The translations under genes were made by a program, and so were the position numbers. From Lebetimonas sp. JH292 (GTDB lineage: Bacteria > Campylobacterota > Campylobacteria > Campylobacterales > Nautiliaceae), in the NCBI RefSeq assembly GCF_000523275.1, contig NZ_ATHQ01000003.1, positions 1-40,149 on the forward strand: a DNA stretch of 40,149 bases. Reading direction: 5' to 3'. Under the pieces are notes generated by a model that saw only the letters and a program-made list of their open reading frames with translations, was not told the DNA's origin and did no database searches. This document shows, in pieces, positions 1 through 40,149 of the stretch (positions are counted from its first letter, which is position 1; every line of letters begins with the position of its first letter).

Positions 1-19
1 AGATGTGTATAAGAGACAG
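1..19. other. Residual Tn5/Nextera mosaic-end adapter
   Basis: These 19 bases match exactly the hyperactive-Tn5 mosaic end that Nextera library preparation adds (begins AGATGTG, ends GAGACAG). They lie at the very edge of the sequence, where untrimmed adapter is expected. They are therefore a library artefact, and genomic sequence starts at about base 20. Confidence 0.97.
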
Positions 20-354
20 GATAATAAATGTAAAAGTTATAATTATAGTAGATGCGAAAATTCCAGGAATTCCTACAGCCGCTATGTTTGAAATGTTATT
101 CTAAAACCGTAAAATATAATTGCAGCTCTTAAAAGTGTTTTAGTGGAAAAATTAATTCCAGGATTCCATTCCTCAGGCAAATGCATTCTTAATGTATTTG
201 CATAAAATGCACCAATTACTATACCTATAATCAAAGGTGAGAGTCCTAAATTTTTAAAAAACTCAAAACTTGCTATATACCATGCAGCCGTTGAAAAAAG
301 TGCTACAAATAAAATTCCGTTTAGTGTATGGGGTAATTGGGTTTTTGTAAACAT
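20..354 (-). pseudogene. YeiH/UPF0324-family putative sulfate exporter, N-terminal part, frameshifted
   Basis: The reading frame from the ATG at 354 encodes a hydrophobic N-terminus typical of the YeiH (UPF0324) membrane exporter family, including the stretch GLSPLIIGIVIGA and the conserved YGFRITFQ segment. That frame stops at about 82. Shifting by one base in the TTT run at 87-89 restores the expected continuation (NIAAVGIPGIF and then another membrane segment), which runs into the adapter. A single missing base therefore breaks the gene, either as a real mutation or as a read-end error. The start at 354 is chosen because AAGGAG lies six bases upstream; an earlier in-frame ATG at 441 would run across the promoter. 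Family members have about ten membrane segments, so most of the protein lies outside the window. It is divergent from a LysR gene, as in the E. coli yeiH/yeiE pair. Confidence 0.8.
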
Positions 355-451
355 ATAACTCCTTTTTTTTTGTGAAATTATAATTATTTGTTTTAGATTT
401 AAAAAATTAAAAAAATTTGTTAAAATAATTAAAAAAATCAATGGATAAAAA
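355..451. promoter_or_regulatory. Divergent promoter region between yeiH-like and LysR genes
   Basis: This 97-bp AT-rich spacer separates two divergent genes. On the minus strand a TATAAT hexamer lies at 377-382, followed by the AAGGAG ribosome site of the exporter. A TAAAAT-like hexamer around 420 could serve the regulator on the plus strand. LysR regulators usually bind such spacers and control the divergent gene, so autoregulation and control of the exporter are likely but inferred. Confidence 0.5.
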
Positions 452-1324
452 ATGACACTTAAAGAATTGAATATATTTTATGAACTTTGCAAATATAATT
501 CCCCTAGTGTGGTTGCCAAAAGATTAAATGTTTCTCAAAGTGCCGTGTCTTTAGCTTTAAAATCTCTTGAAAAGGATTTGGGAGTTAATTTATTTAACAG
601 AATTGGAAAAAAACTTGTTTTAAATGAATATGGCCGTGTTTTTAAAGAAAAAACATATAAAAATTATACCGAGTTAATAGATGCAAAACATCTTTTTAAT
701 GAAAATAATTTAATAGGAGAAATGAATATAATTACCAGTAAAACCATAGGAAGTTTTGTTTTACCCAAAATTATTTATATATTTAAACAGAATTATCCCA
801 AAATTTCAATAAATAAAAAAAATGAAAATTCAAAATTTATTGTTAATTCCATCCTTGAGGGGAAAACTGATTTTGGTTTTATTGAAAATGAAATTGACAA
901 TAAAAACATAATCAAAGAAAAAATCGGGGAGGACAGGCTGATAATTGTAAGCAGTGATAAAAAATTAAAAAAAGAATACTTTATAGATGAACTTTTCAAT
1001 AAAAGATGGATTTTGAGAGAAGCTGGTTCCGGTACAAGAGAAATGTTTTTAAATGCAATTTATGATATCGATTTACCTGTTTTTTATGAAACAAACTCAA
1101 TAAGCGAAATAAAAATGCTTTTAAAAAATCCTGATGTAATAACCTGTATTTCCGAATATGCTGTTAAAGAAGAAATAAAAAGAGGTGAGTTATTTAAAAT
1201 AAAAATAAAGAATTTAAATTTAAAAAGGAATTTTTATCTTGTTTATCATAAAAATAAAATAAAAACAAAAATATTTGAAAAATTTAGTGAATTTATAAAA
1301 AAGAATTTAAAGACTATTCAATGA
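452..1324 (+). CDS. LysR-family transcriptional regulator (YeiE/CysB-like)
   Basis: A 290-residue protein with a LysR winged helix-turn-helix at about residues 1-60 (SPSVVAKRLNVSQSAVSLAL followed by LEKDLGVNLFNR) and a periplasmic-binding-like effector domain from about residue 90 to the end. The length is normal for the family. It is divergent from a YeiH-type exporter, the usual arrangement for YeiE-type regulators, so that exporter is the most likely target. Its stop overlaps the start of the first permease gene by four bases (ATGA), so the permease pair downstream is probably in the same transcript and perhaps the same regulon. The effector cannot be told from the sequence. Confidence 0.88.
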   Translation: MTLKELNIFYELCKYNSPSVVAKRLNVSQSAVSLALKSLEKDLGVNLFNRIGKKLVLNEYGRVFKEKTYKNYTELIDAKHLFNENNLIGEMNIITSKTIGSFVLPKIIYIFKQNYPKISINKKNENSKFIVNSILEGKTDFGFIENEIDNKNIIKEKIGEDRLIIVSSDKKLKKEYFIDELFNKRWILREAGSGTREMFLNAIYDIDLPVFYETNSISEIKMLLKNPDVITCISEYAVKEEIKRGELFKIKIKNLNLKRNFYLVYHKNKIKTKIFEKFSEFIKKNLKTIQ

Positions 1325-1743
1325 AAAGATTTTTTTATATTTTAAAAAATTCTTTTAAAGAGCTAATTTTTATGCTCCCTCTTTTTTTAGCAGTAATCGG
1401 GCTTGTGGGGCTTTTTCAGGTTTTTGTATCAAAAGATTTATTGGCTTCTTTTTTTAGCGGAAATCCTGTAACGGATACGCTTAGCGGAACTGTTGCGGGG
1501 GCTGTGGCCGTGGGGCAGGCGATTGTCAGTTATATTATAGGCGGAGAACTGTTAAAAGAAGGGGTCTCAATGTATGCTGTGAGCTCTTTTATTCTGGCAT
1601 GGGTGACTCTTGGTATTGTTCAGCTTCCGGCGGAAGCTGAAATTTTAGGTGTGAAATTTACAGTTTACAGAAATCTGCTCTCCTTTATTTTTACCATTAT
1701 TGTTTCTGTGTCTGTTGTATTGACACTAAAGGCAATAAATTGA
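1321..1743 (+). CDS. Permease half-protein 1 (DUF318/ArsP-like, COG0701 type)
   Basis: A 140-residue integral membrane protein with about four hydrophobic segments. Its glycine-rich middle, including SGTVAGAVAVGQAIVSYIIG and later AWVTLGIVQLPAEA, resembles one half of the DUF318/ArsP permease family, whose usual members have 300 or more residues and eight or more membrane segments. The start overlaps the LysR stop (ATGA), and its own stop overlaps the next gene (TTGA), so the two halves are translationally coupled. Together the two proteins would make about one full-length permease. No metal-binding motif identifies the substrate. The family is known for organoarsenical export and related roles, but no substrate is claimed here. 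Confidence 0.7.
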   Translation: MKRFFYILKNSFKELIFMLPLFLAVIGLVGLFQVFVSKDLLASFFSGNPVTDTLSGTVAGAVAVGQAIVSYIIGGELLKEGVSMYAVSSFILAWVTLGIVQLPAEAEILGVKFTVYRNLLSFIFTIIVSVSVVLTLKAIN

Positions 1744-2219
1744 AGTTTCGTGGAATAAAATTTTTAACAAGTGTTATAATTATATATACAATTGTTGCTG
1801 TTTTCAATTATGATAAATTTGTTTTTGCTTTGGGAAACAGTGAAAAAATTTTAATTAGAATAATACCGATTTTATTGGTAGTGGTTTTAATAACGGCAAT
1901 TATAAATTATTTTGTAAGTCCTAAAAAACTGATTAAATATTTTTCAAATAAAAAAATGGGATATTTGATAGCTTTAATTGCCGGAGTTGTTTCTCACGGT
2001 CCAATGTATGGATGGTATCCTTTGATTGAAAATTTAAAAAAAAGAGGTTTAAATTACGGATATATTGCAACTTTTTTTTATGCAAGGGCTATAAAAGTGC
2101 CACTTCTTCCTATAATGCTAAATTATTTCGGCTGGAAATTTACTTTTTTTATTTCTTTGTATACGCTGATTGCGGCATTGATGGAAGGGCTGATTATTGA
2201 TAAAATTTTTAAGAATTAA
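1740..2219 (+). CDS. Permease half-protein 2 (DUF318/ArsP-like)
   Basis: A 159-residue membrane protein with four to five hydrophobic segments, read from a TTG codon that overlaps the stop of the preceding half-permease. The motif HGPMYGWYPLIENLKKRG and the later ARAIKVPLLP recall the second half of DUF318/COG0701 permeases. The two-gene layout is known in some archaea and anaerobic bacteria. The partner at 1321-1743 probably pairs with it in the inner membrane. The 3' end overlaps the convergent radical SAM gene by four bases. Confidence 0.68.
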   Translation: MKFRGIKFLTSVIIIYTIVAVFNYDKFVFALGNSEKILIRIIPILLVVVLITAIINYFVSPKKLIKYFSNKKMGYLIALIAGVVSHGPMYGWYPLIENLKKRGLNYGYIATFFYARAIKVPLLPIMLNYFGWKFTFFISLYTLIAALMEGLIIDKIFKN

Positions 2220-3175
2220 ACAGCTTCTTTTTTTAAAATTCTTGAAAAATAAAAATGGTTGTTATAAAAAGTTTTTTTTATTAACTGTTTTTTTATAAGA
2301 TTTTCAACATCCAGCCATGAGGCATTTGATTTTTTTAAAAATTTCTCAAGTGCGTCTTCTCTTATCGGATGCACTGATGTAATGGCAAGGATGTCTTTTT
2401 CAAAATCATTTGTATAAGTGAAATTGTCTCCTTCGTATTGAACTAAAAGTTCGGTGTTTAATCCGTAATCATTGAAAATTAAATATGCTCTGTTTATATT
2501 TTCTTCATCCGGAATTTGAATATTATTTTCTGCCGGAGGTCTTATTGGAATTGAAATATAAGCTTTATTAGGATTTAAAGTTTTTATAAAATCGGCTGTT
2601 TTTTTAAGTGATTCTTCATCGTCATTTATGTTTTTTACAAGCATTGTTTCGGTATTTAATAAACCTTTGTATTTTTTTGAAAAATCAATATATCCTTTTT
2701 TTATATCTTCAAAATTCAATTTTCCATGGGGCCTGTCTATTTTTTTCCATATAGATTTAACTGCGGAATCTACTTTTAAACTAACCCAATCAAAATTCAT
2801 TAAATCGTTTTGCACATCTTTCCTATACATCAATGAACCGTTGGTTATTATTGCAAGTTTTATGTTAAATTCTTTTAAAAGGTTCGCTTCTTTGGCCAGA
2901 TTTATGTCTAAAGTAGGTTCTCCGTCGGGTACAAATGCAAGATAATCAATTTTTTCGTTTTTTTCTTTTAAAGAAGAAATCCTTTTTTTTGCACTTAAAT
3001 AAATATCCTCAGGATTATAAAAAGTTTCTCTTTTAATGCTCATTTTTAAAGTGTTTCCCAGCTGGCAGTAAATACACGCATATGAACATATTTTTGCAGG
3101 AATATTGTTTATTCCCAGACTTCTTCCAAGTCTTCTTGAAGGAACAGGCCCGTATGTTAGTTTGTTTATATCCAT
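2216..3175 (-). CDS. Radical SAM protein, COG0731 (wyosine synthase-like) family
   Basis: A 319-residue protein. The radical SAM cluster motif CSYACIYC (CxxxCxxC) lies at about residues 31-38, preceded by YGPVPSRRLGRSLG, which is characteristic of COG0731. DGEPTLDIN at about 84-92 is the GGE-like SAM-binding segment, and VKVD-like strands follow. It should bind one [4Fe-4S] cluster and cleave S-adenosylmethionine. The archaeal relatives include the wyosine-forming Taw1, but bacterial members have no settled substrate, so the exact reaction is not assigned. A GAAAG element precedes the ATG, and the TATAAT for this strand is at 3206-3211. Confidence 0.85.
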   Translation of the reverse strand: MDINKLTYGPVPSRRLGRSLGINNIPAKICSYACIYCQLGNTLKMSIKRETFYNPEDIYLSAKKRISSLKEKNEKIDYLAFVPDGEPTLDINLAKEANLLKEFNIKLAIITNGSLMYRKDVQNDLMNFDWVSLKVDSAVKSIWKKIDRPHGKLNFEDIKKGYIDFSKKYKGLLNTETMLVKNINDDEESLKKTADFIKTLNPNKAYISIPIRPPAENNIQIPDEENINRAYLIFNDYGLNTELLVQYEGDNFTYTNDFEKDILAITSVHPIREDALEKFLKKSNASWLDVENLIKKQLIKKTFYNNHFYFSRILKKEAV

Positions 3176-3241
3176 TTTTAAGCTTTCAAATTTTTAATAT
3201 TTAAAATTATAACATAGTATAATTTCATAAAAAAGAAAAAA
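3176..3241. promoter_or_regulatory. Divergent promoters for radical SAM gene and dgkA
   Basis: Two TATAAT hexamers sit within 18 bases of each other: minus-strand at 3206-3211 (radical SAM gene) and plus-strand at 3218-3223 (dgkA). No clear -35 boxes are seen, as is usual for Campylobacterota sigma-70 promoters. Confidence 0.6.
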
Positions 3242-3595
3242 ATGAAACCGAAATATTCTTTAAAAAAGAATTTTTTATATGCAATGGACGGTGCAAAAGA
3301 AGTATTTAAAGAAGTTTCTTTCAAAATAGAAATATTCTTTTTTGTTTTGATGAGTGTTGTATTGGTAATACTTCCTTATCCTTTGTGGGCGAAAATATTT
3401 ATGTTTTCAAGTATGCTTTTCCCGATTATTGCGGAAATTTTTAACACCGCTATAGAAAAAACGGTCGATTTGGCAAGTGAAGATTTTCATCTTTTGGCGA
3501 AAAAAGCAAAAGATATTTCCGCATTTGGGGTTTTTGTAAGTGTTTTTATTCCTGTTTTTGTCTGGGGAGGGTTTATAATTTATTTTTGGAGTTAA
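3242..3595 (+). CDS. dgkA: Diacylglycerol kinase (DgkA)
   Basis: A 117-residue inner-membrane protein with three hydrophobic segments. The family signature is present as EIFNTAIEKTVDLASEDFH, with the catalytic glutamates and the AKDISAFGV segment that lines the active site. DgkA phosphorylates diacylglycerol to phosphatidic acid with ATP and recycles lipid turned over during envelope synthesis. The length fits the family. The start has only a weak purine-rich ribosome site, but a TATAAT lies about 20 bases upstream. The MFS gene begins one base after its stop, so the two are probably cotranscribed. Confidence 0.93.
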   Translation: MKPKYSLKKNFLYAMDGAKEVFKEVSFKIEIFFFVLMSVVLVILPYPLWAKIFMFSSMLFPIIAEIFNTAIEKTVDLASEDFHLLAKKAKDISAFGVFVSVFIPVFVWGGFIIYFWS

Positions 3596-3596
3596 A

Positions 3597-4733
3597 ATGA
3601 TAAACAAAAATATTGTGGCTTTAGGGTTTGTAAGTTTTTTTACGGATATGGCAAGCAGTATGGTTACTTCTATTTTGCCTCTTTTTATTGTTTACGTTTT
3701 AAACGAAGGTGTTGATAAACTGGGATATGTCGTTGCAATTGCAACTTTTGTGTCATACATTTTCAGAATTTTTTTTGGTTTTTTATCCGACAGATATCAG
3801 ATTGTAAAACCGTTTGTTGTTACAGGTTATATAATTTCGGCCGTTACAAAACCTTTACTTTATTTTTCACATACTTATAAAAGTATAGCCCTTTTAAGGG
3901 CTCTTGAGAGAATGGGAAAGGCGATAAGGGCGGCTAGTAAAGATAGTTTAATCAGCGCTTACAGCGGGGCTAAAAGTGGAAAAAGCTTCGGTTTTCATAA
4001 AATGCTTGACGTTGCGGGTGAAATGAGCGGGGCCATGATTGCTTTTTTGGCTCTTTATTATCTGGGGAAAAATGAAAACATTTTCAGGGATATTTTTGCA
4101 TTTACATTGATACCGGGAATCATAGCGGTAATAATTGTCGCTTTTTTTGTGAATGACGCCCCATACAAAAGAAAAAAAACGGAATTTGATTTTTCAAAAG
4201 ACAGAAAACTTCTTGGAATTTTAGTTATATATTTTCTGTTTGTTTTTTTTATGTTTAACGATTCGTTTTTTATAATAAAAGCTAAGGAAGCAGGAATTGA
4301 TATGGCTTTTATTCCTTTATTTATAGTGCTTTATAATTTTACTCAGACAGTTTCAAGTTATTATTTTGGAATTCAGATAGATAAAATCGGCAGTAAAAGT
4401 ATTTTGTCTATGGGTTTTGTATTTGGAATTCTTTCTATGCTTATGCTTTTATATAATGAAATTGTTTTAGCTTTTATATTTTTGGGTATTTTTACGGTTT
4501 CAAGCTTAAATGCAATAAGGAGTTATATTTCAAATTTTGCAGTGAATAAATCAACCGTTTACGGTATATTTTACGGAGGTGTCGCAATAAGCGGAGCTCT
4601 TGGGGCAGGTGTTATAGGAAATATCTGGCAGTTTTTCGGGGAAATGAAAGCCCTTTATTTTTCCTTAACAGGTTTATGTGTTGTGTTTTTATATTTTATT
4701 ATAAAGGAGATTTATGTTAAAGCCCATAATTAG
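3597..4733 (+). CDS. MFS transporter
   Basis: A 378-residue protein with about 12 hydrophobic segments. The cytoplasmic loop between helices 2 and 3 carries the major-facilitator signature (FFGFLSDRYQ). A later loop reads RMGKAIRAASKDSLIS followed by GKSFGFHKMLD, the pattern of an MFS subfamily whose substrates are not defined. The ribosome site GGAG sits in the last codons of dgkA. It overlaps the next gene by 20 bases. No neighbour points to a substrate; export of a small molecule is possible. Confidence 0.85.
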   Translation: MINKNIVALGFVSFFTDMASSMVTSILPLFIVYVLNEGVDKLGYVVAIATFVSYIFRIFFGFLSDRYQIVKPFVVTGYIISAVTKPLLYFSHTYKSIALLRALERMGKAIRAASKDSLISAYSGAKSGKSFGFHKMLDVAGEMSGAMIAFLALYYLGKNENIFRDIFAFTLIPGIIAVIIVAFFVNDAPYKRKKTEFDFSKDRKLLGILVIYFLFVFFMFNDSFFIIKAKEAGIDMAFIPLFIVLYNFTQTVSSYYFGIQIDKIGSKSILSMGFVFGILSMLMLLYNEIVLAFIFLGIFTVSSLNAIRSYISNFAVNKSTVYGIFYGGVAISGALGAGVIGNIWQFFGEMKALYFSLTGLCVVFLYFIIKEIYVKAHN

Positions 4734-5145
4734 CCATCAAAAAGAGATAAAAGATATTTATAAAAAAATGAAATTTTTAAGGGATAATTTTAATCTGGAA
4801 AATCAGGACGCCTTTTATGAAGAATTAATTGACTTTATTGAAAAAATTAAAAATGAGCTTGAATATCATTTTAATTTACAGTTTTATTCCGTAACCCAGG
4901 AAAAAGCAAAAAAATTTGTTTTGGAAAATAAACTTGTCAGGGATATCCTTTTTAGGATGCTTGATAATATGAAAATAAAATGTAAAGAAAAATCAATGGA
5001 TGCTTTTTTAAAATTTGATGATTTTGAAGAAATTTTAAGGGCTTATTTTAAAAAAGAAAAAGGTCTTTTTATTCAGGAATTAAAATCTGTTTTAGATGAA
5101 AAAGAGTTAGAAGAAATTGAAAATAATTTGCAAAAATTGATTTAA
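4714..5145 (+). CDS. Small helical protein, possible degenerate hemerythrin-like (HHE) fold
   Basis: A 143-residue, charged, all-helical protein without a signal peptide. Spacing and ends resemble an HHE four-helix bundle: ISHQKEIKDIY at the start, LEYHFNLQF at about 49-57, and a C-terminus close to the usual end (KKEKGLFIQELKSVLDEKELEEIE). Only His8 and His52 are in ligand-like places; the other expected histidines read Asn or Tyr, and the glutamate after His52 reads Gln. If the resemblance is real, the di-iron site is lost. The start at 4714 has AAGGAG seven bases upstream, inside the MFS gene. It could simply be an unrelated helical protein. Confidence 0.6.
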   Translation: MLKPIISHQKEIKDIYKKMKFLRDNFNLENQDAFYEELIDFIEKIKNELEYHFNLQFYSVTQEKAKKFVLENKLVRDILFRMLDNMKIKCKEKSMDAFLKFDDFEEILRAYFKKEKGLFIQELKSVLDEKELEEIENNLQKLI

Positions 5146-5159
5146 TATGTTAAATTAAA

Positions 5160-5426
5160 TTGAAAGATTTTTTTGATGAAAATAAAACACCTAAAGACAA
5201 ATTTTTTGAAATTGTTTTTAATGCAAATAAAAATTTAGTAATTGACGAATTGGAAGATGTGTTCAAAAGGCTTGCAGCATTGGAAATTTTGGCTGAAGAG
5301 TGTTTTGGGGATGAAGTGGATCAAAAAATAAACGAAGTTGTTTTCAATAAATCTGATGAATTTGAAGAGATGCAAAATGATTTGTATATTGATATCATGT
5401 CAAAGATTCTGACAAAAAATGAATAA
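5160..5426 (+). CDS. DUF2018 family protein (HP0242-like)
   Basis: An 88-residue acidic helical protein. The pattern TPKDKFFEIVFNANKNL, then RLAALEILAEE, and the ending IMSKILTKNE matches Helicobacter pylori HP0242 as recalled (ending SMANILSGNE). HP0242 is known for a knotted homodimer structure and has no known function. In H. pylori the family member also lies just upstream of ispB with one small gene between, exactly as here. The start is a TTG at 5160 with a poor ribosome site; the only later in-frame ATGs would remove most of the protein. Its end overlaps the next gene by eight bases. Confidence 0.8.
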   Translation: MKDFFDENKTPKDKFFEIVFNANKNLVIDELEDVFKRLAALEILAEECFGDEVDQKINEVVFNKSDEFEEMQNDLYIDIMSKILTKNE

Positions 5427-5796
5427 AATTTTTTTATTATTTTTACCTCTTTTTCTTTTGGCTGTGCCTCTCAGATTCCCACATACTGTTAAATTAAAAA
5501 AAGACCAGCTTTTTAAAATGGATGTTTATTATTTAAAGAAGGTTTATCCGTTTGAGATGAGATGGACTTTATATATCAACGATATTATTACCGTTTTATA
5601 CAGATATGACAATTTACCAAGACAAGTTGAGCTTCAGCAGGTTTTTTCCCAAAACGCATTTAAAGTACCCGTTGCCAAAATTCCCGAGAATTATCCCTAT
5701 TTTTATATAAAATTTGACGGTTTTAATGGTAAAATTGCAATATTTACAATATATCTGTTTAACGGCAAAAAAGTAAAAGCGGATTTAAAGGAATAA
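5419..5796 (+). CDS. Predicted exported protein of unknown function
   Basis: A 125-residue protein starting with a short Lys residue and a hydrophobic stretch (IFLLFLPLFLLAV), which reads as a signal peptide or membrane anchor ending near residue 16. The rest is rich in aromatic residues and alternates like beta strands, suggesting a small periplasmic beta domain. No family is recognised. It overlaps the DUF2018 gene and is followed one base later by the polyprenyl synthase gene, a position equal to that of HP0241 in H. pylori; orthology is likely but only positional. Confidence 0.7.
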   Translation: MNKIFLLFLPLFLLAVPLRFPHTVKLKKDQLFKMDVYYLKKVYPFEMRWTLYINDIITVLYRYDNLPRQVELQQVFSQNAFKVPVAKIPENYPYFYIKFDGFNGKIAIFTIYLFNGKKVKADLKE

Positions 5797-5797
5797 A

Positions 5798-6658
5798 ATG
5801 TATTTTGATATTTTAGATGAAATGTTTAAGGATTTTGAAGAATATAAAGACATACAAAAAGGAAAAGGCGTCAGGGGCAAGTTAATAACAATTATAAACC
5901 CTGAGGCTGAAAAACTCGCAGCTGTGGTAGAAGCCGTGCATCTGGCAAGTTTATTGCATGATGACGTGATTGACGAAGCCGACATACGAAGAGGTGTGAA
6001 ATCCATTAATGCAAAATACGGGGAATTCAGCGCTGTTATGCTAGGGGATATTATTTATTCAAGAGCTTTTTACGAGCTTGTTGATTTTGGTGAAAAAATA
6101 GCTAAAATTATTTCAAACGCCGTATATCTGCTTTCTCAGGGAGAACTTGAAGATGTAAAACTCTCAAACAAAATAAACCTTGATAAGAATAAATATATGC
6201 AGATGATTTATAAAAAAACAGCTTCATTAATTGAAGCTGCGTGCAAGGCAGCGGCACTTACAAAAGGGTATGATGAAAACGATTTCGGATTGTACGGTAA
6301 AAACATAGGGCTTGCTTTTCAGATAGTTGATGATGTTTTGGATATTACCCAGGATGAAAAAACACTTGGAAAACCCAATATGCACGATTTTAAAGAAGGA
6401 AAAACCACGCTTCCTTATATTTATCTGTTTGAAAGATTAAATAATGAAGAAAAAGAAAAATTAGTTTCACTTTTTAAAAAAGATTTAAGTGAAAGCGAAA
6501 AAAACTGGATAAAAGAGAAAATGCAAGAGGAAATGATTATAGAAAAATGTCTGCTGGAAGCCAAAAATTTGGTGGACAGCGCCAAAAAAGCCATTGAAAA
6601 ATATAACATACAAAAATTAGAAATTCTGGCGGATAAAATTGTAAACAGGACTAAATAA
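5798..6658 (+). CDS. ispB: Long-chain polyprenyl diphosphate synthase (IspB-like)
   Basis: A 286-residue trans-prenyltransferase. The first aspartate-rich motif is LLHDDVIDEADIRRG at about residues 51-65 (DDxxD without the two-residue insert typical of farnesyl synthases), and the second is IVDDVLDITQD at about 175-185. GKP-like (TLGKPNMHDFKEGK) and KTASL segments complete the active site. The enzyme adds isopentenyl units to an allylic diphosphate to make the side chain of the quinone, here presumably menaquinone. The chain length cannot be read with certainty. AAAGGAA lies just before the ATG. Its 3' end overlaps the convergent ParA gene by eight bases. Confidence 0.88.
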   Translation: MYFDILDEMFKDFEEYKDIQKGKGVRGKLITIINPEAEKLAAVVEAVHLASLLHDDVIDEADIRRGVKSINAKYGEFSAVMLGDIIYSRAFYELVDFGEKIAKIISNAVYLLSQGELEDVKLSNKINLDKNKYMQMIYKKTASLIEAACKAAALTKGYDENDFGLYGKNIGLAFQIVDDVLDITQDEKTLGKPNMHDFKEGKTTLPYIYLFERLNNEEKEKLVSLFKKDLSESEKNWIKEKMQEEMIIEKCLLEAKNLVDSAKKAIEKYNIQKLEILADKIVNRTK

Positions 6659-7313
6659 TCTCTTTTAAAAGTTTTTCATAGACTCTTGATATTTTGTCTT
6701 TGGGATATTTTTCCACTACGCTCATTTTATCAACAGCCATTCTCTCAATTCTTTCGTCTTTTGGAATATACGTTTTAAGATACTGTGATTTAGGAAGCTT
6801 TAAAATACATTTTATAATTTCCCTGTGTGCGGGTTTCCTTTCAAAGGCGTTTACAAAAAGTTTAATGTTTTTATTTAAATTCTCTTTTACCAGCTGGTTA
6901 TAAGTCCTTAGTGATAAAATATTGGGAAGAACCGGAACAATTACAATGTCTGAATATTTTACGATATCTTTTGTAAGGGGACTTAAAACCGCAGGGGCGT
7001 CTATAATTATTATGTCATATAAACTTTTTATGTCCTGAAGTATTGCTTTTATAGAATTTTTATATCTTTGAAGTGAAGTGTCTGCCGGAATAATGTCTAT
7101 ATTGCTGTATTTTGTGTTTTTGATTATTTTTTCTACAGGCTTTTTATAAATTTTTCTTTTTTTCGGATTTTTATTAAAAAAATAACTGCTAGCTCCCTGA
7201 ATGTCTAAGTCCCATAATAAAACTTTACTGTTTTTGGCAGCTGCATATGTTAAATTAACAGATGTTGTGGTTTTGCCCACCCCTCCTTTTATATTATAAA
7301 CGGCTATAATCAA
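6651..7313 (-). CDS. Orphan ParA/MinD-family ATPase
   Basis: A 220-residue cytosolic ATPase. It begins with the deviant Walker A motif KGGVGKTT at residues 9-16 with both lysines, then the A' aspartate in LLWDLDIQGASS, and a Walker B-like strand in DIIIIDAPAVLSP. No ParB gene, centromere-like iteron or chromosome-partition partner lies nearby, so it is not an obvious parABS component. Relatives position plasmids, chemoreceptors, carboxysomes or other cargo on the nucleoid. It is divergent from a polyphosphate kinase gene with a 109-bp shared spacer. A role in placing polyphosphate granules is conceivable but purely an inference. Confidence 0.85.
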   Translation of the reverse strand: MIIAVYNIKGGVGKTTTSVNLTYAAAKNSKVLLWDLDIQGASSYFFNKNPKKRKIYKKPVEKIIKNTKYSNIDIIPADTSLQRYKNSIKAILQDIKSLYDIIIIDAPAVLSPLTKDIVKYSDIVIVPVLPNILSLRTYNQLVKENLNKNIKLFVNAFERKPAHREIIKCILKLPKSQYLKTYIPKDERIERMAVDKMSVVEKYPKDKISRVYEKLLKEII

Positions 7314-7422
7314 TAAATCCCCTTTTTAAAAGTTAAAAGTGTAAAGTGAAATTTTTTCATTTTTCAATTTTAACTTTTTACTTGTTAATTGGTATAATAT
7401 CAAAAAATACCGGGGGTTGTAA
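7314..7422. promoter_or_regulatory. Divergent spacer parA-like / ppk2 with inverted repeat and TATAAT
   Basis: A TATAAT lies at 7393-7398, about 25 bases before the PPK2 start. Upstream, between roughly 7328 and 7381, AAAAGTTAAAA is mirrored by TTTTAACTTTT with further pairing of TGAAA and TTTCA inside. This long AT-rich inverted repeat could be an operator shared by both genes or a weak hairpin. Confidence 0.45.
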
Positions 7423-8328
7423 ATGCAGGAAATTAACATAAATGAAATTAAAAATCCGGAATATGTATTGGTCGGTAATAAAAAAATGAAGTTGGATGAT
7501 TTGATAAATGATTATGTTGAGTTAAAATATTCCAATAAAAAAGCGTTAAAAAAATATCTGCAGGAACAGCAGTTAAAACCGTATCAGGCCGAGCTTATCA
7601 AACTGCAAAATTATTTGGAAAAAAATTCTGTAAGAATGGTTGTTTTATTTGAAGGAAGAGATGCAGCAGGCAAAGGCGGGACGATTAGAAGAATTGTAAG
7701 ATATATGAACGAAAAGCACTACCGTGTGGTTGCCCTTGGAAAACCGAGCGATGTTCAAAAAACCCAGTGGTATTTTCAAAGGTATGTTGAGCAGTTTCCA
7801 AGAGGCGGAGAAATGGTTTTATTTGACCGTAGCTGGTACAACAGGGCAATGGTTGAACCCGTTTTTGGATTTTGCACGCAGCAGCAGTATGAGACTTTTA
7901 TTGAAGAATGCCCTATGTTTGAAAAATCCCTTGTAATGGAAGGGACAATTTTAGTTAAGATATATCTTTCTATTTCAAAAGAAGAACAGGCTAAAAGGTT
8001 TGAGAAAAGAAGAAGAGATCCATTGAGGCAGTGGAAACTAAGTGAAATAGACCTGCAGGCGCAGGATAAATGGGATGAATTTACAGAAATGAAATATAAA
8101 ATGCTAAAAGCAACTCACACGCATTACGCCCCTTGGACTGTTATTAGAAGTGATGATAAGCATTTGGCAAGGTTAAATGCTATGAAAGTAATTTTAAATG
8201 CCGTTGATTATAAAGAACGCAACAATGAACTTAATTATGTGCCTGATGAAGGAATAGTCGTAAGCGGTGCAAGGGAAATAGAGATTATGGAAGCAGACAG
8301 AATCAGAAGCGGAAAGTTTGTAAGCTAA
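7423..8328 (+). CDS. ppk2: Polyphosphate kinase 2 (PPK2), copy 1
   Basis: A 301-residue PPK2. Walker A is GRDAAGKGGT at residues 78-87, Walker B is FDRSWYNRA at 134-142, and the lid segment FEKRRRDPLRQWKLS follows at about 193-207. The one-domain layout is that of class I PPK2, which mainly transfers phosphate from polyphosphate to GDP or ADP, and can run in reverse. Campylobacter jejuni has one such gene; this window has a second, distinct copy at 35501-36409. A GGGGG-containing purine stretch stands 8-10 bases before the ATG. Which nucleotide it prefers cannot be read from the sequence. Confidence 0.93.
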   Translation: MQEININEIKNPEYVLVGNKKMKLDDLINDYVELKYSNKKALKKYLQEQQLKPYQAELIKLQNYLEKNSVRMVVLFEGRDAAGKGGTIRRIVRYMNEKHYRVVALGKPSDVQKTQWYFQRYVEQFPRGGEMVLFDRSWYNRAMVEPVFGFCTQQQYETFIEECPMFEKSLVMEGTILVKIYLSISKEEQAKRFEKRRRDPLRQWKLSEIDLQAQDKWDEFTEMKYKMLKATHTHYAPWTVIRSDDKHLARLNAMKVILNAVDYKERNNELNYVPDEGIVVSGAREIEIMEADRIRSGKFVS

Positions 8329-8334
8329 ATTGAG

Positions 8335-8393
8335 AGTGAAAGTGTGAAAATGGTGAAAATAGTGAATGGTGAATGGTGAGTGGTGAGTGGCCA
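8335..8393 (+). repeat. Degenerate heptamer (GTGARTGG-like) array
   Basis: Between the ppk2 stop and trpD, short GTGAA/GTGAG units repeat with a period near seven bases, ending GTGAATGGTGAATGGTGAG and variants. This is the most degenerate member of the array family found also near 16.2, 21.3, 24.5, 26.9 and 31.7 kb. No GC-rich hairpin accompanies it here. After it, AAGGAG precedes the trpD start. Confidence 0.7.
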
Positions 8394-8436
8394 AGAAGCC
8401 AAGTTCCAAGTTAAAAATTTTTAATAAGGAGAATAA

Positions 8437-9420
8437 ATGGAGTATAATGAGGCAAGAGAAAAATTTGAGAAACTTTTTAATAATGAAATGAGAGAAGATG
8501 AAGCAAAAGATTTTTTGATTGAACTCTATAAAAAAGGGGAAACCCCCAGTGAAATAGCCGCCGCCGCTGATGTTATGAGAGAACATTCCGTTAAACTTCC
8601 TGTGAGTGATGATTTAAGGGAAAAACTGATTGATATTGTGGGAACCGGTGGGGATAAATCCAACAGTTTTAATATTTCTTCCACAACAGCTCTTTTAATA
8701 TCATCTCTTGGAAGTTTTGTTGCAAAACACGGAAACAGAAGCGTTACAAGTAAGTCCGGAAGTGCGGATATGCTTGAAGCTTTAGGAATTAATCTTAATT
8801 TGACTCCCCAAAATCAGGTAAAAATGTTAGAAGAGGCTCACTTTACATTTATTTTTGCAATAAATCATCATCCGGCAATGAAATATATTATGCCAATTAG
8901 AAAAAGTTTGAGTCATAGGACTATTTTTAATATTTTAGGTCCTCTTACCAATCCCGCCGGGGCAAAAAAATATTTGTTAGGAGTTTTTTCTCCCGATTTT
9001 GTGGAAAAAATTGCATCAGCCTTTACCCTTATGGATATAAATTCGGCTATGGTTGTAAGCAGTCTTGACGGAATGGATGAAATATCAGTTGCAGCGCCAA
9101 CCAAAGCTGTTTATTATAACGGGGTTAAATTAGAGGATTTAACAATTAGACCTGAGAGTTTTGGAATAAAGGGAAATAAAGAAGATTTAATCGGCGGAGA
9201 TGCAAAAGAAAATGCAAAAATCACCAGGGGAATTTTAGAAGGGGTTATAAAGGATGCTAAAAGAGAAGCAGTTTTATTAAATGCGGCCGCTGCTCTTTTT
9301 GTAGACGGAAAAGCAAATTCAATTGAAGAAGGTTTAAATTTGGCTGCCGAAGCAATTGACAGCGGAAGGGCAATAAATCACCTTGAAAAAATAATAGAAA
9401 CCAGCAACAGACTAAAATAA
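8437..9420 (+). CDS. trpD: Anthranilate phosphoribosyltransferase (TrpD)
   Basis: A 327-residue enzyme of tryptophan synthesis that joins anthranilate to phosphoribosyl pyrophosphate. The PRPP loop DIVGTGGDKSNSFNISS lies at about residues 66-82, followed by KHGNRSVTSKSGSADMLEALG, which holds the anthranilate-binding lysine and asparagine. The magnesium-binding DGMDEIS (about 210-216) is intact. The length is typical. No other trp gene lies next to it, so the pathway genes are scattered or split. TAAGGAG lies six bases upstream of the ATG. The TsaE gene starts 13 bases after the stop. Confidence 0.95.
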   Translation: MEYNEAREKFEKLFNNEMREDEAKDFLIELYKKGETPSEIAAAADVMREHSVKLPVSDDLREKLIDIVGTGGDKSNSFNISSTTALLISSLGSFVAKHGNRSVTSKSGSADMLEALGINLNLTPQNQVKMLEEAHFTFIFAINHHPAMKYIMPIRKSLSHRTIFNILGPLTNPAGAKKYLLGVFSPDFVEKIASAFTLMDINSAMVVSSLDGMDEISVAAPTKAVYYNGVKLEDLTIRPESFGIKGNKEDLIGGDAKENAKITRGILEGVIKDAKREAVLLNAAAALFVDGKANSIEEGLNLAAEAIDSGRAINHLEKIIETSNRLK

Positions 9421-9433
9421 TGGAAAATGTATA

Positions 9434-9847
9434 ATGGAGAATGGAAAGTTTGAAATAAATTCAATTGAAGATTTAAAAAAAGTAATTGATTGTATAAAAA
9501 ATAGTGGTAAAAATATTATTATTTTAAGCGGGACGCTTGGAAGCGGGAAAACCACACTTGTTAAAGAGTTTGTAAGAAGTATGGGTATAAAAGAAGATGC
9601 CACATCTCCTACTTTTGCTATTCAAAATATTTATGAAGGCATAATTTTTCATTATGATTTATACAATAAAGGTGTAAATGACTTTTTAAGTCTCGGGCTT
9701 TTGGAAGAGCTTGAAAAAGAGGGATATCATTTTATCGAATGGGGGGAGGATTTAAGTGAAATTTTAGAAAATTTCGGTATTGAATATATTTTTATAAAAA
9801 TTACGATGGATAATGATAAAAGGCTTTTTGAATGTCAAAACTTATAG
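9434..9847 (+). CDS. tsaE: tRNA threonylcarbamoyladenosine biosynthesis ATPase TsaE
   Basis: A 137-residue cytosolic P-loop protein. The Walker A motif GTLGSGKTT is at residues 33-41, then the TsaE signature TSPTFAIQNIY and the strand HYDLYN; the C-terminal FIEWGEDL is also typical. TsaE works with TsaB and TsaD to make the t6A37 modification in ANN-decoding tRNAs. It overlaps lptB by 16 bases, and lptB overlaps rpoN by four, a cluster also found in Campylobacter jejuni (Cj0668c-Cj0670). Confidence 0.92.
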   Translation: MENGKFEINSIEDLKKVIDCIKNSGKNIIILSGTLGSGKTTLVKEFVRSMGIKEDATSPTFAIQNIYEGIIFHYDLYNKGVNDFLSLGLLEELEKEGYHFIEWGEDLSEILENFGIEYIFIKITMDNDKRLFECQNL

Positions 9848-10551
9848 CAAAAAATCTTAAAAAATCTTTTAAAAAAAATTTAATTATAAAAGGCGTCAGC
9901 ATTGAGGCTAAAAGAGGGGAGGTTGTAGGATTACTCGGGCCTAACGGTGCCGGAAAAACGACAACTTTTTATCTAATCTGTGGACTTTTAAAACCTGATA
10001 GCGGGGAAGTTATTTATGAAAACAAAGATGTGACAAAACTCCCTTTATATAAAAAAGCAAGGCTCGGAATCGGTTATCTGCCGCAGGAAAGCTCCATTTT
10101 TAGGGATTTGAGTGTTGAAGATAATTTATATATTGTTGCGGAAGAATATTATGACAAAAAAGAAAAAGAAAAAGTGGTGGAAGATTTGCTTGAAAAATTC
10201 AATATTGAGCCTATAAGAAAAAGAAAAGGTATAAATTTGAGCGGAGGTGAAAGAAGAAGGGTTGAAATAGCAAGGGCGCTTGTGGTAAAACCCAAATTTT
10301 TGTTTCTTGATGAGCCTTTTGCCGGGGTGGACCCTGTGAATGTAAATGACATTAAACATCTGATAACTTTTCTTTCAAAAGAAAATATCGGTATAATTAT
10401 TACAGACCATAATGTCAGAGAGACGCTTTCTATATGCGACAGGGCCTATGTCTTAAAAGACGGGCTTATATTGACTGAGGGCAAAGCCGAAGAAATTGTA
10501 TCTCATAATGAAGTCAGAAAAAGCTATTTGGGAGAGGATTTTTCTTTATGA
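9832..10551 (+). CDS. lptB: Lipopolysaccharide export ABC ATPase LptB
   Basis: A 239-residue ABC ATPase. Walker A GPNGAGKTT is at about residues 36-44, the Q-loop in LGIGYLPQESSIFRDLSVEDN, the ABC signature LSGGERRRVEIARAL at about 137-151, and Walker B FLFLDEPFAGVDP follows with the H-loop in ITDHNVRET. QESSIFRDL and LSGGERRRVEIARAL are diagnostic for LptB. It powers transport of lipopolysaccharide from the inner membrane through the LptFG-C-A-D bridge. The gene overlaps both neighbours, consistent with one operon. The partners LptF/G/C/A are not in this window. Confidence 0.93.
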   Translation: MSKLIAKNLKKSFKKNLIIKGVSIEAKRGEVVGLLGPNGAGKTTTFYLICGLLKPDSGEVIYENKDVTKLPLYKKARLGIGYLPQESSIFRDLSVEDNLYIVAEEYYDKKEKEKVVEDLLEKFNIEPIRKRKGINLSGGERRRVEIARALVVKPKFLFLDEPFAGVDPVNVNDIKHLITFLSKENIGIIITDHNVRETLSICDRAYVLKDGLILTEGKAEEIVSHNEVRKSYLGEDFSL

Positions 10552-11780
10552 AATTAAAAACAAAAACAACAAATAAACTTTCTACAAAACTGCTTAATTT
10601 TTTACCGTTTTTAAAAGCAAGCGTTGATGATTTGTTTGAGGAAATAAATGAAATTTCCAAAGAAAATCCTTTTTTGGAAGTTAAAAACAAAAGATTTATT
10701 ACAATCAGTAATCTTAAAAACGCCAACACTGACGAAATAGAAGCTTTAACCACTTCTAAATCTACTTTATATGAAACATTGATAAAACAGATAGAAAATT
10801 CCCATTTTTTCCCTACACAAAAATCAAAAAGCATTGCTTTAGAAATTATCCAGGATTTAAACAATGAAGGTTATTTTGAAGGGGATATTAAAAAAATAGC
10901 ACAAAAAACTGGTGTGGAAGTGGAAAAAGTGGAAAAAATAAGAAAACGTTTTATTTATCTGCAGCCCTCAGGTGTAGGTGCAAAAGATATGAAAGAAGCT
11001 ATGCTTTTTCAGATTGAAACTCTTAATATAGATGAAAAAGTATATAAACTTTCAAAAGCCATAATCAAAGATTTGGAGCATATCGACAGATATGTTGATG
11101 AAGATGGTTATGAAGAAAGTTTGAAGGTTATAAAACAGCTTAACATTATTCCTGCGGGTGAATTTTTTAAAGACGAGGAGATTATTCCTGAAATTATAGT
11201 TTTAAATAATGATGGAAATCTGGAAATAAGGCTAAATGACGAACATTATCCAGAAGTAAATATAAATAAAAAAGAATTAAACAGCGAGTATGTAAAAGAA
11301 AAATTCAAAGAGGCGAGAAATATAGTCGAAGCACTTGAAATGAGAAAAGAAACCTTAAAAAAAATTGCCCTTATGATTGTTGAGATTCAGTATGAATTTT
11401 TCTTAGGCGGCGTTATAAAACCCATGAAAATAAAAGATTTGGCTGATGAGCTGGGATATGCGCCTTCCACTATCAGCAGGGCTATTGCAAACAAATATCT
11501 TTTGTGCGGCAAAGGTACAATACCTCTTAAAAATTTTTTTTCTTTCGGCCTGGATGAAGAAATTTCAGCAAGACAGATAAAAGAAGAAATAAAAAAGCTT
11601 ATTAAAAATGAAAATAAAAGCAAGCCTTTAAGTGACGATAAATTAACGGATATTATAAATGAAAAATATAATCTGAATTTAGTAAGAAGGACTATTTCCA
11701 AATACAGGGACGCCCTTGAAATCCCTAGCAGCAGGGAAAGAAAAAAACTTTATAAAATCAATTTAGCTTCTAACAATTAA
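10548..11780 (+). CDS. rpoN: RNA polymerase sigma-54 factor RpoN
   Basis: A 410-residue sigma-54, close to the Campylobacter length of about 416. The N-terminal region I (LSTKLLNFLPFLKASVDDLFEEI) binds the activator and holds the polymerase closed. The core-binding part follows, then the helix-turn-helix (MKIKDLADELGYAPSTISRA) and the RpoN box VRRTISKYRDAL at about residues 379-390, which contacts the -24 element. In Campylobacterota sigma-54 drives middle flagellar genes. No bacterial enhancer-binding activator is present in the window. Its 3' end overlaps ybeY on the other strand by 18 bases. Confidence 0.95.
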   Translation: MKLKTKTTNKLSTKLLNFLPFLKASVDDLFEEINEISKENPFLEVKNKRFITISNLKNANTDEIEALTTSKSTLYETLIKQIENSHFFPTQKSKSIALEIIQDLNNEGYFEGDIKKIAQKTGVEVEKVEKIRKRFIYLQPSGVGAKDMKEAMLFQIETLNIDEKVYKLSKAIIKDLEHIDRYVDEDGYEESLKVIKQLNIIPAGEFFKDEEIIPEIIVLNNDGNLEIRLNDEHYPEVNINKKELNSEYVKEKFKEARNIVEALEMRKETLKKIALMIVEIQYEFFLGGVIKPMKIKDLADELGYAPSTISRAIANKYLLCGKGTIPLKNFFSFGLDEEISARQIKEEIKKLIKNENKSKPLSDDKLTDIINEKYNLNLVRRTISKYRDALEIPSSRERKKLYKINLASNN

Positions 11781-12176
11781 ACTTTCAGGCAGATTAAATT
11801 TTTTAATTATTTCAGCCTCTTTTTGTCTCATCTCACCGTTGTCAATTTCATGGTCATATCCAAGCAAGTGCAAAAGCCCGTGGATAAAAAGAAGTGTAAT
11901 TTCTTCATCAACGCTGTGTCCGAAATTAACGGAGCCTTCTTTAGCTTTGTCAATAGAAATTACAATACTGCCAAGTGGTATACCGGGAATATTTTCAAGT
12001 GGGAAACTTAATACATCTGTGGGTTTATCCAGTTTGCGGTATTCTTTATTTAAGGCTTTAATTTCATTATTATCTGTTAAAATAAGTTCTATATCTTTGT
12101 CTGTGAGATATTCATAAACCGGTTTTAATTTGTTTATATTTAAATTATAATTACTCCTGTTGTCGAAATCTATCAT
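11763..12176 (-). CDS. ybeY: Endoribonuclease / rRNA maturation factor YbeY
   Basis: A 137-residue zinc protein with the signature HGLLHLLGYDHEID (HGxLHLxGYDH) at about residues 100-113, whose three histidines bind zinc. The upstream part LNKEYRKLDKPTDVLSFP is also typical. YbeY takes part in 16S rRNA 3' processing and ribosome quality control. It stands alone on the minus strand, with a TATAAT at 12198-12203 (minus) in front. The convergent overlap with rpoN means the two transcripts pair at their ends. Confidence 0.94.
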   Translation of the reverse strand: MIDFDNRSNYNLNINKLKPVYEYLTDKDIELILTDNNEIKALNKEYRKLDKPTDVLSFPLENIPGIPLGSIVISIDKAKEGSVNFGHSVDEEITLLFIHGLLHLLGYDHEIDNGEMRQKEAEIIKKFNLPESLIVRS

Positions 12177-12254
12177 TATTTGCCTTTTTTTAGTAAAATT
12201 ATAATAAATAATGCAAGTTTTTGATTAAGGCAGTGTTTAATATTAGGAGTAAAA
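12177..12254. promoter_or_regulatory. Overlapping divergent promoters ybeY / queC
   Basis: One stretch reads as TATAAT on both strands: 12198-12203 on the minus strand for ybeY and 12200-12205 on the plus strand for queC, so only one polymerase can probably occupy the spot at once. AGGAG at 12245-12249 precedes the queC ATG. I see no preQ1 riboswitch in the short leader. Confidence 0.55.
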
Positions 12255-12908
12255 ATGAAAAAAGCCGTTGTAATTTTGAGCGGTGGAATGGATTCCACTA
12301 CAGCTTTGTTTATTGCAAAAAAAGAAGGATATGACATAATACCTGTTCATTTTAATTACGGACAAAGGACTCAAAGAAGAGAGTTAAAAGCATTTGACGA
12401 TATTTGCGAATATGCAAAAATTACCAATAAGTATATAATTGATTTGCCTTTTTTTACCCAAATCGGGGCAAGCGCCCTTGTGGATACACATCTTGAAGTG
12501 CCGACGGAAGGGATAAAACCCGGAATTCCGATTACATATGTTTCGTTTAGAAACGGTATATTTCTTTCAATTGCAGCAGCTATTGCGGAAAAAGAAAAAG
12601 CATGCGCCGTTTTTATAGGAGTTGTGGAGGAAGACAGCAGCGGTTATCCGGACTGCAGGGAGGATTTTATAAAAAAAATGCAAAATGCAATTAATGCCGG
12701 AACGAAACCTGAAACCGTCATTGAAATTAAAACCCCTTTAATTCATCTAAAAAAAGAAGATATTGTAAAAGAAGCCATTAAAGTCAATGCGCCGCTTGAA
12801 CTTACCTGGAGCTGCTATAAAAATGAAGATGAGGCCTGCGGAGTATGCGACAGTTGCAGACTAAGGCTCAAGGGCTTTGAAAAAGCAGGAATAAAAGATT
12901 TAACATAA
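12255..12908 (+). CDS. queC: 7-cyano-7-deazaguanine (preQ0) synthase QueC
   Basis: A 217-residue enzyme that converts carboxy-deazaguanine to preQ0 with ATP and ammonia, on the route to queuosine in tRNA. The PP-loop SGGMDSTT is at residues 9-16, and the C-terminal zinc site is formed by Cys187, Cys195, Cys198 and Cys201 (CGVCDSC). VHFNYGQRTQRRE and GVVEEDSSGYPDCR are family segments. QueD, QueE and QueF are not in the window. It probably has its own promoter shared back-to-back with ybeY. Confidence 0.95.
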   Translation: MKKAVVILSGGMDSTTALFIAKKEGYDIIPVHFNYGQRTQRRELKAFDDICEYAKITNKYIIDLPFFTQIGASALVDTHLEVPTEGIKPGIPITYVSFRNGIFLSIAAAIAEKEKACAVFIGVVEEDSSGYPDCREDFIKKMQNAINAGTKPETVIEIKTPLIHLKKEDIVKEAIKVNAPLELTWSCYKNEDEACGVCDSCRLRLKGFEKAGIKDLT

Positions 12909-12961
12909 AAATAAGAAATAGTTTTTCAAAGAAAGAAAAGATTTTTTTTTAAAGGGATAAA

Positions 12962-13801
12962 ATGCAAAAAAAGATAAAAACGGTTGAAACACTTCTTGAC
13001 GCCCTTCCTTTTATAAGGGAATTTTACGGAAAAACAATTGTTATAAAATACGGCGGTGCGGCTCAGATTGACGAAAAATTAAAAGAGAGTTTTGCTATTG
13101 ATATTACCATGCTTTATATGGTCGGGATAAAACCTATTATTGTCCACGGCGGAGGCAAAAGAATTACGGAAATTTTAAACGCCCTGAATGTAAAAACTGA
13201 ATTTAAAGACGGAATAAGAGTTACTACAAAAGAATCAATAAAAATTGCCGAAATGGTATTAAGCGGTGAAATTAATAAGGAAATAGTGAATATGTTAAAT
13301 CAGCACGGGGCAAAAGCAATAGGTATAAACGGGAAAGACATGTCTTTTATGAAGGCTAAATCTTTAATGGGATACACCGGAAAAATTACTTCGGTTAACG
13401 GGGTTTTTATAAATAAATTGGTTTTGGAAAACTTAATTCCGGTAATTGCACCGATAGCGGCAGGGGAGAGTGCAACTCATCCAGGATATAATATCAATGC
13501 GGATACCGCTGCAAGTGAAATAGCCGCTTCCCTGAAAGCTAAAAAAGTGATATTTTTAACGGATACGCCCGGAGTTTTGGATAAAGAGAAAAATTTAATT
13601 TCTTCTCTTACAAAAGAAGAAATAGAAAATTTAAAAAAAGACGGCACAATTGCCGGAGGAATGATTCCAAAAGTTGAAGCTGCACTTGATGCCGTGGAAA
13701 AAGGGGTTGAAAAAGCCCATATTATAGATGGACGAATAGAGCATTCCATTTTGCTTGAATTATTAACAAGCGAAGGAATAGGGACAGAAATAAAAAATTA
13801 A
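12962..13801 (+). CDS. argB: Acetylglutamate kinase (ArgB)
   Basis: A 279-residue amino-acid kinase. The N-terminal VIKYGGAAQ binds phosphate (about residues 26-34), IIVHGGGKRIT follows at about 59-69, and FLTDTPGVLD and GGMIPKVEAALDAV make the nucleotide and acetylglutamate sites. It phosphorylates N-acetylglutamate in arginine synthesis. The N-terminal helix before the kinase core (about residues 1-20) is of the type linked with arginine-sensitive hexameric ArgB, so feedback control is likely. AAAGGG lies close before the ATG. fliW follows seven bases after the stop. Confidence 0.95.
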   Translation: MQKKIKTVETLLDALPFIREFYGKTIVIKYGGAAQIDEKLKESFAIDITMLYMVGIKPIIVHGGGKRITEILNALNVKTEFKDGIRVTTKESIKIAEMVLSGEINKEIVNMLNQHGAKAIGINGKDMSFMKAKSLMGYTGKITSVNGVFINKLVLENLIPVIAPIAAGESATHPGYNINADTAASEIAASLKAKKVIFLTDTPGVLDKEKNLISSLTKEEIENLKKDGTIAGGMIPKVEAALDAVEKGVEKAHIIDGRIEHSILLELLTSEGIGTEIKN

Positions 13802-13807
13802 GGAGAA

Positions 13808-14179
13808 ATGATGAAATTTTCAGTTAAAAAACCGATTTTTGGATTTGAAAAGTTAAATGAAGTGGAACTTCAAAAGATTGATGAAACGTTTGCGGTTTTA
13901 AAAGATGTTAAAGGAAATGTTTTATTTACATTGATTAATCCTTTTATTTTAAAAAATAATTTTGATTTTGAAGTGCCAAACGATGTAAAAGTACTTTTGG
14001 ATTTGAATGAAAATGCAAATATAGAAGTGTTTTGCAATGTTGTAATGAAAGAGCCTATTACAGAAGCGATTGTTAATTTTAAAGCCCCTTTTATTTTTAA
14101 TAAATCAAACAAAACCTGTTCCCAGATTATTTTAGATAATGAAGGTTATGCAAAAATAGGAGAATTTATAAAAGAATAA
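13808..14179 (+). CDS. fliW: Flagellar assembly factor FliW
   Basis: A 123-residue beta-rich protein with the family opening FSVKKPIFGFEKLNEVELQKID and later VKVLLDLNENANIEVFCNVV and APFIFN. FliW binds flagellin and the regulator CsrA; free FliW relieves CsrA repression of flagellin translation, tying synthesis to export. This implies a flagellated cell with CsrA. It follows argB closely (AAGGAG within the spacer), an arrangement not functionally explained, and no csrA or flagellar gene lies near it. Confidence 0.88.
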   Translation: MMKFSVKKPIFGFEKLNEVELQKIDETFAVLKDVKGNVLFTLINPFILKNNFDFEVPNDVKVLLDLNENANIEVFCNVVMKEPITEAIVNFKAPFIFNKSNKTCSQIILDNEGYAKIGEFIKE

Positions 14180-14182
14180 TAG

Positions 14183-14188
14183 TATAAT
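14183..14188 (+). promoter_or_regulatory. TATAAT hexamer before helicase gene
   Basis: A perfect TATAAT sits in the 22-bp gap between fliW and the helicase gene, about 14-20 bases before the possible starts. Transcription from it would give a very short leader. Confidence 0.5.
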
Positions 14189-14201
14189 TCCACCAAAAAG
14201 G

Positions 14202-16229
14202 GTGCTTTTGCCTTTATCGAAATTAAATAAAGAACAATTTGTTGCCGCAAGTGCTCCGCTTGGTCATAATTTGGTAATAGCGAGTGCCGGTACGGGAAAA
14301 ACTTCAACAATTATAGGAAGAATCGCATATCTGCTTCAAAACGGTTTAAAACCGGAAGAAATACTGCTTTTAACCTTTACAAACAAAGCCGCCAATGAAA
14401 TGAAAGAGAGGGTTTCTTATTTTATTCCGGGTGCTAAAAATATTGAAGCAGGAACATTTCATGCCGTAAGTTACAGATGGTTAAGGAAATTAAATAAAAA
14501 TATAGTATTAAAAACACCTAAAGATATGAAAATTTTATTCCGTTCTATTTATGCAAAAAGGGATTTTAACAGAATATTGGGGGAGGAAAAGCCTTACAGC
14601 GCCAATTATCTTTTTGAACTCTATTCTATGTTTTTAAATTCAAATGAAGAAAATTTTGAGAATTTTTTAGAAAAAAAAGCACCCAGCCAGCTTGAATATT
14701 CAATTGTTTATGAGGATATATTTGAGGAATATGAAGAAATTAAAAAAAAACATAATCTTGTTGATTTTGATTCATTGTTAATATATATGATTAATGAGCT
14801 CAAAAACGGAATTGAAAATCCATATACGGAGGTATTGGTTGATGAATACCAGGATACCAATCCCCTGCAAAACGAATTTATAGAAAATGTTAAAAAAAAT
14901 CTTTTTTGTGTTGGGGATTATGACCAGAGTATTTATGCTTTTAACGGAGCGGATATTAATATTATTTCCACGTTTGATAAACGATATAATGATGCAAAAA
15001 TTTTTACACTGACAAAAAATTACAGAAGTTACGGGGAAATTTTATCAATTGCAAATAAAGTGATAGCCTATAATCCGAGAGTTTATCCAAAAAGTTTGGA
15101 GGTGACAAGGGGATATTCGGGAGAATTTCCAAAAGTATTGATTTATAACGATACGTTTGAGGAATACAGAGACTTAGCAAACAGGATTTTAAATTCCACT
15201 TCGGCAAAAGACGAAACAGCGGTACTTTTTAGAAACAATTCATCGGCAGATGCCATTGAGGCGGTTTTAAGGGAAAAAGGAATTGAATGCAGGAGAAAAG
15301 GCGGGGTCGGTTTTTTTGAATCAAAAGAAATCAAAATAACCCTTGATATGTTATATTTTATTTTAAATCCCAAAGATATTATGTCTTTTATTCATATAGT
15401 AGAGAATGCAAAAGGAATAGGAAATTCCATTGCAACCGATTTATTTGAGGCTTTAAGTGTTTTGGGAAACGGAAATGTGATAGAAGGGTTTTTAAAACCG
15501 GATTTAACTAAAAAAATATTTACATCAAAAAAGACATCTTATCAGTTGGGTCTTTTTGATGATTTTATAGAACTGGGAAGTTTAGGCAGATTTAAAAATT
15601 TGGGATTTGAGGAAAAATTTTTGGAAAATCCTATTTTAAAACATCCCAAACTTGGAATTGAAGGGGCCGAATTTTTATATAATTTTTATTTGTTTTTAAA
15701 AAGAATAAAAATTTTAAAAAACCCACATTCTATTTTTAATGAACTTATTTATTCCAAAATATTTGATCATATAATTTCAAATTTGGCAAAAGAGCGTTCC
15801 CGTGACAAAAATGGAAAAATAGATACAGCTTTGTATGACGAAAAAAAAGATGCAATAAAAAGAAAAGTGGATATTTTAAAAAATTTACTTAAAAATTATT
15901 CATCATTGGAAAAATTTATAAATGCGTTGGTACTCGGGGGAAATGAAATGAGCGAAGGCAAGGGCGTCAATCTATTAACGGTGCATGCAAGTAAAGGATT
16001 GGAATTTAAAGAAGTTTATATCGTGGATTTGATGGAAAAAAGATTTCCGAATATCAAACTTTCAAAACCGGCAGGGGGAATTGAAGAAGAAAGGCGCCTT
16101 TTTTATGTAGCCGTAACAAGGGCGAAAGATAAACTTTTTTTTATGCTGGCAAAAAGAGACAGAATTAAAAATATAGAATATGAACCAAGCAGATTTTTAA
16201 GTGAGGCGGGATATAATATAAGTGAGTAG
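14202..16229 (+). CDS. UvrD/Rep-family (SF1A) DNA helicase
   Basis: A 675-residue helicase. Motif I ASAGTGKTST is at about residues 28-37, motif Ia in LLLTFTNKAANEMKERV, motif II VDEYQDTNP at about 213-221, motif III GDYDQSIYAFNGAD, motif IV NYRS, motif V TVHASKGLEFKEVY and motif VI RRLFYVAVTRAKDKL. It unwinds DNA 3'-5' in repair or replication restart. It is slightly shorter than E. coli UvrD (720). The start is GTG at 14202 or, with better spacing from AAAAAGGG, TTG at 14208. Its last codons (Ser-Glu-stop) are supplied by the heptamer array that follows. Confidence 0.93.
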   Translation: MLLPLSKLNKEQFVAASAPLGHNLVIASAGTGKTSTIIGRIAYLLQNGLKPEEILLLTFTNKAANEMKERVSYFIPGAKNIEAGTFHAVSYRWLRKLNKNIVLKTPKDMKILFRSIYAKRDFNRILGEEKPYSANYLFELYSMFLNSNEENFENFLEKKAPSQLEYSIVYEDIFEEYEEIKKKHNLVDFDSLLIYMINELKNGIENPYTEVLVDEYQDTNPLQNEFIENVKKNLFCVGDYDQSIYAFNGADINIISTFDKRYNDAKIFTLTKNYRSYGEILSIANKVIAYNPRVYPKSLEVTRGYSGEFPKVLIYNDTFEEYRDLANRILNSTSAKDETAVLFRNNSSADAIEAVLREKGIECRRKGGVGFFESKEIKITLDMLYFILNPKDIMSFIHIVENAKGIGNSIATDLFEALSVLGNGNVIEGFLKPDLTKKIFTSKKTSYQLGLFDDFIELGSLGRFKNLGFEEKFLENPILKHPKLGIEGAEFLYNFYLFLKRIKILKNPHSIFNELIYSKIFDHIISNLAKERSRDKNGKIDTALYDEKKDAIKRKVDILKNLLKNYSSLEKFINALVLGGNEMSEGKGVNLLTVHASKGLEFKEVYIVDLMEKRFPNIKLSKPAGGIEEERRLFYVAVTRAKDKLFFMLAKRDRIKNIEYEPSRFLSEAGYNISE

Positions 16230-16275
16230 TGAGTTGTGAGTTGTGAGCTGTGAGTTGTGAGTTGTGAGTTGTGAG
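16222..16275 (+). repeat. GTGAGTT heptamer array
   Basis: About seven to eight tandem copies of a 7-bp unit, mostly GTGAGTT with GTGAGTA and GTGAGCT variants. It starts inside the last codons of the helicase gene and runs straight into a GC-rich hairpin. Because 7 is not a multiple of 3, every reading frame soon meets TGA or TAG. Confidence 0.9.
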
Positions 16276-16310
16276 CCTGCCCGGCCGATTGAAAAGCGGC
16301 GGGGTGGTGA
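16276..16310 (+). repeat. GC-rich hairpin repeat, copy A
   Basis: The element reads CCTGCCCGGCCGATT-GAA-AAGCGGCGGGG and then GTGGTGA. The arms pair around a GAA loop, with one A-G mismatch compared with copies B (21349-21378) and C (26906-26940). It has no U-run after it, so it is not a classic terminator. It is very G+C-rich in an AT-rich context. Confidence 0.85.
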
Positions 16311-16329
16311 TTAAATATGAAAGGAAATA

Positions 16330-17532
16330 ATGAATTATAAAGAAAATAATATAAAAAATATACTGCACGGATTTTTCTTGGCGGTTGCAATGAGCGTGGC
16401 TGAGCCTTCGACTATTTTACCTCTTATTGTCCACCATTTTAGCCAGAGTGTAATACTCGTGGGTATTTTTACGTCCCTTTTAAGGGGAGGGGCGATAATT
16501 GTTCAGCTTTTTGCGGCTTTTTATGCACAGACTTATAAAATAGTAATGCCTTATATGAGAGGTGTTTTTTTTGTAAGGTTTTTAAGCTGGTTTTTAATAG
16601 GTGTTGTAATTTTATTTATAGGAGATAAAAATCCTTCTCTTACATTGTTGCTTTTCGGAATACTTCTTTTTGTTTTTTCTTTTTCGGCAGGATTTGGGGC
16701 TGTGTATTTCAGTGAGATAATAGCAAAAATTTTTAATAAAACCGAGCGCGGTAAATCAATGGCAAACAGACAGTTTTTTTCTGCCGTAGGTGCAATTGTA
16801 AGCGGAGGGATTGCTGGATGGGTGCTTAATACGTTCGAGGCGCCTCAAAGTTACGGATTTCTTTTTATGGTAAGCTCTTTTTTATTCGGTATAGGTGTTT
16901 TTGCATTTTCCACCATAAAAGAGCCTATTAAAGAAAATATAAGAATTAAAGAAGAGAGTTTTTTTAAATTTTTAAAAAATGCTTTTTATTTTTTAAAAAC
17001 AGATAAAGCTCTTCAGATTCAGATATTAACTATTCTTTTCAGTTATTCTGTTTTATTTGCGCTTCCTTTTGTAATTTTAAAAGCCAAAAGCTCCATACAT
17101 TTAACCGGCTGGATTGTGGGAAGTTTTGTTACGATACAGATGTTTGGGGCACTTTGCGGCAATATAGTCTGGAAAAAAATGGCTCCTTTTTATAAGAACA
17201 TTATTTTATCTTCATATTTGCTGGTGATTACGGCTTTTCTAATTGCTTTATTTGCAAAAAATGTTTTAAGTTATGCCATTATATTTTTTTTGATAGGTTT
17301 TGCAATGGACGGGTTTAAAATAAGCGGTATGAATTTGCTTTTTGAAATAGCCCCTGAAGATAAAAGACCCATATATGTGGCAATTCAAAACACAATAACT
17401 TCAATAGGGCTCTTTTTTGCCATCCCGGGAGGAATAATCCTTAAATATTTGGGATACAATGTTTTATATATGTTTAGTGTTTGTATGCTTTTAATAGGTC
17501 TTTTATTTGCAACAAAATTAAAAGCCGAGTAA
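16330..17532 (+). CDS. MFS transporter
   Basis: A 400-residue protein with about 12 hydrophobic segments. The N-terminal part reads AVAMSVAEPSTILPLIVHHF, with a charged loop (KTERGKSMANRQFFSAVGA) after helix 4 and a long central loop near residue 200. It belongs to the major facilitator superfamily, and the substrate is unknown. AAAGGA precedes the ATG by five bases. Its 3' end overlaps the convergent NifX-like gene by 15 bases. A heptamer array and a hairpin separate it from the helicase gene, so readthrough from upstream may be limited. Confidence 0.82.
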   Translation: MNYKENNIKNILHGFFLAVAMSVAEPSTILPLIVHHFSQSVILVGIFTSLLRGGAIIVQLFAAFYAQTYKIVMPYMRGVFFVRFLSWFLIGVVILFIGDKNPSLTLLLFGILLFVFSFSAGFGAVYFSEIIAKIFNKTERGKSMANRQFFSAVGAIVSGGIAGWVLNTFEAPQSYGFLFMVSSFLFGIGVFAFSTIKEPIKENIRIKEESFFKFLKNAFYFLKTDKALQIQILTILFSYSVLFALPFVILKAKSSIHLTGWIVGSFVTIQMFGALCGNIVWKKMAPFYKNIILSSYLLVITAFLIALFAKNVLSYAIIFFLIGFAMDGFKISGMNLLFEIAPEDKRPIYVAIQNTITSIGLFFAIPGGIILKYLGYNVLYMFSVCMLLIGLLFATKLKAE

Positions 17533-17856
17533 TATATTCTCTATTTTGTCCGAATCGGTAATTTTATATTTTATTGAGAAAATTTCCAGATTATCGAGCA
17601 TTCCCTCACCTAAACTTTTTGCAATTAACATTTCAATGCCGAATGATTTTAAATATTTTGGAATTATTTCTCCTGTATGAAGGCCGTTTTCACCGCATTC
17701 TTTTTTCTTTATTTTTTCTTTTTTTACAATTTCAAACATAGGGTTTTCTATTAATTTTCTTATATTTGTATCAGTGTCTATTATAAGAAAATATTTACAA
17801 AAAGGAATATATTCGCAAATGGTTTTTTCATTTGAAGTAGGAATGGCGATTTTCAT
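17518..17856 (-). CDS. NifX/NifB C-terminal-like (dinitrogenase cofactor domain) protein
   Basis: A 112-residue single-domain protein starting MKIAIPTSN, with ENGLHTGEIIPKYLKSFGIEMLIAKSLGEGMLDNL, the pattern of the Nitro_FeMo-Co domain (NifX, NifY, NafY and archaeal MTH1175-like proteins). Many stand-alone copies occur in organisms that do not fix nitrogen, where they may carry Fe-S or metal clusters. No nif structural or cofactor genes (nifHDKENB) lie in the window, so nitrogen fixation is not supported by this gene. It lies 18 bases downstream of the Sir2 gene in the same direction and may be cotranscribed. Confidence 0.82.
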   Translation of the reverse strand: MKIAIPTSNEKTICEYIPFCKYFLIIDTDTNIRKLIENPMFEIVKKEKIKKKECGENGLHTGEIIPKYLKSFGIEMLIAKSLGEGMLDNLEIFSIKYKITDSDKIENILLGF

Positions 17857-17874
17857 TTTTTCCCTTTTTTGATG

Positions 17875-18603
17875 TTATATTAGCAGCTTTTGTAATTTTT
17901 CACAAGCTTTGGTTGCTTTTAGAGGAAGATAAATATTTGTTATAGTATTGGTATAAGTTGATTTATCCGGATTTATTTCAATAATTTTAGCATCGTTTTC
18001 TTTTGCTAAATAAGGTATCTGACTTGCAGGCATTATTTCCCCTGTTGTTCCGATAATAATCATTAAATCGCACTTTTGGGCAAGTTCTATGGATTTTTCA
18101 AATGCTTCTTTTGGTATAGGCTCAGAAAAAAATACGAAATCCGGTTTTAAAATTCCTCCGCATTTTGGACAGATCGGCGGTAATTTATCCAAAGATATTT
18201 TATTTGAATCATATTTTGTTTTACACTTTATACATTCCAGTTTTTTAGTAGTGCCGTGAAATTCAATAACATTTTTGCTTCCTGCATCTTGATGCAGATT
18301 ATCTATATTTTGTGTAATTATACCTTTTAGTTTTCCCAAGTTTTCAAGTTTTGCCAAGCAGTAATGGGCAATGTTTGGTTTGGCGTTATACATATAATCG
18401 TAAAATATTTCTTTTATGTATTTCCAGCTGATATCAGGATGATTTAAAAAGAAATCCATATCCAAAATTTCAGGATTATATTTACTCCATAGGCCGTTTG
18501 GCCCTCTAAACGGCGGAATACCGCTTTCAACAGATATACCCGCACCTGTGAACGCAACTGTGTAATTGGAAGTTTGAATTAATTCTGCCGCCTTTTTTAG
18601 CAT
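17875..18603 (-). CDS. cobB: Sir2-family NAD-dependent protein deacylase
   Basis: A 242-residue sirtuin. The NAD-binding GAGISVESGIPPFRG is at residues 20-34, TQNIDNLHQDAGS at 98-109, the catalytic His116 lies in IEFHGT, and a zinc ribbon is made by Cys124, Cys127, Cys145 and Cys148. It removes acyl groups from protein lysines and releases nicotinamide and O-acyl-ADP-ribose. The length is standard for bacterial CobB. AGGAG lies just before the ATG. It is divergent from a small coiled-coil gene with a 39-bp spacer. Confidence 0.93.
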   Translation of the reverse strand: MLKKAAELIQTSNYTVAFTGAGISVESGIPPFRGPNGLWSKYNPEILDMDFFLNHPDISWKYIKEIFYDYMYNAKPNIAHYCLAKLENLGKLKGIITQNIDNLHQDAGSKNVIEFHGTTKKLECIKCKTKYDSNKISLDKLPPICPKCGGILKPDFVFFSEPIPKEAFEKSIELAQKCDLMIIIGTTGEIMPASQIPYLAKENDAKIIEINPDKSTYTNTITNIYLPLKATKACEKLQKLLI

Positions 18604-18642
18604 TTTGTCTCCTTATGATATAATTTCTAAAAAAGGATTGAT
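18604..18642. promoter_or_regulatory. Compact divergent promoter sir2 / coiled-coil gene
   Basis: The 39-bp gap holds AGGAG for the minus-strand gene (about 18607-18613), a plus-strand TATAAT at 18619-18624 that is also AT-rich enough for a minus-strand -10, and AAAGGA before the plus-strand ATG. Both genes must use overlapping promoters. Confidence 0.5.
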
Positions 18643-18882
18643 ATGCTAAAAGATTTTATCAAAAAAATGACCGAATGGGCTTTGGAAAAAGAAGAAGAAG
18701 CTGCAAAAGAATGTACCATACCAATGGAGCAGATTGAAAAAGAGTTAGAAATCTTAAAAGAAAAAAGAGACGAACTTAAACAAAAATGTGAAGAACAGTT
18801 AAATGAATTAGATGAACTAATAAAAAGAGTAAATAAAATCAAATCTATAGAAATTTTAAAATGCGCTGCCAAAAAAAATTAA
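18643..18882 (+). CDS. Small coiled-coil protein of unknown function
   Basis: A 79-residue, highly charged protein. After a short amphipathic start (LKDFIKKMTEWALEKEEEAA), residues about 28-70 show heptad-like Leu/Ile spacing (MEQIEKELEILKEKRDELKQ), so a coiled coil is likely. There is no signal peptide. The start has AAAGGA seven bases upstream and a TATAAT behind it, which supports a real gene. No family is recognised. Its stop overlaps the convergent flavoprotein gene by four bases. Confidence 0.72.
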   Translation: MLKDFIKKMTEWALEKEEEAAKECTIPMEQIEKELEILKEKRDELKQKCEEQLNELDELIKRVNKIKSIEILKCAAKKN

Positions 18883-19889
18883 AGTTTTTTGGCTATATCT
18901 TTGAGAGCAAGATGTGCATGGTTAAATGCCAAAGCTATACTTCCGGCACTTGTAACAACATCTCCTACTGTATATAATCCTTTTATATTTGTTTCCATTG
19001 TTTCGGGGTTATAATGAGGCTCACCCCATTCATTTAGTTTAATTCCGCTGTTTTTTAAAAAATCTACCGGGCTTGTTCCGCCTAAGGCATAAACAATCCT
19101 ATCAAAAATTTCGCTTGTAGAATCTTTATAATTTACTTTTACTCTTGGAGGAGTGACATCATCATTTTCCACAGGTTCCACGCTTTCTATATCCACACCA
19201 AGTTTTGAATGAATTTTCCCTTCGTTTATATATTTTTCAACCATATCTTTATTTGTAGGGTTCATTCTGGTAATTTTATCTCTTCTGTAATTTAATGTGA
19301 CATCGCATCCGATATTCATATCCACAAGGCCGTATGCGTACTCCCCAGCTGTATCTCCGCCGCCGACTATCAAGACTTTTTCACCAGGTTGTACTTTATC
19401 AAGGTTAAAATTAAGTCTTGGTCTTATAGCTCCCGGGAATTTATAAGCCGGTTTATTCGGTTTTCCCATTCTTCCTATTGAAATTATTACATTTTTTGTA
19501 AGAATTGCTCCGACTTCATGGTCTGTCGCAACGGCAAAAATATCATCACATATTTTTTTAACTGCATATACATGGTGATTATAATAAAATCTGCCTTCGA
19601 TTTTATTCTCTTTTATTTTTTTGTCCATCTGGGCTAAATATTCTTCTTTTGAACATTCTTCAAAAGTTACGTTTCCGATAAATTCAAATTTTTTACCCTG
19701 CCAGTCTTTGTCAACTCTTTTCCCCGGTTTATAGAATTTTCTAATCATGTCGTTATGATTGTCGGCTTTTTCCACAATCATAAATTTATTTATACCCGCA
19801 AGTTTTGCTTCTATAGCACTTGCCACACCTCCGGGACCAGCTCCTATAATTATTAGATCATATAATTTATCACATGAATTTTGAGGCAT
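18879..19889 (-). CDS. Thioredoxin reductase-like NAD(P)/FAD flavoprotein without CxxC
   Basis: A 336-residue flavoprotein. The FAD-binding GAGPGG is at residues 16-21, a second nucleotide-binding GGGDTAGE at 176-183, and the C-terminal FAD contact in KGLYTVGDVVTSAGSIALAFNHA. The fold is that of thioredoxin reductase, but the redox CxxC of TrxB is absent, so it cannot reduce thioredoxin in the classic way. Relatives without CxxC include ferredoxin-NAD(P) reductases and YpdA-like enzymes. The partner is unknown. The start follows a good AAGGAGC site. Confidence 0.83.
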   Translation of the reverse strand: MPQNSCDKLYDLIIIGAGPGGVASAIEAKLAGINKFMIVEKADNHNDMIRKFYKPGKRVDKDWQGKKFEFIGNVTFEECSKEEYLAQMDKKIKENKIEGRFYYNHHVYAVKKICDDIFAVATDHEVGAILTKNVIISIGRMGKPNKPAYKFPGAIRPRLNFNLDKVQPGEKVLIVGGGDTAGEYAYGLVDMNIGCDVTLNYRRDKITRMNPTNKDMVEKYINEGKIHSKLGVDIESVEPVENDDVTPPRVKVNYKDSTSEIFDRIVYALGGTSPVDFLKNSGIKLNEWGEPHYNPETMETNIKGLYTVGDVVTSAGSIALAFNHAHLALKDIAKKL

Positions 19890-20014
19890 TTATGCTCCTT
19901 TTTTTTTCTTTTATTATAACTCAATTGTTTATCAATGTTTCAAATATTCTCAATTATTAATTTTTATGTGTAAAAAAGTAACGGTTTTTAAAAAGTAATA
20001 TATTTTTAAAAATT

Positions 20015-20034
20015 TAATGAATAAATATTCATTA
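20015..20034. promoter_or_regulatory. Perfect 20-bp palindrome, candidate operator
   Basis: TAATGAATA-AA-TATTCATTA has 9-bp perfect arms and sits in the 208-bp divergent spacer between the flavoprotein gene and proA. It resembles the 12-2-12 operators of ArsR/SmtB-type regulators and is also distantly Fur-box-like. The rest of the spacer is AT-rich, with TAATAT-like -10 candidates near 20070 for proA. No regulator gene is adjacent. Confidence 0.45.
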
Positions 20035-20097
20035 TTTTACGGGCTTTTTTTATTAAATTTTTAATTATGGTAAAATAATATATAAAAAAGGATTAAT

Positions 20098-21333
20098 ATG
20101 GAAGAAGTGTTACAAAAAGTAAAAGAAGCGAGCAGAATAACTGCAACGTTAAAAGCAGATATAAAAAGAAAAGTTTTAAAAGAAATGGCTGATGAAATTG
20201 AAAAAAACAAAGAAAAAATAATAAATGCAAATAAAAAAGATTTGGAATATGCTCAAAATGCCAAACTTTCAAATGCACTTATTGACAGACTTTTATTGAA
20301 TGAAAAAAGAATAAAATCAATGGCTGGGGCACTCAGGGATATTGCCAAATTAAAAGACCCTGTGGGAAGAATAATTGACGGTTGGGTTTTGGATAACGGC
20401 CTTAGGATTGAAAAAGTAAAAATTCCCATCGGTGTAATAGGTATAATTTATGAATCCCGTCCAAATGTTACAAGCGATGCCGCAGCACTTTGTTTTATGA
20501 GCGGAAATGCATGTATTTTAAAAGGCGGAAAAGAGGCTATGCATTCAAATATAATTATTATTGAGTTGCTTCAATATGTTTTGGAAAAAAACTCACTTCC
20601 AAAAGATGCAATTTCCTTAATACCGGATTACAGCAGGGAAGGGGTCAGCACTCTTATAAAACAGGATAAATTTGTAGATTTAATTATTCCAAGGGGAGGG
20701 GAAAAATTAATAAAATTTGTAAGTGAAAATTCAAAAGTTCCAGTAGTCAAACACGATAAAGGTCTGTGTCATGTCTATGTCCATAAAGATGCTAAATTGG
20801 ATGAAGCTATAAATATATGTATAAACGCAAAAGTCCAAAGACCAGGCGTTTGTAACGCAATGGAGACATTATTAGTGGACAAAGAAATTGCAGGAAAATT
20901 TTTGCCTAAAATAAAAGAGGCAATGGAAAATGAGGGGGTTGAGCTTAGAGGCTGCGAAATTACATTGGAATATATTGATATAAATAAAGCCACAGAAGAA
21001 GACTGGTTTGCAGAATATTTGGATAAAATACTCTCAATCAGAATAGTTGATAATGTAGAAGATGCGATTGAACATATTCAAAAATACGGTTCAGGGCACA
21101 GTGACAGTATTATAACAGAAAATTATTCCGTGGCGGAAGAATTTTTAAACAGGGTAGAGAGTGCCTGTGTATATGTAAATGCATCTACCAGATTTACAGA
21201 CGGGGGTGTTTTCGGATTTGGGGCAGAAGTCGGTATTTCAACAAACAAGCTTCACGCAAGAGGCCCTATGGGGATAGATGATTTAACAACATATAAATAT
21301 AAAATATATGGAAACGGGCAAGTGAGGAAATAG
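20098..21333 (+). CDS. proA: Gamma-glutamyl phosphate reductase (ProA)
   Basis: A 411-residue aldehyde-dehydrogenase-fold enzyme of proline synthesis that reduces gamma-glutamyl phosphate with NADPH. Typical segments are PIGVIGIIYESRPNVTSDAAALC, SGNACILKGGKEA, VKHDKGLCHVYV and the catalytic cysteine in QRPGVCNAMETLLV, with RFTDGGVFGFGAEVGISTNKLHARGP near the end. AAAGGATTA precedes the ATG. ProB is not nearby. A heptamer-type repeat with a GC-rich hairpin begins at the end of the gene. Confidence 0.96.
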   Translation: MEEVLQKVKEASRITATLKADIKRKVLKEMADEIEKNKEKIINANKKDLEYAQNAKLSNALIDRLLLNEKRIKSMAGALRDIAKLKDPVGRIIDGWVLDNGLRIEKVKIPIGVIGIIYESRPNVTSDAAALCFMSGNACILKGGKEAMHSNIIIIELLQYVLEKNSLPKDAISLIPDYSREGVSTLIKQDKFVDLIIPRGGEKLIKFVSENSKVPVVKHDKGLCHVYVHKDAKLDEAINICINAKVQRPGVCNAMETLLVDKEIAGKFLPKIKEAMENEGVELRGCEITLEYIDINKATEEDWFAEYLDKILSIRIVDNVEDAIEHIQKYGSGHSDSIITENYSVAEEFLNRVESACVYVNASTRFTDGGVFGFGAEVGISTNKLHARGPMGIDDLTTYKYKIYGNGQVRK

Positions 21334-21400
21334 TGAAAATGGTGAAAGCCTGCCCGGCCGCTTGCAAAGCGGCGGGGTTATGAGTTGTGAGTGATGAATT
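21330..21400 (+). repeat. Heptamer-type repeat with GC-rich hairpin, copy B
   Basis: Starting at the proA stop: TAGTGAAAATGGTGAAAG, then the hairpin at 21349-21378 (CCTGCCCGGCCGCTT-GCA-AAGCGGCGGGG, perfect seven-pair core with a GCA loop), then ATGAGTTGTGAGTGATG. Loop and flanks differ slightly from the copies at 16276 and 26906 while the stem is kept, which points to selection on pairing or to recent spread. Confidence 0.85.
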
Positions 21401-21430
21401 TTGAATTATAAATTAAATAGAAAGGCAGAA

Positions 21431-22333
21431 ATGATAGCAATTGATTTAGGAAGTAACACAATTAGGGCTATTAAATATGATTGTGCTACAAATGAAAAGC
21501 TGAACGAATTTGAAAGAATCATAAAAACGGCCGACAGGCTGGTTGAGACAGGCCGAATCTCTGACGAGGCAATAAATAGAATTATAAATGCTATTAAAGA
21601 TATAAAAAAAAGATTTGGTGAAGATAAGATAAAAGCTGTGGCGACGGAAGCTTTAAGAAGTGCTAAAAATAAAGAATATGTGTTAAATAAAATAAAAGAG
21701 GCAACAGGTGTGGAATTTGAGATAATCACTCCTTTTGAGGAAGCAAATTATACGGCGGTTGCGGTAGAAAACTGTTTAAAAAAATGTGGATTTGAAAATG
21801 AAAGATTTTTTTTAGTAGATATAGGTGGAGGCTCTACTGAATTTATATTAAAAAATAAAGACAATATAATGGCTGAAAGTTTTAAATTAGGGATTGTAAC
21901 TTTTACGCAAAAATATAAAACACCTGACGCAATAAAAATAGCCGTTAAGAAAAAGGCCAAAATTTTTAAAGATTTTATAGACCTTGCATTTTCAACACAC
22001 AAAAAACCAAAAAATTTTGTTGCAAGCAGCGGAACCCCGACTTCCATAGCGGCTTTGAAAAAAGGTATGAATTATAATACATACAATCCGGAAAAAATAA
22101 ACGGAACTGTTATAACTTTGGCAGATTTGGATTATTGGGCAGATAAACTTATGAAAATGGAAATGAAAAAAAGAGAGAAATTAGTGGGTGTTGGCAGAGG
22201 TGATTTGATAATTACCGGAATTTATATATTCAGGGAAATTTTTAAACTTACCAAATATAAAGAATGTATAGTGTGTGATGACGGTGTGAGAGAAGGCGTT
22301 GCTATATCTAAATGTAAAATGGAAAATAAATGA
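21431..22333 (+). CDS. Ppx/GppA-family phosphatase
   Basis: A 300-residue ASKHA-fold hydrolase from the ATG at 21431. Phosphate-binding motifs are IDLGSNTIR near the start, the middle ATEALRSAKN, and LVDIGGGSTEF. The family splits polyphosphate (Ppx) or the pentaphosphate alarmone pppGpp (GppA), and many single-domain members do both. This is the short two-domain form usual in Campylobacterota. A TTG at 21401 could extend it by ten residues, but AAAGG lies five bases before the ATG at 21431, so that start is preferred. Two PPK2 genes elsewhere in the window give it plausible polyphosphate company. Confidence 0.88.
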   Translation: MIAIDLGSNTIRAIKYDCATNEKLNEFERIIKTADRLVETGRISDEAINRIINAIKDIKKRFGEDKIKAVATEALRSAKNKEYVLNKIKEATGVEFEIITPFEEANYTAVAVENCLKKCGFENERFFLVDIGGGSTEFILKNKDNIMAESFKLGIVTFTQKYKTPDAIKIAVKKKAKIFKDFIDLAFSTHKKPKNFVASSGTPTSIAALKKGMNYNTYNPEKINGTVITLADLDYWADKLMKMEMKKREKLVGVGRGDLIITGIYIFREIFKLTKYKECIVCDDGVREGVAISKCKMENK

Positions 22334-22368
22334 TGGAAAATGAAAAGTGTAAAATTAAAGAAAATTGA

Positions 22369-22374
22369 TATAAT
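22369..22374 (+). promoter_or_regulatory. TATAAT hexamer before ilvB
   Basis: A TATAAT lies 20 bases upstream of the ilvB ATG, in a 60-bp spacer with degenerate ATGGAAAATG-type sequence. No leader peptide or attenuator hairpin fits in the short leader. Confidence 0.5.
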
Positions 22375-22393
22375 TTCATAAAAAAGGTAGTAA

Positions 22394-24091
22394 ATGAAAA
22401 TGACGGGTGCTCAAATGGTAATAGAGAGTTTGATAAAAGAAAATGTTGAGGTTGTTTTCGGATATCCGGGCGGGGCAATAATGAATGTATATGATGAAAT
22501 TTATAAACAGAAATCTTTTCAGCACATTTTAGCCAAACACGAACAGGGTGCCGTTCATATGGCGGACGGTTATGCAAGGGCAACGGGTAAAGTAGGGGTT
22601 TCAATGGTTACGAGCGGTCCGGGAATTACAAATGCCATTACAGGAATTGCCACTGCATATGCAGATTCTATTCCTCTTGTAATTATTTCGGGGCAGGTTC
22701 CCACCACGGCAATTGGGACCGACGCTTTTCAGGAGGTTGATGCTGTCGGAATTACAAGACCTGTCACAAAACATAATTTTTTGGTAAAGGATGTAAAAGA
22801 TTTGCCTTATGTGATGAAAGAGGCTTTTTATCTTGCAAGAAGCGGAAGACCGGGGCCTGTTCATATAGATCTCCCAAAAGACGTAACCGCAGCCAAAACA
22901 TTTTTTAAATATCCGGAAAAAATAGATTTAATAACTTATAAGCCTACATATAAAGGCAATGCAAGAGCTATTAAAAGAGCTGCAGAAGCCATTAAAAAAG
23001 CAAAAAAACCTGTATTTTATATAGGCGGTGGTGCGGTACTCAGCACAGCGGCCGATATTATAAGAGAAATAGTTAAAATAACAAAAATACCGGCAGTTGA
23101 AACATTAATGGCAAGAGGTGTTTTAAGATTTGACTGTCCGTTTCTTTTAGGAATGGTGGGAATGCACGGCTCATATGCTGCCAATATGGCTATGAATGAT
23201 GCAGATTTGATAATTTCCTTAGGGGCCAGATTTGATGACAGGGTTACAGGAAAAATAGACGAATTCGCTAAAAATGCAGATATTGTTCATATTGATATAG
23301 ACCCTAGTCAAATAGGTAAAGTGGTTAAGACCAAATATCCTATAGTAGGGGATTTAAAATTAGTACTCGAAGATATGATGCCGTTTTTGGTAGAGGGTGT
23401 AAAACCTGAAAAGTTTGAAGAATGGCGCGAAATTTTAAACAGATATAAAGAACTTTACCCTTTGGCTTACAATGACAGCGATGAAGTAATAAAACCTCAA
23501 TGGGTAATACAAAAAACCGGTGAAATTGTTCCCGAAGATGTAATAATTACTACCGATGTTGGTCAGCATCAGATGTGGGCTGCCCAGTTTTATCCGTTTA
23601 CAAAGCCAAGACAGATGATTACAAGCGGAGGTTTGGGAACAATGGGATACGGTTTTCCGGCAGCGCTTGGAGCTAAAAGAGGGGTTAAGGAAAAACTGGT
23701 TGTTAATTTTAGCGGTGACGGAAGTATTATGATGAATATCCAGGAAGTTTTAACTGGATACAAATATAATCTGCCGGTAATAAATATTATTTTGAATAAT
23801 AATTATCTTGGAATGGTAAGACAGTGGCAGAGTATGTTTTATAATGACAGACTTAGTGAAACCGATTTAAGCGATGTTCAGGCCGATTTTGTAGAACTTG
23901 CCGAGAGTATGGGCGCAGTAGGTTACAGGGTTAGTAAAAAAGATGAATTTATCGATGCATTAAACGACGCTTTAACTCAAAATAAAGTAGCATTTATTGA
24001 TGTTCAGGTTGACAGAAGGGAAGATGTGCTTCCAATGGTGCCGCCTAACAGCCCTCTTAAAAATATGCTTGTATTTAAGGAAGACAAATGA
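22394..24091 (+). CDS. ilvB: Acetolactate synthase large subunit
   Basis: A 565-residue thiamine-diphosphate enzyme that makes acetolactate or acetohydroxybutyrate for valine, leucine and isoleucine. VFGYPGGAIMNVYDEI and the activating glutamate in LAKHEQGAVHMADGYARATG are at the N-terminus; the FAD-binding middle domain and the ThDP/Mg site GDGSIMMNIQEVLTG...NNNYLGMVRQWQ follow near residues 445-475. The length is typical. It overlaps ilvH by four bases. The order ilvB-ilvH-lpxD is also that of Campylobacter jejuni (Cj0574-Cj0576). Confidence 0.95.
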   Translation: MKMTGAQMVIESLIKENVEVVFGYPGGAIMNVYDEIYKQKSFQHILAKHEQGAVHMADGYARATGKVGVSMVTSGPGITNAITGIATAYADSIPLVIISGQVPTTAIGTDAFQEVDAVGITRPVTKHNFLVKDVKDLPYVMKEAFYLARSGRPGPVHIDLPKDVTAAKTFFKYPEKIDLITYKPTYKGNARAIKRAAEAIKKAKKPVFYIGGGAVLSTAADIIREIVKITKIPAVETLMARGVLRFDCPFLLGMVGMHGSYAANMAMNDADLIISLGARFDDRVTGKIDEFAKNADIVHIDIDPSQIGKVVKTKYPIVGDLKLVLEDMMPFLVEGVKPEKFEEWREILNRYKELYPLAYNDSDEVIKPQWVIQKTGEIVPEDVIITTDVGQHQMWAAQFYPFTKPRQMITSGGLGTMGYGFPAALGAKRGVKEKLVVNFSGDGSIMMNIQEVLTGYKYNLPVINIILNNNYLGMVRQWQSMFYNDRLSETDLSDVQADFVELAESMGAVGYRVSKKDEFIDALNDALTQNKVAFIDVQVDRREDVLPMVPPNSPLKNMLVFKEDK

Positions 24092-24549
24092 AAAGAATAA
24101 TATCTGTAATAGTTGAAAATGAACATGGAGTTTTGGCAAGAGTGGTGAATATGTTTGCTGCAAGGGGATATAATATTACATCATTAACCGTAGCCCCGAT
24201 TCCAAACACCGAGTTTTCAAGAATGACAATAATGAGTGAAGGTGATCCAAAAGTATTTGAACAAATTGTTAAACAGCTTTATAAGTTGATTCCGGTTTAT
24301 AAAGTAATTGAAAGCAGTGATTTTATAGAAAAAGAAATGACAATGGTTAAATTTTCGATAGAAAATAATCTCTCAGATATCGATGCACTTGCCAGATGTT
24401 ATAACGGAAGTATAAGCAATGTCGGGGAAAAGCATGTGATTGTAAGTGTTGTTGACAGACCTGAGAGAATTGATAATTTTTTAAAGGCAATTAAAAGATT
24501 TAAGCCTGTTGATATAGTCAGAAGCGGCGTCAGTGTAATTGAAAGATAA
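24088..24549 (+). CDS. ilvH: Acetolactate synthase small (regulatory) subunit
   Basis: A 153-residue protein with an N-terminal ACT domain (ISVIVENEHGVLARVVNMFAARGYNITSLTVAP) followed by the regulatory C-terminal domain. It binds valine and activates and feedback-regulates IlvB. The start overlaps the ilvB stop (ATGA), which couples translation so that subunits are made together. Its length is standard for this family. Confidence 0.95.
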   Translation: MKRIISVIVENEHGVLARVVNMFAARGYNITSLTVAPIPNTEFSRMTIMSEGDPKVFEQIVKQLYKLIPVYKVIESSDFIEKEMTMVKFSIENNLSDIDALARCYNGSISNVGEKHVIVSVVDRPERIDNFLKAIKRFKPVDIVRSGVSVIER

Positions 24550-24550
24550 A

Positions 24551-24574
24551 ATAGTGAATAGTGAGTAGTGAATA
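24551..24574 (+). repeat. Short heptamer repeat
   Basis: Just after the ilvH stop, ATAGTGAATAGTGAGTAGTGAAT gives three units of the GTGAGTA/GTGAATA heptamer. It is the shortest array of the family and has no GC-rich hairpin. Confidence 0.7.
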
Positions 24575-24634
24575 TAAAGGATAAAGAAATAATAAATAAC
24601 GGATATGAAAAAATAAAAACAGGAAAGTAAAAAT

Positions 24635-25621
24635 ATGGCAAAAGAATGTAAAATGGCAAATGAGATTAAAGAATTTAATTTAAAAGAAATATGTAAATAT
24701 TTGGATATTGAATGTCCGGACAGTGATAAAAAAATTATTGGAATAAATACTTTGCAGGATGCAGGGGAAAATGAAATAAGTTTTTTGGAAAATAAAAAAT
24801 ATGAAAAATTTTTAAGCAATACCAAAGCGGGGGCTGTTTTAGTAAGAGAGGAAGATGCCAAAAAATTACCTCAAAATGTAATTCCCTTAATTACAGAAGA
24901 ACCGTATTTAAAACTGGCCATTCTTACAAAATTATTTATTTTTGCCCCATGGGAAAACGGAGGATATCAGATAAATAAAGATGCATTAGTGGACAGTTCC
25001 GTTAGGATTGGAAAAGGTGCAAGAATAGGCAAAAATGTTGTAGTTATGCCAAATGCCGTAATAGGCCCTTACGTTGAAATAGATGAGGGAAGCACAATTT
25101 ACCCGAATGTAACTATTTACAGGGATACAAAAATAGGTAAAAACGTAACAATTCACGCAGGAAGTGTTATAGGAAGCGACGGATTTGGATATGCGCATAC
25201 AAAAGAAGGAAAACATATAAAAATATATCATTTGGGAAAAGTTGTAATAGAAGATGATGTTGAAATAGGGGCAAATACCACTGTTGACAGAGCGGTATTT
25301 GGTGAAACACTGATAAAAAAAGGTTCTAAAATAGACAATCTTGTTCAAATAGGACATAACTGTGAGATAGGGGAATATTCTATATTGGTTTCACAAGTCG
25401 GGCTTTCAGGTTCTTCCAAACTTGGAAGAAATGTCATAATGGGCGGACAGAGTGCAACCGCCGGTCATCTTGAAATTGCCCCGTTTACTACAATTGCAGC
25501 AAGAGGAGGTGTTACAAAAACTGTAAAAAATCCCGGAATTTACGGAGGTTTTCCTTTAATGCCCCATAAAAGCTGGCTGAAACTGCAGGCAATTCTTTCA
25601 AAACTCCTGAAAAAAGATTGA
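24635..25621 (+). CDS. lpxD: UDP-3-O-acylglucosamine N-acyltransferase (LpxD)
   Basis: A 328-residue lipid A enzyme. An N-terminal uridine-binding domain (about residues 1-105, with [16 protein letters not shown]) leads into a left-handed beta-helix of hexapeptide repeats ([20 protein letters not shown] and later rows) with the catalytic histidine in [11 protein letters not shown]. It adds the second acyl chain to UDP-3-O-acylglucosamine. The protein opens with an unusual [14 protein letters not shown]; a start at 24653 is also possible, but AGGAAAG precedes the first ATG. Confidence 0.94.
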
Positions 25622-25635
25622 TTTTTTATTTTTTC

Positions 25636-25693
25636 TTGATATATGTCAATTTTTTTTTACCTTCTTTATATTACAATAAGAAAAACTTATAAT
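25636..25693 (+). promoter_or_regulatory. nifS promoter with FNR/CRP-like box
   Basis: TTGAT-ATAT-GTCAA at 25636-25649 differs from the FNR consensus TTGAT-N4-ATCAA by one base. A TACAAT at 25672-25677 would place the start point near 25684, so the box centre would be at about -41.5, the usual activator position. A second hexamer TATAAT at 25688-25693 is too near the ATG to be the main promoter but could act. The regulator is not in the window. Confidence 0.4.
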
Positions 25694-25704
25694 AAAGGTG
25701 TGAA

Positions 25705-26877
25705 ATGAAAGTATATTTGGATAATAATTCCACAACACCAATGGATGAAAAAGTAAAAAAGATATATTGCCAAAGCAGCGATATTTTCGGGAATGTAAAT
25801 GTTATTTATGATTTGGGTATAGAGGCAAGAAAGGCCATGAACAAAGCATATGATATTATTTATCCCGGAATTGGCGCAAGTGACGAAGACGATATTTTAA
25901 TTACCTCTTCCACGACAGAGGGAAACAATGCCGTAATTAAAACTTTTTTGGATGCCTATCTTAAAGGAAGTGACAAAAAACATATAATTACCACTATTGC
26001 TGAACACAGCTCAATAAAAGCGCCATGTGCTTATGCAAAAACTTTGGGGATGGAGGTTACATATCTTTATACCGATGAAAACGGAAGAATAAAGCTTGAT
26101 GAACTGGTTGATGCAATAAGAGATGATACGGCTCTTATTAGTGTATTATTTGCAAGTAATGAAAGCGGTGCGATTCAACCTATTAAAGAGATTGGCGAGA
26201 TAGCAAAAAAATATAATATCCCTTTTCACTGTGACGGAGCCCAGGCTATAGGAAAATCAAAGCTTAATGTAAGAGAACTCGGAGTTGATTATTTTACATT
26301 TTCGGCTCATAAATTTCACGGACCAAAAGGAATTGGAGGATTATATATTAAAAAAGGAGCTCCTTTTCTCAATTTGATACACGGGGGAAATCAAATGGGA
26401 GGAAAAAGAGGAGGCAGTGTATACTTAAACGGAATGGTTGCAATGGCTGAAGCTTTAAGATTGGCAAATGAGCATTTGGATGAAATGTACACAAAAGTTG
26501 CAAAACTCAGAGATAAACTTGAAGATGCAATTTTACAAATTCCTGATACTAAAACATATGTAGATAAAAAACAGAGGCTTCCAAACAGTGTAATTGCATC
26601 ATTTAGGGGAATTGAAGGTGAAGCTATGCTATGGGATTTGAATTTAAATAAAATATATGCTGCAACAGGAAGCAGCTGCTCAAGTGAAAGGCTTGAAGGA
26701 AGCGAAGTGCTTGAGGCTTTGGGGGAAGACCCTGAAATAGCACATACCGGTATAATTTTTTCATTAAGCAGATTTACAACTGAAGAAGAAATAGATTATG
26801 TAATAGAAAAGTTACCAAAAATTGTTGAGAGACTAAGAAGCATATCAATGACATATGCAAAAGTAAAGCCTAATTAA
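25705..26877 (+). CDS. nifS: Cysteine desulfurase NifS
   Basis: A 390-residue pyridoxal-phosphate enzyme that takes sulfur from cysteine for Fe-S cluster building. It starts VYLDNNSTTPMDEKV, has the PLP-lysine in FTFSAHKFHGPKGIG (about 202-216), HCDGAQAIG, and the active-site cysteine in ATGSSCSSERLEGS at about 319-332. The type is the NifS/IscS class I form used by Campylobacterota as the general system. AAAGGTG stands before the ATG. nifU follows 197 bases later, separated by an array and a hairpin. Confidence 0.94.
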   Translation: MKVYLDNNSTTPMDEKVKKIYCQSSDIFGNVNVIYDLGIEARKAMNKAYDIIYPGIGASDEDDILITSSTTEGNNAVIKTFLDAYLKGSDKKHIITTIAEHSSIKAPCAYAKTLGMEVTYLYTDENGRIKLDELVDAIRDDTALISVLFASNESGAIQPIKEIGEIAKKYNIPFHCDGAQAIGKSKLNVRELGVDYFTFSAHKFHGPKGIGGLYIKKGAPFLNLIHGGNQMGGKRGGSVYLNGMVAMAEALRLANEHLDEMYTKVAKLRDKLEDAILQIPDTKTYVDKKQRLPNSVIASFRGIEGEAMLWDLNLNKIYAATGSSCSSERLEGSEVLEALGEDPEIAHTGIIFSLSRFTTEEEIDYVIEKLPKIVERLRSISMTYAKVKPN

Positions 26878-26878
26878 T

Positions 26879-26940
26879 AGTGAATAGTGAGTAGTGAGTG
26901 GTGAGCCTGCCCGGCCGCTTGAAAAGCGGCGGGGTGGTGA
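26879..26940 (+). repeat. Heptamer array plus GC-rich hairpin, copy C
   Basis: ATAGTGAATAGTGAGTAGTGAGTGGTGAG begins at the nifS stop and passes into CCTGCCCGGCCGCTT-GAA-AAGCGGCGGGGTGGTGA (26906-26940), with seven perfect core pairs and CCC/GGG outer pairs. GTTGTGAATGG continues after it. This sits inside the nifS-nifU gap. Confidence 0.88.
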
Positions 26941-26954
26941 GTTGTGAATGGAAA

Positions 26955-26970
26955 AGCGAATTTATTCGCT
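26955..26970 (+). repeat. Small hairpin AGCGAA-TTTA-TTCGCT upstream of nifU
   Basis: A 6-bp perfect stem with a four-base loop follows the copy C element. No T-run follows, so termination is not expected. It could lie in the leader of a nifU transcript; the 100 bases after it up to the AAGGAG site show no other clear signal. Confidence 0.4.
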
Positions 26971-27074
26971 AATAATTATATGAGACTAAAGCCTTATCTC
27001 CAATATGAATATGTTTTAGAAGTTATGAATTTATTTGCACAAATTGAATTTAAATTTTTATACAAGGAGTAATA

Positions 27075-28040
27075 ATGGGAAGAAACGATTTAATAACAGG
27101 AAATGTCTGGGAACAGTATTCAAATAAAGTGATTGAAAGAATGAATAATCCGAAATTTTTAGGAGAATTCAGTGAAGAAGAAGCTAAAAAAAGAGGGGCA
27201 AAATTGGTGGTTGCCGATTTTGGAAGTGAAGCGTGCGGGGACAGTGTAAGACTTTACTGGCTGGTTGATCCTAAAACAGATAAAATAATTGATGCGAGAT
27301 TTAAATCTTTCGGATGCGGAACGGCGATAGCCTCTTCGGATATGATGACGGAACTTACCATCGGTAAAACAGTGGACGAAGCTATGAAAATTACAAATCT
27401 GGATGTTGAAAAAGCATTGAGGGACGAACCGGACAAACCTGCATTTCCACCTCAGAAAATGCACTGTAGCGTAATGGCGTATGATGTAATTATTGAAGCG
27501 GCGGCCAAATATAAAGGTGAAGATGCAAAAAAACTTAAAAATAGTGAAATAGTCTGTGAATGTGCAAGGGTTACAAGAGGGGAAATCGAAGAAATAGTAA
27601 GAAAACATAATGTAAAAACTATTGAAGAGCTTCAAAAATACACTGACGCCGGTACGTATTGCAAAAGCTGCGTAGCCCCAGGGGGACATGAAGAAAGAGA
27701 TGTATATTTAGTGGATATTATAAAAGAAGTCCAAGAAGAGATGAAAAAAGAAAAATTTGAAAAAGGGGCTGAATCTCAAAAATTTGAAGATATGAGTCTG
27801 GTTAAAAAAATTAAAGCTGTTGAAGAGATACTTGATAAAAAAATAAAACCGGCTTTAGCAATGGACGGCGGAAGTCTGGAACTCATTGATGTAAAGGAAA
27901 ACGGCGATAAATTTGAAGTGTATGTAAGATATCTTGGGGCATGTGCTTCATGTGCCAGCGGAATGATGACATTAATGGGTATAGAAGATGAGCTCAACAG
28001 AAGTTTAAATACTGATAAAATAAAAGTAATACAGATATAA
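27075..28040 (+). CDS. nifU: Fe-S cluster scaffold NifU (three domains)
   Basis: A 321-residue modular scaffold. The N-terminal IscU-like domain (1 to about 145) has cluster cysteines Cys54, Cys81 and Cys131. A middle [2Fe-2S] domain has Cys161, Cys163, Cys196 and Cys199 (CEC...CKSC). The C-terminal NifU domain (about 245-321) carries Cys290 and Cys293 in GACASC. This full architecture is that of Azotobacter NifU and of the Campylobacterota general Fe-S system. It works with NifS upstream. AAGGAG lies nine bases before the ATG. It does not by itself imply nitrogen fixation. Confidence 0.95.
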   Translation: MGRNDLITGNVWEQYSNKVIERMNNPKFLGEFSEEEAKKRGAKLVVADFGSEACGDSVRLYWLVDPKTDKIIDARFKSFGCGTAIASSDMMTELTIGKTVDEAMKITNLDVEKALRDEPDKPAFPPQKMHCSVMAYDVIIEAAAKYKGEDAKKLKNSEIVCECARVTRGEIEEIVRKHNVKTIEELQKYTDAGTYCKSCVAPGGHEERDVYLVDIIKEVQEEMKKEKFEKGAESQKFEDMSLVKKIKAVEEILDKKIKPALAMDGGSLELIDVKENGDKFEVYVRYLGACASCASGMMTLMGIEDELNRSLNTDKIKVIQI

Positions 28041-28045
28041 GAGGA

Positions 28046-29602
28046 TTATTCCTCTATTTTTGTAATAGTGTGATGAGTAAATGAATAATCCTGTTCAGGA
28101 TAATCAAGTCTGAAATGGGCGCCTCTGCTTTCTTCCCTGTAAAGTGCCGCTTTTGCCAAGGCTTTAGAAATATCAATTGCATTTACACATTCCAATTTTT
28201 CTTTTAAATTTGAATCTTTTTCATCATTTTCATTTAAAGTATTTTTGATGGTTTTTAATTTGTCGAGCGCTTTTTTTATTGCATATCCGTTTCTTAAAAT
28301 ACCCACTTTTTTAAATAACAGTTCGCCTATTTCATGTTTTATTCTTTTTGCGTCTATTTTTCTTTTTAATTTGTTTATTAATTCTTTGTCTTTTTGTATT
28401 GTATCATTCGGTATGTCGACAAATGTTTTTTGCCTGAAAGAATATTTAACGGCTTCGTATCCTGTAATTTTTCCAAATACCGCTCCTTCGCTTAAAGAAT
28501 TGCCTCCAAGCCTGTTTGCACCGTTTACACCGTTATTTCCAGCTTCACCTGCATAAAAAACACCTTCTATGCTTGTAAAACCGAATGTGTCCGTTTTAAT
28601 ACCACCCATGGTATAATGGGCTAACGGATTTAAAGGAATTGGCTCTTTGCTTATATCTATTCCTTTTAGTGATTTAACTCTTTTTTTAAGATTAATAAGC
28701 TTTGTATTTATTATCTCTTCATCTATCATTGTCAAGTCCAGATATACTTTTTTGCCTTTATTTAATTGTTTTACTATTGCACGGGTAACAAAATCTCTTG
28801 TATTGAGTTCATCTACAAATTCTTTCCCGTCGCTGTTTATAAGTTTTCCTCCCTCCGCTCTTGCAGCCTCGGAAATTAAATAGTTTGTCCCTTCAAGACC
28901 TGTCGGATGAAATTGTATAAATTCCAAATCCATGGCTTCCAGCCCGGCTCTAAGCCCCATTGCTACTCCGTCGCCCGTCGCGTCTGTAATATTTGTAGTA
29001 TATCCTCTGTAAAGCCCCGCATATCCTCCTGTTGCGACTATAACCGCTTTTGCTTTTATTATTTTTATTTCTTCATTGGTTTCATCTAAAAATGTGGCCC
29101 CTGCAACTTTCCCATCGTTTATTAATAAATTAATTGCAAAATGATTTGTAATACTCGGAATATCAAGTTCTTTTATTGTTTTATTCAGTGCTCTCATAAT
29201 TGCGGGACCTGTAGCATCGGCTGAGAAACATGTTCTTTTGAATTTTGTTCCGCCAAAGGGTCTTTGGGCAAGTCTTCCATCGGGAAGTGTGGTAAAAGGA
29301 ACTTTGTATTTTCTGTGCAGATTTCTGATTACCTGGGGAGCGTTTTCGCAAAAAATTCTGACTGCTTCTTCTTCCGCCAGTCCTATACCGCTTTTTAATG
29401 TGTCTTCTATGTGATGTTCAATTGAATCTCCGTCTTTCATATTATTTAGAGCGGCGTTTATTCCGCCTTTTGCCATAAATGAATTGTTAGCCATTGGGGA
29501 TTTTTTTGTAACAATTGCAACATTGCTTCCAAGCTCTTTAGCCTCAATGGCAGCCATCATTCCTGCAATTCCGCTGCCAATTACCAAAATATCATATTGC
29601 AT
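28046..29602 (-). CDS. FAD-dependent L-aspartate oxidase / fumarate reductase-type flavoprotein
   Basis: A 518-residue flavoprotein of the SdhA/FrdA/NadB family. The FAD-binding GSGIAGMMAAIEA opens the protein; IVTKKSP, GGINAALNN, TGDGVAMGLRAGLEAMDLEFIQFHPTG, RDFVTRAI and HYTMGGIKT are family motifs, with the catalytic arginine in TRDFVTRAI. The C-terminus has ESRGAHFRLDYPEQD. No iron-sulfur or membrane subunit gene is adjacent, and NadA/NadC are absent, so it may be NadB (NAD synthesis) or a soluble or complex-bound fumarate reductase subunit. HYTMGGI (rather than the HYxCGG pattern of many NadB) leans toward fumarate reductase. The choice is open. Confidence 0.75.
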   Translation of the reverse strand: MQYDILVIGSGIAGMMAAIEAKELGSNVAIVTKKSPMANNSFMAKGGINAALNNMKDGDSIEHHIEDTLKSGIGLAEEEAVRIFCENAPQVIRNLHRKYKVPFTTLPDGRLAQRPFGGTKFKRTCFSADATGPAIMRALNKTIKELDIPSITNHFAINLLINDGKVAGATFLDETNEEIKIIKAKAVIVATGGYAGLYRGYTTNITDATGDGVAMGLRAGLEAMDLEFIQFHPTGLEGTNYLISEAARAEGGKLINSDGKEFVDELNTRDFVTRAIVKQLNKGKKVYLDLTMIDEEIINTKLINLKKRVKSLKGIDISKEPIPLNPLAHYTMGGIKTDTFGFTSIEGVFYAGEAGNNGVNGANRLGGNSLSEGAVFGKITGYEAVKYSFRQKTFVDIPNDTIQKDKELINKLKRKIDAKRIKHEIGELLFKKVGILRNGYAIKKALDKLKTIKNTLNENDEKDSNLKEKLECVNAIDISKALAKAALYREESRGAHFRLDYPEQDYSFTHHTITKIEE

Positions 29603-29610
29603 CAGTTTCC

Positions 29611-29634
29611 TTTTTGATATAATTGTATCAAAAA
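29611..29634. promoter_or_regulatory. Palindromic divergent promoter (9-bp arms)
   Basis: TTTTTGATA-TAATTG-TATCAAAAA is a perfect inverted repeat filling most of the 42-bp gap between two divergent genes. It holds a plus-strand TATAAT (29618-29623) and, on the minus strand, a TACAAT, so the two promoters overlap face to face. It may also be an operator. Confidence 0.55.
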
Positions 29635-29644
29635 AAGGTTTTTA

Positions 29645-30316
29645 ATGAAGAGGATTTTAATCTTATTTGTTTTAATAAGCTCTTTAATGGGTTATGAAGT
29701 TACAATTAAAAGTATACAAAATGATAAAATAAGTGTAGACAAATATGTAAAAAAGGGCGTAAGCGGAATAGTTTTGTGTCCTTATGAAAATAAAAATATA
29801 ATTTGTGCGAAGGCCACACTTTTTGGCACTGAAGGTAAATTGAGTGTTTATGATAGTTTGGAAAATAACTCTTTTGCTATTCCTGTAGCCATACCAAAAC
29901 CCGGTGATAAAATCATCCTGGCAAAAAATTACAACAGAATAATGATTATCGCCCCAAATCAGCAAAGTTATTTAAAAGCTAAAGAATTATTTAAAAATAA
30001 AACACTGATTTCTCCTGATATTTTTGCGACTTTTTTGGACGAAAATCCGACAAAGAGTGATTTTATAAATTTTGCAAAAAAGATGGATATAGGTTTGTAT
30101 GCTTTTGTTTTGGATAAAATATATCTTGTGGATTCATACAGCTTTTATGCCATAAAAGAGTTTTCAGCCGAAAAAAATTATAAATACACCGAGCCTTTTT
30201 TTGTAACCTATCCAAATTTTCATATAGAGGGAAATGTTTTTTCAAAAGTTAAAAATCTGTTTAAACAAAGTATCGGTTTATATGCCAAATATTACAAAAG
30301 TTTAATAAAGGAATAA
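29645..30316 (+). CDS. PgbA N-terminal domain-like periplasmic protein
   Basis: A 223-residue protein with a signal peptide (KRILILFVLISSLMGYE, cleavage near residue 16). It shows VSGIVLCPYENKNIICAKA and IAPNQQSYLKAKELF, and is close in length and place to the N-terminal domain of the Helicobacter plasminogen-binding protein PgbA. The neighbour glcD begins two bases after its stop, as HP0508 (pgbA) precedes HP0509 (glcD). A free-living bacterium has no plasminogen to bind, so the ancestral envelope role must differ. The family call rests on synteny and general pattern rather than a diagnostic motif. Confidence 0.65.
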   Translation: MKRILILFVLISSLMGYEVTIKSIQNDKISVDKYVKKGVSGIVLCPYENKNIICAKATLFGTEGKLSVYDSLENNSFAIPVAIPKPGDKIILAKNYNRIMIIAPNQQSYLKAKELFKNKTLISPDIFATFLDENPTKSDFINFAKKMDIGLYAFVLDKIYLVDSYSFYAIKEFSAEKNYKYTEPFFVTYPNFHIEGNVFSKVKNLFKQSIGLYAKYYKSLIKE

Positions 30317-30317
30317 A

Positions 30318-31700
30318 ATGATTGAAAGCAGACATATAGAGAATTTAAAAAACATTGTGGGTGATGAGGATATCAAAACAGACAAAGCTCATTTAAGGGC
30401 GTATTCCTATGATGCCACAAAAGAACATTTTTATCCGGATGCGGTAATATTTCCTGAAAATGAAAAACAAATAAGTGAAATTTTAAAATATTGCAATAAT
30501 AATAAAATAGCTGTAATTCCAAGAGGTGCGGGAAGCGGTTTTACAGGCGGGGCGCTTCCGGTAAACGGGGGGATTATACTGGCTGTGGAAAAATATATGA
30601 ATAAAATAATTGAAATAGACGAAAAAGATATGGTTGCAGTGGTTCAGCCAGGGGTTATTAATGCACATCTTCAAAAAGAAGTAGAAAAAAAAGGTCTTTT
30701 TTATCCACCGGATCCCGCAAGTATGGATTATTCCACAATAGGCGGAAATGTGGCTGAAAACGCAGGCGGTATGAGAGCCGCAAAATACGGACTTACAAAA
30801 GATTATGTAATGTGTCTCAGGGCTGTTTTACCAAACGGGGATATTATAAGGGCAGGGAAAAGGACAATAAAAGATGTAGCCGGATATAATGTGGCGGGGA
30901 TATTAATAGCAAGCGAAGGAACTTTGGCTGTATTGACGGAAATAACGCTGAAACTGCGTCCAAAGCCCAAAATGAAAAAAACATATATGGGGATTTTTGA
31001 AAATGTGGTAGATGCAATGAATGCCGTTTATAAATCCCTTTCATCCGGAGCCGTGCCTGTTGCCATGGAATTTATGGATGCCCTTGTTGTAAGGGCGCTG
31101 AGGGAAAAATTAGGGGTTAATCTGCCTGAATGGGCCGGGGCTTTACTTATAGGCGATGTTGACGGAAATGTTGAAGAAGAAATTGATTATCAATTAAAAA
31201 TTTTGGAAAAATCATTTAAGCAAAACGGGGCTAAAGAATTTATTGCAACGGCAGAGAAAGAAAAATCAGAAGAAATATGGTTTGCGAGGAGGAATGCAAG
31301 TCAGTCTATTACAATATACGGAAGTAAAAAATTAAATGAAGATATATCTGTACCAAGAAGTAAACTTCCGGATGCACTAAAAGGAATAGAGGAAATAGGG
31401 AAAAAATATAATGTGGTAATTCCCTGTTTCGGGCATTCCGGGGACGGGAACATCCATGTAAATGTAATGGTTGACGGTGAAAATGAAGATGAGGTTAAAA
31501 GGGGTTATAAAGCGGTGGAAGAAATTTTTAAACTTGTTGTTTCCCTTGAGGGAACACTCAGCGGGGAGCACGGAATAGGTCTTAGCAAGGCTCCTTTTAT
31601 GAAACTTGCATTCAGCGCGGCTGAAATGAATCTGTTTAAAAGAATAAAAAATGCATTTGATCCAAACGGAATACTTAATCCCGGTAAAATGGGAATATAA
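30318..31700 (+). CDS. glcD: FAD-linked oxidase GlcD (glycolate/lactate dehydrogenase type)
   Basis: A 460-residue flavoprotein. The PCMH-type FAD-binding domain has VIPRGAGSGFTGGALPVNGG and PPDPASMDYSTIGGNVAENAGG; the C-terminal oxidase domain has CFGHSGDGNIHVNV with the catalytic histidines, and it ends LSGEHGIGLSKAPFM...FDPNGILNPGKMG. It oxidises a 2-hydroxy acid such as glycolate or D-lactate. The partner subunits glcE and glcF are not next to it, so it may act alone or with a distant Fe-S subunit. AAAGGAA precedes the ATG. A heptamer array follows the stop. Confidence 0.92.
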   Translation: MIESRHIENLKNIVGDEDIKTDKAHLRAYSYDATKEHFYPDAVIFPENEKQISEILKYCNNNKIAVIPRGAGSGFTGGALPVNGGIILAVEKYMNKIIEIDEKDMVAVVQPGVINAHLQKEVEKKGLFYPPDPASMDYSTIGGNVAENAGGMRAAKYGLTKDYVMCLRAVLPNGDIIRAGKRTIKDVAGYNVAGILIASEGTLAVLTEITLKLRPKPKMKKTYMGIFENVVDAMNAVYKSLSSGAVPVAMEFMDALVVRALREKLGVNLPEWAGALLIGDVDGNVEEEIDYQLKILEKSFKQNGAKEFIATAEKEKSEEIWFARRNASQSITIYGSKKLNEDISVPRSKLPDALKGIEEIGKKYNVVIPCFGHSGDGNIHVNVMVDGENEDEVKRGYKAVEEIFKLVVSLEGTLSGEHGIGLSKAPFMKLAFSAAEMNLFKRIKNAFDPNGILNPGKMGI

Positions 31701-31703
31701 AAT

Positions 31704-31744
31704 AGTGAGTAGTGAGTAGTGAGTAGTGAGTAGTGAGTAGTAAA
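31704..31744 (+). repeat. GTGAGTA heptamer array, near-perfect
   Basis: Five tandem GTGAGTA units follow the glcD stop and end two to four bases before the exonuclease III ATG. This is the most regular array in the window. It carries no GC-rich hairpin. It supplies the only ribosome-site-like bases (GTGAG) before that ATG. Confidence 0.9.
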
Positions 31745-32500
31745 ATGAAATTATGTACTTTTAATGTAAATTCTATAAGACAAAGAGAAGAAATTGTAAA
31801 AAATATTATAAATGAATATAATGTGGATGTTATATGTATGCAGGAAATTAAAACCGAAGAGGATAATTTTCCAAAATTCGACAATATGCACTGCATTATT
31901 CACGGTCAAAAAAAATTAAACGGTGTGGCGACATGCAGCGTTTTTGAAATTGAAAATTATCAAAAAGGTTTTGAGGGAGAACTTAGCGAAGCGAGATTTA
32001 TTTATACATTGATTAATAATATTCATATTATCAATATTTATGCGCCTCTGGGAGACAATTACGGCGAAAGGTTTGAATATAAAATTTATTTTTATAATAA
32101 ACTGTTTGAATTTTTGAAACGATTTGATTTAAACAAGCAAAAAGTTTTAATATGCGGTGATTTCAATATATCACATACATCTCTTGATGTCTGGGACGAA
32201 GAAATCTGGGACGGTGAAGTGACCCATTTACCCGAAGAGAGGGCAATTTTGTCTAAATTTTTAGACAGCGGATTTATAGATGTTATAAGAAAAAAACATC
32301 CTAATGAAAAAGTCTTTTCATTTTACGATTACAGAGGCGCCGCGGTTTATAAAAACGAAGGGCTCAGGCTTGATTATATATTGGTGAGTGAGCCTCTTTT
32401 TGAAAAATTTAAAGATGTGGAAATTTTAACCGAAATCAGGCGTAAACGAAAGCCTACTCCATCTGACCATGTGCCGTTAGTTGCAGAATTTGATATTTAA
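31745..32500 (+). CDS. xth: Exodeoxyribonuclease III / AP endonuclease
   Basis: A 251-residue Mg-dependent nuclease of base-excision repair. It starts LCTFNVNSIRQR with the metal-binding asparagine, then the catalytic glutamate in VICMQEIKTEE (about residue 34), GDFNISHTSLDVWD, and the catalytic SDHVPLVAEF at the C-terminus. A GTG at 31733 inside the repeat could start it four residues earlier, but the ATG at 31745 starts the conserved fold directly. It cuts DNA at abasic sites and digests 3' ends. Its ribosome site is weak (see the array upstream). Confidence 0.93.
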   Translation: MKLCTFNVNSIRQREEIVKNIINEYNVDVICMQEIKTEEDNFPKFDNMHCIIHGQKKLNGVATCSVFEIENYQKGFEGELSEARFIYTLINNIHIINIYAPLGDNYGERFEYKIYFYNKLFEFLKRFDLNKQKVLICGDFNISHTSLDVWDEEIWDGEVTHLPEERAILSKFLDSGFIDVIRKKHPNEKVFSFYDYRGAAVYKNEGLRLDYILVSEPLFEKFKDVEILTEIRRKRKPTPSDHVPLVAEFDI

Positions 32501-32509
32501 AGGTTTAGG

Positions 32510-33085
32510 TTGTTAAATGAAATAATAAACTTTTTGGTGAATTTTGCTCATTCTTTAGGATATATAGGTATTTATTTTTATATGCTTTTAGTCGGCACTT
32601 TTATACCGGTTCCAAGTGAGCTTGTTTTACTGCCGGCCGGATATCTTGCGGCAACAGGTAAAATGAATCTGATCAGTGTTTGGTTATGCGCTGCACTCGG
32701 CAGTTTAAGCGGCGCTCTTATAAATTATTTTTTGGCAAAATTTTTGGTAAATAAAATCTTAAAAGACAAACCTGTAATAGAAAAAGTAACAAAATTTTGG
32801 AAAAATCATGGAAAAATTTCCGCCTTTTTAGCTCCTCTTACGCCTGGACTTGGACAGTATATTTCTATTCCCGCCGGTTTATCCCATATGCCGCTTAAAT
32901 GGTTTATTCCTCTTACTTTTTCGGCAAATCTGATATGGACCGGATTTTTAATAATGGTAGGTTTTTTATTTGGAACCGGAGAAAAAGCGCATAAAAGTGC
33001 TGTCTTCGGAAGTTTGATTTTACTCGGGAGTGTGATAATTATAGCCACTGTTTATGTGTTCAGTGAACTGAAAAAGACTAAATAA
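32510..33085 (+). CDS. DedA-family membrane protein
   Basis: A 191-residue membrane protein with four to five hydrophobic segments, read from TTG at 32510. Family motifs are FIPVPSELVLLPAGYLAATGK, ALGSLSGALINYFLAKF, and PLTPGLGQYISIPAGLSHMPLKWF with the conserved glycine and proline positions. DedA proteins act as lipid scramblases or transporters such as for undecaprenyl phosphate. This looks like a short but complete member. AGG before the TTG is a partial ribosome site. It overlaps the convergent sensor gene by eight bases. Confidence 0.87.
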   Translation: MLNEIINFLVNFAHSLGYIGIYFYMLLVGTFIPVPSELVLLPAGYLAATGKMNLISVWLCAALGSLSGALINYFLAKFLVNKILKDKPVIEKVTKFWKNHGKISAFLAPLTPGLGQYISIPAGLSHMPLKWFIPLTFSANLIWTGFLIMVGFLFGTGEKAHKSAVFGSLILLGSVIIIATVYVFSELKKTK

Positions 33086-33980
33086 ATCTTTTTATGTCTT
33101 CTCCGGAATATATAATAATTTCAGCTTTTATATTTTTAAGTTTTTTTTGAATCAATTCAGTTAGTCTTTTTTGTGTTTTATTTAAGTCCATTTTTTCAGG
33201 TTCTATAAAAATTATTACAATTTTATTTTGATAATGATAAATTTTGTCACTTCTTCTTATATTGTTTTTTAATATTTTAGAAATTTCTTTTATCGTCTTT
33301 TCAGAGGGGATATTCTCAGAAATAATTTTCAGCAGTGCAAAATTTTTCCCGTATCTTTGATATCTGTTTTGCAAAACATTAAGAGTTTCTTCCAGATGAT
33401 ATAAATTATAAAGTTTACTTACAGGATTTTTAAGTGTTTTTATATTCAGACTTTTACTTATTACACTGTAAACAATATAAATACTCACAAGTGTTGTAAG
33501 TACTGAAATTATGGATATTAAAATTATAAAAAACAGAATTTTTTGTGTTTTATTCTCCATTGCCTTTGCTATATAAATTACAAGAGGGTCTGCCGTTTCC
33601 CAGCTTTGTTCGCTTAAAATATATAATTTGTTTTTATTTTTAGTTTTTTTTATTTTTTCCCAGTTGTTTTTTAAACTGTAAAAATTTTTCTTAAAAAAAT
33701 CCATAGCTTCATATGGAATGATGTCTTTATAGATGTTTTCAACATCTGAATATTTATTGTCAATATATTTTTTTACGTCTTTGATTTTTTCTTTATCTTT
33801 TCCTATCAGCGCAAGTTTGCAGTATCTTTGTGTTCCTCCCCTTATTTGCCCCAGTTCATTTATAATGTATGCATTTTTTATTTGATTGTTTTGTACTAAA
33901 TATATTACAGAAAAAGAATTAACAAGAATAACTAAAAAAATAAAAAAAAGAAGAAAAATTATTGTTTTAGTGTGTTTCAT
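33078..33980 (-). CDS. Membrane sensor with degenerate GGDEF-like domain
   Basis: A 300-residue protein from the ATG at 33980 (a TTG three codons earlier is possible). There is a membrane helix at about 8-28, then a periplasmic domain holding GQIRGGTQRYCKLAL, a pattern common in helical sensor domains, then a second membrane helix near 150-175, then a cytoplasmic part. That part follows the GGDEF fold order (NPVSKLYNLYHLEE, DKIYHYQNKIVIIFI), but the catalytic GG(D/E)EF loop is replaced by YQNKI. It is therefore an inactive or binding-only relative of diguanylate cyclases. It overlaps the upstream Dabb gene. Confidence 0.7.
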   Translation of the reverse strand: MKHTKTIIFLLFFIFLVILVNSFSVIYLVQNNQIKNAYIINELGQIRGGTQRYCKLALIGKDKEKIKDVKKYIDNKYSDVENIYKDIIPYEAMDFFKKNFYSLKNNWEKIKKTKNKNKLYILSEQSWETADPLVIYIAKAMENKTQKILFFIILISIISVLTTLVSIYIVYSVISKSLNIKTLKNPVSKLYNLYHLEETLNVLQNRYQRYGKNFALLKIISENIPSEKTIKEISKILKNNIRRSDKIYHYQNKIVIIFIEPEKMDLNKTQKRLTELIQKKLKNIKAEIIIYSGEDIKRFI

Positions 33981-34251
33981 AATCCACAACTCTTCTTTCG
34001 AGTATAAAAGGCTTTATGAAATCAATGATTTCCAAATGTTTTGGATGTGTGGCGTAAATTTTTAAATCTTCAATGTTTTTCACTTCGGTAATTACGCAAA
34101 AATCACTGGAATTTTCATCAAATTTTATATCAATTCCCACTTCTATATGTTTAATTTCTTTAATCAGATTTTTTAAATTTTCTATTTGTTTTTTAAACTC
34201 CAAAAGGGGGGCATTTTTTTTTGTTTTAAAAATAACTACATGTCTAATCAT
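33967..34251 (-). CDS. Dabb (stress-responsive A/B barrel) domain protein
   Basis: A 94-residue protein that is a single dimeric alpha-beta barrel domain: IRHVVIFKTKKNAPLLEF at the start, a middle VGIDI strand, and DFCVITEVKNIEDLKIYATHPKHLEII with the conserved His-Pro. The family includes heat-stable and boiling-stable proteins as well as a few enzymes, and no reaction can be given. It overlaps the aminotransferase gene by four bases and the GGDEF-like gene by 14 bases, so the three probably form one minus-strand operon. Confidence 0.88.
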   Translation of the reverse strand: MIRHVVIFKTKKNAPLLEFKKQIENLKNLIKEIKHIEVGIDIKFDENSSDFCVITEVKNIEDLKIYATHPKHLEIIDFIKPFILERRVVDYETH

Positions 34252-35414
34252 AATATTTCTTTTACAAATTCTTCTATTCTTTTTATGCCTTTGTTTATAG
34301 TTTCAAAATCGGTTGCAAATGAAAATCTGAAATATCCCTCACTTCCGAATCCAAGTCCCGGAACCACGGCAACGCCTTTTTCTTCAAGCAAATCAAGGGC
34401 AAAATTCATTGAATCGTTTACAATTTTTTTATGATTTACAAAAATATAAAAAGCGCCCTGCGGTTTTGCTGCACTGAGTCCCTCAATTGAATTGAAAGCC
34501 TCGTATACAAAATCTCTTCTTCTTTTAAATTCATTTACCATTTTTTTTATACCTTCGTCTGCTTTTCCAAGAAGTGCCGGAATAGCCGCTTTTTGTGTTA
34601 TTGTGTTTATATTTGATGTACTTTGTGATTGAAGGGTTATCATTTTTTTTACAAGCTCTTTGTTTTTACTTGCACAGTATCCGAATCTCCAGCCTGTCAT
34701 TGCATGGGATTTAGACAGGCCGTTTACAGTAACAGTTCTTTTATACATATCTTCATTTATACTTGCCGCCGCAACAAATTCCCCCTCATAAATAAGTTTT
34801 TCATACATTTCATCACTTATAACCCAGATATTCGTTTCTTTTAAAATTTCGGCAATTGCACTTAATTCTTTTTTTGAATATATGCTTCCTGTGGGATTAC
34901 TCGGGGATGTAATCATTAATGCTTTTGTTTTTGGTGTAATTGCTTTTTTCAGCATATCCGGCGTAATTTTAAAATTTGTTTTTTCATTTGTCTGGATAAT
35001 TACAGGTATTCCCCCATGATATTTTACAAGCTCAGGATATGTAACCCAGTAAGGAGCCGGGATTATTACCTCGTCACCTTTATCCACAATAGCTGCAAAT
35101 ATGTTAAAAAGGGATTGTTTTGCACCGTTGCTTACCACTATTTCGTCCATTTCGTAATCCAAATGGTTATCTCTTTTCAGTTTTATTTTTATAGCTTCTA
35201 AAAGTTCCGGAATCCCGGCAACATTTGTATATTTTGTAAATCCTTCGGTAATGGCTTTTATTGCTTCATATTTAATAACTTCAGGTGTGTCAAAATCAGG
35301 TTCACCTGCACTGAAAGCCAAAATATCCCTGCCCTGGGCTTTTAAATCCCTTGCTTTTTGAGAAATTGCTATTGTTAATGAGGGAGAAAGTTTTTGTATT
35401 CTTTTACTGAACAT
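34248..35414 (-). CDS. aspB: Aspartate-type aminotransferase (class I)
   Basis: A 388-residue pyridoxal-phosphate enzyme of class I, subgroup Ib like Thermus and Bacillus AspB. FSAGEPDFDTPE, NGAKQSLFNIFAA, PAPYWVTYPE, SPSNPTGS, ISDEMYEKLIYEG, the PLP-lysine in NGLSKSHAMTGWRFGY, and the arginine in GYFRFSFATD near the end are all present. It transfers the amino group between aspartate and 2-oxoglutarate and may act on other amino acids. Upstream, a TATAAT for the minus strand lies near 35436. Confidence 0.92.
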   Translation of the reverse strand: MFSKRIQKLSPSLTIAISQKARDLKAQGRDILAFSAGEPDFDTPEVIKYEAIKAITEGFTKYTNVAGIPELLEAIKIKLKRDNHLDYEMDEIVVSNGAKQSLFNIFAAIVDKGDEVIIPAPYWVTYPELVKYHGGIPVIIQTNEKTNFKITPDMLKKAITPKTKALMITSPSNPTGSIYSKKELSAIAEILKETNIWVISDEMYEKLIYEGEFVAAASINEDMYKRTVTVNGLSKSHAMTGWRFGYCASKNKELVKKMITLQSQSTSNINTITQKAAIPALLGKADEGIKKMVNEFKRRRDFVYEAFNSIEGLSAAKPQGAFYIFVNHKKIVNDSMNFALDLLEEKGVAVVPGLGFGSEGYFRFSFATDFETINKGIKRIEEFVKEIL

Positions 35415-35500
35415 TATATACCTTTTTTAACAAAATTATAGCAAATTAGGATAAATTGTGTGCTATAATAAATAAAATATATTAAATAACAAGGAGAAAA
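35415..35500. promoter_or_regulatory. Divergent promoters aspB / second ppk2
   Basis: A minus-strand TATAAT near 35433-35440 serves the aminotransferase operon, and a plus-strand TATAAT at 35464-35469 serves ppk2. AAGGAG precedes the ppk2 ATG by five bases. No extended inverted repeat like that upstream of the first ppk2 is seen, so the two ppk2 genes may be controlled differently. Confidence 0.55.
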
Positions 35501-36409
35501 ATGAAAACGATAATGCAGAGTTTAGAAGAGCTTAAAAAAAATATTGAAAATCCGGAATTAAAAACAAAAATAAATTTGGTTGAAGATGCATTTAGAAAAT
35601 TAAGGACAAAATCCGGTCTAAGTGGGCTGGTTAAAAAGAAAAAATTAAGAAAAATTTTAAAAACAGTTGAATATGAAGAGGAATTAATAAAATTACAAAT
35701 AGAACTGATTAAACTTCAAAACTGGGTTTTTGAAAATAAAAAAAGAGTTATGATTATTTTTGAAGGAAGGGACGCCGCAGGAAAAGGCGGAGCTATTAAA
35801 AGATTTGCCGAGCATTTAAATCCAAGAAAATACAGGGTTGTGGCTCTTCCAAAACCTACAGAAGTTGAATCGGGGCAGTTTTATTTTCAAAGATATTTCA
35901 GACATTTGCCAGATCCCGGTGAAATAGCTTTTTTTGACAGAAGCTGGTATAACAGGGCGATTGTTGAGCCTGTTTTCGGATTTTGTACAAAAGAGCAGTA
36001 TGAAAAATTCATCAGAGAAGTCCCGGAAATGGAAAATGCCCTAATAGATGACGGAATAATATTAATTAAATTCTGGTTTTCTATTTCAAAAGAAACCCAA
36101 AAAAGAAGATTTGAAGAGAGAATGAGGAATCCTTTAAAACAGTGGAAACTCTCACCTGTTGATAAAAAAGCCCAGGAGCTTTGGGATCAGATAACATATT
36201 ATAAAGAGGAGATGTTTTCCAAAACACATACCAGCTATTCACCTTGGATTATTGTAAATTCCAATGATAAAAAAACCGCAAGGTTAGAAAGTATCAGATA
36301 TGTGCTTTCCCAGATCCCTTATGAAGGTAAAGAAAAGGCAAAAGTTTCACTCCATCCCGACCCGGATATAGTCCAAAGGTATCACAGAAAAAATATTCAA
36401 TTGGATTAA
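35501..36409 (+). CDS. ppk2: Polyphosphate kinase 2 (PPK2), copy 2
   Basis: A 302-residue PPK2. Walker A GRDAAGKGGA is at 89-98, Walker B FFDRSWYNRA at about 144-153, and the lid FEERMRNPLKQWKLSP follows. LPKPTEVESGQFYFQRYFRHLPDPGE resembles the usual class I loop more than copy 1 does, while copy 1 reads GKPSDVQKTQWYFQRY. The N-terminal 60 residues differ strongly from copy 1, so the two are diverged paralogues or one was acquired, not a recent duplication. Substrate preference (ADP or GDP) may differ between the two. Confidence 0.93.
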   Translation: MKTIMQSLEELKKNIENPELKTKINLVEDAFRKLRTKSGLSGLVKKKKLRKILKTVEYEEELIKLQIELIKLQNWVFENKKRVMIIFEGRDAAGKGGAIKRFAEHLNPRKYRVVALPKPTEVESGQFYFQRYFRHLPDPGEIAFFDRSWYNRAIVEPVFGFCTKEQYEKFIREVPEMENALIDDGIILIKFWFSISKETQKRRFEERMRNPLKQWKLSPVDKKAQELWDQITYYKEEMFSKTHTSYSPWIIVNSNDKKTARLESIRYVLSQIPYEGKEKAKVSLHPDPDIVQRYHRKNIQLD

Positions 36410-36783
36410 TCAGCGGTTTTTAAGGGCTTCTAAATAATCCCTGTATTTTTTTTCTATTTCCTCTTATTTCCTCAAATTTAGAAAAATAAAAATATAATTT
36501 ATAAGCATTTTGAGAGGTAAAACTTAAAAAGTAGGTGTTTCATTTACAGAAAACAGGAATAAAACACTCTTTTTCCTATTTTGGATTAGCAATGAGAGTT
36601 ACTTACATCTGAGATGAAAATGAATTTGATTTTTGCTTTTCTTTTTGTTATTATTTATTAAATAATGATAAACTTTTATAGATACAAAAGTTTAACGATG
36701 ATGAAATTTATATTCATGTAAGTACAAAAACCTTTTAGAATAAAAATAATCCATTTGACAGTTTCTTTAGGAGAATGCGAGAT
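36410..36783. other. Non-coding gap at island edge, with a C-terminal gene remnant
   Basis: The first 54 bases read on the minus strand as a 17-codon end of a gene (EEIEKKYRDYLEALKNR, stop at 36410-36412). An in-frame stop lies directly before it, next to a direct repeat of GAGGAAATA. The rest is AT-rich, with a short palindrome at 36650-36666 (ATTATTTA-T-TAAATAAT) and a TTGACA at 36755-36760. No intact gene is visible. This marks the border to the restriction-modification genes. Confidence 0.5.
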
Positions 36784-36912
36784 ATGAATAAAAAAACAAA
36801 AAATAACGCTCATTTAGAGGGAAGCATATACAAACATTTTGCATATCTTTCTAATAAATCATATCTAAACAGTTTGAATATGAACAAGTTAGGCACAATA
36901 AAAAAAACATAA
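36784..36912 (+). CDS. Small 42-residue ORF directly before the Dam gene
   Basis: From the ATG at 36784 a 42-codon frame runs to a TAA at 36910-36912, and the Dam ATG follows with no gap. AGGAG at 36769-36773 lies ten bases before the ATG, and TTGACA stands upstream. The product is basic and Asn/Lys-rich (opens MNKKTKNNAHLEGSIYKHF). No family is recognised. It could be a leader, a small regulator of the methyltransferase, or chance; the exact abutment favours translational coupling. Confidence 0.45.
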   Translation: MNKKTKNNAHLEGSIYKHFAYLSNKSYLNSLNMNKLGTIKKT

Positions 36913-37851
36913 ATGTATAATATAAAACAAATAGATAAAATAGTAAAACCGTTTATAAAATGGGCCGGTGGGAAAACACAGTTATTAGATGAAATTAATA
37001 ATCTAATTCCTGATTACATTAAACAAACTCAATTTACATATATTGAGCCGTTTGTTGGTGGAGGTGCTGTTCTGTTTTGGATTTTACAAAAATACCAAAA
37101 TATTAAAAAAGCGATAATCAATGATATAAATGCAGATTTAATCAACGCTTACAAAACAATAAAAGAAAATGTTGAAGAATTAATATCCGTTTTAAAAATA
37201 TGGGAAAAGGAATACCATTTGTTAAAAGACAAACCTGAAGAAAAAAAAGAATACTATTATACAAAGAGAACTTTATTTAATAGTAGAAAATCTGATAAAA
37301 CAATTCAAGCAGCACTGTTTATATTTCTTAATCGAACTTGTTTTAACGGTTTATATCGTGTTAACAGAAAAAATGAATTTAATGTGCCAATTGGAAGTTA
37401 TAAAACACCAATGATTTGTGATGAAAAAAATTTAAGAGCCGTAAATAAAGTTCTTCAAAAAGTAATTATATTAAACAGTGATTTTGAAGAAACGTTGAAA
37501 TATGCAAAAGGAAATACACTGTTTTATTTTGATCCACCTTATAAACCTTTAAGCAAAACATCAAGTTTTAATTCTTATGTAAAAGATGAATTCGATGATA
37601 ACGAACAAATAAGGCTTGCTAAATTTTGTAAAAAAATTGATTTACTCGGATATCAATGGATATTAAGTAATTCAGATGTTAAAGGAAAAGATCCAAATAA
37701 CAATTTTTTTGATGAGTTGTATAGTGAATTTAAGATAAAAAGAGTTTTAGCAAGAAGGAATATTAACTCAAAACCAAATAAAAGAGGAGAATTAACAGAA
37801 TTGTTAATTACAAATAATGCTTATGAAAAAATTATGTCAATTGCTCAATAA
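36913..37851 (+). CDS. DNA adenine methyltransferase, Dam/DpnM class (GATC)
   Basis: A 312-residue class alpha N6-adenine methyltransferase. FIKWAGGKTQLL at 14-25 and the SAM-binding EPFVGGGAV at 45-53 come first, IFLNRTCFNGLYRVN is the DNA-contact part at about 137-151, and the catalytic DPPY lies at 207-210. These are the marks of the Dam/M.DpnII group, which methylates adenine in GATC. Together with the endonuclease that overlaps its 3' end by 35 bases it protects the host from cutting. The GATC target is inferred from the family and the DpnII-type partner. Confidence 0.92.
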   Translation: MYNIKQIDKIVKPFIKWAGGKTQLLDEINNLIPDYIKQTQFTYIEPFVGGGAVLFWILQKYQNIKKAIINDINADLINAYKTIKENVEELISVLKIWEKEYHLLKDKPEEKKEYYYTKRTLFNSRKSDKTIQAALFIFLNRTCFNGLYRVNRKNEFNVPIGSYKTPMICDEKNLRAVNKVLQKVIILNSDFEETLKYAKGNTLFYFDPPYKPLSKTSSFNSYVKDEFDDNEQIRLAKFCKKIDLLGYQWILSNSDVKGKDPNNNFFDELYSEFKIKRVLARRNINSKPNKRGELTELLITNNAYEKIMSIAQ

Positions 37852-38719
37852 AACAGAAGATGAACTTTTTGAAGAGATTACATCATCTTTTAAAGATAAG
37901 ATTACACAATGGGATTATTTTGTAAACTGGAAAAAAGTTTTACAAAATATTGAGCCGATTGAAAAAGAATTGAACCTGCTTAATTATCTTATTGGTAAAA
38001 AGAATTTACATAAAGAAATCATTGATTTATTGCAGAAATATCCAGAAACAATTAAAGCAATTCCACTACTTCTTGCAATTAGAAACAAATCTTTGAAGGT
38101 TTTGATAGATACAAGAAATTTTATTTATAGGGAATTTAATTTTTCAAAAAAAAGTTATTCAAAAACTGAAATAAAAACATTTGCTGATTTTATATTAAAG
38201 AGTGGTTTGGGAGATCTTTTACAAGATAAGAAAATTAAGAATTTGGTTGATTATGCAATCGGTGTTGAAGTTGGTTTGGATAGCAATGGCAGAAAAAATC
38301 GTGGTGGAACTTTAATGGAAAATATTGTGGAAGAATTTGTAAGAGACACAACAAAAGAATTAAACATTAAATATATGCCACAAGCGACCGCAAAGAAAAT
38401 TAAAGACAAATGGAATATTGATGTTAAAGTTGATAAATCATCAAGAATTATTGATTTTGCTGTTAACAAAAACGGTAAGCTTTATTTTATCGAGGTTAAT
38501 TTTTATGGTGGCGGGGGTTCCAAACTTAAATCTACTGCAACTGAATATATTAGAATGAATGATTATTGGAACAACCAAGGCATTGAATTTATTTGGATAA
38601 CCGATGGAGCCGGCTGGAAATCTACTCTAAAACCATTGAGAGAATATTTTGATAAAGCGGATTATCTTTTGAATTTAGAAATGTTAAGAAACGGAGTATT
38701 AAAAAGGATATTGAAATAG
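37817..38719 (+). CDS. DpnII-family type II restriction endonuclease (GATC)
   Basis: A 300-residue endonuclease. It has the DpnII marks: WDYFVNWKKV near residue 32, GVEVGLDSNGRKNRGGTLME at about 149-168, and IIDFAVNKNGKLYFIEVNFY at 211-230, where the DxnExN pattern is a variant PD-(D/E)xK site, followed by GGGGSKLKST. It is predicted to cut unmethylated GATC. It starts inside the methyltransferase gene (ATG at 37817 or 37823) and lacks a clear ribosome site, so its expression is probably coupled to the methyltransferase, which would favour protection before cutting. Confidence 0.9.
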   Translation: MLMKKLCQLLNKTEDELFEEITSSFKDKITQWDYFVNWKKVLQNIEPIEKELNLLNYLIGKKNLHKEIIDLLQKYPETIKAIPLLLAIRNKSLKVLIDTRNFIYREFNFSKKSYSKTEIKTFADFILKSGLGDLLQDKKIKNLVDYAIGVEVGLDSNGRKNRGGTLMENIVEEFVRDTTKELNIKYMPQATAKKIKDKWNIDVKVDKSSRIIDFAVNKNGKLYFIEVNFYGGGGSKLKSTATEYIRMNDYWNNQGIEFIWITDGAGWKSTLKPLREYFDKADYLLNLEMLRNGVLKRILK

Positions 38720-39075
38720 AATACCGAGGTTATGAAGTCGAACAATTAAAAAATGGAAATAAAATTGTTATTACAAAACCTGGTGGAAAGACAGTTTACG
38801 GATTCTCGTTTTTATTTATAATCCGAAAGAAAGTGGATTATGGCAAATAACACCTATCGAACTTATTGATTTATTAGAACGAGTAAAAAATGGTGAAGAA
38901 CCAAATGAATTTATAGAAGAAATTGACCTATTAAAATTTAATACTGGAGAAAGCTCTGTTAAAGGCTTATAAATGGATTTGGGGGCAAGAAGATGTAAAC
39001 TATCCAAATGGTGAAGGACGTGAGATGTCGTGGAAAAGTATTGAAGAATTTAGAGAAAAAATTAAAAATGATTAA
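38710..39075 (+). pseudogene. Broken small gene between endonuclease and second methyltransferase
   Basis: Three pieces join into one protein-like sequence of about 117 residues. Frame 1 from about 38710 reads IEYRGYEVEQLKNGNKIVIT up to about 38805. A different frame carries NPKESGLWQITPIELIDLL to about 38955. The first frame then returns with LLKAYKWIWGQEDVNYPNGE to a TAA at 39073-39075. Two opposite shifts of one base (near 38802-38816 and 38948-38956) restore the frame. No ATG begins the first part. The family is not recognised. It may be a real pseudogene or two sequencing errors. Confidence 0.65.
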
Positions 39076-39907
39076 ATCCTATTTTAAATCAAAAGATAAA
39101 AAATTTATCTTATTACACGGAGATGTATTTGAATTATTACCGCAATTTGATTTCAAGTTTAATATGGTTTTTGCCGATCCGCCATATTTTTTATCAAACG
39201 ATGGTTTAACCATAAAAAACGGGAAAATTACCAGTGTAAATAAAGGTAAATGGGATAAATCTAAAGGTTTTGAATATATAAATGATTTTAACCGCAGATG
39301 GCTAAAACTTGTTCGTGATAAGATGAAAGATGACGCTACTATTTGGATAAGTGGCACTATGCACAATATTTTTAGTATTGGCCAGATTTTAACAGAGTTA
39401 GATTTTAAAATTCTTAACATAATTACTTGGCAAAAAACAAATCCGCCGCCAAACTTTTCGTGCCGTTATTTTACACACTCAACAGAACAAATCATCTGGG
39501 CGAGAAAAAATGCAAAAGTTCCACATTATTTTAACTATGAATTGATGAAAGAAATAAACGGTGGAAAACAAATGAAAGATGTTTGGACATTACCAGCCAT
39601 AGCAAAATGGGAAAAATCGTGCGGAAAGCATCCAACACAAAAACCGTTATCCGTATTAACAAGAATAATTCTTGCTTCAAGTAAACGAGGAGATTGGGTT
39701 TTAGATCCATTTACCGGAAGTAGCACTACCGGAATAGCTGCAAATTTGTTAGAAAGGAAATTTTTGGGAATTGATATTGAGGATGAATATCTTAAAATAA
39801 GTAAAAACAGAAAACTTGAAATAGAAAACAAACAAATCTTTAATAAATACCACAACAAATTACAAAACTTTATAAATATCAAAAAATTCACAACCCTCAA
39901 CTCTTAA
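39068..39907 (+). CDS. DpnA-like DNA adenine methyltransferase (beta class)
   Basis: A 279-residue methyltransferase from the ATG at 39068. The motif order DPPY (37-40, FADPPYFLS) first and the SAM motif LDPFTGSSTTG near the C-terminus is that of the beta class, and HPTQKPLSVL lies between. DpnA, the second methyltransferase of DpnII systems, also methylates GATC, including on single-stranded DNA, which helps protect DNA taken up by transformation. A start at 39008 would add 20 residues overlapping the broken gene, but the ATG at 39068 overlaps that gene's TAA (ATGATTAA), a coupling arrangement. Confidence 0.88.
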   Translation: MIKSYFKSKDKKFILLHGDVFELLPQFDFKFNMVFADPPYFLSNDGLTIKNGKITSVNKGKWDKSKGFEYINDFNRRWLKLVRDKMKDDATIWISGTMHNIFSIGQILTELDFKILNIITWQKTNPPPNFSCRYFTHSTEQIIWARKNAKVPHYFNYELMKEINGGKQMKDVWTLPAIAKWEKSCGKHPTQKPLSVLTRIILASSKRGDWVLDPFTGSSTTGIAANLLERKFLGIDIEDEYLKISKNRKLEIENKQIFNKYHNKLQNFINIKKFTTLNS

Positions 39908-39938
39908 AAGGTAATTAGGTCTTAATGTCAATTCATAT

Positions 39939-39965
39939 CAGAAAAAAATAGTTTTATTTTTTCTG
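39939..39965. terminator. AT-rich hairpin with T-run, possible terminator after dpnA-like gene
   Basis: CAGAAAAAAATA - GTTT - TATTTTTTCTG forms an 11-12-pair AT-rich stem 31 bases after the methyltransferase stop, with a T-tract in the 3' arm. It could end transcription on both strands, but the low G+C of the stem makes it weak. Confidence 0.4.
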
Positions 39966-40057
39966 CTTATTCTTTTGTGTTCTAAATTTGAATAGGAAGA
40001 AGTCTATACATCTTTTGAAAAAGATGTCAATAAGAGTATCCGGATATAGTAAAAACT

Positions 40058-40122
40058 GTGTAAATCCTAATATAGATGTTGAGAGATGATAAAATAAAAA
40101 AATAAAAGTAAAGGATTTACAC
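40058..40122. repeat. 11-bp inverted repeat before the last ORF, possible IS end
   Basis: GTGTAAATCCT (40058-40068) is mirrored exactly by AGGATTTACAC (40112-40122), 43 bases apart. The right arm contains AAGGA, the ribosome site for the ATG at 40123, so pairing would hide it. Terminal repeats with GTGTAAA are seen in IS256-type elements, and contigs often break in insertion sequences. The rest of the gap 39908-40057 shows no gene. Confidence 0.45.
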
Positions 40123-40149
40123 ATGAGTATTTTAAACATTGAAGAATAT
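40123..40149 (+). CDS. Start of an unidentified gene, cut by the window end
   Basis: An ATG with AAGGA seven bases upstream opens nine codons (MSILNIEEY) before the window ends. Too little is present for a family call. A transposase is possible given the inverted repeat just before it, but nothing in the nine residues shows this. Confidence 0.4.

Follow-up and report, generated by a model that had tools for sequence, protein, structure and literature searches.

The window analyzed here is a stretch of 40,149 nucleotides from Lebetimonas sp. JH292. Between a nuclease gene and a methylase gene in it lies a stretch, positions 38710 to 39075, that reads as protein only if frames 1, 0 and 1 are followed in turn, which raises the question of whether it is a coincidence of frames, an assembly error, a working short gene, or what remains of a gene lost from a restriction-modification (RM) operon. 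An earlier note, made from the letters alone, had taken it for a small gene with two compensating frameshifts. The surrounding genes make up the set of a DpnII/MboI-type RM system, with a Dam-type methylase (PF02086), a DpnII nuclease (PF04556) and a DpnA-type methylase (PF01555). The features of the locus, with the broken gene called X, are as follows:

36913 to 37851, plus strand: DpnM-like Dam-family adenine methylase gene, intact (PF02086, E = 2.6e-70 over the whole profile; TIGR00571 dam, 309.7 bits)
37817 to 38719, plus strand: DpnII-type restriction endonuclease gene, intact and full length (PF04556, E = 8.2e-99, profile positions 2 to 277 of 278)
38710 to 38802, plus strand: X remnant, piece A, family positions 34 to 60, clear from 38722 (53.4 bits; 44.4 bits from 38722 on)
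38802 to 38951, plus strand: X remnant, piece B, family positions 67 to 83 and about 102 to 134 (17.5 and 20.5 bits, together E = 1.7e-10)
38953 to 39075, plus strand: X remnant, piece C, family positions about 138 to 175 (67.2 bits, E of about 1.3e-19 to 1.5e-19)
39068 to 39907, plus strand: DpnA-like N6/N4 methylase gene, intact (PF01555, E = 9.1e-60), its start overlapping the X stop

Translation of the window gave three open pieces, at 38662 to 38847, 38763 to 38969 and 38935 to 39072. When a profile built from 63 intact relatives of X was run against the 1,850 translated segments of the window, all three pieces were matched separately and in order, with full-sequence E values of 2.3e-15, 1.7e-10 and 1.3e-19, while the next-best segment reached only 0.97. 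The matched profile positions were 17 to 61 for piece A, 68 to 88 and 104 to 135 for piece B, and 137 to 174 for piece C. A chance coincidence of frames was dropped because of these three separate, collinear matches, and the proposal that the pieces form one protein-like sequence is borne out by them; the relatives did not match one piece only. Both the profile match and the neighboring methylase place the window copy in the X family. The matches thus identify 38710 to 39075 as the broken remnant of a conserved gene of about 175 codons, which is intact at the same place of the operon elsewhere. Stop codons occur in every frame of the region, and no single open frame of about 175 codons with a start is present. 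Piece A lacks the start codon and the first 33 or so X codons and joins the end of the nuclease gene; piece B lies in a different frame and has an internal gap of 18 codons; and piece C carries the most conserved motif of X, KAYKWIWGQEDVNYPNGEGR, together with the stop codon. As had been noted, piece C runs into the DpnA start, the ATG at 39068, and a second in-frame ATG for this methylase is found at 39008. Singly, the pieces had no convincing match in Pfam (best E = 0.12), and joined they had none.

The damage could be sized, since the spacing between conserved anchors is nearly constant in intact X. G60 and N73 lie 13 codons apart in all but one of the 63 intact rows, the exception having 14; the window has 20 nt between them, which is 19 nt shorter. 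From W80 to G115 all 63 rows have 35 codons and the window has 17, a loss of 18 codons or 54 nt. The 8 codons between G133 and K141, again constant in 63 of 63 rows, are reduced to 16 nt, 8 nt shorter. The 19- and 8-nt losses account for the two frame changes, the third internal deletion is in frame, and the net internal loss comes to 81 nt, a multiple of three. At the 5' end, Y37 is preceded by 35 or more residues in intact rows, and about 33 N-terminal codons are missing in the window; no ATG, GTG or TTG start lies near Y37 in the frame of piece A, which, followed upstream, enters the last part of the nuclease gene. Therefore, the frame pattern 1-0-1 described by the earlier note stands at its place, but the two changes are deletions rather than simple point shifts, and they are not the full damage, as the 5' end and the 54-nt in-frame stretch are missing too. 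What remains is well preserved. Of 29 residues invariant in the 63 rows, 26 are retained and all 26 are unchanged, N19, D66 and K94 falling in the lost parts; 12 of the 18 near-invariant residues are retained, likewise all unchanged, with H84, I87 and D90 gone. The best intact row (L009) is identical to the window at 87 of 109 retained positions. Deletions without substitutions at conserved sites suggest that the gene was lost recently.

Where X begins deserved attention, given that piece A can be aligned to the profile through 38671 to 38721 as well, as far as family position 17, with an N near the invariant N19. The bases upstream of 38722 encode the conserved tail of the nuclease, which ends at the same point as its relatives. 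A true X start inside the nuclease gene was rejected because, besides being conserved nuclease tail, the stretch 38671 to 38721 scored -0.4 bits against the profile when taken alone, and the tails of nine other nucleases substituted upstream of piece A gave 45.6 to 54.1 bits, compared with 53.4 for the window and 44.4 with no tail. In view of these tests N19 was counted as lost, and X was counted only from family position 34 (38722), the bases from 38710 onward being shared with the last nuclease codons. Recognizable X sequence thus begins at the nuclease stop codon.

A translated search with the joined pieces, as the earlier note had suggested, found 101 relatives in genome contigs, and the best 80 loci were studied. 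Of these best 80 of 101, 77 had open frames of 165 to 205 codons by our own start rule; the short frames were those of L076 (71 codons) and L045 (125), both interrupted inside the match, and L087 (148), short at its 5' end. The alignment holds 63 of the 80, with 17 near-duplicate, cut, interrupted or ambiguous loci omitted; it has a mean column identity of 49% and draws on Bacteroidota, Bacillota, Omnitrophota, Spirochaetota, archaea and others. A DNA methylase of Dam or N6/N4 type lay within 2.6 kb of X in 77 of the best 80 of 101 loci, and in the other three (L037, L066 and L073) the fetched contig extended only 315, 538 and 23 bases upstream. Thirty of the best 80 of 101 had DpnM, DpnII, X and DpnA in this order on one strand, and three further loci (L082 to L084) bring the count to 33, their downstream methylase matching DpnA over a short stretch only. 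This placement of homologues between DpnII and DpnA makes it very probable that an intact gene X once linked the RM genes of the window, as had been claimed, and it supports the view of X as an accessory part of such systems. As the loci were collected by similarity to the window gene, close relatives are over-represented among them.

The nucleases beside X varied. By clustering, 39 of the best 80 of 101 loci had DpnII near X, 13 had a nuclease from a group about 175 residues long and 9 one from a group about 205 residues long; in the other 19 none was recognized, although blastp found a DpnII in one of them (L036). The one member scanned from the 175-residue group (L040) matched PF20472 (PD-(D/E)XK_11) at 20.3 bits, under the cutoff of 23.7, and the one scanned from the 205-residue group (L065) matched MutH at 46.3 bits, over the cutoff of 23. 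X also stands beside PD-(D/E)XK_11-like and MutH-like nucleases, so that its place as a companion of this kind of RM system extends beyond the DpnII type. Beside the X of L012, the match to DpnII is split over two frames, the reverse of the case in the window. More distant forms of X lie between a Dam-type methylase and DpnII (L121), after a Dam-type methylase (L122 and L123), or downstream of a complete operon on the opposite strand (L145 and L147, with L143 at the same place as L147), while the complete operon of L146 had no X match. X-like proteins still further removed, again near methylases, were observed at L071 5155 to 5769, L041 6441 to 7001 and L124 1381 to 2091 (combined profile E = 4e-6, 0.024 and 1e-10, respectively); an X gene is close by in two of the three cases, and such proteins hint at a larger putative superfamily.

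Next, we considered how common X is. Among 397 genomes of the window's class, DpnII was found in 81 and X in 6, one of these being the genome of the window. Among 393 genomes of the order of Bacteroides sp. An322 (L018; Bacteroidales), DpnII was found in 27 and X in 8, and 5 of the 27 DpnII-positive genomes (G439, the chosen center of this sample, G516, G663, G720 and G820) had both on one contig within about 1 kb. X is therefore an optional part of DpnII systems. A search of 100 related genomes matched X only in the window's own genome and, very weakly, in G082 (E = 0.0059). Decayed copies were also seen: within the window's class, G323 has X split into two half-frames, and in G400 a C-terminal stub of X precedes an intact DpnII gene, an arrangement that might be due to misassembly.

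To ask where the operon genes came from, quick maximum-likelihood trees with SH-aLRT support only were compared. The window's DpnM and DpnA pair with those of Draconibacterium (L010) with supports of 96 and 95, and the two DpnA proteins are 75% identical. The nuclease pairs with that of a member of the Desulfobacterales (L061; support 99, 63% identity) and is 31 to 39% identical to those of X-bearing operons of Bacteroidota; the tree tool flagged it as a long branch. In AU tests of clades picked after the trees had been seen, grouping of the nuclease with L010 was rejected (p = 5.4e-48), as was its placement within the 42-row clade of L009 and L010, the latter with a p of only 0.011, and grouping of DpnA with L061 was rejected as well (p = 6.6e-5). 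Both the nuclease tree and the DpnA tree keep L010 together with 19 rows from the order to which the window belongs, which makes the window the exception in the nuclease tree. In the X tree the remnant is nearest L009 and L010, with no strongly supported pair for the window. Overall, these comparisons show that the predicted nuclease of the window differs in ancestry from its two methylases. Bacteroidales operons such as those of L009, L010 and L018 share the order DpnM-DpnII-X-DpnA with the window; in these three the methylases are 59 to 75% identical to those of the window, X is intact, and the nuclease is only 32 to 39% identical.

A genome of the same genus (G001) is collinear with the window, at 83% DNA identity, up to position 36469 and then carries other genes, and a class-wide search found no DpnII match in it; compared with G001, the operon (36470 to 39907) thus has the appearance of an insertion. 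Immediately 5' of the Dam-type methylase gene lies an open frame of 45 codons (36775 to 36912), perhaps a leader or another remnant. Further upstream, the gene at 35501 to 36409 has two to three matches in each of five related genomes (E up to 1e-60); it and the gene at 7423 to 8328 both resemble genes of the polyphosphate kinase 2 family. The assembly is 99.68% complete in 5 contigs, and the window is the whole of contig C3. Its last 100 or so bases (40051 to 40149) are repeated where contig C4 ends (92% identical) and partly in C1, so that the assembly probably broke there at a repeat. A small frame starting MSILNIEEY runs off the window's end.

How, then, was X broken? We think it probable that the remnant derives from an operon with an intact X in which an exchange of the nuclease gene cut off the 5' end, with small deletions occurring afterward. 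In the ancestry of this genome, the nuclease gene would have been exchanged with a junction inside X, removing its first 33 or so codons; X, no longer translatable, would then have lost short segments, and the other parts of the operon would have remained undamaged. That the nuclease is of foreign ancestry and complete at its end, and that X sequence runs from its stop codon, all points to an exchange that overwrote the X start. No intermediate with the new nuclease and an intact X at this position was found. Moreover, the locus of the closest nuclease relative, L061, itself has an intact X, so that the swap is not necessarily what caused the loss. It is conceivable, at a distinctly lower likelihood, that X was dispensable and decayed on its own, the nuclease's ancestry reflecting an unrelated earlier or later event. 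The scarcity of X in the DpnII-positive genomes sampled (both near in 5 of 27; X in 6 and DpnII in 81 of 397 genomes of the class) fits such a course, as do the two-frame copy of G323 and, if not misassembled, the stub of G400; against it, the missing 5' end of X abuts the stop of the foreign nuclease.

Two other accounts deny that the gene was lost. That all 26 retained invariant residues are unchanged, and that the net internal loss is divisible by three, would suit a functional short X made by frameshifting or as a split protein. Nevertheless, we regard this as very improbable: the frame of the first piece has no start codon close to its beginning, the invariant D66 and K94 and the near-invariant H84, I87 and D90 are gone, and spacings this short occur in 0 of 63 intact rows. 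Indels do occur in assemblies, and yet an error in an intact X is the least credible account, with 19, 54 and 8 nt missing as well as about 33 codons that are replaced by the end of another gene, with the three neighboring operon genes undamaged, and with an assembly of such completeness and so few contigs. The X of the window is a dead gene and, in itself, a case of ordinary decay. The operon that remains, with its nuclease and both methylases, presumably still restricts and protects a putative GATC site.

To approach what an intact X might do, the pieces, the joined pieces and intact X proteins were compared with Pfam, NCBIfam, PHROGs and PADLOC, with weak matches only. PF21003, the PH-like N-terminal domain of the endonuclease NucS, was matched by three of four intact X at E = 0.034 to 0.14, below its 23.9-bit cutoff, and NF003270 (NucS) locally by 7 of the 63 members, with a best E of 0.0056. 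PADLOC MTase_II was matched by one of four intact X (L010; E = 0.0037, 14.4 bits), PHROG 11668 by the X of L009 (E = 0.015), an NCBIfam phosphoserine phosphatase by the joined pieces (E = 0.03), and a HAD-type hydrolase by 2 of 63 members (E = 0.0034); the remaining family matches were near E = 0.1. In a comparison with RM controller (C) proteins, no helix-turn-helix family was among the Pfam matches of four intact X at E up to 10. Solved structures searched by sequence gave one NucS match (E = 1.2), and matches to a Chlorella virus DNA ligase (E = 0.05) and isethionate sulfite-lyase (E = 0.5) were taken as chance. An AlphaFold2 model of the intact X of L009 was confident, with a mean pLDDT of 93.0 and a pTM of 0.89, and Foldseek found nothing for it in the PDB at E ≤ 0.001. 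The best VIA-align Z score was 4.2. The rows of this comparison include a ribosome-inactivating protein, DsbG and IscU; R.PabI, a half-pipe restriction enzyme, recurred in several rows at Z of 3.1 to 3.8, within noise. The only clear fold match was an uncharacterized protein of Streptomyces phage BillNye (TM 0.56, probability 1.00).

Phages were reached by other routes as well. Searches of plasmids and phages with tblastn at E = 0.01 returned nothing for the joined pieces or the X of L009, and viral contigs gave no X match. At E = 10, the X of L042 matched 37 phage records, 35 of them from Streptomyces phages, at E = 0.1 or worse among the 30 matches listed. Both phages tested matched the X profile, Braelyn gene 223 with 34.1 bits and Blueeyedbeauty gene 190 with 28.1 bits (E = 1.1e-12 and 8.1e-11 for a database of one). 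These lone relatives of X are as follows:

L135, 2375 to 2977: Streptomyces phage Braelyn
L136, 2498 to 3091: Streptomyces phage Blueeyedbeauty

Both proteins belong to PHROG 11668, and no methylase or nuclease is annotated within 2.5 kb of them, where most genes are hypothetical. They may offer a lead to counter-defense. To our knowledge, the pneumococcal DpnII locus consists of just dpnM, dpnA and dpnB. The accessible text on this Streptococcus pneumoniae system mentions only these three genes (PMC3573125), and it describes a single locus for a Dam-type methylase, a DpnA-type methylase and the DpnII nuclease, as in the window; the window has, in addition, the X remnant between nuclease and DpnA. 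The literature searched, including the accessible parts of PMC3573125 and PMC5608340, holds no description of X; subscription papers were mostly outside reach, so we do not claim that the family is undescribed.

The company that X keeps, three nuclease groups yet nearly always a methylase, leads us to favor a function connected with the methylase or with the site that these enzymes share. An intact X might be a DNA-associated accessory acting with either of these rather than a subunit of one nuclease. Gene order makes such a tie, for example in methylation sensing or in the modulation of restriction, a possibility that we put somewhat short of even. X could instead be the effector itself, a second nuclease or a base-excising enzyme, as might be supposed from loci that pair X with a methylase yet show no recognized nuclease (none by cluster in 19 of the best 80 of 101, several at contig ends), from the recurrence of R.PabI and from the local NucS resemblance. 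We find this unlikely, since both resemblances lie within the noise stated by the tools and a recognized nuclease is already present in 61 of the best 80 of 101 loci. More doubtful still is that X served as a site- or methylation-sensing module of a GATC defense with interchangeable nucleases (DpnII, MutH-like or PD-(D/E)XK_11-like), acquired on its own by Streptomyces phages, perhaps to act as a decoy; in this genome X would have become useless once the new nuclease had arrived and would now be disappearing.

In summary, the broken copy in the window exposes a small methylase-adjacent family that ranges from Bacteroidales to archaea, accompanies three nuclease groups and has relatives in phages. 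If X regulates or licenses restriction, it would be an overlooked component in a minority of the well-studied DpnII/MboI-type operons, and the window would be a snapshot of nuclease exchange within a restriction operon.
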